Positions 1 through 64,000 of a DNA stretch of 64,000 nt are shown one piece after another (within the stretch, counting starts at the first letter, position 1; every line of letters starts with the position of its first letter). The position numbers were made by a program, and so were the translations under genes. Location of the stretch: contig NZ_CP135529.1 in assembly GCF_032401055.1 (NCBI RefSeq), forward strand, positions 2,604,001 through 2,668,000. The letters are read 5' to 3'. This DNA is from Tardiphaga sp. 709. Lineage in GTDB: Bacteria > Pseudomonadota > Alphaproteobacteria > Rhizobiales > Xanthobacteraceae. The notes beneath the pieces were generated by a model. It did not search any database. It saw only the letters and a program-made list of their open reading frames with translations, and was not told where the DNA came from.

Positions 1-996
1 CGGCGGCAGCAGATACAGCAGTTGCATCAGCGTTTGCGAGACCAACCACGGATCGCGCCACAACAGGATAAACTCCTTGCGACGCAAGGCGTTACGCCGG
101 GATCCCGTCCGGAACGGTCTTGCGACTTTCTTCCGACCAACTTGCGCCAATGGCACGGCACTGGCCACGTAGTTGCTGAATCGCGGCGAGAAGATCGCCA
201 TCGTGATGCCAAGCAGGATCAACCCGGCCGCCAGCAGCGGCACCAGTGCTGCGATATCGCCGAGCATCGCGCGCGCGGGCCACCACACCACGCTGTCCGC
301 CGCCGGCGCAAAGGCGGCTGCGGCATCGGAGGTCAGCACGGCAAAACGCGACAGCGTGCCGTAAGAGAGAATCGCCGCAACCTGCAATGCGATGACGAAG
401 CCTGCGCCCGTAACCGCAGAAATAATCTGCGCGACCAGTCGTGTCTTCGCGGGACCGCAAAGCTGAAACAGTCCGACGGTGATGGCGATGGCGCACGCCG
501 ATGCGGACAGGCCCATCGCGATGACGACGGCATAGGCGGAGAACCAGCGTGCGCCGCCGCCGATCACCAGCACGTTGACAAAAGGCGTCGCCAGCAACAT
601 CGCCATCAGCGTCACCGTCAATGCGATGGCCGCGATGCGAACGGAGAACAGGTTGGTGAGCGGTGCCGGCGACGACATGATGAGATCGAGATCGGCGCGC
701 GCATAAAACACGCGGGTGACGGACTCGATCGCCTGCGACAGAACGAGCGCCCAGGCGAGGAAGATACTCGCAGTGATAACAATCGCCGTCGATTGATCGA
801 GCGGCGTCTGCACATCTGCGAAACGGCCGACCACCGCATAGGCCGGCAAATGCAGGAAGATCACGAAGACAATCAGCAGAAGCGAAATGCTGCGCGGACG
901 CCAGCGACGGCCCGCTGTGAGCATGCCCAGCATCTCTCGCCATGCCAGCCGGACTTCATGGCCGGCAAACCACATCACGCTGGCGGATGGCGTCAT
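1..996 (-). CDS. ABC-2 type transporter permease, partial (3' end outside window)
   Basis: This gene runs off the left edge, so 332 codons are visible and there is no stop. Translating the minus strand from the ATG at 996 gives long hydrophobic stretches alternating with short basic loops, as expected for an inner-membrane exporter permease; at least five or six membrane segments are visible. The start overlaps the stop of the upstream ATPase by 4 bp (ATGA), which indicates translational coupling and a two-gene exporter operon. The substrate cannot be told from sequence. Overlapping open frames on both strands at 22-1071 and 92-943 are shadows of it. Confidence 0.75.
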   Translation of the reverse strand, partial: MTPSASVMWFAGHEVRLAWREMLGMLTAGRRWRPRSISLLLIVFVIFLHLPAYAVVGRFADVQTPLDQSTAIVITASIFLAWALVLSQAIESVTRVFYARADLDLIMSSPAPLTNLFSVRIAAIALTVTLMAMLLATPFVNVLVIGGGARWFSAYAVVIAMGLSASACAIAITVGLFQLCGPAKTRLVAQIISAVTGAGFVIALQVAAILSYGTLSRFAVLTSDAAAAFAPAADSVVWWPARAMLGDIAALVPLLAAGLILLGITMAIFSPRFSNYVASAVPLAQVGRKKVARPFRTGSRRNALRRKEFILLWRDPWLVSQTLMQLLYLLPP

Positions 997-1745
997 GCGG
1001 CGACCGGTGCGCCGTCCACCAGCGCCACGAACATGTCTTCGAGGCTGGTGTCGCCCTGTCCGTTCTGCTGACGCAATTCGGCAAGCGTACCTTCGGCGAT
1101 GAGCCTGCCCGCAGCGATCACGCCGATCCGGTCAGCCATGCGCTCGGCGACTTCGAGAATATGCGTGGTCATGATCACTGTGCAGCCGGAGCGCACGCGA
1201 TCCTGCAACAGGCCTTTGACATGACGCGCCGACACGGCATCGAGCCCGGTCAAAGGTTCGTCGAGAATGATCAGCCGGGGCTCATGCACCAGCGCGCCGG
1301 CCAGCGCCACCTTCTGGCGCGTCCCCTTGGAGAAGCCTTCGCATCGCTCATGCAGATGTGGACCAAGGCCTAGCGATGCCAACAATCCGTGCGACGTGCT
1401 CTCTGCCGTTTCAGCATCGCAGCCCCATAGACCGGCAACGAATTCGAGATATTCGAGCGGCGTCAGCTTGTCATAGATCATCGGCTCGTCGGAGACCCAG
1501 GCCATGATCTGCTTTGCCGCAACGGGATCGGCGAGCGCGTCGATACCAAGTATCGACACCGATCCTGCATCGGGGCGCAGCAATCCAGCGACCATGCGCA
1601 ATGTCGTCGTCTTGCCGGCTCCGTTGGCACCCAGGAGCGCATAGAACTCGCCAGCACGAACCGTAAGATCGAGTCCGTCGACAGCTGGCCGATCGAAACG
1701 TTTCGTTAACCCTCGCAATTCGAGGGCAGCGTGTGTTGCGGACAT
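993..1745 (-). CDS. ABC transporter ATP-binding protein (exporter type)
   Basis: A 250-residue nucleotide-binding subunit that would power the permease encoded directly downstream. Walker A is GANGAGKTT, Walker B is LIILDEPLTGLD, and the switch histidine lies in MTTHILE. The signature is the variant FSKGTRQK rather than LSGGQ, which is common in ABC-2 (CcmA/NatA-like) exporters. I chose the ATG at 1745 because the ABC domain begins about ten residues later; an upstream in-frame ATG at 1835 would add 30 residues with no family resemblance. The gene diverges from the Crp/Fnr gene at 2005. The exported compound is unknown. Confidence 0.88.
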   Translation of the reverse strand: MSATHAALELRGLTKRFDRPAVDGLDLTVRAGEFYALLGANGAGKTTTLRMVAGLLRPDAGSVSILGIDALADPVAAKQIMAWVSDEPMIYDKLTPLEYLEFVAGLWGCDAETAESTSHGLLASLGLGPHLHERCEGFSKGTRQKVALAGALVHEPRLIILDEPLTGLDAVSARHVKGLLQDRVRSGCTVIMTTHILEVAERMADRIGVIAAGRLIAEGTLAELRQQNGQGDTSLEDMFVALVDGAPVAA

Positions 1746-1865
1746 GACAGACGATCTGCGCGTTAAGTTGCGTAGCAACATGGAGGGAAGTTGTTTCAGG
1801 GCAGTGAATCCGATGACGTAACTACGCCGCGTCACGCGCCTGGTGGTATCTATGTGCGCATCGGC

Positions 1866-1883
1866 ATTGATGACCCCATCAAT
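1866..1883. promoter_or_regulatory. perfect inverted repeat in a divergent promoter region
   Basis: ATTGATG, a four-base spacer ACCC, then CATCAAT form a perfect 7-bp inverted repeat. It lies midway between the divergent ABC ATPase (start 1745) and Crp/Fnr (start 2005) genes. The half-sites resemble FNR/FixK half-sites, but the spacing is TTGA-N8-TCAA rather than N6, so it is not a standard box. It could be an operator for the adjacent Crp/Fnr protein; that is inference. Confidence 0.4.
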
Positions 1884-2004
1884 CCTCCCGCCTACGCATG
1901 TGCGTTTGTGATCTATGCCGGCAATTTAACTAGATCTGACGGGAACAATACAACCCTGAATAGATTTACGCTGACCTGCAAAGATCGATCTCCGGAGATT
2001 CGCG

Positions 2005-2700
2005 ATGACACGGCTAGCTGCCTTGAAGGTCCCTGCTGTAGCCGAGTTCGATGCGCCGTATTTTCTGATCTGCCCCGGCATCGGAAAGGTTACGACCGAC
2101 TACAAGAAAAACCAGAACATCTTCTGTCAGGGTGAGACGGCAGATTCTGTTTGTTACATCCTGAGCGGGCGTATCAAGCTCACGGTCCTGTCCGAACAAG
2201 GCAAGGAAGCCGTCGTCGGCCTGCTCGAACCCGGACAATTCCTCGGTGAGGGTTGCCTGAATGGTCATCCGTTGCGCACCGTCACAACGACGGCGATGGA
2301 AGACTGCACGATTGTTACCATCAACAAGTCGGTGATGCTCGCCCATCTGCGCGATGAGCCGGCTTTCGCAGAATTCTTCGTCGCCTATCTTCTGTCGCGC
2401 AACAACCGCATCGAAGAAGATCTGATCGATCAGTTGTTCAATTCAAGCGAGAAGCGCCTCGCGCGCCTGTTACTGATCCTCGCTCACTATGGCGAGGGAG
2501 GCGCCAGCCATCCCATCGATATCGACATCAGTCAGGAAATGCTGGCGGAGATGATCGGCACCACGCGGTCGCGCGTCAGCTTCTTCATGAACAAGTTTCG
2601 CAAGCTCGGCTTCGTCAGTTATGACGGACATATTCAGGTGCACAGGTCGCTGCTCGATGCGGCGTTTAACGAGAAGCCACATTTGCAACGTGGCATGTAG
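2005..2700 (+). CDS. Crp/Fnr family transcriptional regulator
   Basis: A 231-residue regulator with an N-terminal cyclic-nucleotide-binding-type beta-roll (about residues 25-140, including GEGCLNG) and a C-terminal winged helix with recognition region EMIGTTRSRVSFFMNKF (about 180-200). It lacks the clustered N-terminal cysteines of oxygen-sensing FNR proteins, so it is unlikely to bind an Fe-S cluster. The recognition helix has TRSRVS instead of ETVSR, so it should read a different site from the FNR homologue at 36.9 kb. GGAG precedes the ATG. A stand-alone receiver gene follows 64 bp downstream and may be co-transcribed. Effector unknown. Confidence 0.85.
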   Translation: MTRLAALKVPAVAEFDAPYFLICPGIGKVTTDYKKNQNIFCQGETADSVCYILSGRIKLTVLSEQGKEAVVGLLEPGQFLGEGCLNGHPLRTVTTTAMEDCTIVTINKSVMLAHLRDEPAFAEFFVAYLLSRNNRIEEDLIDQLFNSSEKRLARLLLILAHYGEGGASHPIDIDISQEMLAEMIGTTRSRVSFFMNKFRKLGFVSYDGHIQVHRSLLDAAFNEKPHLQRGM

Positions 2701-2764
2701 CGATGCGTGCGTAACCAGACAACCATGCTCCGCACTGGCGCGACGGCATCCAGGGGACCGGCAG

Positions 2765-3169
2765 ATGGCAAGTATCCTGATCGTCGACGATGACAAGGTC
2801 GTTCAGATCTTCACCAAATTGATGCTGGAGCGCGAAGGCCACCGCGTCACCTGCGCGAGTGACGGCCCGCGCGCGCGCCACATCCTCCGCAACGCGGATT
2901 TCGATCTGCTCATCATCGATATCTTCATGCCCGGGATGAACGGGCTGGAGACGATGAAGCTGGCGCATCAGTGCCGCCCGGAGATCCCGATCATCGTCAT
3001 GTCAGATCACGCGGCCTCACCGGCAGGCGTGTCAGCGCCCGATTTTCTCGCGATGTCCACCGAGCTCGGCGCCGTCTGTCGCCTCCAGAAGCCCCTCAAA
3101 TCGGCGGTTCTTCTCTCGCACGTGGACCGGTGCCTTGCGCCGGGGAATGGCTCGTCTCGGCTCCACTAG
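2765..3169 (+). CDS. single-domain response regulator (receiver only)
   Basis: A 134-residue CheY-like receiver with no output domain. The acidic pair lies in ILIVDDDK near residue 8, the phospho-acceptor Asp in LLIIDIFMPG near residue 57, and the conserved Lys in QKPL near residue 112. The position usually occupied by Thr/Ser is in VMSD. The ATG at 2765 starts just before the first beta strand; upstream in-frame codons overlap the end of the preceding regulator and are not conserved in character. No histidine kinase is nearby. It could feed the Crp/Fnr regulator upstream or act in motility with the chemoreceptor downstream; both are guesses from position. Confidence 0.82.
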   Translation: MASILIVDDDKVVQIFTKLMLEREGHRVTCASDGPRARHILRNADFDLLIIDIFMPGMNGLETMKLAHQCRPEIPIIVMSDHAASPAGVSAPDFLAMSTELGAVCRLQKPLKSAVLLSHVDRCLAPGNGSSRLH

Positions 3170-3363
3170 TATCGTCGCACATTCGATCACGACTGATGCT
3201 GGCATCGCCCGAAGCCAAAATCTGCTGCGGCATAATGGAATCATGATACCAGGATACCTACACAGCAGAGGTAATTAAGGGCTCCTTCACTCGGCTTCCC
3301 TATTTTCACGTGGAATTTCAGTGCCGCAGCAAAATTGCTTGTCGCGGTCCAAGGGGCACGTCG

Positions 3364-5331
3364 ATGCAAGCACTCAATTCTATTTCGGCACGTATGATTG
3401 TCGCCATCACGCTCGTCGCTGCCGGATCGTGCGGCGCGCTCGCTGCCTTCAGCATGTGGCAGCAACAGGCGATCATCGACACGGCCCTTACGCGCGAAGC
3501 GCATGACGACTACGCCAATCTCACGGCAGCGCTGAACGCAGAGACTCGCACGGTTCTGGCCGTCGCCGAAACCATGGCGTCGAGCCAGACCTCCAAGGAT
3601 GCGCTGAAAGCCAATGACCGCGAGCGGATGATCGGAAGCCTCAAGGAAGCGCATCAACTGATCAAGCCGCGCGGCATCGAGTTGATCTCCATCCAGGTTC
3701 CGCCGGCCGTAACGTTTGCCCGTGTGCACAATCCCGGCACCTTCGGCGACAATGTCGGCGAACGCCGCAAGATGGTCGTTCAGGGACAGTCGAGCCGGAA
3801 GCCTGTTGGCGGCATCGAGCCTGGTCGCGACGCGCTCAACGTCTTCGGCGTCGTTCCCATCATGGACGGCACCACACTGCTCGGCACGATGGATGTCGGC
3901 GCCCCCTTCGGCAAGACTTTCGTCGAAAGCATGAAGGCACGTTTCAAGGTTGACGTCGGCATTCATCAGATCGACGGCCAGAACAACAAGGTCATGACCC
4001 TGGCATCGACCTTGACGTCGACGGCACCCGACGCTGCGTTGCTCCGGCGCGCGCTCGGAGGGGAAATCGTCACGCAATATGGCGAACTCAACAACAAGCC
4101 GGTCGCAACCACCTTCGGCGCGATCAAGAGTTTCTCCGGCGACAACGTCGCCGTGTTCGAAATCACCCGCGATACCAGCAGCTATCAAAGCCTGATGCGC
4201 TCGTCGCTCAACTGGCTCGGCATCATTTCTGCCTGCGTGCTGCTGCTCGCGGGCGCCATCGCCACCTGGATGGGACGCTCCATGGCGAAGCCCATCCGCG
4301 CGCTCGAAACCGCCATGCGCACGATCGCCGGCGGCAACCACACGGTTGCCGTGCCGGGTGCAGGCCGCAAGGATGAGATCGGCTCGATGGCCGGCGCTGT
4401 CGAAATCTTCAAGACCGGTCTCATTGAAACCGAACAGCTGCGCGCCGCGCAGGAAGAACAGCGCGAGCGCGCCCAGAACGATCGCCGCGACACCATGAAT
4501 GCTCTCGCCTCGCGCTTCGAGGGCAGCGTTGGTACCGTAGTCACCGCCGTCGGTTCGGCTGCCGGCGAACTCCGCAACACCGCGCAATCGATGGCGGCCA
4601 CCGCCGAGGAATCGACCCGGCAGACCGCAGCCGTCGCGGCAGCGTCCGAGGAGGCCACGCAGAGCGCTCAGGCGGTCGCCGCTGCTATCGAGGAGCTCAA
4701 CGCCTCAATCAGCGAGATCGCACAGCAGGTCAACGAATCTGCCCGCGTCGCCGGCGATGCGGTGTCGCAAGCGAACGTCACCAATAGCGAAGTGCAGAGC
4801 CTCGCGGAGGCGGCACAGAAGATCGGCGACGTCGTCAAGCTGATCAGCGAGATCGCTGCGCAGACCAACCTGCTCGCACTCAACGCCACCATCGAAGCGG
4901 CCCGCGCAGGTGAAGCCGGCCGCGGCTTCGCCGTCGTCGCTTCCGAAGTGAAAGCACTGGCTACCCAGACGTCGAAGGCAACGGACGAAATCTCGGCACA
5001 GGTCGGCGCGATTCAGAACGCCACGAAGCTCTCGGTGGGTTCGATCCAGAGCATCACCTCGACCATCGGCCGCGTCAGCGAGATCGCAAGCGCCATCGCC
5101 GCCGCCGTCGAGGAACAGGGCGCAGCCACGCTCGAAATCGCCCGCAACGTCGCCGAAGCCGCCCGCGGCACCGGCGAGGTCTCGCAAAACATTGCCGGCG
5201 TCAATGACGCCGCCCGCGAGACCGGCCTCGCCGCGTCGCGCGTGGTGGAATCGGCCGCGGACCTGTCACGCAACGGCGAAGACCTCCGCACGCAGGTCGA
5301 TGTGTTCCTGCGCGAAGTGCGGGCGGCCTAA
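3364..5331 (+). CDS. methyl-accepting chemotaxis protein with periplasmic Cache-type sensor
   Basis: A 655-residue transmembrane chemoreceptor. TM1 lies at about residues 10-30, followed by a periplasmic region of roughly 250 residues with Cache-like character ([28 protein letters not shown]). TM2 is at about 283-305, then a HAMP linker ending near [17 protein letters not shown], and a long coiled-coil signalling domain whose hairpin tip reads [20 protein letters not shown]. It would pass ligand binding to CheA/CheW. The ATG at 3364 follows AAGGGG at good spacing; a GTG at 3310 would add residues in front of TM1. No che genes are nearby, so it is an orphan receptor. Ligand unknown. Confidence 0.93.
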
Positions 5332-5421
5332 TTCTTCCAGCGGCGCGCTTCGGCACGCCGCTCTTCCATTGCGAACAAAGCGGGAATCAGCGAGCGTGAT
5401 TCGTCACCTCGGATACATGCC

Positions 5422-7500
5422 TTGCTCGCTCAAGCCTCTTATCTCGACGCCCTCAATCCAGAACAACGCCGTGCCGTCGAGCATGGCGTGTTCCCGCAGG
5501 GGAACAGCATCACGTCTGCTCCGCTGTTGGTCATCGCCGGTGCCGGTTCCGGCAAGACCAACACCCTCGCACACCGCGTCGCGCATCTGATCGTCAATGG
5601 CGCCGATCCGCGCCGCATCCTGCTGATGACCTTCTCGCGGCGCGCGGCCAGCGAAATGAGCCGCCGCGTCGAACGCATCGCGCGCAAGGTGATGGGCGAC
5701 AATGCCGGCGTCATGACCGACGCACTGGCCTGGGCCGGCACCTTTCACGGCATTGGCGCGCGACTCCTGCGGGACTATGCCGAACAGATCGGACTCGATC
5801 CTGCATTCACCATTCACGACCGCGAGGATTCCGCCGACCTGATGAATCTGGTCCGGCACGAACTCGGCTTCTCCAAAACCGAGACGCGTTTTCCGACCAA
5901 GGGCACGTGCCTCGCGATCTACTCCCGCTGCGTCAATTCCGAGACCGAGCTCGATCACGTGCTGGGCGCCTCCTATCCGTGGTGCGCGGCATGGTCGGCC
6001 GAGCTGCGCGAGCTGTTCGCCGGCTATGTCGAAGCCAAGCAGAAGCAGAACGTGCTCGATTACGACGACCTGCTGCTGTACTGGGCGCAGATGGCGAGCG
6101 AACCGCTACTGGCTAGCGATATCGGCGGTCGCTTCGATCACGTGCTCGTGGACGAATATCAGGACACCAATCGCCTGCAATCGGCGATCCTGATGGCTTT
6201 GAAGCCCAACGGGGCGGGCCTCACCGTCGTCGGCGACGACGCGCAGTCGATCTATTCGTTTCGCGCCGCCACAGTGCGCAACATTCTCGATTTCCCCAGG
6301 CAGTTCAGTCCACCCGCGCAAATCATCACGCTCGACCGCAACTATCGATCCACGCAACCGATCCTGGCAGCGGCCAATGGCGTGATCGATCTCGCGCGCG
6401 AGCGCTTCACCAAAAATCTCTGGACCGATCGCGTCTCCTCCGCCAAGCCGCAACTCGTCACCATCCGGGACGAGACCGATCAGGCCCGCGCCATCGTTGC
6501 GCGTGTGCTCGACAATCGCGAAGGCGGCATGAAGCTAAAGGAACAGGCCGTGCTGTTCCGGACGTCGTCGCATAGCGGGTCGCTTGAGGTAGAGCTGACG
6601 CGGCGGAACATTCCATTCGTCAAATTCGGCGGACTCAAGTTTCTCGATGCCGCGCATGTCAAGGACATCCTGGCGCTGCTGCGTTTCGTCGAAAACCCGC
6701 GCGACCGGGTTGCCGGTTTCCGCCTGATGCAATTGCTGCCCGGTGTGGGACCTGCATCGGCGCAGCGTGCGCTGGATCACATGATCGCAGCGCCCGATCC
6801 GATCGACGCCCTTGTTCACGCACCGGCTCCGCCGCGCGCGGCCGCCGACTGGCGCGACTTTGTCGAGGTCATCAGTGAAATCAAATCAGGCCGTGCCGGC
6901 TGGCCCGCCGAACTGGAACTGGCGCGGCGCTGGTACGAGCCGCATCTCGATCGCATTCACGAGGATCCGCTGGCGCGCCGCGCCGATCTGATCCAGCTCG
7001 AGCAGATCGCGTCAGGCTATCCGTCGCGAGAACGTTTTCTCACCGAACTCACGCTCGACCCACCGGACGCGACCAGCGATCAGTCTGGCGTGCCATTGCT
7101 CGACGAGGACTATCTGATCCTTTCGACCATCCACTCCGCCAAGGGGCAGGAATGGAAATCGGTCTATGTGCTGAATGTGGTCGATGGGTGCATGCCGTCG
7201 GATTTGGGCACCGGCACATCCGCCGAGATCGAGGAGGAGCGCCGGTTACTCTACGTGGCGATGACGCGCGCCAAGGACGATCTGCACCTGATGGTGCCGC
7301 AGCGCTTCTTCACCCATGGCCAGCACGCGCAAGGCGACCGCCATGTCTATGCGTCGCGCACGCGTTTCATACCCGAAGCGCTGCTCCACCTGTTCGAACG
7401 CACGACCTGGCCACAGGTCGCGGCAGTCGATCCGGCGCGTGCGGCCGCGCAGGGTGTGCGCATGGACATCAATTCCCGCATGCGCGCGATCTGGCGCTAA
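5422..7500 (+). CDS. UvrD/Rep/PcrA-like ATP-dependent DNA helicase (SF1A)
   Basis: A 692-residue superfamily 1 helicase. Visible motifs in order: motif I GAGSGKTNT (about residue 40), Ia near LLMTFSRRAASEM, motif II VLVDEYQDTN, motif III GDDAQSIYSFRAA, motif IV LDRNYRST, motif V STIHSAKGQEWKSVYV and motif VI LLYVAMTRAKDDLHL. The length is close to PcrA/UvrD but the C-terminal arm is short. It probably acts in DNA repair or replication-fork processing. The only good in-frame start is TTG at 5422, directly followed by the N-terminal LNPEQRRAVEH motif. The gene stands alone; the LysR gene downstream is convergent, 6 bp away. Confidence 0.9.
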   Translation: MLAQASYLDALNPEQRRAVEHGVFPQGNSITSAPLLVIAGAGSGKTNTLAHRVAHLIVNGADPRRILLMTFSRRAASEMSRRVERIARKVMGDNAGVMTDALAWAGTFHGIGARLLRDYAEQIGLDPAFTIHDREDSADLMNLVRHELGFSKTETRFPTKGTCLAIYSRCVNSETELDHVLGASYPWCAAWSAELRELFAGYVEAKQKQNVLDYDDLLLYWAQMASEPLLASDIGGRFDHVLVDEYQDTNRLQSAILMALKPNGAGLTVVGDDAQSIYSFRAATVRNILDFPRQFSPPAQIITLDRNYRSTQPILAAANGVIDLARERFTKNLWTDRVSSAKPQLVTIRDETDQARAIVARVLDNREGGMKLKEQAVLFRTSSHSGSLEVELTRRNIPFVKFGGLKFLDAAHVKDILALLRFVENPRDRVAGFRLMQLLPGVGPASAQRALDHMIAAPDPIDALVHAPAPPRAAADWRDFVEVISEIKSGRAGWPAELELARRWYEPHLDRIHEDPLARRADLIQLEQIASGYPSRERFLTELTLDPPDATSDQSGVPLLDEDYLILSTIHSAKGQEWKSVYVLNVVDGCMPSDLGTGTSAEIEEERRLLYVAMTRAKDDLHLMVPQRFFTHGQHAQGDRHVYASRTRFIPEALLHLFERTTWPQVAAVDPARAAAQGVRMDINSRMRAIWR

Positions 7501-7506
7501 TTCGCC

Positions 7507-8424
7507 CTACGTTTTGAGTTGCTTGTCCCACTCGGGCACGCCGCTGAAGCGCGCCACCAGGAAGTCGATGAACAGCCGCACCTTCACGGCGAGATGCCGC
7601 GTCGGTGGATAGATCGCATAGAGCGTCAACGGCGGCGCCTTGTAGGCACTGAGCACACCGCGCAGAGATCCTGCACGTAATGCATCGCCGGCAATGAAGG
7701 TCGGCAGCAGCGCGACTCCCCTGCTTTTGATGGCGGCATCGCGCAGCACCTCGGCATTGTTGACGCAGAGCGTCCAGCTCGGCTGGATCCAGTGATCGTC
7801 ACCATTCTTGCCCGTGAGCTTCCATTGATTGCCCGTGAGCAGGAAGCCGTAAGTCAGAAGTGCGTGGCTGCGCAGGTCTTCCGGCAGCTTTGGCGTACCG
7901 TGCTGCCTGAGATAATCCGGCGATGCACAGACGACGCGATCAATGGCGACGATCTTGCGCGCAATGAGGCTGGATGATTCCAGATCGGCGATACGCAGCG
8001 TGACATCGAAGCCACCCTGCATCGGATCGACCTGATCGTCCGAGAGTACGAGCTGAATTTGCAGCTCCGGACATTGCGCCATGAAGTCGGCGATGGCCGG
8101 CCCGAGTTGCAGCGTGCCGAATGACATCGGCGCATTGACGCGCAGCAATCCGCGCGGCGTCGATTGCGCCTGCGCCACCGCCTGATCGGCGGCATCCAGA
8201 TCGGCCAGAATGGTCAGCGCGCGTTCGAAATAGGCCTGGCCATTCTCGGTCGCGCTGGCGTGACGCGTGGTGCGGTTGAGCAATTGCACGCCAAGGTCCT
8301 GTTCGAGCTCGCCGACATATTTGGAGATCGCCGAACGCGACAGCCGCAGTTGCCGCCCAGCCTCGGAGAAACTGCCGAGTTCGACGACTTTGACGAAGGC
8401 GCGCAGGCTGTTGAGCTTGTCCAT
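7507..8424 (-). CDS. LysR family transcriptional regulator (CrgA/AaeR-like)
   Basis: A 305-residue LysR regulator: winged HTH at residues 1-60 (SFSEAGRQLRLSRSAISKYV), linker helix, then a periplasmic-binding-protein-like effector domain. The ATG at 8424 is preferred over 8430 because AGGA sits six bases before it. It diverges from the dioxygenase/hydrolase operon starting at 8552, with an 8-bp perfect palindrome in between, so it most likely controls that operon and itself. By analogy with quinone-responsive regulators that govern Mhq genes, the inducer may be a quinone or catechol-like electrophile; this is inference. Confidence 0.87.
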   Translation of the reverse strand: MDKLNSLRAFVKVVELGSFSEAGRQLRLSRSAISKYVGELEQDLGVQLLNRTTRHASATENGQAYFERALTILADLDAADQAVAQAQSTPRGLLRVNAPMSFGTLQLGPAIADFMAQCPELQIQLVLSDDQVDPMQGGFDVTLRIADLESSSLIARKIVAIDRVVCASPDYLRQHGTPKLPEDLRSHALLTYGFLLTGNQWKLTGKNGDDHWIQPSWTLCVNNAEVLRDAAIKSRGVALLPTFIAGDALRAGSLRGVLSAYKAPPLTLYAIYPPTRHLAVKVRLFIDFLVARFSGVPEWDKQLKT

Positions 8425-8433
8425 GGGCATTCC

Positions 8434-8460
8434 TGACTGTCACCAATTCATAGACAGTCA
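8434..8460. promoter_or_regulatory. LysR-type operator palindrome
   Basis: TGACTGTC and GACAGTCA are perfect 8-bp inverted arms separated by 11 bases. The element sits ten bases upstream of the LysR start and about 92 bases upstream of the divergent dioxygenase start, the usual position of a LysR recognition site that gives autorepression and target activation. Confidence 0.6.
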
Positions 8461-8551
8461 TGTCACAAATAGCCAGATTGTCTTTGATTGGGGATCGCCC
8501 AATTATCCAGGCAACGGAAGACGAGACGCCTTCCCAACCAGGAGACAGACC

Positions 8552-9493
8552 ATGTCAGGCATCCACCATGTGACCGCAATCGCCGGTAACGCCTTGCGGA
8601 ATTTCGACTTTTACACCCGCGCGCTGGGCATGCGCTTCGTCAAGAAGACCGTCAATTTTGACGATCCGGGCACCTACCACTTCTATTACGGCGATGAGAC
8701 CGGCAAGCCGGGCACCATCCTGACCTTCTTCCCGTGGGAGCATGCCGCGCCCGGCCGCGGCGGTGTCGGCCAGACCCAGCAGACCTCGTTCCGGGTCCCT
8801 GCCCGCTCGCTCGGCTACTGGACGCATCGCTTCATCGAGAAGGGTATTGCCCATGAGGCGCTCGAAAAGCGCTTCGGCGAAGCCGTACTGCCCTTCACCG
8901 ATCCGGACGGCATGAGCCTTGCTCTGGTCGGCGTTGCCGGCGCGGAGAACGAGCCCGGCTGGAGCAATGGCGACGTTCCGGCGGAGCATGCGATCCGCGG
9001 CTTCCATGGCGTGACGCTGCTGCTGGAGAAGGCCGAAAAGACCAGCGCGATCCTCACCGACGTGTTCGGCTTCAGGGAAACCGCGCGTGAAGGCTCAATC
9101 ATCCGCCTGAGCGCCGACAGCGTCGAAGGTGGCATTGTCGACATCTACGAAGCCGGTGGTTTCCTGCCGGGACGTCAGGGCCGCGGTTCGGTGCATCACG
9201 TCGCCTTCCGCGCCATCGATGATGCCGATCAGCAGGTGATGGCCAACAAGCTGGTGAAGACTCATGGCCAGCAGCCGACGGAGCAGAAGGACCGTAACTA
9301 CTTCCGCTCGGTCTATTTCCGCGAACCCGGCGGCGTGCTGTTCGAGATCGCCACCGACATCCCCGGCTTCGCCGTGGACGAGCCCGTCGAATCCCTCGGC
9401 GAGCATCTGAAGCTGCCCGCGTTCCTCGAAAAGCATCGCAGCGAGATCGAACGCGTGTTGCCGGTGCTCGATATCGAAAAGGTGGCGTCATGA
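8552..9493 (+). CDS. ring-cleaving dioxygenase, VOC family (MhqO/PcpA-like)
   Basis: A 313-residue protein made of two vicinal-oxygen-chelate modules, one beginning at GIHHVTAIAGN and one at GFHGVTLLLEK. Probable metal ligands are His near residue 5 (IHHVTA), His in VHHVAFRA and Glu in GVLFEIATD near the C terminus, the His/His/Glu set of Fe(II) extradiol dioxygenases acting on hydroquinones. The ATG at 8552 follows AGGAG at ideal spacing. It overlaps the following alpha/beta hydrolase by 4 bp, reproducing the MhqO-MhqD pairing known from quinone resistance in Firmicutes. The substrate is inferred from family and context only. Confidence 0.85.
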   Translation: MSGIHHVTAIAGNALRNFDFYTRALGMRFVKKTVNFDDPGTYHFYYGDETGKPGTILTFFPWEHAAPGRGGVGQTQQTSFRVPARSLGYWTHRFIEKGIAHEALEKRFGEAVLPFTDPDGMSLALVGVAGAENEPGWSNGDVPAEHAIRGFHGVTLLLEKAEKTSAILTDVFGFRETAREGSIIRLSADSVEGGIVDIYEAGGFLPGRQGRGSVHHVAFRAIDDADQQVMANKLVKTHGQQPTEQKDRNYFRSVYFREPGGVLFEIATDIPGFAVDEPVESLGEHLKLPAFLEKHRSEIERVLPVLDIEKVAS

Positions 9494-10137
9494 GCAATGA
9501 CCTGTCCCACATCCATCGCTTCGTGCCGGGCAACCGGCACGAGGCAACACCGCTCCTGCTGCTGCACGGCACCGGCGGTGACGAAAGCGATCTGCTGCCG
9601 CTCGGCGAGGCGATTGCGCCGGGCGCGGCCCTACTCTCACCGCGCGGCCAGGTGCTGGAGCATGGCATGCCACGCTTCTTTCGCCGGCTCGCCGAAGGCG
9701 TGTTCGACGAGGACGACGTGGTCAGTCGCGCCAACGAGCTCGCGGACTTCCTCACCGAAGCACGCAAGCGTTACGGGCTCAAAGCACCCATCGCGCTCGG
9801 CTATTCCAACGGCGCCAATATCGCGGCCGCGATGATGCTGTTGCGGCCGGACGTGCTGGCGGGCGGCATCTTGCTGCGGGCGATGGTGCCGTTGCGTGAG
9901 GCGCCGGCGGCGGATCTTGCCGGCAAACCGGTCCTGATCGTATCAGGCCAATCCGATCCGATCATCCCGCCGAGCAATTCGCAGCGACTCGCCGTGATGC
10001 TGACGAAAGCGGGCGCCCATGTACAGCACCGCACGCTGCCCGTTGGCCATCAGCTCTCGCAGGCGGATCTGACCATTGCGAAAGAATGGTTCGGGAATGT
10101 TGAGGTGGCGAGACAGCCAACGAGCGTGGCCGTTTAA
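9490..10137 (+). CDS. alpha/beta hydrolase (MhqD/carboxylesterase-like)
   Basis: A 215-residue serine hydrolase. The oxyanion-hole segment is LLHGTGGDESDLLPL near residue 25, the nucleophile elbow is GYSNGAN near residue 103, the acid lies in VSGQSDPIIPP near residue 155, and the catalytic His is in VGHQLSQAD near residue 187. It matches phospholipase/carboxylesterase proteins such as MhqD, which accompany quinone-cleaving dioxygenases. Its start codon overlaps the dioxygenase stop (ATGA), so the two are translated together. The exact substrate is not evident. Confidence 0.83.
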   Translation: MSNDLSHIHRFVPGNRHEATPLLLLHGTGGDESDLLPLGEAIAPGAALLSPRGQVLEHGMPRFFRRLAEGVFDEDDVVSRANELADFLTEARKRYGLKAPIALGYSNGANIAAAMMLLRPDVLAGGILLRAMVPLREAPAADLAGKPVLIVSGQSDPIIPPSNSQRLAVMLTKAGAHVQHRTLPVGHQLSQADLTIAKEWFGNVEVARQPTSVAV

Positions 10138-10159
10138 CTTTTCATCGCCCCATACACTC

Positions 10160-10244
10160 GTCATGCCCGGGCTTGTCCCGGGCATCCACGTCTTCGTTCA
10201 CGCGCAACAAGGCGTGGGTGGCCGGGACAAGCCCGGCCACGACG
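10160..10244. repeat. palindromic intergenic repeat (REP-like)
   Basis: GTCATGCCCGGGCTTGTCCC begins the element, and the segment near 10221-10240 (GGCCGGGACAAGCCCGGCC) carries the same CCGGGACAAGCCCGG core in the other orientation, so the two halves fold on each other. Convergent genes flank it. The type is familiar from intergenic regions of Bradyrhizobium and Rhodopseudomonas; the copy number elsewhere cannot be seen here. Confidence 0.7.
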
Positions 10245-10271
10245 TGGGGAGAGATCTGCGCAGGAAATTCG

Positions 10272-11969
10272 TTAGAGGTTCGCGCCGCTGAACATCTCGC
10301 TGTACCAATCCGCAATCAGCTTCGGATTGATCCGGCCGTCGACGATGAACACGCCCTGCGCACCATCGGCGACCCAAGTCTTCACGGCATCGAGATCGGC
10401 GAGCGTCCGCACCACCACGCCATCGGCGCCGTAGCCGCGCGCGATAGCGGCAAAATCGGTGACCGGGAATTGCGCCATTCCGGCATTGTAGCCTTCTGGC
10501 CCGAAGTGATGCACTTCAGCGCTGTAGGCGCTGTCGTTATAGATGAAGATGCAGATGCGCTTCTTCAGCCGCACCGCGGTTTCAAGCTCCGCAATCGACA
10601 TCAGGAAGCCGCCGTCACCGACCGCGAGCACGGTCAGCCGCTCCGGCTGCGTCACTGCCGCACCGATCGCACCGGCAAGGCCGAGGCCGATCGACTGGAA
10701 CGCGATCGGAATGCACCAGCCTTTATGGTCGGGCGCGGAAATATAACGCGTCACCCAGCCGACGAAATGCCCGCCGTCGACAACGACGGTGCGATCCTTC
10801 GGCAGGATATCGTCCATCGCCTTGCTCAGCGTGCGCGGATCGATGTGTTCGGCAGTGCTGGTGTCGTCATAGGCCAGATTGTGATTGCCCCTGGCAGTCA
10901 TCACCGCGGCAACCTCTGGCGTGCGCCAGCCGGCCTCGCTGGGCGGCGTCTTGTCAAACGCCTGCAACACGGCAGTGGCCACAGCGGAGGCATCGCCTTC
11001 AAGTTCGAGATCGACCGGACGATGGACGCCGATGCGGCCCTTCTCGACGTCGATCTGCACGAGCTGGGCATAATCCGAAATCAGCTTGCCCTTCTTCGTG
11101 GTCCACATGTTCAGCGACATGCCGAATGCCAGGATCATATCGCTCTGCGCAATCAGTTCGGCCGTGGCCTTCGACGAGAAACCGCCGGCCACGCCGAGAT
11201 TCCACGGATGGCCGGAAAACATCCCGTGCGCCTGCAATGACGTCGCCAGCAGCGCGCCGAGTTTGTCGGCCAGTTGCACCAGTAACGGCTGCGCATCGGC
11301 CACGACAGCGCCATGACCCGCCAGGATCAGCGGTCGCTTCGATGTCCGGATCGTTGCCACGAGTTCGTCCAGCTTTGCCGGATTAATCGTGACCCGCGGC
11401 ATGATCGGCAAATGCTTCTTGCCCATTGTCGCCGCGACCTGCATTTCCTGCACATTGATCGGCAGGCTGAGCACGACCGGCTTGCGCTCGCGCAGCGCCA
11501 GCGACGCCGCCTTCCAGGTGTCGGCATAAGCGCTCTGTGCATCGGCGATCTGCCGCCATTCGCCGCCGACCGCGTGAACGAGTTCGGATTGATTAAAGGC
11601 AAATGCCGACTGCTTGTCGCCCAGCACCACATCGCCTGCGAGAACGAGCAACGGCGTGTCGCTCTTGGCCGCTTCGCCGATGCCGGTGATCGCATTGGTC
11701 AAACCCGGCCCCGCCGTCACACTGACGATGGTCAGGTCATGCGTCAGACGCGCCGCCACATCGGCCATGCTCACCGCGCCGCCCTCATGGCGTGCAGCAA
11801 CGAATTCGACACCGAACTCGGTGAGGCCGAGCGTCACCTTGAAGTTTGCGCCGCCAACGAGACCGAAACAGCGCTTGGCGCCAATATCGGCGATCGCACG
11901 TGCGACCTCGCGCCAGACGGTCGAACTGGCCGGGGTGTGGTCGAGAACTGCAGCGGATGAGGATGTCAT
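10272..11969 (-). CDS. thiamine diphosphate-dependent enzyme, acetolactate synthase-like
   Basis: A 565-residue three-domain ThDP enzyme. The N-terminal Pyr domain has the catalytic Glu in RHEGGAVSMADVAAR (about residue 60), the middle domain follows, and the C-terminal PP domain has the cofactor motif starting GDGGFLMSIAELETA and ending IYNDSAYS. It resembles acetolactate synthase, benzoylformate decarboxylase and oxalyl-CoA decarboxylase, but no ilvN-like small subunit is adjacent, so it is probably not the biosynthetic IlvB. Alternative in-frame ATG codons occur at 12005 and 11969; I used 11969, which better fits the start of the fold. Exact reaction unknown. Confidence 0.82.
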   Translation of the reverse strand: MTSSSAAVLDHTPASSTVWREVARAIADIGAKRCFGLVGGANFKVTLGLTEFGVEFVAARHEGGAVSMADVAARLTHDLTIVSVTAGPGLTNAITGIGEAAKSDTPLLVLAGDVVLGDKQSAFAFNQSELVHAVGGEWRQIADAQSAYADTWKAASLALRERKPVVLSLPINVQEMQVAATMGKKHLPIMPRVTINPAKLDELVATIRTSKRPLILAGHGAVVADAQPLLVQLADKLGALLATSLQAHGMFSGHPWNLGVAGGFSSKATAELIAQSDMILAFGMSLNMWTTKKGKLISDYAQLVQIDVEKGRIGVHRPVDLELEGDASAVATAVLQAFDKTPPSEAGWRTPEVAAVMTARGNHNLAYDDTSTAEHIDPRTLSKAMDDILPKDRTVVVDGGHFVGWVTRYISAPDHKGWCIPIAFQSIGLGLAGAIGAAVTQPERLTVLAVGDGGFLMSIAELETAVRLKKRICIFIYNDSAYSAEVHHFGPEGYNAGMAQFPVTDFAAIARGYGADGVVVRTLADLDAVKTWVADGAQGVFIVDGRINPKLIADWYSEMFSGANL

Positions 11970-12176
11970 GAGGTCACTTTGCACCGATCGCGATCTCCTC
12001 GACATTCAAGGATCGGGCCAAAGTAGTTTAGGTCTAAAGGAATTGCCATATGTCGATCACGCTGGCCCAATCACGTGATCGGGAGAGCGGAACAGGCCCA
12101 GAATTGCCATCTGCGGTGATCCGCAGTGGCCAATTCCGCGCAGATGCGCCTTAATTCAGGGCAGATCGGTCGGCGA

Positions 12177-12500
12177 TTACGCCCGTCCGGCGATCACCAT
12201 GCTGTGCAGGTCGTCGGCCATCTTTGGCGCAGCCGCGTCTTCGAGCGACGATCGCAGGGCCTCGATATCGGCATCCGGCACGGGGCGCCACCCGCAGGGG
12301 CACTGGCCGTCCTGATGGGCAGCAGCAACTTCGCGATAGGTCGAGCCGATCGCGGTTGCCAGAAGACGCATGACCACATCGGGCGCCAGACGTGAACTGT
12401 CGAGCACGCGGCAGAACGTCGTCATGATGGCCTGGTTGAGATAGGTCTGTGCCGAATTCTCGTCGGTGATATCAGAGACCTTGACCTGCTGCGGAAGCAT
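12177..12500 (-). CDS. conserved hypothetical protein (107 aa)
   Basis: A small, soluble, mostly helical protein with no membrane segment. A cysteine pair occurs in GQCPCGWRP near residue 68, which could bind a metal but is isolated. Its base composition and codon use match the neighbours. It lies downstream of FBPase on the same strand, separated by 162 bp that include a palindrome (12600-12620), so it may have its own promoter. I do not recognise a family; the clean ORF, the ATG and the lack of a competing frame support it as a real gene. Confidence 0.6.
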   Translation of the reverse strand: MLPQQVKVSDITDENSAQTYLNQAIMTTFCRVLDSSRLAPDVVMRLLATAIGSTYREVAAAHQDGQCPCGWRPVPDADIEALRSSLEDAAAPKMADDLHSMVIAGRA

Positions 12501-12599
12501 GCGCGTATCCTTTGCGACCCCTGCGTTTGTCTAGGCCGCGGTCACGTCATGCTCAACCCGTTTCGGGCCGGCTGGCCTTAGAAGCCCTCAAGCCTGTCA

Positions 12600-12620
12600 T
12601 GTTTTGAATTGGTCAAAACA
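12600..12620. promoter_or_regulatory. perfect 8-bp palindrome upstream of the 107-aa gene
   Basis: TGTTTTGA, a five-base spacer, then TCAAAACA. It lies in the 162-bp gap between FBPase and the hypothetical gene, 100 bp upstream of the latter. It is not an FNR box (the spacer between TTGA and TCAA is five, not six) and has no T-tract, so an operator is more likely than a terminator. Its regulator is unknown. Confidence 0.35.
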
Positions 12621-12662
12621 GGATGTGTCGTGCGCACATTCTTTGTTCGGCTGCGCTTTGCT

Positions 12663-13673
12663 TTATTCTGCTGCAGCTTGCGCTTGTCCCGCGCTGGCAT
12701 CGAGATGCATGGTCTCGATACGTCTCACCTTGCTGATCGAACCCATGATCAACGGCACGCGCTGATGGATTGCCGTCGGCGCAAGATCGAGAATACGGGT
12801 ACGGCCCGTGGTCGCGCCGCCGCCGGCCTGTTCGACGATGAAGGCCATGGGATGCGCTTCATAGACGAGACGCAGCCGGCCATCGGCATAGCCCTTGCGC
12901 GCATCGGACGGATAGAGAAACACGCCGCCGCGGATCAGGATGCGATAGGCCTCGGCGACCAGGGCTGCAATCCAGCGCATGTTGAAATTCTTGCCACGCG
13001 GGCCATCGACGCCGGCGAGGCACTCCTCGACAAAGTCGCGCACCGGCGCTTCCCAGTGGCGATGGTTGGACGCGTTGATCGCATATTCCGCGCACTCGGC
13101 CGGGATCTGCACGCGCTGGCGAATGCGCTTGTAGCTTCTTGCTGTGCGATCGAGCGTGAAGATATCGACGCCATCACCGAGCGTGAGGACCAGCGATGTC
13201 TGCGGGCCGTAGACAACGAAGCCGGCAGCAATCTGTGCGCTGCCTTTTTGCGTGAATGGGATCGCGCCCTTCGAGGTCGGCATGATCGAGAAGATCGTGC
13301 CCACCGTCATATTGGTTTCGATATTCGACGAACCATCGAGCGGGTCATAGGCGATGTCGAGCAACCCGCCGCTATCACTGATATCCGCTGTCTCGGCTTC
13401 CTCGGAGGCCAGCGCTGCCCAGGACACCGGCTTCAGCGCCGCGCGAACGATCTCGTCGGCGCGGACATCGAGATCCTTCTGCACGTCGCCATCGGCGTTC
13501 TGCGCGCCCTGCGCCTCGCCGGTAATTCCGGCCAGCGCGCCGCAGCCGATCAGGTCGGAGATTTCGATGGAGGCCTTGGCGAAGGCATCGACCGCAGCAG
13601 CGACGGCCAGCCGCAGCGGGTCCTGTCCGGCATAGTCAGCCGTATATCGGGACAGGGGCATGTGGTCGGTCAT
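12663..13673 (-). CDS. cbbF: class I fructose-1,6-bisphosphatase
   Basis: A 336-residue FBPase hydrolysing fructose 1,6-bisphosphate in gluconeogenesis and, where present, the Calvin cycle. Metal-binding motifs are visible: SEEAE (about residue 97), [12 protein letters not shown] (about 118-130) and the later [13 protein letters not shown] and FIVEQAGG segments. The ATG at 13673 follows CGGAG at good spacing; the upstream ATG at 13709 adds 12 residues without homology. It diverges from a CbbR-like LysR gene 155 bp away, hence the Cbb-type name, but no cbbP, cbbT, cbbA or cbbLS follows, so it may be a stand-alone gluconeogenic copy (fbp). Confidence 0.9.
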
Positions 13674-13790
13674 CGCAATCTCCGCAAAATACTGGGCTCC
13701 TTCTGGCACATGGCCGTGTCCGGAAGGCCCGGGAATGGCAGAAATGGGTCATTTTGCCCACAGATATTGACCCTCGGGGCCAAATAAAGG

Positions 13791-13820
13791 AACTTTCGTA
13801 AAAATTAGGCGGCGAAAGTT
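13791..13820. promoter_or_regulatory. probable CbbR-like operator (inverted repeat)
   Basis: AACTTTCG and CGAAAGTT form a perfect 8-bp inverted repeat with a 14-base spacer, ending eight bases before the LysR start at 13829. The position, overlapping the regulator's own translation start region and upstream of divergent FBPase, suits autorepression plus FBPase control. Confidence 0.55.
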
Positions 13821-13828
13821 TTCCTTAT

Positions 13829-14803
13829 ATGACGAAGCGCTTCCGCGACATCTCGATCCGCCAGCTGCGTGCACTGGCCGCCGTCGCCGCCAGCGGCAGC
13901 ATTACGGCGGCAGCTTTGAAGATGCGCCTGACACAGCCGGCTGTCACCTTGCAACTGCGCAACCTGCAAGGCCTCGCCGGCCTGCCGCTGATCCAGCGCA
14001 CCGGCGACGGAATGGTCCTGACCGATGCCGGCCGCGAGGTGTTGGCGCTGTCGGAACGGATCGAGGCGGCGATGGCCGCCTGCGCAACATCGCTGGACAT
14101 GATGGCCGGCAAGACCGGCGGGCGCATTTCCATCGGCGCCGTCAGCACCGCGAAATACTTCGTGCCCTTCGCCATCTCCGCCTTCGCGAAGCTCCATCCC
14201 AAGATCGAGATCTTGCTGACGGTCGGCAATCGCGAGGAGACCATCGCAGGTCTGCGCAGCTACGATCTCGATATCGCGATCATGGGCCGGCCGCCCGTCG
14301 GGATCGACATGGATGTGAACCTGATCGGCGATCATCCGCATGTGATCATCGCACCGAGCGATCATCGCCTCGCGAGCAAGGCGCGCCTCTCTATGAGCGA
14401 TCTTGCAGGCGAGACTTTCCTGACGCGTGAGCCCGGCTCGGGCACGCGCGGGTTGATGGAGCAATTGTTCGAGAGCGCAGGCTTGCGTGCCACGATCGGT
14501 ATGGAGATGGACAGCAATGAGACCATCAAACAGGCCGTGATGGCCGGGCTCGGCATCGCCTTCATCTCCGCGCATACGGTGGCCACCGAACTGGAGCAGC
14601 GGCGACTGGTGATGCTGGATGTGATCGGCCTGCCGATCATCCGGCAATGGTTCGTGCTCAACCGCAAGGACAAGGTGCTGCTGCCGCCGGCGCAGGCAAT
14701 GCGCGCATTCCTCGCCGCTCAGGGCGCGCAGTTCCTGCCTGCGACGGAAGCCGGCAAATCTGCGCCGGCGCGCCGCAAGTCTCGTAGCCGCGCAGCGCTA
14801 TAG
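13829..14803 (+). CDS. cbbR: LysR family regulator, CbbR-like
   Basis: A 324-residue LysR protein. The N-terminal HTH reads ASGSITAAALKMRLTQPAVT at about residues 18-37, followed by the long helix and an effector-binding domain with GGRISIGAVSTAKYFVPF, a segment typical of CbbR proteins. CbbR proteins activate carbon-fixation genes in response to metabolites such as RuBP or NADPH. Divergence from class I FBPase supports the assignment, although the rest of a cbb operon is missing. No Shine-Dalgarno sequence is clear upstream of the ATG, so translation may be weak or leaderless. The C-terminal tail is basic (ARRKSRSR). Confidence 0.78.
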   Translation: MTKRFRDISIRQLRALAAVAASGSITAAALKMRLTQPAVTLQLRNLQGLAGLPLIQRTGDGMVLTDAGREVLALSERIEAAMAACATSLDMMAGKTGGRISIGAVSTAKYFVPFAISAFAKLHPKIEILLTVGNREETIAGLRSYDLDIAIMGRPPVGIDMDVNLIGDHPHVIIAPSDHRLASKARLSMSDLAGETFLTREPGSGTRGLMEQLFESAGLRATIGMEMDSNETIKQAVMAGLGIAFISAHTVATELEQRRLVMLDVIGLPIIRQWFVLNRKDKVLLPPAQAMRAFLAAQGAQFLPATEAGKSAPARRKSRSRAAL

Positions 14804-14901
14804 CGACCGACCTGGCCTCACCTTGTAGCATCCGGCGAGGGTGATATGGTGTCGCCAGCCCGAGCGCCAACACATCCCTTTACCAATCATCGGAGAATTC
14901 A

Positions 14902-15579
14902 ATGCCTGCTGTCTCGGCAGATAGCACTGCGCCCGTCAGCGTCGTGACCGCCCTTTATCTCGGCACCAAGGTGCTTCACACCGAAGCCGAGCGCTCCGGC
15001 ATCATCAAGGACATGTTGCGCGGTGACGTCAGCCGCAAGGGCTATGTCCTGCTGCAACGAAACCTGCTGGCCGCCTATCAGGCGCTGGAAGCCGGACTTG
15101 AGAGCCATCGCGACACGCCTGTGCTCGCCGCACTCGCCCAGTATCGGCTCGATCGCGCATCGGCGATGCAAGCCGATCTCAATGTGCTGTGCGATGGCGA
15201 TTTTTCTGCTGTGCCGATGCTGCCTGCTGGCGAAGCCTATGCCAAGCGCATCGTGGATGCCGCCAAGGGCGACGGCGAATTGCTGATTGCCCATGCCTAT
15301 ACGCGCTATCTCGGCGATCTCTCCGGCGGCCAGATTCTCAAGCGTCTGCTCGCCAAGAAGCCCGGCCTCGCGCCGGAGGAATTGTCGTTCTACGACTTCC
15401 CGGCCTATGCCGATTTGGCAGCGCTGAAGTCGGACTATCGCACCGCGCTCGATGAAGCCGGCAAGCTTGCCAAGAATCCGCAGGCGATCATCGATGAAGG
15501 CTCGGTCGCGTTCCAGCTCAACACGGATCTGTCCTGGGCCGTGCAGGGTGCGATCGAACAGGCGCCGAGCGCAGCCTGA
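14902..15579 (+). CDS. biliverdin-producing heme oxygenase
   Basis: A 225-residue all-helical heme oxygenase that opens heme to biliverdin, iron and CO. The proximal His is in KVLHTEAERSG at about residue 27, and the distal glycine-rich helix is AYTRYLGDLSGGQ at about residues 132-144, the signature of HO-1/HmuO/BphO proteins. GGAG precedes the ATG. It converges on hemF with only 6 bp between stops, an unusual placement of heme breakdown beside heme synthesis. No bacteriophytochrome or heme-uptake gene is in the window, so whether it serves iron recovery or chromophore supply is open. Confidence 0.9.
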   Translation: MPAVSADSTAPVSVVTALYLGTKVLHTEAERSGIIKDMLRGDVSRKGYVLLQRNLLAAYQALEAGLESHRDTPVLAALAQYRLDRASAMQADLNVLCDGDFSAVPMLPAGEAYAKRIVDAAKGDGELLIAHAYTRYLGDLSGGQILKRLLAKKPGLAPEELSFYDFPAYADLAALKSDYRTALDEAGKLAKNPQAIIDEGSVAFQLNTDLSWAVQGAIEQAPSAA

Positions 15580-15585
15580 TCGACC

Positions 15586-16494
15586 TTACTTCCAGCTGAC
15601 CAGCGGCGGCATCGAGCTCAGAATATTCTCGACGTTGCCGCCGGTCTGCAGGCCGAACATCGTGCCCTTGTCGTAGAGTAGATTGAACTCGACATAGAGC
15701 CCGCGCGTTTCGAGCTGCTGCGCGCGCTCTTCCTCGGTCCAGGCTTCCTGCATCCGTGCACGCACGATGCGCGGATAGACATCGAGGAAGGCCGAGCCGA
15801 CGTCACGCGTGAAGGCGAAGTCCTTCTCGAAATCGCCGGTGTTGAGCTGATCGAAGAAGATGCCGCCGACGCCGCGCGCCACGCCGCGATGCGGCAGAAA
15901 GAAATAGTCGTCGGCCCAGGCCTTGAACTTCTTGTAGTAAGCGGGATCATGCGCATCGCAGGCGCCGCGCATCGCATCGTGAAACGTGATCGTATCCGGC
16001 GCGTCGACCTTGCGCTGCTCGGGCAGCATCGGCGTCAGATCCGCGCCGCCGCCGAACCAGCCCACGGCCGTCGACAGGAAGCGCGTGTTCATGTGCACGG
16101 TCGGCACGCGCGGGCTGCGCGGATGCATGATCAGGCTGATGCTGCTGGAGACGTAGTCGAGCTGCGATCCGCCGCCGGGCATTTGCCGCGCCATCTCCGG
16201 CGACAGCTTGCCATTCGCGGATGAGGTGTGGATGCCGATCTTCTCGAACAGGCGACCGCCCGAGAGGAAACCACCGACGCCGCCGCCGATGCCTGTCGCG
16301 CGGGTCCACGGCTTGTAGGTGAAGGTGGCCGGCGCGCCCGAAAACAGCGCCTGCGGCGCCTCGCGCTCCAGCGCCTCGATCTCGGCGCAGATGCGGTCGC
16401 GGAGGGATTCGAACCAGACCTTGGCGCGGGTGCGGTTCTGTTCGATTTCTGGACTGACGATCGGGGTCATGATGTTCATGGTCTTTTCGCTCAT
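15586..16494 (-). CDS. hemF: oxygen-dependent coproporphyrinogen III oxidase
   Basis: A 302-residue aerobic coproporphyrinogen III oxidase, converting coproporphyrinogen III to protoporphyrinogen IX with O2. Family signatures are GWFGGGADLTP (about residue 164), FHDAMRGACD, DDYFFLPHRGVARGVGGIFF and the C-terminal LYVEFNLLYDKGTMFGLQTG. The length matches HemF. Possible starts are ATG 16494, 16479 and 16470; the protein begins to resemble the family after the last. An FNR-type box (16538-16551) lies about 50 bp upstream, shared with divergent hemE, so oxygen control is plausible. Confidence 0.94.
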   Translation of the reverse strand: MSEKTMNIMTPIVSPEIEQNRTRAKVWFESLRDRICAEIEALEREAPQALFSGAPATFTYKPWTRATGIGGGVGGFLSGGRLFEKIGIHTSSANGKLSPEMARQMPGGGSQLDYVSSSISLIMHPRSPRVPTVHMNTRFLSTAVGWFGGGADLTPMLPEQRKVDAPDTITFHDAMRGACDAHDPAYYKKFKAWADDYFFLPHRGVARGVGGIFFDQLNTGDFEKDFAFTRDVGSAFLDVYPRIVRARMQEAWTEEERAQQLETRGLYVEFNLLYDKGTMFGLQTGGNVENILSSMPPLVSWK

Positions 16495-16537
16495 GATGTT
16501 CGTACAGTCTATATGCCGCCTGCGGCGCGATGACACC

Positions 16538-16551
16538 TTGAGATGCGTCAA
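16538..16551. promoter_or_regulatory. FNR/FixK-type box between hemF and hemE
   Basis: TTGAGATGCGTCAA fits TTGA-N6-TCAA. Its centre is 50 bp from the hemF ATG and about 125 bp from the likely hemE start, so it could act on either divergent gene. An activator placed 41.5 bp from the start site would set a hemE transcript starting near 16586. Confidence 0.55.
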
Positions 16552-16668
16552 AACGTGAGGTGAATCGCCGGTTTTGCGGAATTGCCGCGCCTCGCCAAGA
16601 GCGAAGCGGCGGTGTATCAGAGGCGGCAAAATCATGCCTTTCGGCACCAGTTTCCGGAACCCAAGCAT

Positions 16669-17714
16669 TTGACCCAGTCCACGCCCCGCAAGCCGTTCCT
16701 CGATGTCCTCGCCGGCCAGCGCCAGGCGGTGCCGCCGCTCTGGATGATGCGACAGGCCGGGCGTTATCTGCCTGAATATCGCGAGGTTCGCGCGCGGGCC
16801 GGTGGTTTCCTCGACCTGTGTTTCAATCCGGATTTCGCCACCGAAGTGACGCTGCAGCCGATCCGGCGTTTTGGTTTCGATGCCGCGATCATCTTCTCGG
16901 ATATCCTGGTGATCCCCTATGCGCTCGGCCGCTCGGTCCGCTTCGAGGTCGGCGAAGGCCCGCGGCTCGATCCATTGGACACGCCGGAAAAGGTCGCGAC
17001 GCTCTCACCCGAGGCGGATTTCACCAAGCTCGAACCGGTGTTCGAAGCACTGCGCCGCGTGCGCGCCGAGCTCAATCCGAAGATTACACTGATCGGCTTC
17101 TGCGGCGCGCCTGGACCGTTGCGACCTACATGGTCGCCGGCAAGGGCACGCCGGATCAGGCGCCGGCGCGGATGATGGCCTATCGGCATCCGGAGGCCTT
17201 CGCCAAAATCATCGACACCATCGTCGAGAACTCGATCACTTACTTGCTCAGCCAGCTCAACGCCGGCGCCGATGTACTGCAGATCTTCGATACCTGGGCC
17301 GGCATACTGCCCGCAGCGGAATTCCAGTGCTGGTCGGTGGAGCCGACCAAGCGCATCATCGCAGGTGTGCGTGCAAAGGTGCCGAATGCGAAGATCATCG
17401 GCTTCCCGCGCGGCGCCGGCGCGCTGCTGCCGAGTTATGTCGGCGCCACCGGTGTCGATGCCGTGAGCATCGACTGGGCCGCCGAACCGTCATTCGTGCG
17501 CGAGCGGGTGCAGAGCCACGTCGCCGTGCAGGGCAATCTCGATCCGCTGGTGCTGATCGCCGGTGGCGCCGCGCTCGATCGCGCTGTCGATGACGTGCTG
17601 GCGAATTATGCCAGCGGACGCTTCATCTTCAATCTCGGCCACGGCATCCAGCCGGAAACGCCAATCGCCCATGTGGAGCAGATGGTGAAGCGGGTGCGGG
17701 ATTTCAGGGGATAG
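16669..17714 (+). pseudogene. hemE: uroporphyrinogen decarboxylase, frameshifted by one missing base
   Basis: HemE decarboxylates uroporphyrinogen III to coproporphyrinogen III. The first frame encodes [30 protein letters not shown] and ends correctly at IGFCGAP; the family continuation [16 protein letters not shown] is found only in the next frame. The break is at about 17112: the sequence reads CCTGG where CCTTGG would restore Pro-Trp. The second part runs intact to 17714 with [15 protein letters not shown] and [14 protein letters not shown] lone 1-bp loss in an otherwise perfect, essential gene suggests a sequencing or assembly error, but a true mutation is possible. The start is uncertain: TTG 16669 fits the family length, with TTG 16582 and GTG 16612 further up. 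Confidence 0.88.
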
Positions 17715-18399
17715 CTTTGCTCCTTTATCCCTCCCCCTAGCGCGACACAGTCGAGCGACGTGGGGTCTGGCGCCTGCGCGCCATCGCCGATGTGAATGTC
17801 AAACAGCCACTGCGCTTCAGACATGCGTCATCACCCCCATTATTTGCGGCGCGGGGGCGCCGTCGTGGTTTGCATTCCCGCCCCCTTGTGAGAGGGCGTG
17901 CGGAACGCCGGGTGCCCGTTGCACCCTTGGGCCTGATGCGAATGCGGTCTTCCGCAAGTGTGAGTGCATCAGGACTTTCGGATTCGCCGAGCGAGTGCCC
18001 GACGTTCCGCATACGGTGTTTTTTCGGTTGCTTGCGCGTTGCCATGGCGAACGATCCCATCACCAAAATTACAGTCCCAAGGCGAATGGGACAGGGTGCC
18101 TCAAGCGAGTAAGCCGGACGCGTTTTGACTTGGTCGTCCGTCACACTGTCCAGGGGTCTTTCCATCCCAAGGTCGGCCGTCTCCTTGCCAGTGGCAGTGC
18201 TGGCGCAGATCCGTCCTGCCCGAAGACAGACGTCCCCCATGAACCGCGTAACGCCGCATCTCCGGCGTCCACCGCATCCCACCCCGCGAACGTGACGATC
18301 GCGATCGCCCCTCTCGGTGGGGCAGGACGAAGGGGAATATAATCCATGTTGGCGCATTGTCAACGGAGGGTAGGAAAAAATGTTTCGGTGCGCCAAACT
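17715..18399 (-). repeat. gene-poor element, probably a multicopy transcribed repeat
   Basis: No convincing gene fits this stretch. A minus-strand open frame spans it (17737-18687), but it runs into the opposite reading of the L,D-transpeptidase gene and its composition is rich in Arg, Gly, Cys and Pro without domains. A short minus-strand ORF starting at 18042 (MATRKQPKKHRMRN) is the only plausible peptide. The segment has a near-consensus promoter at its right end (18336-18363, minus) and several GC-rich hairpins, such as CGATCGCGATCG near 18296. The overall pattern resembles long intergenic repeats I associate with Bradyrhizobium genomes; copy number cannot be tested here. Confidence 0.45.
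18336..18363 (-). promoter_or_regulatory. near-consensus sigma-70 promoter
   Basis: On the minus strand TTGACA (18363-18358) is followed after 16 bases by TATATT (18341-18336). Such a strong match is rare in this GC-rich window. Transcription would start near 18328 and run leftward through the gene-poor element towards hemE, not into a recognised gene. Confidence 0.6.
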
Positions 18400-18477
18400 G
18401 TCATTCCCCGGCAAACCAATTGGTTTGCCTGAGGGCGGGACCGGCGCCGTAGGCGACGGGACCGAGCCCGGAATGAC
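18400..18477. repeat. palindromic intergenic repeat (REP-like)
   Basis: Bounded by GTCATTCC at 18400 and CCGGAATGAC ending at 18477. The inner part GGGACCGGCGCCGTAGGCGA is shared with the repeat at 29488-29613 apart from single substitutions. It lies between the gene-poor element and the L,D-transpeptidase stop. Confidence 0.7.
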
Positions 18478-18506
18478 CGCAGGAAACTTGCGCTGTGCCG
18501 GCAAAC

Positions 18507-19517
18507 CTACTTCGCCGCCTGCTTGCCATCGACAAAGCTGACCTCCACGCCCTTCTTCACGGACGCACCGAGGCGCTCCACGTCCCAGTTGGTGAGACGC
18601 ACGCAGCCGTGGGAATCGCTCTTGCTGACACGCGATGGATCCGACGTGCCGTGGATACCGTAGCTCTTCTCCGACAGGCCGATCCACATCGCGCCGACGG
18701 GATTGTTGGGGCCGCCATTGATGGTGAAGGGCTTCGACGATTCCACGCCCTTGAACTTGTATTTCGGATCGTAACGATAGACCGGGTTGGCGTGAACCGA
18801 CGTCACTTTCAGCTTACCTGACGGCGTCGGCTTCTCCTCGCTGCCGACGCTGGCGGGATAGAAGGCGAGCAGCGCGCCATCCTTGGCGAAGGCCTTCACG
18901 GTCTGGCGAACCTTGTCGACCTCGAGACGGTCGACCTTGTCCGGCTTGCGATCCGACAGCTTGACGATGGTGATGGTCTCACCGGCCTTGTCGAACTTTG
19001 CTTTGGGATTGAGCGTCTCAAGCAAATCCTGGCTCATGTGGAAGCGCTCACCGAGCGCTTCCACAGCATTGGTGAAGTCGAGCTTTTTCAGGGATTTCAT
19101 CTCTTCCATCTTGACCGGCAGCTTGTCGAGATACGGACCCTTCACGTCTTTCTCGGTCAGCACGTAACCGGTCATGACTGGTTCGGAGGACGCGGCCTGT
19201 AACTTGGTCCAGATCTCCGGTGTCAGCACCTTGCCGGGCGGCAGGCTGTTAGCCTCGGCGAAAGCCAGAAGCGCCTTCTCGACATTGTCGCCAAACAATC
19301 CATCGATCTCGCCCGGCGAGAAATGCGCGCGGTCGAGCAGCACCTGGAGCTTCACCGCCAGCGAGCTGAGCTTTTCGTCGGGCGGCAGCTTGCCGGTGAA
19401 ATTGGCGGCGTTGATCGTCTCGGCATTGAAAGCCCTGGACGGCTTGTCGGAATCCTTGGCGAGGGCTGCGCCCTGCGCCAGCAGCGACAGTCCGACCGCG
19501 ACGATGAGGCTGCGCAT
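18507..19517 (-). CDS. L,D-transpeptidase (YkuD domain), secreted
   Basis: A 336-residue periplasmic cell-wall enzyme that forms 3-3 peptidoglycan crosslinks or attaches proteins to peptidoglycan. An N-terminal signal peptide is visible (basic MRSL, hydrophobic core to about residue 20, AALA cleavage region). A peptidoglycan-binding-like region around FSPGEIDGLFGDNVEKALLA (about residues 66-85) is followed by the YkuD domain with IHGTSDPSR and the catalytic SHGCVRLTN near residue 308. The ATG at 19517 follows GGAAAGGGA and starts the signal peptide; the upstream ATG at 19562 is not favoured. It is monocistronic. Confidence 0.92.
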   Translation of the reverse strand: MRSLIVAVGLSLLAQGAALAKDSDKPSRAFNAETINAANFTGKLPPDEKLSSLAVKLQVLLDRAHFSPGEIDGLFGDNVEKALLAFAEANSLPPGKVLTPEIWTKLQAASSEPVMTGYVLTEKDVKGPYLDKLPVKMEEMKSLKKLDFTNAVEALGERFHMSQDLLETLNPKAKFDKAGETITIVKLSDRKPDKVDRLEVDKVRQTVKAFAKDGALLAFYPASVGSEEKPTPSGKLKVTSVHANPVYRYDPKYKFKGVESSKPFTINGGPNNPVGAMWIGLSEKSYGIHGTSDPSRVSKSDSHGCVRLTNWDVERLGASVKKGVEVSFVDGKQAAK

Positions 19518-19629
19518 AGCGTCCCTTTCCGGCTGAGTGATGGATGATGCGCACCGGCGCACCGCTCCAAGACAAAGCCAAGAACCGCCTCTGGTTCCAT
19601 CCTGACGCGATGCACGCCGTGATCGCGCC

Positions 19630-20349
19630 CTACCGCCCCTTCTCTTTCCGCCACGCTGCGAAATCCACCAGCGTTTGCTCGTCGGTCGCGGGATAGAGCC
19701 CGAAGATGCCCTTGCCCTTCTGCACCTGTTCGGTGACGAAATCCTCGAAGGCCGTCATCTCGAAAGCTTCATTGGCGATCTCGTCTGCGAGATGCGCGGG
19801 GATGACGATGACGCCATCGCTGTCGCCGAGGATCACGTCGCCGGGAAACACCGGCGCATCGCCGCAGCCGATCGGGCCGTTGATCTCGATGGCCTGATGC
19901 AGCGTCAGGTTGGTCGGGGCGCTCGGACGATGGTGATAGGCCGGGAAGCCGAGTTTGGCGATCTCGGCGGAATCGCGGAAGCCGCCATCGGTGATGACAC
20001 CGGCAACGCCGCGCTGCGCCAGTCGGTTGATCAGGATCGCGCCGGCGGAAGCCGCACGCGCATCCTTGCGGCTGTCCATGACGAGCACTGCACCGGGCGG
20101 GCAATCCTCCACAGCCTTGCGCTGCGGATGCGAGCGATCCCTGAACACGTCGAGCTTGTTGAGATCCTCGCGCGCCGGCATGTAGCGCAGCGTGAAGGCC
20201 TCGCCGACCAGCGTCGGCTGGTCCGGTCCGAGCGGATGAACGTCCTGGATGCATTGCGTGCGGAAGCCGCGCTTGTAGAGCGCGGTGGCCACGGTGGCGG
20301 TGGAGATGGTCTTGAGTTTGGCGCGGGTCGCGTCGCTGAGCTTGGTCAT
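19630..20349 (-). CDS. RraA-like protein (dimethylmenaquinone methyltransferase/HMG aldolase fold)
   Basis: A 239-residue RraA-family protein. Motifs GVITDGGFRDS and PGDVILGDSDGVIVIP correspond to the substrate- and metal-binding segments of 4-hydroxy-4-methyl-2-oxoglutarate/oxaloacetate aldolases; true RNase E regulators are shorter. It starts 12 bp after the stop of the IlvD/Edd dehydratase, so the two form an operon, suggesting that it cleaves or processes a 2-keto acid made by that dehydratase. The ATG at 20349 is used; a GTG at 20361 directly after the dehydratase stop is possible. Precise substrate unknown. Confidence 0.8.
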   Translation of the reverse strand: MTKLSDATRAKLKTISTATVATALYKRGFRTQCIQDVHPLGPDQPTLVGEAFTLRYMPAREDLNKLDVFRDRSHPQRKAVEDCPPGAVLVMDSRKDARAASAGAILINRLAQRGVAGVITDGGFRDSAEIAKLGFPAYHHRPSAPTNLTLHQAIEINGPIGCGDAPVFPGDVILGDSDGVIVIPAHLADEIANEAFEMTAFEDFVTEQVQKGKGIFGLYPATDEQTLVDFAAWRKEKGR

Positions 20350-20361
20350 GGGATCACTCAC

Positions 20362-22101
20362 TCAATAAATCACGGGTTCTTTGACCGGCGCGCCGAAGTC
20401 GGTGCGCAGGAAGTCGAAGTCGCAGCCTTCATTGGCCTGCTGGATATGTTTGGTGAACATCCAGCCATAGCCGCGCTCGTAATTGCGCTCCGGGGCTTTC
20501 CATGCGGCGCGACGCTTCTCCATCTCCGCATCCGAGATGTCGAGATTGATCGTGCGTGCATCGACGTCGAGGGTGATCATGTCGCCATTCTCGACCAGCG
20601 CCAGCGGACCGCCGATAAAGGATTCCGGCGCCACATGCAGGATGCAGGCGCCGTAGCTGGTGCCGCTCATGCGTGCATCGCTCAGACGCACCATGTCGCG
20701 CACGCCCTGCTTCACCAGCTTCTTCGGAATCGGCAGCATGCCCCATTCCGGCATGCCCGGCCCGCCCTGCGGTCCTGCATTGCGCAGGATCAGCACGTGA
20801 TCGGCTGTCACGTCGAGGCTTTCGTCGTCGATCGCCTTCTTCATTGACGGGTAGTCGTCGAACACCATGGCCGGGCCGGTATGCTTGAGGAAGCGCGGCT
20901 CGCAGGCACTGGGCTTGATGACGCAGCCGTCGGGCGCAAGGTTGCCCTTGAGCACAGCCAGCGCGCCCTCGGCGTAGATGGGATCTTTGACGGTTCGGAT
21001 GACGTCGTCGTTATAGACTTCGGCGCCGGCGATGTTCTCGCCCAGCGTCTTGCCGGTGACCGTCATCACATCGAGATGGAGATGGTCCTTGATGCGGCTC
21101 ATCAGTCCCGGCAGGCCGCCGGCATAGAAGAAGTCCTCCATCAGATATTTGTCGCCGGACGGGCGCACATTCGCGATCACAGGCACCTTGCGGCTGGCGA
21201 TCTCGAAATCGTCGAGGCCGATGTCCTGACCGGCGCGGCGCGCCTGCGCGATCAGATGGATGATCGCATTGGTCGAGCAGCCCATCGCCATCGCCACGGT
21301 GATCGCATTCTCGAAGGCCTTGCGCGTCTGGATCTTCTGCGGCGTCAGATCTTCCCACACCATCTCGACGATACGGCGACCGCATTCCGAGGCCATGCGG
21401 ATGTGGCCGGCGTCCGCGGCAGGGATCGACGAGGCACCAGGCAGCGTCATGCCGATCGACTCCGCGATCGCGGTCATGGTCGACGCCGTGCCCATGGTCA
21501 TGCAGGTGCCGTAGCTCCTGGCGATGCCGCCCTCGACCTCGACCCATTCCTTGTCGGAGATTTTTCCCGCACGGCGCTCGTCCCAGTATTTCCAGGCATC
21601 GGAGCCGGAGCCCAGCGTCTTGCCCTTCCAGTTACCGCGCAGCATCGGCCCGGCCGGCAGATAGATCGCGGGATAGCCCGCGCTGGTGGCGCCGAGCAGA
21701 AGCCCCGGCGTGGTCTTGTCGCAGCCGCCCATCAGCACCACGCCATCGACGGGATGGCCGCGCAGCAATTCCTCGGCGTCCATCGCCAGCATGTTGCGAT
21801 AGAGCATCGTCGTCGGCTTCAGGAAGCTCTCCGACAGCGACAGCGCCGGCAGCTCCATCGGGAAGCCGCCAGCCATCAGGATGCCGCGCTTCACATCGTC
21901 GACGCGGGTCTTGAAATGCATGTGGCACGGCTGCGCTTCCGACCAGGTGTTGAGGATCGCAATGACAGGCCGCCCCTTCCACTCGACCGGTGCATAGCCC
22001 TGCTGCATCGCGCGCGAGCGATGGCCGAAGGCACGCAGGTCGTCCGGCGCGAACCAGCGTGCGCTGCGGAGTTGATCGGGGGTCTTCTTGTGGCCCGGCA
22101 T
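20362..22101 (-). CDS. IlvD/Edd family dehydratase (sugar-acid dehydratase, L-arabinonate dehydratase-like)
   Basis: A 579-residue Fe-S dehydratase. Cluster-ligand cysteines are visible in LMGGCDKTTPG (about residue 124) and YGTCMTMGTAS (about 197), with a further cysteine in SACEPRFLKHTG. The overall layout resembles pentonate dehydratases (AraC/XylD-like) more than biosynthetic IlvD. It would convert an aldonic acid to a 2-keto-3-deoxy acid. The ATG at 22101 follows GGGATGGA. An RraA-like gene follows in the same operon, and a MarR/SDR pair and a Liv-type importer lie upstream, consistent with uptake and oxidation of an acid substrate. The specific acid is inferred, not seen. Confidence 0.87.
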   Translation of the reverse strand: MPGHKKTPDQLRSARWFAPDDLRAFGHRSRAMQQGYAPVEWKGRPVIAILNTWSEAQPCHMHFKTRVDDVKRGILMAGGFPMELPALSLSESFLKPTTMLYRNMLAMDAEELLRGHPVDGVVLMGGCDKTTPGLLLGATSAGYPAIYLPAGPMLRGNWKGKTLGSGSDAWKYWDERRAGKISDKEWVEVEGGIARSYGTCMTMGTASTMTAIAESIGMTLPGASSIPAADAGHIRMASECGRRIVEMVWEDLTPQKIQTRKAFENAITVAMAMGCSTNAIIHLIAQARRAGQDIGLDDFEIASRKVPVIANVRPSGDKYLMEDFFYAGGLPGLMSRIKDHLHLDVMTVTGKTLGENIAGAEVYNDDVIRTVKDPIYAEGALAVLKGNLAPDGCVIKPSACEPRFLKHTGPAMVFDDYPSMKKAIDDESLDVTADHVLILRNAGPQGGPGMPEWGMLPIPKKLVKQGVRDMVRLSDARMSGTSYGACILHVAPESFIGGPLALVENGDMITLDVDARTINLDISDAEMEKRRAAWKAPERNYERGYGWMFTKHIQQANEGCDFDFLRTDFGAPVKEPVIY

Positions 22102-22198
22102 AATTCCATCCCTGTTTCTTTTTGCTTTGGCACGACTTACTTTTGCACGATGCGAACCAGTCAAGCCGGTCGAGTGTGCCGGATTCGACTGTAGCGGT

Positions 22199-22711
22199 TC
22201 AAGACCGCCTGGCCAATGTCCCGTCCGGCATCTCCGCATCTGCCAGCCGATGCGCTTCCAGCGCCTCGGCATACAGCGCGAGACCTTCGGCCACCTTCTG
22301 ACGCTGGGCCGGAGCCAGTTGCTGCAAGGCATTGGTGACCTGCCGCTGCCCATAGGCCTCGATCGCCTCGCGGGTGCGCCGCCCCTTGGCCGTGAGCAAC
22401 AGCCGCTTGACGCGGCCGTCGCCGGCACTGGCGGCTTCCTTCAGCTCACCGGCGTCGATCAGCTTGCGGATCATCCGGCTGACACTGGATTTCTCCAGGC
22501 CGAGAAACGCCGATAATTCGACGGCGGTCATCGCCTCGCGCGCGCCGATCTCCAGCAGCGTATGCACCGCCGATGGCGGATAGTCGGTCGCTGCAACCGT
22601 TGCCTGCATGAAACCGAGTTCGCGCACCATCAGACGCGACGCGGCGCGGATGTGATCAATCAAATCGGCGTCAATATCGGACAATCGCAGGCTCCTTGAC
22701 GATAGTTGCAT
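22199..22711 (-). CDS. MarR family transcriptional regulator
   Basis: A 170-residue winged-helix regulator. The HTH lies at about residues 60-85 (TAVELSAFLGLEKSSVSRMI), with a wing at GDGRVKRLLLT and long dimerisation helices at both ends. A palindrome overlaps its start codon (22703-22721), which predicts autorepression. It is divergent from an SDR gene whose start is 66 bp away, so it probably represses that gene too. The ATG at 22711 is chosen; an ATG at 22783 would extend into the SDR promoter region. Ligand unknown. Confidence 0.85.
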   Translation of the reverse strand: MQLSSRSLRLSDIDADLIDHIRAASRLMVRELGFMQATVAATDYPPSAVHTLLEIGAREAMTAVELSAFLGLEKSSVSRMIRKLIDAGELKEAASAGDGRVKRLLLTAKGRRTREAIEAYGQRQVTNALQQLAPAQRQKVAEGLALYAEALEAHRLADAEMPDGTLARRS

Positions 22712-22721
22712 GATACAACTA
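22703..22721. promoter_or_regulatory. MarR-type operator
   Basis: TAGTTG and CAACTA flank a 7-base spacer. The element overlaps the MarR start codon and lies 56 bp upstream of the divergent SDR start, a typical arrangement for a MarR protein that blocks its own and the neighbouring promoter. Confidence 0.6.
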
Positions 22722-22776
22722 TATTGCTGGGCGACGAATAATGACCGTGTTAGCACGGTCCGTGCAAGGAATGACC

Positions 22777-23562
22777 ATGACAACCAGTGCTGCCCAGTTC
22801 CGCCCCCGCGACCGCATGGCCGGACGCATCTGCCTCGTGACCGGCGGCGGCACCGGCATCGGCCGGGCGGCTGCGCTGCTGATGGCGCAGGAAGGCGCAG
22901 CTGCAGTGGTGATCGCAGGCCGTCGCGAGGCCGAGGGACAGGCCGCCGCCGACGACTGCGGCCGGTTCGGCGCCAAGACGCTGTTCGTCCGCACCGATGT
23001 GACCGAGGAGGCCGAGGTCGCCAGTCTGGTGCAGGCCGTGATGTCCCGTTTCGGGCGGCTCGATGTGGCCTTCAACAATGCCGGCTATCAGGAACGGCGC
23101 GCGCCGATCGAGCAGCAGGCCAGCGCGGTCTACGACACCGTGTTCGACGCCAATGTCCGCTCGGTGTTTCTTGGCCTGAAGCATCAGATCCAGGCCATGG
23201 AACTGAATGGCGGCGGCCGCATCGTCATCAATGCGTCGGTGAGCGGCATCCGCAATCCCAATCCCGGCCTTGCGCTATATTCCGCATCGAAAGCGGCGGT
23301 GATCTCGCTGATGCGTTCGGCGGCGATGGAATGCGGGCCGCGCGGCATCCGCATCAATGCAGTGGCGCCGGGCCGCGTGGTCACCGACATGATGCTCGCT
23401 TCGGGGATCGCCGACATGTCAGCCGTCGCAGCAGGCCTGCCGATCCGGCGTATGGGCCAGCCACATGAAGTCGCGGAAGCGGTGGTGTGGCTCGCCTCCG
23501 ACGATGCCGGCTATATCGTCGGTCATGTGTTATCGGCAGATGGCGGCTTCAGCGCGACCTGA
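22777..23562 (+). CDS. short-chain dehydrogenase/reductase (SDR)
   Basis: A 261-residue classical SDR. The cofactor motif is TGGGTGIG near residue 21, the structural motif NNAG near residue 99, and the catalytic set Ser (INASVSG), Tyr-x3-Lys (YSASK) near residue 162. The Arg in IAGRRE after the second strand suggests NADP preference. The ATG at 22777 is preferred because AAGGA lies six bases before it; ATGs at 22771 and 22741 are alternatives. Controlled probably by the divergent MarR gene. The alcohol or ketone substrate is unknown. Confidence 0.88.
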   Translation: MTTSAAQFRPRDRMAGRICLVTGGGTGIGRAAALLMAQEGAAAVVIAGRREAEGQAAADDCGRFGAKTLFVRTDVTEEAEVASLVQAVMSRFGRLDVAFNNAGYQERRAPIEQQASAVYDTVFDANVRSVFLGLKHQIQAMELNGGGRIVINASVSGIRNPNPGLALYSASKAAVISLMRSAAMECGPRGIRINAVAPGRVVTDMMLASGIADMSAVAAGLPIRRMGQPHEVAEAVVWLASDDAGYIVGHVLSADGGFSAT

Positions 23563-23898
23563 CAACATTCACGCATCATTGCGTTGCAACAGACGACCGC
23601 GACTGCAGAGCAGCACCGTGTGACTTGCAACGGCCAGGCCCTTGGCAACGTCCCTGCCATCGTCAAAGATCACAAGCCGATTGCCAAAGCCACCGCGACA
23701 GGTCAGCCTGAGGCGATGGAGATGGATCTGCGCGTCGCGCTCTGCCACCGCGCGACATCGACGCATGTCATGACGATCCGGAGTATCTGACCGACCAACG
23801 ACATCACACACATAATCCGGCGGTGACCGGGCGGACGAAACGGATGCCTGCATCAATGACAGGCACCGCAAAGGGGAAAACACAGGGAGGAAGTCAAG
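23563..23898. other. 336-bp gap before the Liv-type operon
   Basis: No gene, RNA or strong repeat was recognised. Short open frames here lack a ribosome site or family likeness. The 3' end supplies a GGGAGGAAG ribosome-binding site for the next gene, so the operon promoter is presumably within this stretch, but no clear -35/-10 pair stands out. Confidence 0.5.
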
Positions 23899-25098
23899 AT
23901 GAGCATTTCTCGTCGTGGTATTCTATTGGGCGGCGCCGGCGCGCTCGGCGCAGCAACCTTTCCACTCGCACGTCCCGCCATTGCGCAATCGTCCGAACCG
24001 ATCAAGATCGGCTGGCTCGCCGCCATGACCGGACCGAGTTCGGCGCCGACCGTCGGCTTCAACCGCGGCGTCACATTTGCCACGGAAGCCATCAATGCCG
24101 CCGGCGGCGTCAAGGGCCGCAAGATCGAGATCATCACGCGCGACACGCAAGGCGATCCCACCAAGGCCGTCAACGCCACGCAGGAATTGATCAGCCAAGC
24201 CAAGGTCCATGCGATCTGGGGACCGGTGAATTCCGGCGAAGCCCTGGCCACGACGCCGCTGATGGCACGCGCCAAGATGCCCGACCTGCACCCCTGCGTC
24301 GTCGATACGCTGATCGACCCCGCGAAATTCCCCGCCGCGTTTCGCATCGCGCCGTCCAACGGCCAGTGGGACGACGCCGTCCGCAACTACTGCCTCAAGG
24401 TGCTGAAAGTCAGCAAGATCGCCGTGATCGGCGACACCACCGGCTACGGCGTCACCGCCGTGAAAGCCTCGGTCGAGGCCTTCAAGAAAGACGGCGCGGA
24501 CGTGGTCTACAGCGCCAATATCGACGCGACCCAGCCCGACATGACGCCGGACATGCTGCGCGCCAAGAATGCCGCTGCGCAGGTCATCGTGGTGTGGAGC
24601 GTGTCCACCGGCATGGAAGCGCGCATGTTCAACACCCGCGCGTCCATGAACTGGGACGTTGCCTTTGTCGGCCATCCCTCGCTGGCATCCGGCGAACTCG
24701 CCAGCCTGATCGAGAAACCCGCCAACTGGGAGAAGGTCTACGCCATCGGCTACAAGAGCTGCAGTTATGACTCCGCCGGCAAGCTGCCTGCGAAGAGCCA
24801 GGATCTCGTCGATCGCCTGAACAAGGCCAAGGTGCCGCTCAACGATACGCTGCTGTGGTGGATTGCCGGCGGCATCGATGCCGTCGAGCTGATCGCTAAA
24901 GCCGTCGAGGCCAGCGGATCGACCGACAGCGAAGGCATTGTCAAATACTGGAACTCGCTGACCAAATATCCCGGCTATTTCGGCAACTATTCGTTCTCAC
25001 CCACCCAGCATAACGGCTATCCGACCGACGAGATCGTCATGTCGGAAGCGCGTTCCGCCAAGAACGGCACCTTCGCCCTCGCCCCCGGCTACTCGTAA
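23899..25098 (+). CDS. branched-chain amino acid-type ABC transporter substrate-binding protein
   Basis: A 399-residue periplasmic receptor of the LivJ/Leu-Ile-Val class. The N terminus has an Arg-Arg motif (SISRRGIL) followed by a hydrophobic stretch and ARPAIAQS, suggesting Tat or Sec export with cleavage near residue 31. The mature protein begins with PIKIGWLAAMTGPSS, typical of the type I binding fold. GGGAGGAAG precedes the ATG. It heads a four-gene operon with permeases and ATPases. In Bradyrhizobiaceae such receptors often bind aromatic or dicarboxylic acids rather than amino acids, so the ligand is open. Confidence 0.92.
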   Translation: MSISRRGILLGGAGALGAATFPLARPAIAQSSEPIKIGWLAAMTGPSSAPTVGFNRGVTFATEAINAAGGVKGRKIEIITRDTQGDPTKAVNATQELISQAKVHAIWGPVNSGEALATTPLMARAKMPDLHPCVVDTLIDPAKFPAAFRIAPSNGQWDDAVRNYCLKVLKVSKIAVIGDTTGYGVTAVKASVEAFKKDGADVVYSANIDATQPDMTPDMLRAKNAAAQVIVVWSVSTGMEARMFNTRASMNWDVAFVGHPSLASGELASLIEKPANWEKVYAIGYKSCSYDSAGKLPAKSQDLVDRLNKAKVPLNDTLLWWIAGGIDAVELIAKAVEASGSTDSEGIVKYWNSLTKYPGYFGNYSFSPTQHNGYPTDEIVMSEARSAKNGTFALAPGYS

Positions 25099-25119
25099 GC
25101 CGGCGCGAGGACGACACAC

Positions 25120-25977
25120 ATGCTCGGCTCGATCATAGCTTCAGGCCTCGCGGCGGGCGCAATCTATGCGCTCGTTGGCATCACCTACAACACGATGTTC
25201 TCGACCTCGCGGGTGATGAGCTTCACCGCCGGACAGCTCGCGATGCTCGGCGGGGTGTTCGGCTCGCTGTTCATGCTGAAAATGGGGATGCCGACCCTGG
25301 TCGGCTTCGCCCTCACTCTGATCGCCTGCGCCATCATCGGCGTCATCACCGAATTCGTCGCGGTGCGGCCGGTGCTCAAAAGCCTCGAACAGCATCTCTA
25401 TGTGCTGTCGACGCTGGCGCTGGCACTGATGATCCAGCAGGTCACCGCGATCAAATGGGGCACCGAGCCGCAGCCCTTCCCGCGCATCGTCGGTCTCGGC
25501 ACCGGTGTCTGGGACGAGAAATTCTGGCTGCCGGTGGTGGCCTGCGGCCTCACCATTCTCGGCCTCGAATATCTCTATCGCCGCACGCTGGTGGGCCATG
25601 CCTTCATGGCCATCGCCGAGGATAATTTCGCGGCGCGTGCACTTGGCCTGCCCGAGCGCAATCTGCGCGTCGCAAGCTATGCGCTCGCCGGCGTGATCGG
25701 CGGCGTCGCGGGCTTCGCCGGCGGTGAATTGATGCTGGCCTTCTTCGCCAATGGCGCGCTGCTGAACTTCTACGGCTTCGTGCCGGTGGCGCTCGGCGGC
25801 CTCGGCAACAATCGCGGTGCGCTGATCGGCGGCCTCGCGCTCGGCCTGTTCCAGCAGGCAGCAAATTTCCTGGTCGGCGGCATCTTCTCGTCGGTCGCGG
25901 TGTTCGCGATCTTCATCATCGTGCTGCTGGCAGCGCCGCAGGGCCTGTTCGGCTCCGCAACGGCGCGGAGGGTGTGA
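25120..25977 (+). CDS. livH: branched-chain amino acid-type ABC transporter permease (LivH)
   Basis: A 285-residue inner-membrane permease with about eight hydrophobic segments. The LivH signature AIYALVGITYNTMFSTSRVMSF occupies residues about 11-32 and the coupling loop EDNFAARALGLPERNLR is at about 165-181. It starts 21 bp after the receptor gene and its stop overlaps the start of the next gene (TGATG), indicating coupled expression. It should pair with the LivM half of the following fusion protein. Confidence 0.92.
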   Translation: MLGSIIASGLAAGAIYALVGITYNTMFSTSRVMSFTAGQLAMLGGVFGSLFMLKMGMPTLVGFALTLIACAIIGVITEFVAVRPVLKSLEQHLYVLSTLALALMIQQVTAIKWGTEPQPFPRIVGLGTGVWDEKFWLPVVACGLTILGLEYLYRRTLVGHAFMAIAEDNFAARALGLPERNLRVASYALAGVIGGVAGFAGGELMLAFFANGALLNFYGFVPVALGGLGNNRGALIGGLALGLFQQAANFLVGGIFSSVAVFAIFIIVLLAAPQGLFGSATARRV

Positions 25978-27776
25978 TGACGGCGATCACCGATATTCCG
26001 ACATCGCGCGAGGGCACGATCAGACATTCCGTGCTGCCGGCACTGCTGCCGTTTCTCGGCGTGTTCGCGCTGGCGATGATCCTGCCCTTTGTCAGCAATG
26101 ACTACTGGGCGCTGATCGGCACCCGCGCCGCGATCTACTGGGTACTGGTCGCCGGGCTCAATCTCGTGGTCGGCTTCGCCGGCCATCTCGCCATCGGCTA
26201 TGTGGCGCTGCTGACGCTCGGCGCCTACACGACCAGCGTGCTTGCCGCCGGCAATGTGCTGCCGCCGGTGCCGATCTACGGCGCACTGATCATCGCAAGC
26301 TGCGTCGGCGCCGTGTTCGGTGTGATCGTCGGCCTGCCAGCCATGCGGCTGCGTACCTTCTACTTCGCCATGACCACGCTCGGATTCGCCACCATCGTCA
26401 CGCAAATCGCACTGGCCTGGCAGAGCGTCACCGGCGGTGGCATCGGAATCGTCGGGCCGGAATTCTCCGCGCCGTTCAATACGCCATGGGGTTTCTATTA
26501 TCTGTGCATCGGCTTCGCGGCGGTGGCCACCTGGCTCAGTGCCAATATCGCCTATAGCCGGTTCGGCCGCGCGCTGATCGCGATCCGCGATGCGGATGTG
26601 GCGGCGGAAGCCACCGGCATCTCCAAGCCGAAGCTGCTGGTGTCGATCTTCCTGCTCGCCGGCGCCATGGCCGCCTTCGCCGGCGGGCTGTTCGCCAGCC
26701 TGCAGACCTATATCACCCCGGATGCCTTCACCTTCGATCTCTCGGTCTTGTTCTTCATCGCCATCCTGATCGGCGGCCGCGGCTCGATCCTCGGCCCGAT
26801 GCTCGGCACCATCATCCTCACCATCTTGCCGGAAATCGCAGCGCCTCTGGCCGCGTGGTCGACCTTCCTCTATGCGGTGCTGCTGTTGCTGATCGTGCTC
26901 GTAATGCCCGGCGGCATCGCGGCGCTGCTGGATTTCAAGAGCCGCCGTCCGCTCGCCAGCAACCGTGCCATCGTGCCGCGCATCGCGGGACTCTCCGAGG
27001 TGCTGCGCAAGACGGCCACCACCAAGACGCTGATACTGCGCGATGTTGTGCTCACCTTCGGCAATGTGCGGGCCATCGACGGCCTCGATCTCGATGTGAA
27101 GCCTGGCCAGATCCACGGCCTGATCGGCCCCAACGGCTCCGGCAAGACCACGACGCTGAACGTGATCTCCGGCTACTACGCCGCCAAGGGCGGCACGATC
27201 ACCCTCGGCGACGACGCGCTGCCGCCGGGCATGCCCGAGCTGCGCGCGGGCAAGGGCATCGCCCGCACCTTCCAGACGCCGCGCGTGATCGGCGAAGCCT
27301 CGGTGCTTGAGAATGTGATGGTCGGCGGCACCATCGAAGGCGAAGCGACATTTGCCGAGGCGCTGCTGTCGCTGCCGCGACATCATCGCGACGAACGCAA
27401 GCTCACCGCACAGGCCCGCGCGATGCTCGGCGTCGTCGGGCTGGAGGCGCTGGCGGATGTTCGCGCCGATCGCCTGCAGCACAGCGAATTGCGCTTCATC
27501 GAGATCGCCCGCGCCTTGATGCTGCAGCCGGACTTCCTGCTGCTGGACGAGCCCGCCGCAGGCCTCTCCAGCGACGAGATCACACGGCTGGGCGCGCTGA
27601 TCAAGGCGATCAGCCGCCGCGGCACCGGCGTACTCCTGGTCGAGCACCACGCCGACCTGATCTTCGACATCTGCGATCAGGTCACCGTGCTCAATCTCGG
27701 CAAGATCCTCGCCGCCGGCACCCCCGCCGAAATCCGCGTTCACAAGGAGGTCGTCAGTGCTTACCTCGGAGGCTGA
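25977..27776 (+). CDS. fused LivM permease and LivG ATPase
   Basis: A 599-residue fusion. Residues about 20-320 are a LivM permease (GLNLVVGFAGHLAIGYVALL and coupling loop DADVAAEATGISKPK). Residues about 345-599 are an ABC ATPase with Walker A GPNGSGKTT and Walker B LLLDEPAAGL. The ABC signature is degenerate, with LQHSELRFIEIARAL where LivG normally has an LSYGQ-type motif; DNA and frame are clean there, so this is not a frameshift. GTG 25974 or ATG 25977 can start it; ATG overlapping the LivH stop is chosen. Fusion fixes the stoichiometry of permease and ATPase halves. Confidence 0.9.
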   Translation: MTAITDIPTSREGTIRHSVLPALLPFLGVFALAMILPFVSNDYWALIGTRAAIYWVLVAGLNLVVGFAGHLAIGYVALLTLGAYTTSVLAAGNVLPPVPIYGALIIASCVGAVFGVIVGLPAMRLRTFYFAMTTLGFATIVTQIALAWQSVTGGGIGIVGPEFSAPFNTPWGFYYLCIGFAAVATWLSANIAYSRFGRALIAIRDADVAAEATGISKPKLLVSIFLLAGAMAAFAGGLFASLQTYITPDAFTFDLSVLFFIAILIGGRGSILGPMLGTIILTILPEIAAPLAAWSTFLYAVLLLLIVLVMPGGIAALLDFKSRRPLASNRAIVPRIAGLSEVLRKTATTKTLILRDVVLTFGNVRAIDGLDLDVKPGQIHGLIGPNGSGKTTTLNVISGYYAAKGGTITLGDDALPPGMPELRAGKGIARTFQTPRVIGEASVLENVMVGGTIEGEATFAEALLSLPRHHRDERKLTAQARAMLGVVGLEALADVRADRLQHSELRFIEIARALMLQPDFLLLDEPAAGLSSDEITRLGALIKAISRRGTGVLLVEHHADLIFDICDQVTVLNLGKILAAGTPAEIRVHKEVVSAYLGG

Positions 27777-28500
27777 ACCGCTGCTCAAGGTCACCGCGCT
27801 GGAATCCGGCTACGGCAAGATCCGCGTGCTCCATGGTATCGACCTGCATATCGCCGCGGGCGAAGTGGTGACACTGCTCGGCCCCAACGGCGCCGGGAAA
27901 TCAACACTTCTGCGCGCGATCTCCGGCCTGCTGCCGGTCAATGCGGCGAGCGTTCGCTTCGACGGACGTGATATCAGCAACGGCACGCCCCGCGAGGCGG
28001 CGCGCGCCGGCCTGGTGCATGTGATCGAGGGCCATCGCGTGTTCACGCAGCAGACCGTGACCGAAAACCTGCTGCTCGCGGCCTACGACCTGCCACGCGG
28101 CGAGCGCCATGCGCGCGTCGACGAGGCGCTGTCGTTCTTTCCAGAGATCGCCGAGAAGCGCCATGAGCGCGGGGCGTCACTTTCGGGCGGACAGCAGCAG
28201 ATGCTTGTGGTGGCACAGGGCCTTGTGCGGCGCCCGCGGCTGCTGATGCTCGACGAGCCTTCTGCGGGCCTCTCGCCGGTGCTGGTCGACCGCGTGCTGA
28301 CGGTGATCGCGCAACTGCAGAGGCAGGGAACCGCCGTGCTGCTGGTGGAGCAACTGGTGGAAAAGGCGCTGGCTGCGGCCAACCGTGTCTATGCGCTGTC
28401 GCAAGGGCGCATCGTGCTGGAGGCGGAGACAACGGAAGCGAACCTGCCGCAGCGGCTGGAGCGGGCCTATTTCGGGCATGAGGACGCGGTGGCGGTGTAG
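27757..28500 (+). CDS. livF: branched-chain amino acid-type ABC transporter ATPase (LivF)
   Basis: A 247-residue ATPase: Walker A GPNGAGKST near residue 44, signature LSGGQQQM near residue 143, Walker B LLMLDEPSAG near 163, switch region LLVEQLVEKAL. Its start is a GTG at 27757 with AAGGAGG six bases upstream, and it overlaps the fused LivMG gene by 20 bp. It completes a Liv-type importer, and its intact signature motif may compensate for the degenerate one in the fused LivG half. Confidence 0.93.
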   Translation: MLTSEAEPLLKVTALESGYGKIRVLHGIDLHIAAGEVVTLLGPNGAGKSTLLRAISGLLPVNAASVRFDGRDISNGTPREAARAGLVHVIEGHRVFTQQTVTENLLLAAYDLPRGERHARVDEALSFFPEIAEKRHERGASLSGGQQQMLVVAQGLVRRPRLLMLDEPSAGLSPVLVDRVLTVIAQLQRQGTAVLLVEQLVEKALAAANRVYALSQGRIVLEAETTEANLPQRLERAYFGHEDAVAV

Positions 28501-28536
28501 CGGCGGCGGTGCTTACTGCGCTGGCCCCACACACTC

Positions 28537-28668
28537 GTCATTCCGGGATGCACGCAAGACTGCGGAGCAGGCTGGAGTGCAGACCCGGAATCTCGATGTG
28601 TTCAACGCTGAACATCTCGGGATTCCGGGGTTCGTGTGCGCCAAGAGGCGCCCACGCCCCGGAATGAC
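28537..28668. repeat. palindromic intergenic repeat (REP-like)
   Basis: Ends are GTCATTCCGG and CCGGAATGAC, an exact 10-bp inverted terminal pair. Inside are CCCGGAATCTCGATGTGTTC and ACATCTCGGGATTCCGGGG, a second inverted pair. It sits between convergent livF and cyclase genes, where it may help terminate transcription from both. Confidence 0.75.
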
Positions 28669-28678
28669 AGTGTGTGGT

Positions 28679-29455
28679 TCACCCCTCGATAATCGCTACC
28701 GCCCTTGTCCAGCCCGCCGACGCCTTCTCGATTTTCACCGGGAAGCACGACACCATGAAACCGGTGGACGGCAGCTGTTCGAGATTGTGCAGCTTCTCGA
28801 GATGGCAATAGCCGATATGGCGGCCGGCCTTATGGCCTTCCCAGATCAGGCTCGCATCTTTCGTCTCGGCATATTTCTTCGCGGTGTGGACGAACGGCGC
28901 GTCCCAGCTCCAGCCATCGATGCCGGTGAGGCGTACGCCGCGCTCCAGCAGATACATGGTGGCCTCATAGCCCATGCCGCAGCCGGAGATGACATAGTCC
29001 TGCTGACCGTATTTGACGCCGGCAGATGTGTTGACGACGACGATCTCCAGCGGGCTCAACGTATGGCCGATGCGCTTGAGTTCTTCTTCAACGTCCTTGG
29101 CCGTCGCGACATAGCCGTCCGGAAAATGCCGGAAGTCGAGCTTCACGCCGGGCTGCAAACACCAGTCCAGCGGCACTTCGTCGATGGTCCATGAACGCTC
29201 ACCGCGATTCATGGTGGGATGGAAATGATAGGGCGCATCGAGATGCGTGCCGTTATGGGTCGAGAGCTGCACCAGCTCGACTGCCCAGCCCTCGCCGTCC
29301 GGCAGGTCTTCCTTCTTCAGCCCGTCGAAGAACTGCAGCATCCGCGGCAGGCCCTGCTGGTGATCGACATAATTGATGGTGGGATGATTGCCCGGCGGAT
29401 CGGCGGGAACGTCGTTCTGCAGGGGAACGGAGATGTCGATGAGGCGACGGGACAT
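28679..29455 (-). CDS. cyclase family protein (kynurenine formamidase-like hydrolase)
   Basis: A 258-residue metal-dependent hydrolase. The metal-binding signature [16 protein letters not shown] is at about residues 66-81, followed by DFRHFPDGY and a later TGIDGWSWD. The family includes kynurenine formamidase and isatin hydrolase, which open amide or lactam rings. AGGAAA precedes the ATG. It lies between two REP-like repeats and shares its strand with the FAH-family gene 190 bp upstream, suggesting a small degradative unit; the substrate is unknown. Confidence 0.87.
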
Positions 29456-29487
29456 GGGATTTCCTCAGTGCGTTTGTGTTTTTGATT

Positions 29488-29613
29488 GTCATTCCGGGGC
29501 GGGACCGGCGCCGGAGGCGACGGGGCCAAGCCCGGAATCTCGAAATGTTCAGCGCAAAACATGCGGGGATTCCGGGTTCACGCGCGCAAGAGGCGCGCGC
29601 GCCCCGGAATGAC
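29488..29613. repeat. palindromic intergenic repeat (REP-like)
   Basis: Bounded by GTCATTCCGG and CCGGAATGAC. Shares GGGACCGGCGCCGGAGGCGA with the copy at 18400-18477 and the GATTCCGGGTTC segment type with the copy at 28537-28668, so it is a mosaic of the other two. Lies between two genes of the same strand. Confidence 0.75.
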
Positions 29614-29648
29614 AGTGTGGTCGCAATGACGGTGGAGAGCGCTGCGCC

Positions 29649-30647
29649 TCACACGTCCTGCCGCACCACCTTGTTCTTCAACACGCCGATCTTCTCGACC
29701 TCGAGTTCGATCTCGTCATTGTGTTCGAGATACCAGCCCAGTTCGAGGCCGCAGCCATTACCGACGGTGCCGGAGCCGATGAATTCGCCAGGCATCAGCG
29801 TCTCGTCCTTGGTCACATGCGCGATGATCTCCTCGAAGGAGAACAGCATGCCCTCACTGGTCGAGGACGAGCGCACCTTGCCGTTGACGCGGCATTCCAT
29901 CTTCAGCCTGTAGGGATCGCCGATCTCCTCGGGCGTGACAATCCACGGCCCCAGCACATTGCCGCCATCGAAGCTCTTGCCCTTGGCCGGGCCAAGTCGG
30001 CCTTCCATCTCCAGCCGCTGGGCGTCGCGCGCGGAGAAATCGTTGAAGATGGTGTAGCCGAAGATGTGATCTTTCGCCTTGGCCGCGGAGATATTCGCGC
30101 CCTTGTTCTTGGTGATGATGCCGAATTCGAGTTCGTAATCCATCACCTTGCTGTAGCGCGGCCACTTCACCGTGGTGTTGGTACCGCGCACGCTGAAGCG
30201 ATTGGTGATGTAGTAGATCGGCTGGCGGCGATACACTTCAGGCAACTCACCGAGCGGCTCGGCTTCCAGCCGGGCCAATTCGGCCATATCGTTCTTGGCC
30301 CGCGCAGCGAGCTTGAGCTGGCCGCGCGGCGCCTGCAGGATATGCAGCGGAAACGACATGCCGTCGCGGCACTGGCGCGGCTCCGGAACCGGCGCCAGAA
30401 CATCGGCACCGGCGACATTCACCGACAGCGAAGCGTCGCTGCCATGTTTCTCGAAAACCTTTCGCGCGGCATCGAGCGCGCCTTCACCTGCATCGATCAG
30501 CGCCAGCATCGAGTCAAAAGCGGGATTGCCACCATCGCGCCCCGCGGCGCTGGCGAGATCGAACAGCCTGCCGTCATTGGCGTCAACGATACCGACCTTG
30601 GCTTGGCCATCCTGCTGGCCGCTGGCTCGAAATGTCGCGAGTTTCAC
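29649..30647 (-). CDS. fumarylacetoacetate hydrolase family protein
   Basis: A 332-residue member of the FAH superfamily, enzymes that cleave or hydrate acylpyruvates and related products of aromatic breakdown. The C-terminal FAH fold shows metal ligands in YELEFGIITKN, the GYTIFNDFSARDAQ motif near residue 200 and EFIGSGTVGNGCGLE. The GTG at 30647 is preferred: GGGAGAAG lies before it and KLATF is the standard beginning; an upstream ATG at 30710 lies in the operator palindrome. Divergent from an ABC importer operon, with a 14-bp-arm inverted repeat between, so both directions are probably co-regulated. Confidence 0.87.
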   Translation of the reverse strand: MKLATFRASGQQDGQAKVGIVDANDGRLFDLASAAGRDGGNPAFDSMLALIDAGEGALDAARKVFEKHGSDASLSVNVAGADVLAPVPEPRQCRDGMSFPLHILQAPRGQLKLAARAKNDMAELARLEAEPLGELPEVYRRQPIYYITNRFSVRGTNTTVKWPRYSKVMDYELEFGIITKNKGANISAAKAKDHIFGYTIFNDFSARDAQRLEMEGRLGPAKGKSFDGGNVLGPWIVTPEEIGDPYRLKMECRVNGKVRSSSTSEGMLFSFEEIIAHVTKDETLMPGEFIGSGTVGNGCGLELGWYLEHNDEIELEVEKIGVLKNKVVRQDV

Positions 30648-30663
30648 AGGCTTCTCCCTCTTG

Positions 30664-30711
30664 CTTGTTCTTCGATAATATATATGATCAAAAAAAATAT
30701 CGATAAACAAG
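30664..30711. promoter_or_regulatory. large imperfect palindrome in divergent promoter
   Basis: Arms CTTGTTCTTCGATA (30664-30677) and TATCGATAAACAAG (30698-30711) are inverted with two mismatches over 14 bases; the 20-base centre is almost pure A+T. It lies between the divergent FAH gene and the ABC importer operon. The GntR-family gene inside that operon is the best candidate for the binding protein. Confidence 0.6.
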
Positions 30712-30767
30712 AGGCGATCGCAAAGATTGCTTCACGATCGAAAAATGCTCGGGTGAGGGAGACGACG

Positions 30768-31694
30768 ATGACCAAATGGATGGTGACAGCCCTATTGGCC
30801 ACGCTCGCTGTGACGGGCACCGCGCATGCCCAGACCAAGCTCCAGATCGGTTGCACCGCAACAACGGACTGCGCCTCGGCAATGGTCGCGGTCGATGAAG
30901 GCATCTTCAAGAAGCACGGCCTCGATGCCGAGATGATCCCCATCGGCATCAATTCCAATATCCCGGCGGCCATTCTGTCCGGCTCGATCCAGATCGGCGG
31001 CCCGACCTCCACCGTCTTCCTGCAGGCTGCCGATGGCGGCCTGGATCTCGTCGCGGTCGCCGGCGCAACGGTGATGAGCCCGATATCCAACGCCAATATC
31101 ACCGCCTTCGTGCGTAACGGCATCACCATCAAGGAGCCGAAGGACTTCATCGGCAAGAAGGTCGGCGCGCCGGGCCTCGGTGCGTTCCTTCACGTGCTGT
31201 TCGTCAAATGGCTGGTCGACAAGGGTGTCGATCCCAGGAAGGTCAATTTCGTCGAAGTGACCTTCCCGACCATGCCGGACATCATCAAGTCCGGCGGTGT
31301 CGACGCCGTGCTGACCGCCGAGCCGACGGTATCGCGCATGCTGGCCGCGGGCAGCGGCAGCATTGGCGCGCGCTACGCGTCGGAGCTCGAGCGCACGGAG
31401 CCGATCATCTTCTATGCCGCCTCGCGTGAATGGGCCGAGAAGAATCCCGACACCGTCAGGAAATTCCGCGCTGCCATCGCCGAAGGCGCGGCGATCGTGA
31501 ACAGCGACAAGGACAAGACCTCGGCCGCGATTGCCAAATTCACCAAACAGACCATCGAACTGGTGAAGGCATCGCCGCCGAACAAGTCGGAGCCGGTGCT
31601 GAAGCCCGAGCAACTGGCATGGTGGATCGACGTCATGTCCTCGCAGAAAATGCTGGAGACCAAACTCGATCTCAACAAACTGATTCTGAAATAG
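30768..31694 (+). CDS. ABC transporter substrate-binding protein (NMT1/TauA/SsuA-like)
   Basis: A 308-residue periplasmic receptor with a Sec signal peptide (hydrophobic core LLATLAVTGTA, cleavage after AHA-Q near residue 22). The mature part starts KLQIGCTATTDCASAMVAVD and contains GKKVGAPGLGAF and the hinge segment of NMT1-type receptors. The ATG at 30768 follows GAGGGAG. It heads an operon: receptor, GntR regulator, ATPase and two permeases. Such systems take up sulfonates, thiamine precursors, phthalate and similar compounds. The ligand here is unknown. Confidence 0.88.
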   Translation: MTKWMVTALLATLAVTGTAHAQTKLQIGCTATTDCASAMVAVDEGIFKKHGLDAEMIPIGINSNIPAAILSGSIQIGGPTSTVFLQAADGGLDLVAVAGATVMSPISNANITAFVRNGITIKEPKDFIGKKVGAPGLGAFLHVLFVKWLVDKGVDPRKVNFVEVTFPTMPDIIKSGGVDAVLTAEPTVSRMLAAGSGSIGARYASELERTEPIIFYAASREWAEKNPDTVRKFRAAIAEGAAIVNSDKDKTSAAIAKFTKQTIELVKASPPNKSEPVLKPEQLAWWIDVMSSQKMLETKLDLNKLILK

Positions 31695-31704
31695 GGCGAA
31701 CTGA

Positions 31705-32403
31705 ATGGCGGGCCAGCCCCTTAGCAGTCCAATCGATGTATCCGGCTCGGATACGCTGAGCGAGCGTGCAGCGACACTGCTTCAGCATGACATCATTGCC
31801 GGCAATCTCGCGCCAGGCACGCGGCTTGGCATCGTCGATCTCGTGCAACGTTACGAGATCGGCGCCACGCCGATGCGCGAAGGACTGTCACGCCTGATCT
31901 CACGCGGCCTGATTATCGGCATCGGCCAGCGCGGTTTTCGCGTCGCCGACATCAGCCGGGAGGATCTGGCCGACATCACACGGATGCGCAGCGTGGTGGA
32001 GATGGAAGCGCTGCGGCTGGCCATCGAACACGGCGACGATGCCTGGGAGGCCGGCATCCTCGGCGCGCTTCACCAGATGCGCCGGCATATCGACCGGACC
32101 GGCGATGAATTCCGCGAAGGGGCGCCGGATTTCGACAAGCTCCATAAGGGATTTCACACCGCATTGCTGGCGGCCTGCAATTCGAAGCGCCTGCTCTCGG
32201 CGCATTCGGAACTTTACGATCAGGCCTATCGCTATCGCAGGGTGATGATGCGCGGCTTCGACAGCGGCAGCCGCTTTGTCGCAGCCCATCAGCTTCTGGC
32301 CGATCGCGTGCTTGCGCGCGAAACCGGTCCTGCGCAGGCCATGCTGACGTCGCATCTGCATTCGACGCTCGCTTTCGTCTATCCGCCCGGACAGGGAGAT
32401 TGA
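31705..32403 (+). CDS. GntR family regulator, FadR/FCD subfamily
   Basis: A 232-residue regulator with an N-terminal winged helix (LAPGTRLGIVDLVQRYEIGA, then TPMREGLSRL) and a C-terminal all-helical FCD ligand domain containing metal-type His positions (KLHKGFHTAL, HLHSTL). It starts 10 bp after the receptor gene and overlaps the ATPase region, so it is embedded in the importer operon. It likely senses the imported compound or its metabolite and binds the palindrome at 30664-30711. Confidence 0.88.
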   Translation: MAGQPLSSPIDVSGSDTLSERAATLLQHDIIAGNLAPGTRLGIVDLVQRYEIGATPMREGLSRLISRGLIIGIGQRGFRVADISREDLADITRMRSVVEMEALRLAIEHGDDAWEAGILGALHQMRRHIDRTGDEFREGAPDFDKLHKGFHTALLAACNSKRLLSAHSELYDQAYRYRRVMMRGFDSGSRFVAAHQLLADRVLARETGPAQAMLTSHLHSTLAFVYPPGQGD

Positions 32404-32408
32404 GCGCG

Positions 32409-33215
32409 ATGACATCCATTGCCCTTCGCAAAGACATGCCGGCGGCCCAACTCGAAAAGTCGCAGATCGCGTTTTCCCATGTCACGCTGGATCTCGGCGG
32501 CAAGACGATCATCGAAAACGTCAGCCTCGACGTAAAGCCCGGCGAGTTCCTCTGCATCATCGGCGCCTCCGGCTGCGGCAAGACCACGGCGCTGCGCCTC
32601 GCCGCCGGCCTGTACCAGCCGACATCGGGACATGTCAGCTTCGACGGCGAGCCGATGCGCACGCCCCGGCGCGACATCGCCATCGTGTTTCAGGATTACG
32701 GCAAGGCATTGCTGCCATGGCGCACCGCCGCCGGAAATGTCGCGCTGGCGCTGGAAACCATCGGCATGTCCAAGGCCCAGCGGCCGGCGCGCATCGACGA
32801 GCTGTTGAAAAAAGTTGGCCTGCCCCATCACGCCGCGAAATATCCCGCCGAGATGTCCGGCGGCATGCAGCAGCGGCTGCAGATCGCGCGATGTCTGGCG
32901 CAGGAACCGAAAGCGCTGCTGATGGACGAGCCGTTCGGCGCACTCGACGCCATGACGCGGCAGGGTCTGCAGGACGAGGTCCTGTCGCTGCTCGATGCCA
33001 GCAAGGCCACGGTGATCTTCGTCACCCACGATCTCGAAGAAGCCATTTATCTCGGCGACCGCGTGGTCGGCCTGCTGCCGCATCCCGGCCGCATCGGCAT
33101 CGATCTTCCGATCAACCTGCCGCGCCCGCGCGATCAATTGACCACGCGCGAGAACCCGGAATTCCTGCGGCTACGCCGCGAATTGTTCGACTTCATCAAG
33201 GCATCGGAAGCATGA
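32409..33215 (+). CDS. ABC transporter ATP-binding protein (SsuB/TauB-like)
   Basis: A 268-residue ATPase: Walker A GASGCGKTT near residue 52, signature MSGGMQQRLQIARCL near residue 146, Walker B LLMDEPFGALD near 168, switch VTHDLEEA. The ATG at 32409 is five bases after the GntR stop; a TTG at 32400 is an alternative. The stop overlaps the next permease start (ATGA). It energises the two permeases that follow. Confidence 0.92.
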   Translation: MTSIALRKDMPAAQLEKSQIAFSHVTLDLGGKTIIENVSLDVKPGEFLCIIGASGCGKTTALRLAAGLYQPTSGHVSFDGEPMRTPRRDIAIVFQDYGKALLPWRTAAGNVALALETIGMSKAQRPARIDELLKKVGLPHHAAKYPAEMSGGMQQRLQIARCLAQEPKALLMDEPFGALDAMTRQGLQDEVLSLLDASKATVIFVTHDLEEAIYLGDRVVGLLPHPGRIGIDLPINLPRPRDQLTTRENPEFLRLRRELFDFIKASEA

Positions 33216-33976
33216 GATCCGAGCGCCTGAAAGCGGCGATCCTTCCGATGAGCCTGCTCATCATGCTGGAAATCTGGGCGCGCTCCGTCGAGATCCATAG
33301 CGACGCGCTGGCGCCGCCGAGCGCGGTGGTGCTGGCGCTGTTCAATGCGTTCGGCGATGGTTCGATCCTGTCGGCCACGCGCGACACGCTGGCTTCGGCC
33401 TTTGCCGGCCTCGTGGTCGGCGGCGCCATCGGATTGTTCTTCGGAATTGCACTCGGCATCTTCCAGCCGCTCGACCGGTTGATGGAAGTGACCATCGAAT
33501 CCCTGCGGCCGATTCCCTCCATCGCGCTGCTGCCGATCGCGCTGATCGCGCTCGGCTTCGGCTATCGCATGGAAATTGTGATCGTCGCCTTTGCCTGTGT
33601 GTGGCCGATCCTGATCCTCAGCCGCGCGGCGGTGCGCAGTATCGAGCCACGGCTGATCGAAGTCTCCCGCGCGCTGCGGCTATCGCCAGGCGACCGTATC
33701 CGCAAGATCATCATTCCTGCCGCACTGCCGCGCATCTTCCTCGCCTTTCGCCTCGCGGCCGGCATCGCGCTGATCGTCGCCGTTACCGTGGAGATCGCGA
33801 TCAATCCCATCGGGCTCGGCGCCGGTATCATGATTGCGCAGCAGGCATTACGTCCCGATCTGATGCTCGCTTATCTGCTGTGGATCGGTCTCATCGGCTA
33901 CGCGCTCAATGCCGGATTGCTGGCCGCGCAGCAGCATCTGTTTGGCCCCGCAGCGCTGGCGGGAGAGGTCCGATGA
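33212..33976 (+). CDS. ABC transporter permease (SsuC/TauC-like), first of two
   Basis: A 254-residue permease with about six membrane segments and the coupling-loop region RLIEVSRALRLSPGDRIRKI near residues 145-164. The start at 33212 overlaps the ATPase stop by 4 bp, and the end overlaps the next permease by 4 bp. Two different permeases in one NMT1-type operon are less usual than a single homodimer, suggesting a heterodimeric channel. Confidence 0.9.
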   Translation: MRSERLKAAILPMSLLIMLEIWARSVEIHSDALAPPSAVVLALFNAFGDGSILSATRDTLASAFAGLVVGGAIGLFFGIALGIFQPLDRLMEVTIESLRPIPSIALLPIALIALGFGYRMEIVIVAFACVWPILILSRAAVRSIEPRLIEVSRALRLSPGDRIRKIIIPAALPRIFLAFRLAAGIALIVAVTVEIAINPIGLGAGIMIAQQALRPDLMLAYLLWIGLIGYALNAGLLAAQQHLFGPAALAGEVR

Positions 33977-34740
33977 ACTGGGCACTCACCCTCTGGCGCC
34001 TTGCCAGCTTCGCCGTGGCTGCAGGCCTGATCGCGCTGTGGCAGCTGATCGCCAATCTGAAACTGGTCTCGCCGGTATTCCTTCCCGGCCCCGACCGCGC
34101 CTGGGCCGCGCTGATGCGCGGCTTCAGCAATGGCACATTACTGGACAAGACAATCGGCACCCTCGAACACATGTTCTATGGCTGGCTAGTCGCATCCGTC
34201 GTCGGCATCGCACTCGGCGCTATGATCGGTTCGTCCAAGGCGATGCGCAGCTATGTCGCCCCGTCGCTGGAATTCCTGCGGCCACTGCCCGTATCGGCGA
34301 TCATTCCCGTCGCCATCGCCCTGTTCGGGCTAACCCAGGGCATGGCCCTTTTCGTCATCGCTTTCGGCGCGATCTGGCCGATGCTGCTTGCGACCGTTCA
34401 CGGCTTCGGCGCAGTAGAGCCGCGTCTCTATGAGGTCGCGCGCTCGCTGCACATGTCGCGCCTCGCGGTGATCTTCAAGATAGCTCTGCCATCTGCCAGT
34501 CCCGATATCATCTCCGGCATGCGGCTCAGCCTGACCGTGTCGCTGATCCTGGCGGTGGTCTGCGAAATCCTCGCGGGCCTCGACGGATTAGGCCACTGGG
34601 TGCTGCTCTCGGCGCGCGCGTTTCGTTCGCCGGATCTGTTCGCCGGCGTGATCCTGCTCGGCGTGATCGGCTATGTGACCGCGCTGGCGATGTCGATGGT
34701 CGAGCAGCGACTGCTGCGGTGGCGGACGAGCGGGCATTGA
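33973..34740 (+). CDS. ABC transporter permease (SsuC/TauC-like), second of two
   Basis: A 255-residue permease homologous in layout to the preceding one: about six membrane segments and the coupling loop PRLYEVARSLHMSRLAVIFK. It has an ATGA overlap with the upstream permease and is the last gene of the importer operon. A REP-like palindrome follows directly and may end the transcript. Confidence 0.9.
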   Translation: MNWALTLWRLASFAVAAGLIALWQLIANLKLVSPVFLPGPDRAWAALMRGFSNGTLLDKTIGTLEHMFYGWLVASVVGIALGAMIGSSKAMRSYVAPSLEFLRPLPVSAIIPVAIALFGLTQGMALFVIAFGAIWPMLLATVHGFGAVEPRLYEVARSLHMSRLAVIFKIALPSASPDIISGMRLSLTVSLILAVVCEILAGLDGLGHWVLLSARAFRSPDLFAGVILLGVIGYVTALAMSMVEQRLLRWRTSGH

Positions 34741-34751
34741 GAAACATACTC

Positions 34752-34872
34752 GTCGTTCCGGGGCGCTCGCTCTTGCGAGCGAACCCGGAACCTCATTCTG
34801 TGAATCTCTGATCGCGCCAAACACCACGAGGTTCCGGGTTCGCGCGCGGAGAAGCGCGCGCCCCGGAACGAC
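34752..34872. repeat. palindromic intergenic repeat (REP-like)
   Basis: Inverted ends GTCGTTCCGG and CCGGAACGAC, a variant of the GTCATTCCGG family with the compensating change on both arms. Inner inverted segments AACCCGGAACCTC and GAGGTTCCGGGTT are also exact, so selection for folding is suggested. Located between convergent permease and pgm genes. Confidence 0.75.
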
Positions 34873-34894
34873 GAGTTTGTGATTGCGTGTGGAA

Positions 34895-36544
34895 TTACTT
34901 GGCAAACACCTTCGAGATCGCCGCCTGCGCGTCGCTTTGAATCTGCTTGAGATGATCCTCGCTGCGGAAACTCTCCGCATAGATCTTGTAAACGTCCTCG
35001 GTGCCGGACGGCCGCGCGGCGAACCAGCCATTCGCGGTCGACACCTTGATGCCACCGAACGACTGGTCATTGCCGGCCGCCTTGCTCTCGGTCTTGGTCA
35101 CCGCATCGCCGGCGAGTTCGGTCATGCCGATCTGCTCCGGCGTGACCTTCTTCAGCACGTTTTTCTGCTCGGGCGTGGCCGTGGCGTCGATGCGCTCGTA
35201 ATAGGGCGTGCCGAATTCGGCGGTCAGCTTCTCGAAGCGCTGGCTCGGATTTTCCTTCGTCACCGCGGTGATCTCTGCAGCAAGCAGACCGAGGATCAGG
35301 CCATCCTTGTCGGTGGTCCACACCGTGCCGTCCTTGCGCAGGAACGACGCGCCGGCGCTTTCCTCGCCGCCGAAGCCGAACGAGCCGTCGACGAGACCGT
35401 TCACGAACCATTTGAAGCCGACCGGCGTCTCGACCAGTTGGCGGCCGAGCTTGTTCACCACGCGGTCGATGATGGCGCTGGAGACGATGGTCTTGCCCAC
35501 CGCCGCATCCTTGCGCCAGTGCGGCCGGTGCGCGAACAGATAGTCGATGGACGCCGCCAGATAATGGTTCGGATTCATCAAGCCGCCGGTGCGGGTGACG
35601 ATGCCGTGGCGGTCGGCATCGGTGTCGTTGGCGAAAGCGACGTCGAACCGGTCGCGCATGCCGATGAGCTTGGCCATCGCATAGGGCGACGAGCAGTCCA
35701 TGCGGATCTTGCCGTCCCAGTCCAGCGTCATGAAGCGGAAGGTCGGATCGATCGTTGTGTTCACGATGGTTGCATCGAGCTTGTAGCGCTCGATGATCGG
35801 CTGCCAGTAATGCACGCCGGCGCCGCCGAGCGGATCGATGCCGATCTTGACGCCTGATGCGCGGATCGCCTCCATGTCGACGACATCGGCGAGGTCGGTC
35901 ACATAGGGCGTGATGAAATCGTAGCGCTTCACGAATTCGGATTTGCGGGCACGCGCGATCGGGATGCGCTTGACGCCGGCCATGTCGTTCTCGAGGAAGC
36001 CGTTGGCAGCTTTCTCCATGATGCCGGTGATGTCGGTATCGGCCGGGCCACCGTTCGGCGGATTATATTTGAAGCCGCCGTCTTCCGGCGGGTTGTGCGA
36101 CGGCGTGACCACGACGCCATCGGCCAGACCGGACGAGCGGCCCTTGTTGTAGGTGAGGATGGCGTGGGAGATCACCGGCGTCGGCGTATAACCGTCGTCC
36201 TGGTCAATCCGCACATGCACGCCATTGGCGGCGAAGACTTCCAGCGCGCTGACCAGCGCCGGTTCAGCCAGCGCATGGGTGTCGATGCCGATGAACAGCG
36301 GGCCATCGATGCCGGCGCCCTTGCGGTAATCGCAGATCGCCTGGCTGACCGCGAGGATGTGGTTCTCGTTGAAGGAATTGTGGAGCGCGGAGCCGCGATG
36401 GCCGGAGGTGCCGAAAGCGACGCGCTGGGCGGGGATGGACGGATCCGGCTTGCCGGCGAAATAGGCCGACACCAGCCGAGGCACGTTGACCAGCAGGGAC
36501 GGATCGATGGTTTTGCCGGCCAGCGGGCTCACATGAGCAGCCAT
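34895..36544 (-). CDS. pgm: phosphoglucomutase (alpha-D-glucose phosphate-specific)
   Basis: A 549-residue phosphohexomutase interconverting glucose 1-phosphate and glucose 6-phosphate, feeding glycogen and UDP-glucose synthesis. N-terminal GTSGHRGS is near residue 43, the catalytic phosphoserine loop [15 protein letters not shown] near 141, the metal loop DTDADRHG near 300 and the sugar/phosphate loops GGEESAGAS and [11 protein letters not shown] towards the end. The length equals E. coli Pgm. The ATG at 36544 follows GAAGGAG. A 34-codon gene with an FNR box lies 123 bp upstream on the same strand and could drive read-through into pgm. Confidence 0.94.
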
Positions 36545-36667
36545 TTGTTCTCCTTCGCACACCAAGAGCCCTGAAGCGGCGCAGCCGCGACCGGGAGTCA
36601 GAACTCATGGCATGTTTTGGAGAACAAATCAGCTGTTTGCGAGGCGCCGTGTGGCCTCCGAAGGGGC

Positions 36668-36772
36668 TCAGGACTGCCCAAAGGTCCGGCGCGAGACCCA
36701 GGCCAGCGGCAGCGCGAAGCAGACGAACATCGCGACCACGGCGGCGGCAACCAGCATACTGTCGAGAGGCAT
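36668..36772 (-). CDS. 34-aa single-span membrane miniprotein behind an FNR box
   Basis: ATG at 36772 is preceded by a strong AAGGAG at 8-10 bases spacing and encodes 34 residues before TGA: acidic MPLDS, then one hydrophobic helix (MLVAAAVVAMFVCFALPLAW), then a basic tail with SRRTFGQS. That is the layout of a one-pass inner-membrane miniprotein with the C terminus inside. The centre of an FNR box lies 62 bp upstream of the ATG, leaving about 20 bases of leader if activation is at -41.5. Function unknown; small subunits of oxidases or transport complexes look like this. It is too short for standard ORF calling. Confidence 0.68.
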   Translation of the reverse strand: MPLDSMLVAAAVVAMFVCFALPLAWVSRRTFGQS

Positions 36773-36827
36773 ATCTCTTCTCCTTGAGTGACGGAGAAGA
36801 GCTTGCGCCTCGCGCGATGACTGCGCC

Positions 36828-36841
36828 TTGAGGTGGGTCAA
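36828..36841. promoter_or_regulatory. FNR/FixK-type box upstream of the 34-aa gene
   Basis: TTGAGGTGGGTCAA fits TTGA-N6-TCAA. With its centre at -41.5, the start site would be near 36793, about 20 bases before the miniprotein ATG: standard class II geometry for FNR/FixK activation. The FNR homologue is encoded 84 bp further along. Confidence 0.65.
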
Positions 36842-36867
36842 GATTGCGGTGGGAGATGCGGCGCTGC

Positions 36868-36912
36868 CCTCGCCCCGCCGCGCGAAGCAAAGCTTCGCTA
36901 GGCGGGGCGAGG
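36868..36912. terminator. strong GC-rich hairpin, probable terminator of the FNR gene
   Basis: CCTCGCCCCGCC and GGCGGGGCGAGG are perfect 12-bp arms; the loop holds a second small hairpin (GCGAAGC/GCTTCGC). It lies 14 bp past the FNR-homologue stop on the minus strand. There is no T-run, so termination may need Rho or the hairpin may protect the 3' end instead. Confidence 0.5.
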
Positions 36913-36925
36913 TAAGAAAACGAAG

Positions 36926-37699
36926 CTAGGCCGCGGCGAGCTGATCCAGCCGGTCGGTGGACAGCAGCCGCACACCATCGGGCACCACGACTACGGTCTT
37001 TTCCTTGGCGAGCTTGGTCAGGGTGCGGCTGACGGTTTCGATGGTCAGGCCGAGATAGTCGGCGATGTCCTGGCGGCTCATGGGCAGCGGCACGTTGACC
37101 GACATCGCGCCGATGCGGCCATAGCGCGCCTGCAGGTTCAGCAGGAAGGCGGCCACCTTCTCGTCGGCGGTACGACGGCCGAGCAGCAGCATCTGGTCCT
37201 GCGCGAGCGAGAGCTCATGGCCGGCAAATTCATGCAGCCGACGCAGCAGATGCGGCTTGCCGTCGACATAGGTGAGGAAGGCCGCACGGCTGAAGCGGCA
37301 GACGCGCACCTGCGTCACGGCTTCGGCGGCGACGCCGTAGCGGTCCATCAGCGCAAGTCCGAGGAAATCACCGGGCAGCGCGAAGCCGACGATCTGGCGA
37401 CGGCCATCGGGTAGCGACTTGTAGAGCCGGACGATGCCTTCGGTCACGTTGAACACGCTACCGGCCAGCGCGCCCTGATCGAACAGCATGGCCTTGGCCG
37501 GGAAATTCTTGACCTGGCTGAGGCGATCGAGCTCGTCGAGTTCCGCCGGTTCCAATGCGCCGCAGACGCTGAACAGGCGCACCTTGCAATCGTCGCAGCC
37601 GTTGGTGCTACGGCCGTGCTTGCAGTCGCGCTCTCCGGCACAGGTCTCGGCCGCTGGTTCCGCGAAGGTCATGGCACTGTCCATCTTCGGTTTGGTCAT
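36926..37699 (-). CDS. FNR-type oxygen-sensing regulator (AadR/FnrN/FixK group)
   Basis: A 257-residue Crp/Fnr protein. The N-terminal cysteines include C35-x2-C38-x7-C46, and a lone internal Cys is at about 134 (VRVCRFSR): the ligand set of a [4Fe-4S] oxygen sensor as in FNR and FnrN. The recognition helix IADYLGLTIETVSRTLTKL carries the E-x2-SR residues that read TTGAT half-sites. It would dimerise without oxygen and switch genes on or off; AadR of Rhodopseudomonas controls anaerobic aromatic degradation. Two FNR boxes sit 40 and 65 bp upstream of its start, implying autoregulation. Further ATGs at residues 6 and 10 are alternative starts. Confidence 0.9.
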   Translation of the reverse strand: MTKPKMDSAMTFAEPAAETCAGERDCKHGRSTNGCDDCKVRLFSVCGALEPAELDELDRLSQVKNFPAKAMLFDQGALAGSVFNVTEGIVRLYKSLPDGRRQIVGFALPGDFLGLALMDRYGVAAEAVTQVRVCRFSRAAFLTYVDGKPHLLRRLHEFAGHELSLAQDQMLLLGRRTADEKVAAFLLNLQARYGRIGAMSVNVPLPMSRQDIADYLGLTIETVSRTLTKLAKEKTVVVVPDGVRLLSTDRLDQLAAA

Positions 37700-37732
37700 A
37701 TGTGGCAGGTCTTGAAAATCACTCTACACCAT

Positions 37733-37746
37733 TTGACATGGATCAA
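37733..37746. promoter_or_regulatory. FNR box 1 in the fnr-homologue/37.8-kb divergent promoter
   Basis: TTGACATGGATCAA is a near-consensus FNR/FixK box. Its centre is 40 bp from the FNR-homologue ATG, close enough to block its promoter, and 84 bp from the divergent gene start at 37824. Confidence 0.75.
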
Positions 37747-37757
37747 TCGTGGACGCT

Positions 37758-37771
37758 TTGACCCATATCAA
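37758..37771. promoter_or_regulatory. FNR box 2 in the fnr-homologue/37.8-kb divergent promoter
   Basis: TTGACCCATATCAA fits TTGA-N6-TCAA. Its centre is 25 bp from that of box 1 and 59 bp from the ATG at 37824, so it is well placed to activate the divergent gene while box 1 governs the regulator. Confidence 0.75.
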
Positions 37772-37823
37772 TGCCGAACCAGCCCATCCCCGCCAATTTC
37801 GCAGGCCATGCGGGAATCCGGCG

Positions 37824-38228
37824 ATGAATGAGGAATATCAGGCGCAACCAGTGACTTGGGCGGACGCTCGCGCAGCCTATCCGCTCGTCTATCTGCACGA
37901 TGCCAGCGTTACGCTGGATGCATGGCTGGATTTCGTGCGCCGGCGAACCGATGCCGACGGCGGCGACAACGGGCTGATCGTGATCCGCGACCGGCGCGAT
38001 ATCGTCCATGCGCTGTTTGCCTACCGGGTCGATCTCGACCTGCGCGGCACCAAACAGCTCTGTATCGCGCAGCTGATCGTCGCCCAGATTCCCGGCTCGC
38101 AGATCGACCATGCCGTGGTCGCCTCGACCAGCCATGTCGCGGCGTCACTGGGCTGTCCGAGCATCGTGATCGAGCAGCCGTTCCAACTGATGCCGGGCGC
38201 GACGACGCGGACCTCCACAGCCGCGTGA
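37824..38228 (+). CDS. conserved hypothetical protein divergent from the FNR homologue
   Basis: A 134-residue soluble protein, acidic at the N terminus (MNEEYQAQPVTW), with alternating strand and helix segments (LIVIRDRRDIVHALFAYRVD, CIAQLIVAQIPG) faintly reminiscent of GNAT acyltransferases but lacking a clear acyl-CoA motif. An upstream in-frame ATG at 37749 would place FNR box 2 inside the coding sequence, so the ATG at 37824 is preferred. Two FNR boxes upstream indicate oxygen-responsive expression with the FNR homologue. Function unknown. Confidence 0.72.
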   Translation: MNEEYQAQPVTWADARAAYPLVYLHDASVTLDAWLDFVRRRTDADGGDNGLIVIRDRRDIVHALFAYRVDLDLRGTKQLCIAQLIVAQIPGSQIDHAVVASTSHVAASLGCPSIVIEQPFQLMPGATTRTSTAA

Positions 38229-38283
38229 CGCCAAGGCGACCCGCGACGCCGGTGGCTGCGCGACAACACTCACATCGCGCAAA

Positions 38284-40677
38284 TCACAAGACGAAGTCAC
38301 CTGCCTTCAAGACGGCGGTGTTCACCTGAACCGCGAAGTCGGCCGCGCCATCGCCATCGACATCGCCCTGAAGAAGATGATCGACGAAGCGCAATTCACC
38401 GGCGATATGTGTGAAAGCGGCGCTTCCGACGAAGGCGAACGCTTGATCACCGGCGGCCTTGCTGTTGGCATCGATTGCCGACAGATCGATCCAATCGGCC
38501 GTGTCTGCGGCGATCGACGAAAAGTCGGTGATCTGATCGGCAGCTCCGGGCAGACTGTCCTGCACAGCCTTGAATACAAAACTGTCCGCGCCGGCTCCAC
38601 CGGTCAGCACGTCGGCTCCAAGCCCGCCTGTGAGCGTGTCGTTGCCGGTGCCGCCATCAAGACTATCGTTACCGCCGCCACCATCGATCAGATCGTTACC
38701 GCCGCCACCGGAAATGCGATTGTCACCTGCGTCACCGGTCAGCAGGTCCATGGTCCCGCTCCCGATCAGATTTTCGATCGAACTGAGTTTGTCGCCCCCA
38801 GCATCTCCCCATTGAATGACGCCAGTCGCGAGATTGATATTCACCTGGGCGATCGACGTGCTGTAGTCCGCCGTATCGTTGCCGGCGCCGCCGGCAAGCA
38901 TATCGGCACCCGCGCCGCCGGCCAGGATATCGTCACCCGCATTGCCCCAAAGCTGATCGCTACCGGCACCGCCGTGCAGAATGTCATTGCCCGCGCCGCC
39001 GGTCAGGGCATCGTTGCCTTCGCCGCCATCCAGCACGTCATTGCCGTCGCGACCGTCCAGGATGTCCTTGCCGCTGCTGCCTGATAACGTGTTGGCGGCA
39101 TCGTCGCCGATCAGCATGTCGTCAAATCGGCTGCCGATCACCGTCTCGATCGAACTGAAACTGTCACCGGCGGCATCGCCTCCGCTGCCCGTGCCAAGCG
39201 TCAGATCGATGTGAACACCAGACGACGATGTCTCGTAACGCACCGTATCGATCCCGGACGCGCCTGCGAAAGCATCGGCGCCCTTGCCGCCGACGAAGAT
39301 GTCATTGCCGTCACCGCCCCACATGCGGTCGTCGCCATCGCCGCCGAACAGAAAATCATTTCCGGCATCGCCGTAGAGAAAGTCGTTGCCGCCGTCGCCA
39401 TGCAGGACGTCGTTTCCCGCCGCACCATGTATTGTGTCGCGACCCTCACCGCCGTGAATGATGTCGTTGTCCACCGTGCCGGGGAGCACGTCATCGCCCG
39501 GCGTGCCATTGGTGATCGTGTTGAACGACATGATGCGGCCATGGATGTCATCTGCAGCCGGTCCTTGCTCAAACGAGGTCCAGGTCGCGAGAATACGCCC
39601 ATCGGATAATGTCAGGAGATGCGGTCCGGTTTCCGCCAGGCCACCTGTCGAATTAACGAGGAAATCGTTGCCGATCGGGAAAGCGCCCGGAATCAGCAGG
39701 CGACCGTAAAGATCACTGGCGCCGGTGGCGGGATCGGTGGCGTGCCAGATGATGACGGCGCGGCCATCCGGCAGTGCGGCGATCGACGGGGAATCCTGAC
39801 TGCCGTCAAAATTTGCATTGACGATATTATCGGACACAACCACGGATCCGTCCGGGTTCAGCAGGCGCGCATGAATGTTGCTATCACCATCCGGTTCCTG
39901 TGCGGTCCAGGCCACGAGAATGCGGCCATCCGCGAGAACCGCGGCGGAGGCGTCGCTCTGATTGAATTGGGCTCCGGGCAGGACGCGAAAGTCCGGCCCG
40001 CTCGCGCTGCCATCGGGATTCACGAACTGGCCGGAGACGTTGTAGCGCCCTTCGTCCGGATCGTACGACCTCCATGTGACGAACGCCCGACCGTCGGGCA
40101 GCGCTGTCACCTTCGGATCATATTGCGTACCCCAGGTGGTCGTATTCACGGTGAAGTCGTCGACAGCAACGGTGCCGTCGTCGTGGAGGATCCTTCCGCG
40201 GATATCGCCAAGATATTTCGGATCCCCGCCATCCGCGGACACGTAGGTCAGCAAGATCTGGCCATCGGCAAGCGTCGTGACGGAAGGCATCTGCGGCGAA
40301 ATTGCCGTCGATGAATTGACGACCATATCGGCAACGGGATGCCCCTGTGCATCGACGAGGGTGCCGCGAACTTCGGTGACATTGTCGGCGGCGATATAGG
40401 ATTGCCATGCGACAAAGGCGCGGCCGTCGGAAAGCGCGGTGACGGAAGGCGCTCCCGGATCTCCGCTCCGATCGATCGTGATCTGAAAATCAGGTCCTTG
40501 AGGCGTACCGTCCGCCGACAGGTAGTGGCCCTGAATTGTATGCGGCTGATGACCGCTGACATCCGTCGCAGTCCATGTGACAAGAATACGTCCGTCGGAC
40601 AACAGCGTTTGAGTTGCTCCCGCCTGATCGTTGGCGGTCGTGGAATTGATAGGAAATTCAGGTCCGACAAACGCCAT
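38284..40677 (-). CDS. RTX calcium-binding protein with seven N-terminal propeller-like repeats
   Basis: A 797-residue protein with no Sec signal peptide. Residues about 15-375 hold seven units of about 50 residues, each with a DGR-xhhhTW core and a G-DF-V ending, e.g. LSDGRILVTWTATD, LPDGRAFVTWRSYD and LSDGRILATWTSFE: the repeat number of a seven-bladed beta-propeller. Residues about 380-720 are glycine/aspartate nonapeptides (GGEGNDALTGGAGNDILHGG type) that bind Ca2+ and fold outside the cell. The C terminus (LKAGDFVL) suits type I secretion. No HlyB/HlyD/TolC genes are adjacent, so the exporter must be elsewhere. Role perhaps adhesion or surface binding; unknown. Confidence 0.88.
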   Translation of the reverse strand: MAFVGPEFPINSTTANDQAGATQTLLSDGRILVTWTATDVSGHQPHTIQGHYLSADGTPQGPDFQITIDRSGDPGAPSVTALSDGRAFVAWQSYIAADNVTEVRGTLVDAQGHPVADMVVNSSTAISPQMPSVTTLADGQILLTYVSADGGDPKYLGDIRGRILHDDGTVAVDDFTVNTTTWGTQYDPKVTALPDGRAFVTWRSYDPDEGRYNVSGQFVNPDGSASGPDFRVLPGAQFNQSDASAAVLADGRILVAWTAQEPDGDSNIHARLLNPDGSVVVSDNIVNANFDGSQDSPSIAALPDGRAVIIWHATDPATGASDLYGRLLIPGAFPIGNDFLVNSTGGLAETGPHLLTLSDGRILATWTSFEQGPAADDIHGRIMSFNTITNGTPGDDVLPGTVDNDIIHGGEGRDTIHGAAGNDVLHGDGGNDFLYGDAGNDFLFGGDGDDRMWGGDGNDIFVGGKGADAFAGASGIDTVRYETSSSGVHIDLTLGTGSGGDAAGDSFSSIETVIGSRFDDMLIGDDAANTLSGSSGKDILDGRDGNDVLDGGEGNDALTGGAGNDILHGGAGSDQLWGNAGDDILAGGAGADMLAGGAGNDTADYSTSIAQVNINLATGVIQWGDAGGDKLSSIENLIGSGTMDLLTGDAGDNRISGGGGNDLIDGGGGNDSLDGGTGNDTLTGGLGADVLTGGAGADSFVFKAVQDSLPGAADQITDFSSIAADTADWIDLSAIDANSKAAGDQAFAFVGSAAFTHIAGELRFVDHLLQGDVDGDGAADFAVQVNTAVLKAGDFVL

Positions 40678-41169
40678 GATGCAGCCCCCAACTCATGTCG
40701 CCGGAGCGTGAATCTTCAATCGGACGAATCTGCGGCTGATATTTGTCGAGCGCGCGTTGTTCGTCCTCGCATTGAATCAATTGCATCCCATCGCATAAGT
40801 TCGGCGCGGCCGCCTTGTCCCAATGCAACGCGCACGCTTGCAATCACGTCGACGGCTCGCTCCGTCTCATCGCACATCGCGACATCCTGTTTCCCACACG
40901 CAAATCGATTCATGCACGGCGCCGATGGCCGCACACGCGTGGTCACATCCTTCCTGCAGTGGCCGCGGTGTCTGCCTCGGAATCTTTGCATTCGGCAAAG
41001 TGCAGAACGCCGCGTTCCGACGATCGCCGCGTCATTCTGCTCGGGTCGATTTAAAATCGATAATATCGATTGCAAGCGTCAATAATATTCGTTTGTCAAA
41101 ATTCATGGCAGTCCTAGGTTTGAAGGAACCGAGGAGCTATGCCGCCCCTCGATGATGCAGGAGCCGACC
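40678..41169. other. 492-bp gap between the RTX gene and the 52-aa gene
   Basis: No gene is convincing here; open frames on the plus strand are low-complexity shadows. It must contain the RTX promoter (left) and the promoter of the small gene (right). The right end is AT-rich and carries overlapping palindromes at 41046-41070. A 16-codon ORF (start 41106, MAVLGLKEPRSY) ends just before the next gene and could be a leader peptide, without further support. Confidence 0.5.
41046..41070. promoter_or_regulatory. overlapping AT-rich palindromes
   Basis: TCGATTT-A-AAATCGA (41046-41060) overlaps ATCGAT-AAT-ATCGAT (41056-41070). They lie about 100 bp upstream of the 52-codon gene in the only AT-rich part of the gap, as expected for an operator or promoter region. 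Confidence 0.45.
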
Positions 41170-41328
41170 ATGAAAACGATCATCCACCCCGACGTATCGG
41201 TCGCTCTCGCGCTGTTCGCCTTTGCTGCGGCGATCATCGCACGCCTGACAGTCACCAAGCGTTCCCGGCACAGCGCCGATCAGATCGCGGCCATCGTTGC
41301 GACATCGGGATATCCGTCCGGCGCCTAG
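41170..41328 (+). CDS. 52-aa small membrane protein
   Basis: ATG at 41170 with GCAGGAG six to eight bases upstream; 52 codons to TAG. The N terminus MKTIIHPDVS leads into one hydrophobic helix (VALALFAFAAAIIARL) followed by a polar, partly basic tail (TVTKRSRHSADQIAA). It is too short for standard ORF calling but has a good ribosome site, typical codon use and a hairpin after it. The family is not recognised; function unknown. Confidence 0.6.
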   Translation: MKTIIHPDVSVALALFAFAAAIIARLTVTKRSRHSADQIAAIVATSGYPSGA

Positions 41329-41346
41329 GCGCGCCTCAGCCCCGCA

Positions 41347-42255
41347 TCACGTCCGCCTTACCGGACGTTTCGGCGCCCTCGCCTGCCCTGCAGGCGCGGG
41401 CTTTTTGTTGGCTGCGTCACGCGCGAGGCGATGCATGAGTGCGACCGCTTCGGCGATGATCGCATCGTCGCGATCGCCGGGATAGACGACATAGGCCGGC
41501 ATCGAAAATTCCGGCGCATCGGCGACGGCATGCAGCCGCCCAGCCTTTAGCTGGGGTGCAACGATGCGGCGCGGGAAATATCCGGAGCCGCCATTCTCCA
41601 GCACATGCTGCAGCCCGAGCCAGCCAATATTGGCCGTAAGCGATGGTCCTGCGAAATCCGGAAACAGCGCCATGTGGCGCGCATAGAATTCCGGGCCCCA
41701 GTCGATATAGACGTAACCCGACTGCGGCTCCGGCGCACTGTGCGTGCTGGTCGAGACCAGAATGAGCTGTTCATCGAACAACTGCTCGACCTTGAGGCCG
41801 GGCCGGCTCTGCGGCGTATACATGACGCCGATATCGATCCGGCCTTCGACGAGGCCCTGCATCAATTCGGCTTCGAGGGCACTCTCGGCGCGGATCGCAA
41901 TATCAGGATGTTTCGCGCGCATCAGCGGCAGCCAGTGCAGCAGATGCTCCTCCCACAGCCCGATGCGACCGCCGACGGTCAGCGTACCGCTGAAGCCTTT
42001 CGCAATGCCGACATCCTGTCGCGCGTGTTCCACCGTTCGTACCAGCGTGGACGCGTGTTTCTGGAACTGGCGGCCGGCTGGCGTCAGCGTCGCACCGGCC
42101 TTGTTGCGGACGAACAGCGTTACGCGCAGCAACTGCTCCAGCGTCTGAATCCGCGCACTGACCGTGGACTGCGTGACATGCAGCTTCTCCGCCGCAGTCA
42201 CGAAATTGCCGGCGCTCACAACTGCAAGGAATGTCCTGGCCAGTTCGGTGTCCAT
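41347..42255 (-). CDS. LysR family transcriptional regulator in the tct operon
   Basis: A 302-residue LysR regulator. HTH at about residues 15-40 (NFVTAAEKLHVTQSTVSARI), then an effector domain with GGRIGLWEEHLLHWLP and a PGDRDDA segment near the end. It begins 15 bp after the tctA stop on the same strand, so it is the last gene of a tctC-tctB-tctA-lysR transcript rather than divergent from its target. This layout couples regulator level to transporter expression. Inducer probably the transported acid; inference. Confidence 0.88.
   Translation of the reverse strand: MDTELARTFLAVVSAGNFVTAAEKLHVTQSTVSARIQTLEQLLRVTLFVRNKAGATLTPAGRQFQKHASTLVRTVEHARQDVGIAKGFSGTLTVGGRIGLWEEHLLHWLPLMRAKHPDIAIRAESALEAELMQGLVEGRIDIGVMYTPQSRPGLKVEQLFDEQLILVSTSTHSAPEPQSGYVYIDWGPEFYARHMALFPDFAGPSLTANIGWLGLQHVLENGGSGYFPRRIVAPQLKAGRLHAVADAPEFSMPAYVVYPGDRDDAIIAEAVALMHRLARDAANKKPAPAGQARAPKRPVRRT
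41349..41368. terminator. hairpin between convergent small gene and LysR gene
   Basis: ACGTCCG and CGGACGT are perfect 7-bp arms around a six-base loop, followed by TTT on the plus strand. It overlaps the LysR stop codon. A second hairpin, GCCTGC-CCT-GCAGGC (41381-41395) with a T-run at 41402, lies inside the LysR 3' end and could terminate plus-strand transcripts. Confidence 0.5.
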
Positions 42256-42270
42256 GCGAACGCTCCCCGG

Positions 42271-43779
42271 CTACGCGCCCTCGTCGAGTGCGACCATCTC
42301 GCGCTTCTTACGCAGTGCAGGCAACAGCGGCGCGATCAGCAACACCACTGCCAGCAGCAGACAGGCTGCCGAGATCGGCCGCTCGATGAAGGTCATGAGA
42401 TTGCCCTGTGACAGGATCAATGACTTCCGCAGATTGTTCTCCAGCAGCGGACCGAGCACGAAGGCCAGCACCAAAGGCGCGGGCTCGTAGCCGAACTTGC
42501 GCATGAAGTAGCCGATCACGCCGAAGCCGATCATGACATAGACGTCGAACACATTGTTGCTGCTGCAATAGACGCCGATGATCGTGAACAGGATGATCAG
42601 CGGGAACAGCACGTTGTAAGGCAGCTTCAGCAGCTTCACCCACATGCCGATCAGCGGCAGGTTCAGCACCAGCAGCATGAGGTTGCCAATATACATGCTG
42701 GCAACGATGCCCCAGAACAGTCCGGGGTTCTGGGTGATCAGCAGCGGGCCGGGCTGCAGCCCATGAATGACGAAAGCGCCGAGCAGCAGCGCCATCACAA
42801 CATTCGGCGGAATGCCGAGGGTCATGAGCGGAATGAAGGCGCCACCGGCGGCCGCGTTGTTCGCGGCCTCAGGTCCGGCAACGCCTTCGATCGCGCCATG
42901 ACCGAAGCGTTCCGGATGTTTCGACAGCCGCTTCTCCAGCGCATAGGACGCGAAGGACGCGACAACCGCGCCACCGCCCGGCAGGATACCGAGGAAGAAG
43001 CCGAGGATGGTGCCGCGCCCGATCGGCCCGGCGCTGGCTTTCCAGTCCTCCTTGTTGGGCAGGAGCTGCGTGATCTTGGCATTGATGATGTCGCGCTTGA
43101 TGACTTGCTCGGTGTTGAGCAGCACCTCGCCGAGCCCGAACAGACCCATCACCACGGGCACGAGACCGATGCCATCGATCAGCTCGATACGGCCGAAGGT
43201 CAGCCGCGGCTGCGCGGTGATGCTGTCGAGGCCGATGAGGCCAAGCACGATGCCGATACAGGCCATCAGCAGCGCCTTGGCCATCGAGCCTTGTGTCAGG
43301 AAGGTCAGCACCACGAGACCGAGCACCATCAGGCTGGCATATTCTGCGGGACCGAACGCAATGGCGACCGAGGCCAGTGACGGCGCCACCAGCATCAGCA
43401 TCACCAGCGCGAAAGTGCCGGCGATGAAGGAGCCAAGCGCGGAGATGCCGAGCGCCGGACCGGCGCGGCCTTTCTTGGCCATCTGATGGCCGTCGATACA
43501 GGTGACGACGGACGCCGCTTCGCCGGGGATGTTGACCAGGATCGACGTGGTCGAGCCGCCATACATCGAGCCGTAATAGATGCCAGCCATCATGATGATG
43601 CCGGACTCCGGCGTGCCGGACAGCGTCACCGGCAGCAGCAGCGACATCGCCGAGATCGGCCCGATGCCAGGCAGCACGCCGACCAGCGTGCCGATAAAGA
43701 CGCCGATGAAGCAGTAGAGAATATTGACGGGCTGCAGCGCGACGCCGAAGCCGTGCATGACATTGACGAGAACATCCAT
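42271..43779 (-). CDS. tctA: tripartite tricarboxylate transporter, large permease TctA
   Basis: A 502-residue inner-membrane protein with about twelve hydrophobic segments. Family signatures are LPGIGPISAMSLLLP near residue 37, YYGSMYGGSTTSILVNIPGE near 67-86 and a second glycine-rich loop ILGFFLGILPGGGAVVASF near 258. It uses the proton or sodium gradient to import a substrate delivered by TctC. tctB lies 15 bp upstream and tctC before that. Substrates of this family include citrate, aromatic dicarboxylates and others; not defined here. Confidence 0.94.
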   Translation of the reverse strand: MDVLVNVMHGFGVALQPVNILYCFIGVFIGTLVGVLPGIGPISAMSLLLPVTLSGTPESGIIMMAGIYYGSMYGGSTTSILVNIPGEAASVVTCIDGHQMAKKGRAGPALGISALGSFIAGTFALVMLMLVAPSLASVAIAFGPAEYASLMVLGLVVLTFLTQGSMAKALLMACIGIVLGLIGLDSITAQPRLTFGRIELIDGIGLVPVVMGLFGLGEVLLNTEQVIKRDIINAKITQLLPNKEDWKASAGPIGRGTILGFFLGILPGGGAVVASFASYALEKRLSKHPERFGHGAIEGVAGPEAANNAAAGGAFIPLMTLGIPPNVVMALLLGAFVIHGLQPGPLLITQNPGLFWGIVASMYIGNLMLLVLNLPLIGMWVKLLKLPYNVLFPLIILFTIIGVYCSSNNVFDVYVMIGFGVIGYFMRKFGYEPAPLVLAFVLGPLLENNLRKSLILSQGNLMTFIERPISAACLLLAVVLLIAPLLPALRKKREMVALDEGA

Positions 43780-43794
43780 GATCCGTGTTTCCCG

Positions 43795-44280
43795 TCAGCC
43801 GATTTCAAAAATGCCCGAAGGCAACTGGATCAGCAGGCCCCGTTTCAGCACCCACCACACACCAACAGGCGCCAGCACCGCGAGCGGAATCGCCAGCGTC
43901 CAGCGCACGGGATCGATCACGCGCAACAGCACCAGCATCAGCGGGATGGTCGAGATCAGGAAGCCGAGCGGTTCGAGCGCGAAAGCGTAAGCCGAGAGGA
44001 TGACGATGATGGCGCCCGGCTTGCCCCAGCTTGCACCTTCCCATCGCGAGCCGAAGGTCGGTCCGCCTTCGGTGACCGAAGCGAGAATGATGGTGGCAGC
44101 GAAAGCGCACATCAGCAGGCCAATATAGAACAGCATGAAGCCGGAGCCGGGATCGTTGATGGTACCGAGCTTGAGCTTCAGGCCGGACCGAATGACGAAC
44201 ACGCCAAGCGCGATGCCGAGCACGCCGGTCCAGAGTTCTGAATTGTTGAGCCGGAATGGCGGGCGGGTTTGATCAGTCAT
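43795..44280 (-). CDS. tctB: tripartite tricarboxylate transporter, small permease TctB
   Basis: A 161-residue protein with four hydrophobic segments (for example LWTGVLGIALGVFVI and GFMLFYIGLLMCAFAATIIL), as in TctB. The ATG at 44280 gives the usual length; an upstream ATG at 44334 adds 18 residues that do not fit. It sits between tctC and tctA with short gaps, on one transcript. Its role is to stabilise or assist TctA. Confidence 0.87.
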   Translation of the reverse strand: MTDQTRPPFRLNNSELWTGVLGIALGVFVIRSGLKLKLGTINDPGSGFMLFYIGLLMCAFAATIILASVTEGGPTFGSRWEGASWGKPGAIIVILSAYAFALEPLGFLISTIPLMLVLLRVIDPVRWTLAIPLAVLAPVGVWWVLKRGLLIQLPSGIFEIG

Positions 44281-44363
44281 CGTTTCTGTCCCGGGACATC
44301 GACATGAAATGAAGGCGCATGCGATGGACCCCATCGCATGCGCCTGACGTCGTTATTCGACGA

Positions 44364-45347
44364 TCAATTCGGCTTCTTGCCCAACCCGATTCCCTCGATC
44401 ACCTTGCGCTCGGAATTGGTGACCTCGACAACGAATTTCTTGTAGTCCTCGGTGTTCTTGTAGTTCGGCACCATGTCGTATTTCGCCAGCGTCGCGATGA
44501 CGGCGGGGTCCTCGATGGCTTTCTTGAACGCATCGTGCAGCTTGGCGACGATCTTCGGATCCATGCCTTTCGGACCGGCGATGCCGAACGGGGAGTCATA
44601 GACCATCGGATAGCCGCTTTCCTTCAGCGTCGGCGCATCCGGGAAATTCGGCGACCGCTTGTCGGTCCACACCATCAGCAGACGCAGCTTGCCGGCATCG
44701 ACCAGCGGCCGCCAGCCGGTGGAATCCGCCTGCAGCATGGTGTGATTGCCGAGTACCGCAGCGTTGGTTTCAGCGCCGCCCTTGAACGGCACCTGCGTGA
44801 GCTTGATGCCGGCCATTGCCGCGATCTGCTCCATGCCCACATGCAGCGAGGTGCCGGTACCCGGCGTCGCATAGGTCACCTTGCCGGGATTGGCCTTGGC
44901 GAAATCGACCACGTCCTTCCAGGTCTTGAACTGCGACTCCGCATTGGTGGTGATGCCGAAGGTGTAGCCGGTGAGATGGATGATGTAGGAGAAATCCTTG
45001 TCCGGATTCCACGACACGTCCTGCATCAGCGGCAGACGGAACACGGTGATCGGAATCTGCGAGATGGTGTAGCCGTCCGGCTTCGCCGCCGCTGCCATAG
45101 TGGCCGGGCCGACCGTGCCGCCACCGCCACCCTTGTTGTCGACGGCTATCGGCTGACCGAGGTGTTTCGACGCCGCGTCCGCAATCGCGCGCATCGAGAT
45201 GTCGGTGGAGCCACCGGCAGGCCATGGCACGATCAATGTGATCGGCTTGGTCGGATAGTCCTGCGCCCGGGCTGCGCCGCCGAACATGGTGGCGGCCGCG
45301 GCGAGCGCGACGGCAGCGGACATAGCAAAGCGATTGCGTTGCAACAT
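44364..45347 (-). CDS. tctC: tripartite tricarboxylate transporter receptor TctC
   Basis: A 327-residue periplasmic receptor (Bug family). Signal peptide at residues 1-28, ending AARAQD. The mature N terminus YPTKPITLIVPWPAGGSTDI is the typical ligand-loop region, and YATPGTGTSLHVGMEQ near residue 150 is the second conserved loop. GAGGGAG precedes the ATG. First gene of the tctC-tctB-tctA-lysR operon. The ligand is likely a carboxylic acid. Confidence 0.93.
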   Translation of the reverse strand: MLQRNRFAMSAAVALAAAATMFGGAARAQDYPTKPITLIVPWPAGGSTDISMRAIADAASKHLGQPIAVDNKGGGGGTVGPATMAAAAKPDGYTISQIPITVFRLPLMQDVSWNPDKDFSYIIHLTGYTFGITTNAESQFKTWKDVVDFAKANPGKVTYATPGTGTSLHVGMEQIAAMAGIKLTQVPFKGGAETNAAVLGNHTMLQADSTGWRPLVDAGKLRLLMVWTDKRSPNFPDAPTLKESGYPMVYDSPFGIAGPKGMDPKIVAKLHDAFKKAIEDPAVIATLAKYDMVPNYKNTEDYKKFVVEVTNSERKVIEGIGLGKKPN

Positions 45348-45720
45348 GTGTTGTTTCTCCCTCTGCGATTCCGGGGGTGATGCCCGGACCGGCTGTATTT
45401 TTTATTGTCGTTCAGTCTAGCCCGGAACAAACCCAGGAAAAGGACATGTTTCGAACCGGACTACGAACGCGTCTTGCGTCTCTGGCAATCAACGATGATT
45501 TCACCGCCGCCGCAATTCGCAATCAGGATGAGCCATGCGACATTCCGTCTGCACGCGGAGATCGCCGGGCTGACATATTGATCGCGGCGGACAGGAAATT
45601 CCGCCTGCAAAAATAACTGAGAAAATTTTGTCGGTGATGTCGGATCGCGGCAGGCCCACGCGTCCTATGCGGGACAGTCACCAAAGAGAACACCCAGAGC
45701 GTACCCACAGGAGCCATCCG
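45348..45720. other. 373-bp gap between divergent tctC and VOC genes
   Basis: Must hold the tctC operon promoter and the VOC operon promoter. An AT-rich patch (TATTTTTTATTG, 45395-45406) is the likely tctC promoter region. A 56-codon ORF at 45446-45616 has a fair ribosome site (GGAAAAGGAC) but no family or structural signature, so it is not called as a gene. No repeats seen. Confidence 0.45.
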
Positions 45721-46143
45721 ATGAGCAAAATGATCTTCGTCAACCTGCCGGTCAGCGACCTGCCCCGCGCGGTCGCCTTCTATGAGGCGGTCGGCGCGAC
45801 CAAAAACCCGCAATTCTCCGACGACACCGCCGCCTGCATGGTGTTCTCCGACACCATCCACGCGATGCTGCTAACCCACGACAAATATCGCCAGTTCACC
45901 TCGAAGAAGATCGTCGACGCGAAGACGTCGAGCGAAGTGCTGATCGCGATGTCGGCCAACAGCCGCGATGAGGTCGACGATCTTGTGAAGAAGGCCGTGG
46001 GTGCGGGCGGCAACCCAGATCCGACACCCACGCAGGATTTCGGCTTCATGTATGGCCGCAGCTATGAGGACCCCGACGGTCACATCTGGGAAGTGATGTG
46101 GATGGACATGGCCGCGGCGCAGACTGCGATGGCTCAGGCCTGA
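45721..46143 (+). CDS. VOC/glyoxalase family protein
   Basis: A 140-residue single-module vicinal-oxygen-chelate protein (beta-alpha-beta3 repeated). It begins KMIFVNLPVSDLPRAVAFYE and ends YEDPDGHIWEVMWMD, where the final Glu is the usual metal ligand. The start at 45721 has AGGAG upstream. It resembles lactoylglutathione-lyase-like proteins of unknown reaction. The next VOC gene begins 20 bp later, so the two are probably co-transcribed. Confidence 0.83.
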   Translation: MSKMIFVNLPVSDLPRAVAFYEAVGATKNPQFSDDTAACMVFSDTIHAMLLTHDKYRQFTSKKIVDAKTSSEVLIAMSANSRDEVDDLVKKAVGAGGNPDPTPTQDFGFMYGRSYEDPDGHIWEVMWMDMAAAQTAMAQA

Positions 46144-46163
46144 CCGAGAGAGGGATAGCAGCA

Positions 46164-46643
46164 ATGTCAAAGATCTCACCCTGCATCTGGTACGAGACCG
46201 AGGCCGAGGAAGCCGCCAGGTTCTACTGCTCGCTGGTGCCCAATTCCTCCATCGATCGCGTGCAGCGCGCCCCGATCGATTATCCCGGCGGCAAAGCAGG
46301 CAACGTGCTGGTGGTCGGCTTCACGCTGGCCGGCCAAAGCTTCATTGGCCTCAATGGCGGCAGCCCCGCCACATTCAGCACGGCCGTGTCCTTCACTATC
46401 CATTGCGAGGACCAGGCCGAGGTCGATCGTGTGTGGGACGCCATTTTGACAAATGGCGGCAAGGCAAATGCCTGCGGCTGGATCAACGACCGCTGGGGCG
46501 TGCCTTGGCAGATCGTGCCGAACGGCTTTACTGAAATGCTTGCCAGCGAGAATGGCGAGGGCGCCAAGCGTGCCATGACGGCCATGATGGGCATGGTCAA
46601 GCTGGACATGGCCGCGCTGAAAAAGGCGTTCGACGGAAACTAG
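46164..46643 (+). CDS. VOC family protein (PhnB/3-demethylubiquinone-9 3-O-methyltransferase-like fold)
   Basis: A 159-residue protein of the PhnB-like VOC group. It starts SKISPCIWYETEAEEAARFY, has SFTIHCEDQAEVDRVWDAI in the middle and ends with the characteristic WGVPWQIVPNGFTEML. Despite old names, most members are not methyltransferases; the reaction is unknown. The ATG at 46164 follows GAGAGAGGG. Second gene of a VOC pair. tRNA-Met lies 180 bp downstream. Confidence 0.85.
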   Translation: MSKISPCIWYETEAEEAARFYCSLVPNSSIDRVQRAPIDYPGGKAGNVLVVGFTLAGQSFIGLNGGSPATFSTAVSFTIHCEDQAEVDRVWDAILTNGGKANACGWINDRWGVPWQIVPNGFTEMLASENGEGAKRAMTAMMGMVKLDMAALKKAFDGN

Positions 46644-46822
46644 AAGCGGCCCCTGCGGGCCCAAGCCCTTGGCGGAGCGCGGCAATCCGCGCCCGCCGGA
46701 AAATCCGCTAACTGAATGGCGGAAAAGCGGATTTTCGACGCGTCGTTTGCTTGACAGGGAGTCCCGCGCCTCCTTATAAGCGGCCCGTTCGCGGCACGGC
46801 ATCTTGGCCGCCGCGGCCCTGT

Positions 46823-46899
46823 GGCGGGGTAGCTCAGCTGGTTAGAGCACGGGAATCATAATCCTGGGGTCGGGGGTTCGAGTCCCTCTCCCGCTACCA
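46823..46899 (+). tRNA. tRNA-Met (CAU), elongator type
   Basis: A complete cloverleaf of 77 nt including encoded CCA. Acceptor GGCGGGG pairs with TCCCGCT (G-U at both ends), the D-arm is GCTC/GAGC, anticodon stem CGGGA/TCCTG carries the loop ATCATAA with anticodon CAT, and the T-arm has GTTCGAGTC. It lacks the initiator features (mismatched 1-72 and the three G-C pairs next to the loop), so it is elongator Met; a lysidine-modified Ile tRNA is less likely. Confidence 0.93.
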
Positions 46900-47009
46900 A
46901 ATTTTCTGGCTGCCAGATTTCTGCAGACACCGCTTCCAAGGCCTTGCACATGTCGCGAGGCCCTTTTCATGTCCAGCAGAGGTGTTGGCTCGGCCTGTAT
47001 CCGCGTCCG

Positions 47010-47747
47010 CTACGATGCAGCGTCTTCGGCCCCGTCCAGTTCCGCGAAGATTTGCTTGTCCTGGAGAATGACTTCAGCCGTCTGCCTGTAATGCGCCGTC
47101 AGCAGTTCCACTGCATGGTCCGCGTCCCCGCCCAGAACTGCAGTCATGATCGCCTGATGCTCGTCGGTCACATGGCGTGACGGGAAGGCCTTGCGGATCG
47201 ACAGACGTCGATAGCGGTAGAGCTGGTCGGCAAGTTGTCCGCAGAACGCGATCAGCGACTGCGACCCGCAATTGCCGATCAGGGTGCGGTGATAGATGCG
47301 GTGCAGCCGCTCCCATTCCGGATTGTCTTCGAAATGCTCGGCATTCAGCGAGCGCGGCGTTCGCCCGAGGCGATGCTGCGCGAGGAGAAGCTGCTCCTCC
47401 CATTGCGGCGTTGACGCTGCCATGGATTCGCGCAGCGCCAGACTCTCGACCCAGCAACGGGTCTTGGTGAGTTCGGCGAGCTCGCTCCGGCTGATCTCCG
47501 CGACATAAAAGCCGCGCTGCTCGCGGCAATCGACCAGACCATCGGCGCTCAGACGATTCAGCGCCTCGCGCAGCGGCGTCTGGCTGGTCTGGTACAGGTC
47601 GGTCAGGAACCGCATCTGCAATTTCCTGCCCGGCTCGAGCCGCCCGGAAAGCAAATCCTCGCGCAGCCGGTCATAGACCGTGCTCGCCTGGGTCGACGAG
47701 GACGGCGGAGAAGCCAGGTCCAGCACTGATATCGTGTCCAAGCTCAT
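47010..47747 (-). CDS. GntR family regulator, FadR/FCD subfamily
   Basis: A 245-residue regulator: winged helix with LLSGRLEPGRKLQMRFLTDL and TPLREALNRLSADGLV (about residues 33-75), then an FCD helical domain. It is divergent from the aromatic-degradation cluster starting near 48.0 kb, and so probably represses it until a ring-cleavage intermediate appears. No strong ribosome site is visible before ATG 47747, and a 15-bp tandem repeat starts right upstream. Confidence 0.88.
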   Translation of the reverse strand: MSLDTISVLDLASPPSSSTQASTVYDRLREDLLSGRLEPGRKLQMRFLTDLYQTSQTPLREALNRLSADGLVDCREQRGFYVAEISRSELAELTKTRCWVESLALRESMAASTPQWEEQLLLAQHRLGRTPRSLNAEHFEDNPEWERLHRIYHRTLIGNCGSQSLIAFCGQLADQLYRYRRLSIRKAFPSRHVTDEHQAIMTAVLGGDADHAVELLTAHYRQTAEVILQDKQIFAELDGAEDAAS

Positions 47748-47750
47748 GGG

Positions 47751-47780
47751 TCAGGAATCTGGGTCTCAGGAATCTGGGTC
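47751..47780. repeat. two perfect 15-bp tandem repeats in the GntR leader
   Basis: TCAGGAATCTGGGTC occurs twice without a gap, followed by a partial third unit (GCGGGAATCG). It lies 3-33 bp upstream of the GntR start codon, in the 5' untranslated region or promoter. It may be a slipped-strand site or two operator half-sites. Confidence 0.7.
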
Positions 47781-47992
47781 GCGGGAATCGCCCGCCAGAA
47801 GGTTTTCTTTTCTATACACTTTTTGCGCGGATGAAAAAATCTATAAATTATCGTTGCGATTGGAAGTTTATATAGGTTATGAGGTCCCGGTGGCACGGCA
47901 AGATGCCGCCATGGGAGCGAGACGATGTTCGGCGAAACAGTCCAGATATCCGGGACATCGGGTCTTTCGACGGACGGCTCCCGCCTTGCGGG

Positions 47993-49036
47993 ATGTTCCC
48001 GGCCGTGAGTGCCATCGCCAGATGCGGCTGCGGGATCGATATCCACGCGCATGTCGTGCCCGCCTCCTTCCCGTCCTATATGGGTGCAGCGGTGCCGGCC
48101 GACTGGCCGTCGATGGCGGATGCCAAACCCTGCCACAAGCATGTGATGATGGCCGGCCGCGTCTATCGCACGGTGTCGGATCGCTGCTGGGATGTCGCCA
48201 AGCGCGTCACGGATATGGCGGAGATGGAGCTCGGCGTGCAGGCGATCTCGCCGATGCCGGAGCTGCTGTCCTACTGGATGGCGCCCGAACCGGCCACTGA
48301 CCTGCTGCGCTACATCAACGACCAGATGGCCGAGATGATCGCGCATTCCGGGGGCCGACTGATCGCCCTCGGCGCGGTACCGCTGCAGGACATCGACCGC
48401 GCCATCGCCGAGTTGCATCGGCTGAAGCACGAACTCGGCTTTGCCGGCATCGAGATCGGCAGCAACATCAACGGCAAGCCGATCGGGTCTCCCGACTTCG
48501 ATGGATTCTTCGCCGAGGTTGAGAAGCTCGACATGGCGGTGTTCGTCCATGCTCTGCGGCCGAGCGGCATGGATCGCCTCGTCGGCCCGGCGCAATTGCA
48601 GCAGGTGCTGGCCTATCCGACCGATGTCGGCCTTGCCGCAGCATCAGTGATCACCTCGAATCTCCTGCTGCGCCATCCGCGCTTGCGCATGGCGTTCAGC
48701 CACGGCGGCGGCACGCTCGCGTCGCTGCTGCCGCGGCTGCAGGAGGGCTATCAGGTGTTCCCTGTATTGCAGGAGAGCATCCAGGAATCACCGACCCTGC
48801 AGGCACGCCGGCTCTATTACGATGCGCTGGTCTATGACGACCCGACGCTGCTGCACCTGATCGGCAAGTTCGGCGCAACGCAGCTCATGCTCGGCACCGA
48901 CTATCCCTTCGCGTTCCACGATCGCACTCCGGCGGCGCGCGCCGCATCGGCTATCAGCGACGAGGCCACGCGCAATCTCGTCCTTCATGCCAATGCAAGA
49001 CGTTTCCTCGGCCTTGACGAGCAGGCTTCGCAATGA
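47993..49036 (+). CDS. amidohydrolase 2 family protein (ACMSD/uracil-decarboxylase-like)
   Basis: A 347-residue TIM-barrel metal enzyme. The first strand motif is GIDIHAHVVP near residue 17, the metal His later is in VFVHALRPSG, then AFSHGGGTLASLLPR and the catalytic Asp in LGTDYPFAF. The family includes decarboxylases and hydrolases of aromatic breakdown such as ACMS decarboxylase. Start is uncertain: ATG 47993 is used, GTG 48005 is overlapped by a 27-codon upstream ORF (47925-48008) with a good ribosome site, and ATG 47903 or 47879 would add unlike residues. First gene of the ring-cleavage cluster; overlaps the dioxygenase by 4 bp. Confidence 0.86.
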   Translation: MFPAVSAIARCGCGIDIHAHVVPASFPSYMGAAVPADWPSMADAKPCHKHVMMAGRVYRTVSDRCWDVAKRVTDMAEMELGVQAISPMPELLSYWMAPEPATDLLRYINDQMAEMIAHSGGRLIALGAVPLQDIDRAIAELHRLKHELGFAGIEIGSNINGKPIGSPDFDGFFAEVEKLDMAVFVHALRPSGMDRLVGPAQLQQVLAYPTDVGLAAASVITSNLLLRHPRLRMAFSHGGGTLASLLPRLQEGYQVFPVLQESIQESPTLQARRLYYDALVYDDPTLLHLIGKFGATQLMLGTDYPFAFHDRTPAARAASAISDEATRNLVLHANARRFLGLDEQASQ

Positions 49037-49938
49037 CCCATTTCCCGATCTCCGCCCTGCGCAGCGTCGATCTCGACACGCCCGATCTGCAGCGATCCGA
49101 GCAGTTCTACACATCTGTGTGGGGACTCGACCTCGTGACACGCCACGAAGGCGTCACTTACTTGCGGGCCAGCGGCAGCGATCACCATGTCGTCGCCTTG
49201 CGGCAGGGCGATCGCCCCGCGCTGAGGGCCATCACGTTCCGACTGCATTCGGATGCGGAATTCGAAACGATCGCCGCAGCATCGGTGAAACACGGGGCCA
49301 CGCTGCTCTCCGGCCCGGCACCAAATCCGGCGCCAGATGGGGGCACACTGATGACCATCCGCGCTCCGGACGGCGGCGTGCTGCGCTTCGTTCATGGCGA
49401 CCTGCAACATACCGAAGCTCCGTCATCGGCCAACCGTCCGACACGCCTCGCGCATGTCAACATCAACAGCACCGGTGTCGATGATCTCGCCGCGTTCTAC
49501 GAACAGGTACTCGGCTTTCGCCTGACGGACCGCTCGAAGATCATGGCCTTCGTCCGCTGCAACAGCGACCACCACGCTATCGTCATCGCCGACGCTGCCG
49601 TGAACGGGCTCAATCATGTCGCCTTCCTGATGCCGGATCTCGAAGCGGTGATGCGGGGCTCGGGCCGCATGATCGATGCCGGATTTCCCATTGCCTGGGG
49701 CGTCGGCCGTCACGGCCCCGGCGACAATGTGTTTGCCTATTTCATCGATCCGGTCGGGATCGTCATCGAATACACCGCCGAAGTTCTGCAGGTCGATGAC
49801 AGCTATGTGGTGCGCGGCCCGTCGGAATGGGTCTGGCCACCCGGCCGCACCGATCACTGGGGCATCGCCCCGCCCAAGGCCGATCACGTCAAGGCAGCAC
49901 AGACCGCGATTGGCTATGCCGACGAGAGTGCCGCGTGA
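49033..49938 (+). CDS. extradiol ring-cleavage dioxygenase, VOC family
   Basis: A 301-residue two-module VOC protein like 2,3-dihydroxybiphenyl or catechol 2,3-dioxygenases. Probable Fe(II) ligands are His in LAHVNINST (about residue 139), His in LNHVAFLMPD (about 196) and Glu in GIVIEYTAE (about 247). It would open a catechol-type ring beside the hydroxyls. ATGA overlap with the amidohydrolase and GTGA overlap with the monooxygenase show tight coupling. Confidence 0.88.
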   Translation: MTHFPISALRSVDLDTPDLQRSEQFYTSVWGLDLVTRHEGVTYLRASGSDHHVVALRQGDRPALRAITFRLHSDAEFETIAAASVKHGATLLSGPAPNPAPDGGTLMTIRAPDGGVLRFVHGDLQHTEAPSSANRPTRLAHVNINSTGVDDLAAFYEQVLGFRLTDRSKIMAFVRCNSDHHAIVIADAAVNGLNHVAFLMPDLEAVMRGSGRMIDAGFPIAWGVGRHGPGDNVFAYFIDPVGIVIEYTAEVLQVDDSYVVRGPSEWVWPPGRTDHWGIAPPKADHVKAAQTAIGYADESAA

Positions 49939-51503
49939 CGCTTTCATCCGGACAGCAGCAGAATGACTTTCAGGTCGTCGTGGTCGGCCATGGCCCGTCG
50001 GGCGCCATCGCCGCCAGCCTTCTCGGCGACCGCGGCATCCGCACACTGGCCATCGACCGTCAGCGCGAGGTCTATGACAAGCCGCGCGCCATCGCGATCG
50101 ATCACGAGATCCTGCGCCTGCTCGACAATCTCGGCGCCGCGGAACGCGTGCTACCCTATATCGCGCCGTTCCCGGCCTCGCAGCATTTTGGTGCCAAGGG
50201 CCAGTTGATCCGCCGCATCGACATGGTCGCGGAGCCCTATCCGCTCGGTTACACGCCCACCATGGTATTCACGCAGCCGCCGGTGGAAGCCGCGCTGCGC
50301 GAACATGCTGCAGCCTATGACAGTGTCGCGGTTGAACTCGGCACCGAGCTCCTTGGCTTCACGCAATCGACGGATCGTGTGACGCTGCAGTTGCGGAACG
50401 ACCGCGGCGTGACGCGCGATGTCACGGCCGACTATGTGATCGCCTGCGACGGCGCGTCGAGCGGGACGCGGCAACAGCTTGGCATCGCGTTCGAGGATCT
50501 CGTCTTCGATGAGCCTTGGCTTGTCGTCGATCTCCAGGTCAGCGAGGCGGCCCTCGGCAAGCTGCCGCAGACCGCGGCGCAATTCTGCGATCCGTCGCGG
50601 CCCACGACCTTCATCATCGGTCCCGGCAACCATCGCCGCTTCGAAATCATGCTGCTGCCCGGCGAAGATCCGCGCGAGATGGAGACGGCGGCACAGGTCT
50701 GGCAGTTGCTGGCGCACTGGATCACGCCTGACGATGCCGTGTTGTGGCGTGCGGCAAGCTACCGGTTTCACGCGCTGGTCGCGCAGGAGTGGCGACGTGG
50801 CCGCATCTTCCTTGCCGGCGATGCCGCGCACCAGCAACCGCCCTTCATCGGTCAGGGCATGTGCCAGGGTATCCGCGATGTCGGCAACCTGATCTGGAAG
50901 CTCGACCGCGTTCTCAAGGGGCAATCCGGCGCGACGCTGCTCGACACCTATGGCGAGGAACGCAGCGAGCATGTCCGCCAGCTCACCTCGCGCATCAAGG
51001 CGATCGGCCATGTGATCTGCGAGCGCGATCCCGACGCCGCAGCAGCACGCGACGAGCGCATTCTTGCGGAGGGTGGCGGCCAACCCCGCACCATCACCCG
51101 TCAGGAAATCGTGCCGCCATTGCAGACGGGACTACTGGCATTTCCCCTCCACCCGGCACACGGCACGCTGTTCCCCCAGCCATGGATCAAGACTGCAGAA
51201 GGACAGCGCCGTCTCGATAGCGTTGCCGGCACCGGATGGCGGCTTGTGCTCGATATGCGCAACGAACTGGAGCCCGGTCCCGATCTGCAAGCGATCATGA
51301 CTGGGCTGGACATCAGGCCAATTCGCATCGGCCCCGCTGCCGATGGCGTACTTACTGAAGAGGACGGCGTTCTCGCCGCCTGGTTCGACCGTCACGACTG
51401 CCGCGCCGCAATCGTGCGGCCCGACCACTACGTCTTCGGTGTCGCCAGCGACGTTAGCGCACTCGACGCGCTGCTCACCGATCTTGCGGAGCGGCTCCAA
51501 TGA
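49935..51503 (+). CDS. FAD-dependent aromatic monooxygenase (MhpA-like)
   Basis: A 522-residue class A flavoprotein hydroxylase. The ADP-binding motif is VVVGHGPSGAIAASLL near residue 17 (GxGxxG variant GHGPSG), the DG motif is CDGASSGTR near 174, and the second FAD motif FLAGDAAHQQPPFIGQG is near 300. It resembles 3-(3-hydroxyphenyl)propionate hydroxylase and would add a hydroxyl to a phenolic ring, supplying the diol for the preceding dioxygenase. The GTG at 49935 overlaps the dioxygenase stop; an upstream start at 49827 lies inside that gene. Confidence 0.9.
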   Translation: MTLSSGQQQNDFQVVVVGHGPSGAIAASLLGDRGIRTLAIDRQREVYDKPRAIAIDHEILRLLDNLGAAERVLPYIAPFPASQHFGAKGQLIRRIDMVAEPYPLGYTPTMVFTQPPVEAALREHAAAYDSVAVELGTELLGFTQSTDRVTLQLRNDRGVTRDVTADYVIACDGASSGTRQQLGIAFEDLVFDEPWLVVDLQVSEAALGKLPQTAAQFCDPSRPTTFIIGPGNHRRFEIMLLPGEDPREMETAAQVWQLLAHWITPDDAVLWRAASYRFHALVAQEWRRGRIFLAGDAAHQQPPFIGQGMCQGIRDVGNLIWKLDRVLKGQSGATLLDTYGEERSEHVRQLTSRIKAIGHVICERDPDAAAARDERILAEGGGQPRTITRQEIVPPLQTGLLAFPLHPAHGTLFPQPWIKTAEGQRRLDSVAGTGWRLVLDMRNELEPGPDLQAIMTGLDIRPIRIGPAADGVLTEEDGVLAAWFDRHDCRAAIVRPDHYVFGVASDVSALDALLTDLAERLQ

Positions 51504-51576
51504 TCACGCCGGCCGCACAGCGTCACCACACCAGCATTCCCCACGGACATGCAGCTTCCACAGCGAGGACATCACG

Positions 51577-52425
51577 ATGAAATTGGCAAGTTTTCAGATC
51601 GGCGGAAAACCCACCTGGGGCGTGATCGAGGGCGATGACGCGCTCGATGTCGGCGCACTGCTTGGCGATCGTTTCCCCGACCTCAAATCCGTCATCGCGG
51701 CAGACGCATTGTCTGCCGTACGCGACGCCGCCGGCAAGGCCAAGCGCATCCCGACCGCCGACATCACCTGGTTGCCGGTGATTCCAAATCCGGACAAGAT
51801 CCTCTGCATCGGCCTGAACTACGAAATGCACCGCAAGGAGACCGGCCGCGCCGAGGTCGACAATCCCACGGTGTTCGGCCGCTTTGCCAACAGCCAGACC
51901 GGACATCTGACCAATATCATCCGACCGAAAGTATCGACCCATCTCGACTTCGAAGGCGAAATCGCGATCATTATCGGCAAGCCTGGACGCCACATCACGC
52001 AGGCTGATGCGTGGAGCCACATTGCCGGCTATGCCTGCTACAACGAAGGCAGCGTGCGTGATTTCCAACGTCACACCCATCAGTTCACGCCCGGCAAGAA
52101 TTTTCCGGAGACCGGCGGCTTCGGCCCCTGGATGATGACGCCGGACGAACTCGGCGATGTCGCGCCGCTGCGGCTGCAGACCCGCGTCAACGGCCAGGTC
52201 GTGCAGGACGCCACCATCGATCAGATGATCTTCGATATCCCGCGTCAGATTGAATACTGCTCGTCCTTTACCCGCCTTGAGCCGGGCGATGTGATCGCCA
52301 CCGGCACGCCGGGCGGCGTCGGCGCCAAGCGCACGCCTCCGCTCTGGCTGAAGCCGGGCGATATCGTCGAAGTCGAGATCGACCGGCTCGGCGTGCTGCG
52401 TAACGGCGTGGCCGACGAAGCCTGA
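51577..52425 (+). CDS. fumarylacetoacetate hydrolase family protein (acylpyruvase-like)
   Basis: A 282-residue FAH-superfamily enzyme. Metal-site motifs: DKILCIGLNYEMHRKE near residue 70, DFEGEIAIIIGKPGR near 126, GYACYNEGSVRDFQRHT near 150 and SSFTRLEPGDVIATGTPGGV near 228. It should hydrolyse or decarboxylate a ring-opened dienoate or acylpyruvate produced upstream in the cluster. The ATG at 51577 has GAGGA upstream. Confidence 0.9.
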   Translation: MKLASFQIGGKPTWGVIEGDDALDVGALLGDRFPDLKSVIAADALSAVRDAAGKAKRIPTADITWLPVIPNPDKILCIGLNYEMHRKETGRAEVDNPTVFGRFANSQTGHLTNIIRPKVSTHLDFEGEIAIIIGKPGRHITQADAWSHIAGYACYNEGSVRDFQRHTHQFTPGKNFPETGGFGPWMMTPDELGDVAPLRLQTRVNGQVVQDATIDQMIFDIPRQIEYCSSFTRLEPGDVIATGTPGGVGAKRTPPLWLKPGDIVEVEIDRLGVLRNGVADEA

Positions 52426-52549
52426 TGCAAGTGGCAGCCCGCGCCGCCAGCGCCGCGGGCTGCTTCTCACGACAAAGACCCGCTCGTTCAAAAAGCGCGC
52501 CTCAACAAGCGATCAGAAATCGCAGGCCAACCATTTCAGGAGGAAGTCC

Positions 52550-53527
52550 ATGCTCACATTGTCCCGTCGTATCTTGTTGACCGGCGCCATTCTTTGCCTC
52601 TCGCTGCCCGCCTATGCGCAATCATGGCCGCAAAAGCCGGTGACGATCGTGGTGCCGCAGGCGGCGGGCAACAGCCCGGATGTGCTGTGCCGCATCGTCG
52701 CCGAAAAACTCTCCCGCGCGCTCGGACAACAGTTCATCGTTGAGAACCGCCCGGGCGCCGCGAACCTCGTCGGCGCGCAGACCGTCGCGCGCGCCGCGCC
52801 CGACGGCTACACCTTCCTGTTCGCGACGTCGGCGGCGCTGGTCACCAATCCCTATACGTTCAAGAAACTGCCCTACGATCCCGTGAAGGATTTCGTGCCG
52901 GTGGCGATGGTAGCGCGAAGCAATCACGTCCTGCTCGTCAATCCCGACGTGAAAGCAAAGACGCTGGCGGAATTGATCGCGCTCGAAAAATCCACTCCCG
53001 GCTCCCTGAGCATGGCGGTCGACGGCGCGCGTAACATTTCCGGCCTGATCGCACAGACCATCAACAAACAGGCGGGCACCAGTTTCGTATTGGTCCCCTA
53101 CAACACCATCACCAACGCGATCCAGGACAGCCTGACCGGACGCACCCAGGTGACAATCCAGTCCGCATCGGTGGCAGAGTCCTTCATCAAGGCCGGTACG
53201 CTGCGCGCGCTCGCTATCGCCGGCAACAAGCGCGTCGATTCACTGTCGGATGTGCCCGCGATTGCCGAGACGTTGAAGGGCGCGGATCTGCAAGGCTGGT
53301 TCATGATGATGGCCCCGACCGGGACACCTGCCGAGATCGTCGACAAGCTCAGTGCCGAGATTGCGCAGGCACTGAAATCGCCGGATGTACAGGAGCGTGC
53401 GCCCGTGCTCGGCTTCGACGTCGCCTCCGGTGACGTGGTGACGCCTGCGGGCGCGAAGCGCTTTTTCGACGCCGAGCTCGTGGCCACAGGCAAGACGATT
53501 CAGGAACTCGGCATTCAGCCTGAATAA
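52550..53527 (+). CDS. tripartite tricarboxylate transporter receptor, TctC family
   Basis: A 325-residue periplasmic receptor. Signal peptide at residues 1-24 (ILLTGAILCLSLPAYAQS), then WPQKPVTIVVPQAAGNSPD, the standard ligand loop. AGGAGG precedes the ATG. No tctAB genes are nearby, so it must use permeases encoded elsewhere, as many Bug-type orphan receptors do. Its place at the end of the ring-cleavage cluster suggests uptake of the aromatic acid that the cluster degrades. Confidence 0.9.
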   Translation: MLTLSRRILLTGAILCLSLPAYAQSWPQKPVTIVVPQAAGNSPDVLCRIVAEKLSRALGQQFIVENRPGAANLVGAQTVARAAPDGYTFLFATSAALVTNPYTFKKLPYDPVKDFVPVAMVARSNHVLLVNPDVKAKTLAELIALEKSTPGSLSMAVDGARNISGLIAQTINKQAGTSFVLVPYNTITNAIQDSLTGRTQVTIQSASVAESFIKAGTLRALAIAGNKRVDSLSDVPAIAETLKGADLQGWFMMMAPTGTPAEIVDKLSAEIAQALKSPDVQERAPVLGFDVASGDVVTPAGAKRFFDAELVATGKTIQELGIQPE

Positions 53528-53573
53528 CCGCGGCCCCGCGCTTGGTGCCGAACAACGGCAACATCTCCACATG

Positions 53574-53601
53574 AAAACGCCCGCTGTGAAGCGGGCGCTT
53601 T
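53574..53601. terminator. bidirectional intrinsic terminator
   Basis: CGCCCGC-TGTGAA-GCGGGCG is a perfect 7-bp stem with AAAA before and CTTT after, so it can end both the tctC-like gene (plus) and dps (minus), which converge here. Confidence 0.75.
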
Positions 53602-53625
53602 GACATATTCAATCGGGAACGAGGC

Positions 53626-54150
53626 TTACGCCTCGTTGCCGCCTTCCTGACGCGACGCTTCGAACAGGAACCAGGTGCGGCGCTCGGTGTCGTCGATATA
53701 GTTTTCCAGCAGGCTGGCGCTGGCGACGTCCTTGGCGTCGTCGCAAATATCGTGGGCCTTGCGCATCGCCGCTGCCATCTTCTTGTTGTCGTTCATCAGC
53801 TCGCGCAGCATCTCCACCGGCGGCACATAGGCTTCGTCGTTGTCCTTGATGGTCTGCAGCTTGGCGACTTCGCCGATCGAACGCAGCGTGCGACCGCCGA
53901 TCTTGCGCACGCGCTCCGCCAACGGGTCTGTCGTCGCAAAAATCTGGTCGGACTGCTCGTCAAGCATCAGGTGATAGTCGCGGAAATGGCGCCCGCTGAG
54001 ATGCCAATGAAAGTTCTTGGTCTTCAGGTAGAGCGCGAAGGCGTCGGCGAGCAACCCGTTCAGCGCCTTGGCCACCTTCTCCACGGCGTCGGCTGAGAGG
54101 TCAGTCGGGGTATTCATTTCGGCGGCGATTTTCGATGTCTTGGTGCTCAC
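53626..54150 (-). CDS. dps: Dps family DNA-binding ferritin-like protein
   Basis: A 174-residue Dps/miniferritin that stores iron by oxidising Fe(II) with H2O2 and protects DNA. The inter-subunit ferroxidase residues appear in KNFHWHLSGRHFRDYHLML (about residues 47-65) and in the DEQSD that follows. The GTG at 54150 is chosen because GGAAGGTAAG lies before it and STKTSKIAAE is a plausible DNA-binding tail; an ATG at 54117 (MNTPTDLS) is a shorter alternative. Confidence 0.9.
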   Translation of the reverse strand: MSTKTSKIAAEMNTPTDLSADAVEKVAKALNGLLADAFALYLKTKNFHWHLSGRHFRDYHLMLDEQSDQIFATTDPLAERVRKIGGRTLRSIGEVAKLQTIKDNDEAYVPPVEMLRELMNDNKKMAAAMRKAHDICDDAKDVASASLLENYIDDTERRTWFLFEASRQEGGNEA

Positions 54151-54345
54151 GTTACTTACCTTCCCGTGTCGGATGATGTGATGGCTGGAGGGGATTGTCG
54201 TCAGGGCGGAAGATTTCAGGAAAAATCGGAGTGGTCTTGACGGAAAGCACTGCAAATTTCCGAAAACTGCGGTTCTTGAGGAAAGGCGGTTTCCCACGCG
54301 CCTGAAAACGCTCTAGACCGTCTCCAACGCATCACAAATATAGGG

Positions 54346-54362
54346 GTTCCCGCGACGGGAAC
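54346..54362. promoter_or_regulatory. perfect hairpin upstream of the methyltransferase gene
   Basis: GTTCCCG-CGA-CGGGAAC lies 21 bases before the ATG at 54384, just after a likely -10 (AATATAGG). It would fold in the leader RNA and could act as an operator or mask the ribosome site; no T-run follows. Confidence 0.4.
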
Positions 54363-54383
54363 AACAATCGGGCCGGGTAGACG

Positions 54384-55079
54384 ATGGAAGATTGGATCGA
54401 TTATTACGATTCCACGCATACGATTTATGCGAGCAAGCTGCATCGTGACGTGCATTTTGAGGTCATCGCCCGCGATATCATTGGCTACATCGCCTCTCAG
54501 GATGCCGTCGTGCTCGACTATGCCTGCGGCGAAGCACTCTCGGCCGCCAAAGTGGCCAATGCCTGCAGCAAGCTGATCCTGGCAGAGCCCGCGCCTGGCG
54601 TTCGCGGCCGGCTGGTCGCCCGCTTCGCGCCCAACACCAAAATTCGGGTCCGGTCGCTGGAAGAGTTGCGCAACATGACGGCGCAGTCGATCGACCTGGC
54701 TGTCATGAATTCGGTGGCTCAGTATATGAGCGGCCCCGAACTCGACGATGCCTTCGCAATCATCAAGCGGCTGCTGGCGCCTGGCGGCAAGCTGGTGGTC
54801 GGCGACATCCTGCAGCCCGATGTCGGCATGGCGACCGATGTCATGGCGCTGTTGAAGCTCGCCCGGGAACACGGCTTTCTCTGGGATGCTTTCGTCGGCC
54901 TCGTGCGCACGGCCCTCTCCGACTATCGCCAGTTGCGCACCAAGGTTGGCCTGCAGCGCTATAGCGAGGCGGAGATGCTGGCCAAGCTGACCGCGGCCGG
55001 TTTCCGCGCGTCGCGGGCGCCGGTCAATATCGGCCATAATTCGTCGCGCATGACCTTCGTCGCCCACCACGCATTCTGA
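54384..55079 (+). CDS. class I SAM-dependent methyltransferase
   Basis: A 231-residue Rossmann-fold methyltransferase. Motif I is VVLDYACGEALSAAK near residue 42, the acidic end of strand 2 is ILAEPAPG, motif post-I is SIDLAVMNSVAQYM near 105 and LLAPGGKLVVGDI near 130 is motif III. The fold is clear, but the methyl acceptor is unknown. It is divergent from dps and followed by the tRNA-like element at 55173. Confidence 0.83.
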   Translation: MEDWIDYYDSTHTIYASKLHRDVHFEVIARDIIGYIASQDAVVLDYACGEALSAAKVANACSKLILAEPAPGVRGRLVARFAPNTKIRVRSLEELRNMTAQSIDLAVMNSVAQYMSGPELDDAFAIIKRLLAPGGKLVVGDILQPDVGMATDVMALLKLAREHGFLWDAFVGLVRTALSDYRQLRTKVGLQRYSEAEMLAKLTAAGFRASRAPVNIGHNSSRMTFVAHHAF

Positions 55080-55172
55080 GGCATCGGCTCGGGCAAACGG
55101 ACGGTTAAGGTTAACAGACGGTTTACAAAACTTGAGGTGGATCGCCACGCCGTGATCGGTAACATTGTGCTC

Positions 55173-55248
55173 GGCCCGGTGGCGGAAATGTCTACGCGGG
55201 GGCGATGCATCGCTCTTTATCCTGGTTCAAGTCCAGGCTGGGCCTCCA
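55173..55248 (+). tRNA. tRNA-like element with tRNA-Cys features, degenerate anticodon arm
   Basis: Exactly 76 nt with encoded CCA. Acceptor GGCCCGG pairs fully with CTGGGCC (one G-U), and U73 precedes CCA as in tRNA-Cys. The T-arm is perfect: CCTGG-TTCAAGT-CCAGG. The D-arm has three pairs (GCG/CGC) but the loop has G18 without G19. At standard spacing the anticodon loop would be GATGCAT with no U33 and two unpaired bases in the stem; with five pairs (GGGCG/CGCTC) the loop shrinks to ATGCAT. So it probably does not decode normally: a decayed tRNA gene, a mutated tRNA-Cys(GCA), or a tRNA-like RNA with another job. Confidence 0.5.
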
Positions 55249-55296
55249 ACCTTTCAGACATTCACCAGTGCGTCGGCCACCCGTGGGTCGGCGCTG

Positions 55297-55662
55297 TCAG
55301 GCTTCGGTGAATTCCAGCACCGGCAGTTGCAGGCGCTCGGCATCGCGCTCGGCCGATGCGAGCACCGCATCCAGCAAACCCGGAAATCTGCTCTCAAGAT
55401 CTTCGCGGCGCAGTTTCATCAACCTCGCCGTCCCAACCGCGCGCGTTTCCATCAGGCCGGACTCGCGCAGTTTCGCAAAATGATAGGCGAGATTGGACTT
55501 GCCACTGAGGCCGTAGAAATCGCCGCAGCGCAATTCACCGACCTCTTTCTCGCGTTTGGCCAGATTGTAGACGATCGCCAGCCGGATCGGATCGCTCAGG
55601 CAATCCATCACGCCAGGCAATTCGATCTGTTCGCGCGTGGGATGCGGAAGAATGCGGCTCAT
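55297..55662 (-). CDS. ArsR family winged-helix repressor
   Basis: A 121-residue regulator: HTH with LSDPIRLAIVYNLAKREKEV then SGKSNLAYHFAKLRESGL as the recognition region (about residues 55-72). It lacks the CVC metal site of ArsR/SmtB sensors, so it probably senses something other than metal. It diverges from an MFS exporter across two matching palindromes, and likely represses both itself and the exporter. Confidence 0.86.
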   Translation of the reverse strand: MSRILPHPTREQIELPGVMDCLSDPIRLAIVYNLAKREKEVGELRCGDFYGLSGKSNLAYHFAKLRESGLMETRAVGTARLMKLRREDLESRFPGLLDAVLASAERDAERLQLPVLEFTEA

Positions 55663-55698
55663 GACTCCTCAATAGTGATTCCGACCGGTTGCCGCAAT

Positions 55699-55716
55699 GT
55701 TCAATATTTCTTGAAC
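55699..55716. promoter_or_regulatory. ArsR-type operator, copy 1
   Basis: GTTCAA-TATTTC-TTGAAC: perfect 6-bp arms with a six-base spacer, 37 bp upstream of the ArsR start. Matches copy 2 in arms and spacing. Confidence 0.7.
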
Positions 55717-55745
55717 CATTTGACATTTTGCACCGCCGCATCAAT

Positions 55746-55765
55746 AGTTCAACGAAGATTGAACT
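55746..55765. promoter_or_regulatory. ArsR-type operator, copy 2
   Basis: AGTTCAA-CGAAGA-TTGAACT: perfect 7-bp arms, same GTTCAA-N6-TTGAAC core as copy 1, ending 12 bp before the MFS start codon, so binding would block transcription or early elongation of the exporter gene. Copies are 48 bp apart. Confidence 0.7.
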
Positions 55766-55777
55766 AAGGATTTGGCG

Positions 55778-56950
55778 ATGAGCGTCTTCTGGCTGGCCGT
55801 GGCGGCATTTGCGATTGGAACCGAAGCATTTGTAATTGCTGGACTTCTTCCAATCATGGCAGCGGACCTGAATGTCACGTTGGCGGCCACGGGACAATTG
55901 GTCACCGTTTACGCCATCACCTATGCCATCGGCTCGCCGATCCTGGCCGTGCTGTTCAGCAATTTTGACCGTCGCACCGTCGTCTCGCTGGCGCTGGTCT
56001 GCTTCATCGTCGGAAACCTTTTGGCGGCCGTCGCGACCACATTCGGCATTCTCCTGCTATCGCGCATGCTGATGGCCGTCGGCGCCGGACTGTGCATGCC
56101 GACCGCCATGGCCGTCGCAATTGCGATCGCTGCACCGGAACGCCGTGGCCGCGCCGCGTCGCTGGTGATCTCCGGCCTGACGGTGGCGACGGTTCTGGGC
56201 GTGCCGCTCGGAACCTGGGTCGGCAGTCATTTTGGCTGGCGGTCGACGTTCGTGATGGTCGCCGCGCTCGGCGCCGTCGCATTGGCCGGGCTGCTGCTGG
56301 GATTGCCCCGCGGTTTGCCACGCACTGCTGCCACACTCGGTCAGAGGCTTGCCGTCGCGCGCCATCCCGAAGTGCTGAAAACCCTTGCTGTGACCTGCAT
56401 GTGGGGCCTCGGAGGCTTTACCTCATTCACCTATCTGGCTGTGCCGCTGCACCGACTTGGCTTTGACGCCAACGGAATCAGTCTGGCACTGCTGGTCTTC
56501 GGCGTCGCCGCGGCCATCGGAAACACCCTGGGCGGCGCGATGTCCGACCGTATCGGGCCGCTCCGAACCTCGACGCTGGGCCTGATCGGCATGATGCTGT
56601 CACTGACGCTGCAATCGGTGGCCCTGATATTCGCGCCGCCCGCCACTGCGGGTGTGCTGTTTCTGGTCTTCATTTTTACCCAGGGCATTGCCGGCTGGAT
56701 GTTCTATCCCGGACAGGTCGCGCATCTCGTGCGCGTCACGCCGGAAGCCTCGGTCATCGCGCTCTCGCTGAACGCCTCCGCCATGTATATCGGCTTTGCC
56801 GCCGGCAGCGCGTTGGGCGGCGTGGTGCTGTCGACCTTGAGCTCCAACCACCTCGGCTGGATCGGCGGCTGCGCCGAGGCGGCAGCCCTCGCGCTCGTCC
56901 TCGCCGGACACCTTCTGAAGCGCCCGAAACCGGCCCAAATTGCCGGTTGA
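55778..56950 (+). CDS. MFS transporter, DHA1/AraJ-like efflux pump
   Basis: A 390-residue major facilitator with twelve predicted membrane segments. It opens SVFWLAVAAFAIGTEAFVIA, has the TM2-3 loop motif variant NFDRRTVV and the efflux-type motif C region VLGVPLGTWVGSHFGWR near residues 137-153. AAGGA precedes the ATG at 55778; TTG 55772 is an alternative. Regulated by the divergent ArsR gene. Substrate unknown; related proteins export drugs, sugars or arabinose-like compounds. Confidence 0.9.
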   Translation: MSVFWLAVAAFAIGTEAFVIAGLLPIMAADLNVTLAATGQLVTVYAITYAIGSPILAVLFSNFDRRTVVSLALVCFIVGNLLAAVATTFGILLLSRMLMAVGAGLCMPTAMAVAIAIAAPERRGRAASLVISGLTVATVLGVPLGTWVGSHFGWRSTFVMVAALGAVALAGLLLGLPRGLPRTAATLGQRLAVARHPEVLKTLAVTCMWGLGGFTSFTYLAVPLHRLGFDANGISLALLVFGVAAAIGNTLGGAMSDRIGPLRTSTLGLIGMMLSLTLQSVALIFAPPATAGVLFLVFIFTQGIAGWMFYPGQVAHLVRVTPEASVIALSLNASAMYIGFAAGSALGGVVLSTLSSNHLGWIGGCAEAAALALVLAGHLLKRPKPAQIAG

Positions 56951-57064
56951 TGGCACCTTCAAAAGCCTTCCCCGCCCCGTTATAGTGGTCTAAAGACAGC
57001 CGCGCGCGAGGATCGGCCTATGGCTCCCTGAGGGGTCAATGGCTGGTTTGGCGCCCGGGCCCGA

Positions 57065-57092
57065 GGGACGCGCGTATGCGCGCCCTTTTTTT
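57065..57092 (+). terminator. strong intrinsic terminator in the carB leader
   Basis: GGG-A-CGCGC-GTAT-GCGCG-CCC followed by seven T. It lies 30 bp upstream of carB and 115 bp after the MFS stop. TATAGT at 56981-56986 is a possible -10, so a transcript of about 100 nt could start near 56993 and end here. It may simply end MFS transcription, or be an attenuator or small RNA. Confidence 0.8.
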
Positions 57093-57121
57093 GTGCCGAT
57101 TTGTCACCACCGCGAGTTTAA

Positions 57122-60586
<3,465 letters not shown>

Positions 60587-60783
60587 ATTCGGGCGGACTG
60601 CAGGTCCGACGAGATCAGCTGGGCAAGGCACGACCGGAACTCACCGGTCGCGTCTTGTTTTGTTTCGGCACTCGAAGCCGGCGTCTGAACTGGCTGCAAG
60701 CGCAGCCAAGCCGACATCTTGCAGAACGAAATGGTTTCATGCGCGCGCCGCCGCGTGCCGCATGATGTTAAAGGACGAAGAGA

Positions 60784-61260
60784 ATGGTTGAGAAGGTCCC
60801 GATGACAGCAGGTGGCTACGCTGCGCTGGAGGTCGAGCTGAAGGAACGTCAGTCGGTGCACCGTCCGCGGATCATCGAGCAGATCGCTGAAGCGCGCTCC
60901 CATGGCGACCTCTCGGAAAATGCCGAGTATCACGCCGCCAAGGAAGAGCAGTCGCATAATGAAGGCCGCATCAGCGATATCGAAGACAAGCTCGCCCGCG
61001 CCGATATCATTGATATCTCGAAGCTGTCCGGCGACACCATCAAGTTCGGCGCGACCGTGACGCTGATCGATGAGGACACCGAGAAGAAGGCGGTCTGGCA
61101 GATCGTCGGCGAGCCCGAGGCTGATGCCAAGAAAGGTCGTATCTCGATTACCTCGCCACTGGCGCGTGCGCTGATCGGCAAGAGCAAGGGCGCATCGGTC
61201 GAAGTCGTCGCTCCCGGCGGGGCCAAGGCGTATGAGATCACAAAGGTCGAGTGGCGCTGA
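60784..61260 (+). CDS. greA: transcription elongation factor GreA
   Basis: A 158-residue factor, the same length as E. coli GreA. It rescues backtracked RNA polymerase by stimulating transcript cleavage. The N-terminal coiled coil shows the tip signature [20 protein letters not shown] with the acidic DxxE residues, and the C-terminal domain has [32 protein letters not shown] precedes the ATG. It follows carB by 197 bp and ends in a strong terminator. Confidence 0.96.
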
Positions 61261-61285
61261 TCGACAGCGCTCAACGCGAAACAAG

Positions 61286-61316
61286 AAAGCCGCGCATGAT
61301 GCGCGGCTTTTTTTAT
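61286..61316 (+). terminator. intrinsic terminator after greA
   Basis: AAAGCCGCGC-ATGAT-GCGCGGCTTT with seven T in total. Perfect stem of ten pairs 25 bp past the greA stop. Confidence 0.92.
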
Positions 61317-61462
61317 TGTCCCCTGATTGCGGTATCCAGCCATCGCTACTCACGGAAACTTCTGGAATACTTCCACAGCTCACGTGTTTTCACACGAGAG
61401 TGACCAGCATTTTGCATTGCAGTAATGCTAGAAACGATGGTCATCACAGGGGGACTAATGAC

Positions 61463-61867
61463 ATGGACCAAGCCTTCGCTAAATTTCAGCCTGCTGCACT
61501 AAGCCTTTTCCGCTTCATCACCGGCCTGCTGCTGCTGCAGTATGGCATCGCCAAGATCTTCAAATTTCCGGTTCTGCCCTATTTCGCGAATATTCCGCCG
61601 TTGATCCAGGTCGCGGCATGGCTTGAGCTCGTCGGCGGTGCGCTGCTGCTGCTCGGCCTGTTCACGCGCCCGGTTGCGTTCATCCTCGCCGGTGAAATGG
61701 CTTTCGCTTACTTCCTCGGCCACATGTTTAAAGGCGCGGATCCAGTTTTCCTGCCGCTGCTGAACGGCGGCACCGCTGCCATCCTGTTCTGCTTCTCCTG
61801 CCTCTATCTTGCGACGTCAGGCGGAGGCCCGATCAGCCTCGACGCGATAATGCGCAAGAAGAGCTAA
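61463..61867 (+). CDS. DoxX family membrane protein
   Basis: A 134-residue protein with four hydrophobic segments: ALSLFRFITGLLLLQYGIAK, LIQVAAWLELVGGALLLLGL, PVAFILAGEMAFAYFLGHMF and LNGGTAAILFCFSCLYLAT. That is the DoxX/YphA layout. Members act in redox or stress physiology, and the exact role here is unknown. The ATG at 61463 has CAGGGGG upstream. Confidence 0.88.
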   Translation: MDQAFAKFQPAALSLFRFITGLLLLQYGIAKIFKFPVLPYFANIPPLIQVAAWLELVGGALLLLGLFTRPVAFILAGEMAFAYFLGHMFKGADPVFLPLLNGGTAAILFCFSCLYLATSGGGPISLDAIMRKKS

Positions 61868-61885
61868 GCTCGACATCACGGCAAT

Positions 61886-61920
61886 AAAAAAGGGCGCTCA
61901 CCGCAAGGTGGGCGCCCTTC
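61886..61920. terminator. bidirectional terminator between doxX and lrp genes
   Basis: GGGCGCTCACC-GCAA-GGTGGGCGCCC with AAAAAA before and TTCGCTTTT after; the stem has one T-G pair. It serves convergent DoxX and Lrp-type genes. Confidence 0.85.
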
Positions 61921-61937
61921 GCTTTTAGCAACGCGGT

Positions 61938-62444
61938 CTAGTCCGCGGTCTTCAATTCCAGCGGCACCGCGGCAGCGTATTTCGAGTTCTGCAAGACCAA
62001 GGACGTGCGGACGTTGCGGACATGCGGTGCAGCCGTGAGATGACCGACGAAATCCTGAAAAGTCGCCATATCAGGCGCCACACATTTCAGGATGAAGTCG
62101 ATCTCGCCCGACAGCATCCAGCATTCCCGCACCAACGGCTCCTTGCGGACGAAATCCTCGAACGCCTTGAGATCGGCATCGGCCTGGCTCGACAGGTGGA
62201 CCGAGGCGAACACCGTAACGTCGAAACCGAGCAATCGGGGATCCAGCAACCCGCGGTAGCCCTGGATGTACCCGGCCTCTTCCAGGGTCCGGACCCGGCG
62301 CAGGCAAGGCGGCGGCGAGATGCCAACGCGCTTGGCAAGTTCCACATTGGTGATTCGGCCGTCGGCCTGGATTTCGCTGAGAATTTTGAGGTCGATGTCG
62401 TCTAGGCTTTTCGGCACGCGGCGCGGATCCTGGCTGGTATTCAA
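61938..62444 (-). CDS. Lrp/AsnC family transcriptional regulator
   Basis: A 168-residue Lrp-type regulator: HTH with LDDIDLKILSEIQADGRITN and ELAKRVGISPPPCLRRVRTL (about residues 14-60), then a RAM ligand domain (VTVFASVHLSSQADADLKAF). It probably responds to an amino acid. It is divergent from trxB over 234 bp that hold two perfect palindromes, so autoregulation is likely. Confidence 0.9.
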   Translation of the reverse strand: MNTSQDPRRVPKSLDDIDLKILSEIQADGRITNVELAKRVGISPPPCLRRVRTLEEAGYIQGYRGLLDPRLLGFDVTVFASVHLSSQADADLKAFEDFVRKEPLVRECWMLSGEIDFILKCVAPDMATFQDFVGHLTAAPHVRNVRTSLVLQNSKYAAAVPLELKTAD

Positions 62445-62484
62445 AGAAACCGTTTGGACTCTCTTAGCGCAGGAGCCGCAACCT

Positions 62485-62501
62485 GCGCAATTTTATTGCG
62501 C
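62485..62501. promoter_or_regulatory. perfect palindrome upstream of the Lrp-type gene
   Basis: GCGCAAT-TTT-ATTGCGC, 41 bp upstream of the Lrp-type start codon at 62444. AT centre with GC flanks, as in many Lrp-type sites. Confidence 0.5.
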
Positions 62502-62547
62502 GTGCATCGCAGAAATTAAGTGTCTCCGGGGGAAAAATTGCCGGGAC

Positions 62548-62559
62548 GAATTGCAATTC
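62548..62559. promoter_or_regulatory. 12-bp perfect palindrome in the lrp-trxB region
   Basis: GAATTGCAATTC. It shares the ATTGC core with the palindrome at 62485-62501; the two are 61 bp apart centre to centre, about six helical turns, suggesting two sites for one multimeric regulator. Confidence 0.45.
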
Positions 62560-62678
62560 TTGCATGGCTCGCCAGATATTCTAGACTAGCAGACAACAGT
62601 TTCGACGCCGCAGCGATGCGTTCGCCGGCACATTTCGCCTCAGCAATGACCAATTTCCCTTCAGAAAGGGACTCGACC

Positions 62679-63644
62679 ATGGCCGCCCCCATCCATGCCA
62701 AAGTCGTCATCATCGGCTCAGGCCCGGCTGGCTACACTGCCGCTATCTACGCCGCACGCGCGATGCTCGAGCCCGTCCTGATCCAGGGGATCCAGCCCGG
62801 CGGCCAGCTCACCATCACCACGGATGTCGAAAACTATCCGGGCTTCGCCGACGTCATCCAGGGTCCCTGGCTGATGGAGCAGATGGAGAAACAGGCGCAT
62901 CATGTCGGCACCAAGATCGTCACCGATCTGGTCAGTGACATGGATCTGAGCCAGCGTCCGTTCCGCCTGACCTGCGACAGCGGCGATGTCTATCTCGCCG
63001 AAACCGTGATCCTGGCCACCGGCGCGCAGGCGCGCTGGCTCGGCATCCCGTCGGAAGAGAAATTCCAGGGCGGCGGCGTATCCGCCTGCGCCACCTGCGA
63101 CGGATTCTTCTATCGCAACAAGGAAGTGATCGTGGTCGGCGGCGGCAACACGGCCGTCGAGGAAGCTTTGTTCCTGACCAATTTCGCCTCGCAGGTCACC
63201 ATCGTGCATCGCCGCGACCATTTCCGTGCCGAACGCATCCTGCAGGAGCGATTGTTCAAGCACCCGAAGATCAAGGTGGTCTGGGACTCGGCGCTCGACG
63301 AGATCTGCGGCACCGAAGGCCCGGCCAAGGTCACCCATGTTCGCCTGAAGAACGTCAAGACCGGCGCCATCACCCAGGTGCCAGCCGACGGCGTCTTCAT
63401 TGCCATCGGCCACGCGCCCGCGACCGAACTCATCAAGGGCCAGATCAAGCTGAAGCCCTCGGGCTATGTCGAAGTGGCTCCGAATTCCACCGCAACCTCG
63501 ATGCCCGGCGTCTTCGCCGCCGGCGACGTGGCGGACGAAACCTATCGGCAGGCGGTCACCGCCGCGGGCATGGGCTGCATGGCCGCCCTCGAAGCTGAGC
63601 GCTATCTCGCCGCGCATGCTCATGACCGCGCAGCGGCCGAATGA
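62679..63644 (+). CDS. trxB: thioredoxin-disulfide reductase
   Basis: A 321-residue NADPH-dependent flavoenzyme reducing thioredoxin. FAD motif IIGSGPAGYTAAIYAARA near residue 10, redox-active CATC in SACATCDGFF near residue 140, NADPH motif VVGGGNTAVEEA near 157, and the C-terminal FAD motif GVFAAGDVADETYRQ near 280. The ATG at 62679 gives the standard length; earlier in-frame starts add a non-conserved leader. The stop overlaps a possible LysR start (ATGA at 63641). Confidence 0.96.
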   Translation: MAAPIHAKVVIIGSGPAGYTAAIYAARAMLEPVLIQGIQPGGQLTITTDVENYPGFADVIQGPWLMEQMEKQAHHVGTKIVTDLVSDMDLSQRPFRLTCDSGDVYLAETVILATGAQARWLGIPSEEKFQGGGVSACATCDGFFYRNKEVIVVGGGNTAVEEALFLTNFASQVTIVHRRDHFRAERILQERLFKHPKIKVVWDSALDEICGTEGPAKVTHVRLKNVKTGAITQVPADGVFIAIGHAPATELIKGQIKLKPSGYVEVAPNSTATSMPGVFAAGDVADETYRQAVTAAGMGCMAALEAERYLAAHAHDRAAAE

Positions 63645-63676
63645 TGATCAAACGAACCCGCGACGGATTTACAGAT

Positions 63677-64000
63677 ATGGACTGGGACAAGCTGAAGGTG
63701 TTTCACGCGGCAGCGGAAGCGGGGAGCTTCACGCATGCAGGCGAGCAACTGGGCCTGTCGCAATCGGCAGTCTCACGACAGGTGAGCGCGCTGGAGCAGG
63801 AGCTGGCGGTCTCGCTGTTCCATCGCCACGCCCGCGGCCTGATCCTTACCGAACAGGGCGACCTGCTGTTCCGCACCGCCCATGATGTGTTCATGCAGCT
63901 CCAGGCGGCCCGCGCGAAGCTGACCGACAGCCGCGAGCGGCCGAGCGGCGACCTCAAGGTGACCACAACCCCGGGCGTCGGCATCAACTGGCTGATCCCA
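63677..64000 (+). CDS. LysR family transcriptional regulator, partial (runs off right edge)
   Basis: 108 codons are visible. The HTH reads AAAEAGSFTHAGEQLGLSQS then AVSRQVSALEQEL, followed by the start of the effector domain (PSGDLKVTTTPGVGINW). ATG 63677 (MDWDKLKVFHAAAE) matches the usual LysR beginning; ATG 63641 overlaps the trxB stop and would add 12 residues. Position after trxB suggests co-transcription. Target unknown because the rest is outside. Confidence 0.88.
   Translation, partial: MDWDKLKVFHAAAEAGSFTHAGEQLGLSQSAVSRQVSALEQELAVSLFHRHARGLILTEQGDLLFRTAHDVFMQLQAARAKLTDSRERPSGDLKVTTTPGVGINWLIP

Follow-up and report, generated by a model that had tools for sequence, protein, structure and literature searches.

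A single-helix membrane protein family with an FNR/FixK-type promoter box, predicted from Tardiphaga sp. 709 and its alphaproteobacterial relatives

RESULTS

A small gene between an fnr-like gene and a phosphoglucomutase gene

The window, the whole 64-kb stretch of Tardiphaga sp. 709 DNA that was analysed, carries on its minus strand, in this order, an fnr-like gene, a small gene of 34 codons and a phosphoglucomutase gene (Table 1; all positions are those of the window). The small gene is read from an ATG at 36772–36770 to a stop codon at 36670–36668 and its peptide is MPLDSMLVAAAVVAMFVCFALPLAWVSRRTFGQS. A previous reading of the sequence only had described an open reading frame of this length behind an AAGGAG site, an FNR box with its centre 62 bp upstream of the ATG, and an FNR homologue as the next gene upstream, and each of these features was found. 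It had also given the gene as 36668..36841, which is the whole open frame counted from a TTG within the box, and so longer than the gene itself (Table 1). The start site that it had put at about 36793, giving a ∼20-nt leader, follows from class II arithmetic when the box is placed at −41.5, and is likewise a prediction here. The centre of the −10-like hexamer is 32 bp from that of the box, and the hexamer has A at its second place and T at its sixth, the commonest bases there in the relatives.

Table 1. Positions of the features at the small-gene locus in the 64-kb window
Feature	Position	Strand	Basis or remark
Small membrane protein gene, 34 codons + stop	36668..36772	-	ORF calling, relatives, purifying selection, helix model
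Ribosome binding site AAGGAG	36780..36785	-	7 nt spacer to the small-gene ATG; read from sequence
-10-like hexamer CAAGCT	36800..36805	-	Inferred for Tardiphaga sp. 709 from a box-anchored alignment of 74 promoters
Predicted transcription start	36793	-	Class II spacing -41.5; inferred
FNR/FixK-type box TTGACCCACCTCAA	36828..36841	-	Centre 62 bp before the small-gene ATG; equivalent place in relatives
FNR-like regulator gene	36926..37699	-	C35, C38, C46, C134; next gene upstream of the small gene
FNR-type box TTGATCCATGTCAA	37733..37746	-	Centre 40 bp before the fnr ATG
FNR-type box TTGATATGGGTCAA	37758..37771	-	Centre 65 bp before the fnr ATG
Phosphoglucomutase gene	34895-36565	-	TIGR01132, 902.7 bits

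The FNR-like protein of the window contains a cNMP-binding domain and a Crp-type HTH domain, and scores 157.7 bits against the NCBIfam FnrL model, below its cut-off of 300. In 22 of 61 loci the gene next upstream is fnr-like, lies on the same strand and ends 70–153 nt before the small gene. Eighteen of these 22 regulators have an N-terminal CX2CX7C; the motif is partial at loci L016 and L100, the match beside L100 covering only ∼107 residues, and is missing at L019 and L079. Over five aligned regulators, C35, C38, C46 and C134 are invariant. These four cysteines are arranged as in FnrL and FnrN, as would be expected if the neighbouring regulator is an oxygen sensor of the [4Fe-4S] type. Among eight relatives of the same genus, the region upstream of fnr has two boxes in seven and one box in the remaining one. 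The two boxes upstream of fnr in the window make autoregulation possible.

Some other elements are present in this region. A palindromic element at 36868–36919, between the fnr stop codon and the box, has about 20 further copies in the genome, a figure reached from 27 matches by removing its own locus and duplicates on both strands. At three loci without the element (L010, L011 and L013) the distance from the fnr stop to the small gene is ∼83 nt, against 153 nt. The two-box region of fnr is common to a divergent gene of 134 codons (37824–38228), which matched no Pfam family and is present at 9 of the 61 loci, that of Tardiphaga sp. 709 included, within flanks of 1.5 kb only. A large RTX-repeat protein (HemolysinCabind, 12 stretches) is encoded near the fnr region, at 38284–40677.

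The small gene is conserved and under purifying selection

Relatives of the peptide were found in 26 of 101 genomes (the window's own and 100 relatives) at an E-value of 0.1 or better. Start codons and upstream DNA were used to judge 22 of the 28 loci from this search as real, and the others (L027 and L032–L036) were treated as chance. Within the genus, 13 of the 18 genomes searched have the gene, counting Tardiphaga sp. 709. A profile built from 20 members matched, at E 0.01 and with weak matches included, 107 of 198 genomes of the family, 53 of 297 of the order and 15 of 299 of the phylum, where two matches outside the class (E 0.002–0.006) were treated as chance. With an 84-member profile, and counting the window's own genome each time, the gene was detected in 114/198 genomes of the family sample (E 0.01), 52/297 of the order sample (E 0.001) and 9/192 of the class sample (E 0.001), the last being the own genome and eight others; both order counts include weak matches lying within long frames, which are probably due to chance. 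Most carriers in the family sample have a single match to the 84-member profile. The underlying alignment (A3) has 84 rows because three near-duplicate peptides of 87 were omitted.

Evolution at the codon level is purifying. Among eleven sequences from the same genus, dN/dS ranged from 0.10 to 0.52 in ten chosen pairs, and over all 55 pairs there were 427, 283 and 675 differences at the first, second and third codon positions, respectively. The small ORF is a real gene and not a chance frame; conservation in relatives, which the sequence-only reading had named as a test of its proposal, is plain in the genus and family counts given above.

A single hydrophobic helix with one conserved face

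Each of the 84 aligned members contains a 19-residue window with a mean hydropathy above 1.6. The fourth residue is acidic in 72 of them, and 80 carry more positive charge at the C-terminus than at the N-terminus. AlphaFold2, run on the single sequence, returned one helix over residues 2–32 with a mean pLDDT of 89.6. The single hydrophobic helix and basic tail described earlier for the window's ORF hold up as predictions. Given the positive-inside rule for membrane topology, the more positive C-terminus leads to a predicted orientation with the N-terminus outside and the C-terminus inside. The product is therefore predicted to be a single-pass membrane microprotein with an asymmetric distribution of charge.

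Conservation along the helix is also patterned. Over residues 5–30 its periodicity peaks at 100 degrees, which is the helical pitch (permutation p 0.0046), and one face is conserved, made up of positions 8, 12, 16, 19, 23, 26 and 30, with 5 and 15 beside it. F16 is kept in 82/84 members and F19 in 81/84, and position 25 is aromatic in 81/84 (W in 68, Y in 13).

Searching all 84 members against Pfam and NCBIfam at E 0.01, we found no model that matched more than two of them, and no chain was better than E 1.6 in profile searches of the PDB. The window peptide on its own weakly matched the Pfam model for COX8 (cytochrome c oxidase subunit VIII) at E 0.077 and 13.4 bits, where the cut-off is 24; it was taken as chance, since none of the 84 members matched that model at E 0.01. 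Three peptide queries against plasmid records returned no annotated relative, the two weak matches lying inside unrelated genes. The partial literature covered, with most subscription papers outside its scope, contained no description of the family. Apparently, then, this is an undescribed alphaproteobacterial family of single-helix proteins with an FNR-type box.

The promoter box is kept at a fixed distance

The box was scored at 88 distinct loci, L089 (chance) and L109 (frame split) having been excluded beforehand. At 74 of the 88 a strict TTGA-N6-TCAA was found, its centre 54–75 bp upstream of the start codon and most often at 61 bp; a second count gave the same figure. As a control, other predicted genes of the wide loci have a strict box at such a spacing in 22 of 547 cases, a set that probably contains fix genes and shared intergenic regions. 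Because the members were gathered by protein sequence alone, the conservation of the box is independent evidence. It extends to eight loci from other orders that had no part in building the profile: a strict box lies at −62 to −71 in six; of the two exceptions, L291 has a box with a changed half-site and L293 has none.

The 14 loci without a strict box in place fall into several kinds. The distance is kept with one half-site changed at L074, L090 and L195, and with both changed at L193, while the right half is altered at L017, L105, L106 and L107. At L025, L189 and L207 a strict box is found at a different distance. No box is nearby at L031, L064 and L192, L031 having one at −263. In the three Bradyrhizobium genomes with an altered right half (L105, L106 and L107) the box reads TTGATCCAGCACAA, and is perhaps read by another regulator.

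Aligning the 74 promoters on the box gave the consensus TTGATCCAGATCAA, with a −10-like element, at a distance of 32 bp from the centre of the box, that begins with T or A, continues with A in 58% and has T at the sixth place in 62%. Judged from these alignments, the distance between box and −10-like element is that of a class II activator, and the small gene is a predicted FNR/FixK class II target. As the available part of Dufour et al. 2010 (PMC2908626) has it, the sequences bound by FNR, FixK and DNR are indistinguishable, so the box alone does not settle which regulator acts in each species.

Neighbouring genes vary, with recurrent links to low-oxygen respiration

To describe the wider surroundings, 60 wide loci were hand-picked from the matches to span genera, and neighbours received their names from comparison with a small set of reference genes drawn from the loci, not from a systematic family search. 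The labels FixO, FixQ, FixP, FixG, FixL, FixJ and CydB are our own assignments, whereas the FixN and CydA positions agree with matches to TIGR00780 and PF01654. An fnr/fixK-like gene, fixLJ, fixNOQPG or cydAB lies within ∼5 kb of the small gene at 21 of the 60 loci, two of which (L192 and L193) are counted near regulators solely through a CRP/FNR match of 35% identity. At the other 39, none of the tested genes of respiration or oxygen sensing was counted as close by, although two of them (L214 and L236) have a cytochrome c or a partial match to FixO and nothing more; the lack of such neighbours counts against a respiratory role. Twelve further loci, chosen for proximity to ccoN or cydA or for belonging to genus g20, are outside the 21/60 count.

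Over all 72 loci, the small gene is near cydAB in three (genomes G040, G116 and G180), where it is on the opposite strand; its own box was read at two cydAB-adjacent loci, L196 and that of G180 (L247). At L199, L200 and L229, fixN is downstream with a box of its own 40–51 bp before the start of its match, which suggests that the small gene forms a unit of its own. At L186 and L187 the small gene follows fixL, fixJ and a receiver-only protein, and at L228 it is near fixLJ in another order. A receiver-only protein of ∼130 residues, possibly a single-domain regulator such as FixT, was seen beside fixJ at L186, L187, L257, L264, L267 and L291. Linkage to fix, cyd and fnr genes in some genera supports a respiratory role, but this co-location may reflect only the clustering of one regulon.

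Co-occurrence argues against a partner confined to the cbb3 oxidase

In the 198 genomes of the family sample, with the small gene called at E 1e-4, 92 have both the gene and ccoN, 17 the gene only, 59 ccoN only and 30 neither. The association is weak (odds ratio 2.75, p 0.004), and the 59 ccoN-bearing genomes that do without the small gene were counted against a respiratory role. Physical linkage points the other way. Taking ccoN positions among the matches listed, with distances taken by hand, at least 11 of the 92 genomes with both, from at least seven genera, have the small gene no more than 12 kb from ccoN; under our estimated chance rate of 0.006 this has a probability near 1e-11, a calculation in which related genomes are not independent. 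Outside the order, the two genes are 7.6 kb apart in G755.

Carriers without ccoN are numerous, both within the family (17 of 109) and outside it (8 of 21), and they rule out a strict cbb3 partner. Since so many carriers manage without ccoN, a partner limited to the cbb3 oxidase is unlikely. There is no clear association with cydA either, because it is missing from at least 10 of the 109 carriers and from 24 of the 198 genomes of the whole family sample. In five genomes of genus g20 the small gene is present while ccoN and cydA are both absent at the limits used, and the g20 loci read (L192 and L193) are without a strict box. In one genome of the same genus as Tardiphaga sp. 709 (G014), the small gene, ccoN and cydA are jointly absent, a point in favour of a respiratory role. 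The earlier suggestion that such a protein tunes a terminal oxidase thus stays plausible, with some backing from gene neighbourhoods, but a strict tie to cbb3 is contradicted by the ccoN-less carriers. A role in low-oxygen respiration more generally is probably the best reading.

DISCUSSION

In rhizobia and purple bacteria, FNR and FixK govern respiration under oxygen limitation, and their regulons have repeatedly been mapped. We consider it very probable that the small gene is translated into a membrane protein under FNR/FixK control. How such a protein might work can be sketched as follows. A drop in oxygen would lead the FNR-like protein encoded next door, or a homologue of the FixK type that recognises the same box, to bind at −41.5 and activate a transcript with a short leader. 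The peptide would then insert into the inner membrane, its acidic N-terminus outside and its basic C-terminus inside, and the conserved face (8, 12, 16, 19, 23, 26 and 30, next to W25) could pack against a larger protein of the membrane, with a complex of the low-oxygen respiratory chain as the first candidate. By analogy with CcoM for cbb3 and CydH or CydX for cytochrome bd, it may be an orphan accessory subunit or modulator. This proposal as a whole, an FNR/FixK-controlled microprotein packing on a low-oxygen respiratory complex, is our preferred reading, offered tentatively; that the peptide acts on a respiratory complex at all we hold with about the same reserve, or slightly more. Somewhat more speculative is a wider version, in which the gene would have been missed so far although it belongs to the core of the ancestral FNR/FixK regulon in alphaproteobacteria. 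It would encode a general low-oxygen subunit or modulator of the respiratory chain, a one-helix peptide without a counterpart in the curated libraries searched, whose promoter cassette was kept while its partner (cbb3, bd or another) switched between lineages.

Small one-helix subunits are familiar from both kinds of oxidase. CydX/AppX and CbdX-type subunits have about 30–37 residues and one helix, and FixQ/CcoQ is a small single-helix cbb3 protein of the FNR/FixK regulon. The family resembles the CydX, AppX and CbdX proteins in size and in its one helix, and lies near cydAB at L196, L258 and L259, but no Pfam or NCBIfam model of the CydX (YbgT) or CbdX kind matched any of the 84 members at E 0.01, and whereas cydX belongs to the cydAB operon, the small gene beside cydAB sits on the other strand. 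It differs from FixQ/CcoQ in having no Pfam match and in not lying between ccoO and ccoP; a separate FixQ-like gene is present at L198–L200 and L229. CcoM, the 36-residue cbb3 subunit of Pseudomonas stutzeri (5DJQ chain N), is likewise one short protein, but comparison of the profile with one CcoM sequence detected no similarity, and many carriers of the small gene are without ccoN. Identity with an alphaproteobacterial CcoM was rejected on this profile comparison. The portion of text available for P. stutzeri CcoM gives ∼35 residues and a role at low oxygen (PMC10433244). For AppX, 30 residues are given in the accessible part of PMC8585947, which also describes CydH/CydY (ynhF) as an orphan gene for a single-helix accessory protein of E. 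coli cytochrome bd-I. This orphan fourth bd-I subunit is like the present family in both respects; it was compared through the PDB profile searches alone, where no chain matched.

Other functions for the peptide were weighed against action on a respiratory complex. AzuC, a small protein of E. coli, regulates an FNR-linked membrane protein, and the present peptide might do the same for a transporter or a dehydrogenase. The variation among neighbours, and the carriers without ccoN or cydA, would fit; however, the tested neighbours that recur across genera are fnr/fixK-like genes, fixLJ, fixNOQP and cydAB, and we think such a function unlikely. The peptide might instead serve the oxygen-sensing circuit itself, as a membrane feedback or adaptor peptide of FixL or FNR/FixK and not of an oxidase. 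That would account for an fnr-like gene next upstream at 22/61 loci, for the position after fixL, fixJ and the receiver-only protein at L186 and L187 or near fixLJ at L228, and for carriers without ccoN. Yet over half of the 60 wide loci are not beside such regulators, and the 59 family genomes that have ccoN and no small gene tell against it too, so that we regard it as improbable.

A hydrophobic peptide that arrests growth or resembles a type I toxin, and is induced at low oxygen, would match the size and hydrophobicity of the product, but hardly its wide conservation, the single match in most carriers, the specific F/F/W positions or an activator-type site at a fixed spacing; we give it very little weight. 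Finally, short ORFs are frequent in a 64-kb window, and this one could in principle be a chance frame whose box serves an RNA or a downstream gene. With profile matches across the class, purifying selection, downstream genes that differ between loci and a separate box for fixN at L199, L200 and L229, we find this scarcely credible. The differing neighbours, together with the box that fixN keeps for itself at those three loci, also rule out a leader peptide of one downstream gene.

If the peptide does act in low-oxygen respiration, the constant pattern of promoter and protein, unmatched in Pfam, NCBIfam and the PDB, would point to a missing part of that machinery. Core FNR/FixK regulons of the Alphaproteobacteria include unnamed hypothetical proteins, and the regulon list was drawn up from sets of orthologs among annotated genes, according to the part of Dufour et al. 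2010 that was available (PMC2908626). Compared by description only, these hypotheticals share the box and the regulon with the family described here, which could be one of them. A search that combines the family profile with the box could locate the small gene in genomes where it is easily overlooked. Two unusual arrangements came up among the loci collected. In an Afipia MAG (L109, near 4818) the small gene is broken across two frames with its box intact, which is either decay or a sequencing error, and genome G153 carries three copies of the gene (L058, L098 and L100), each after an fnr-like gene.
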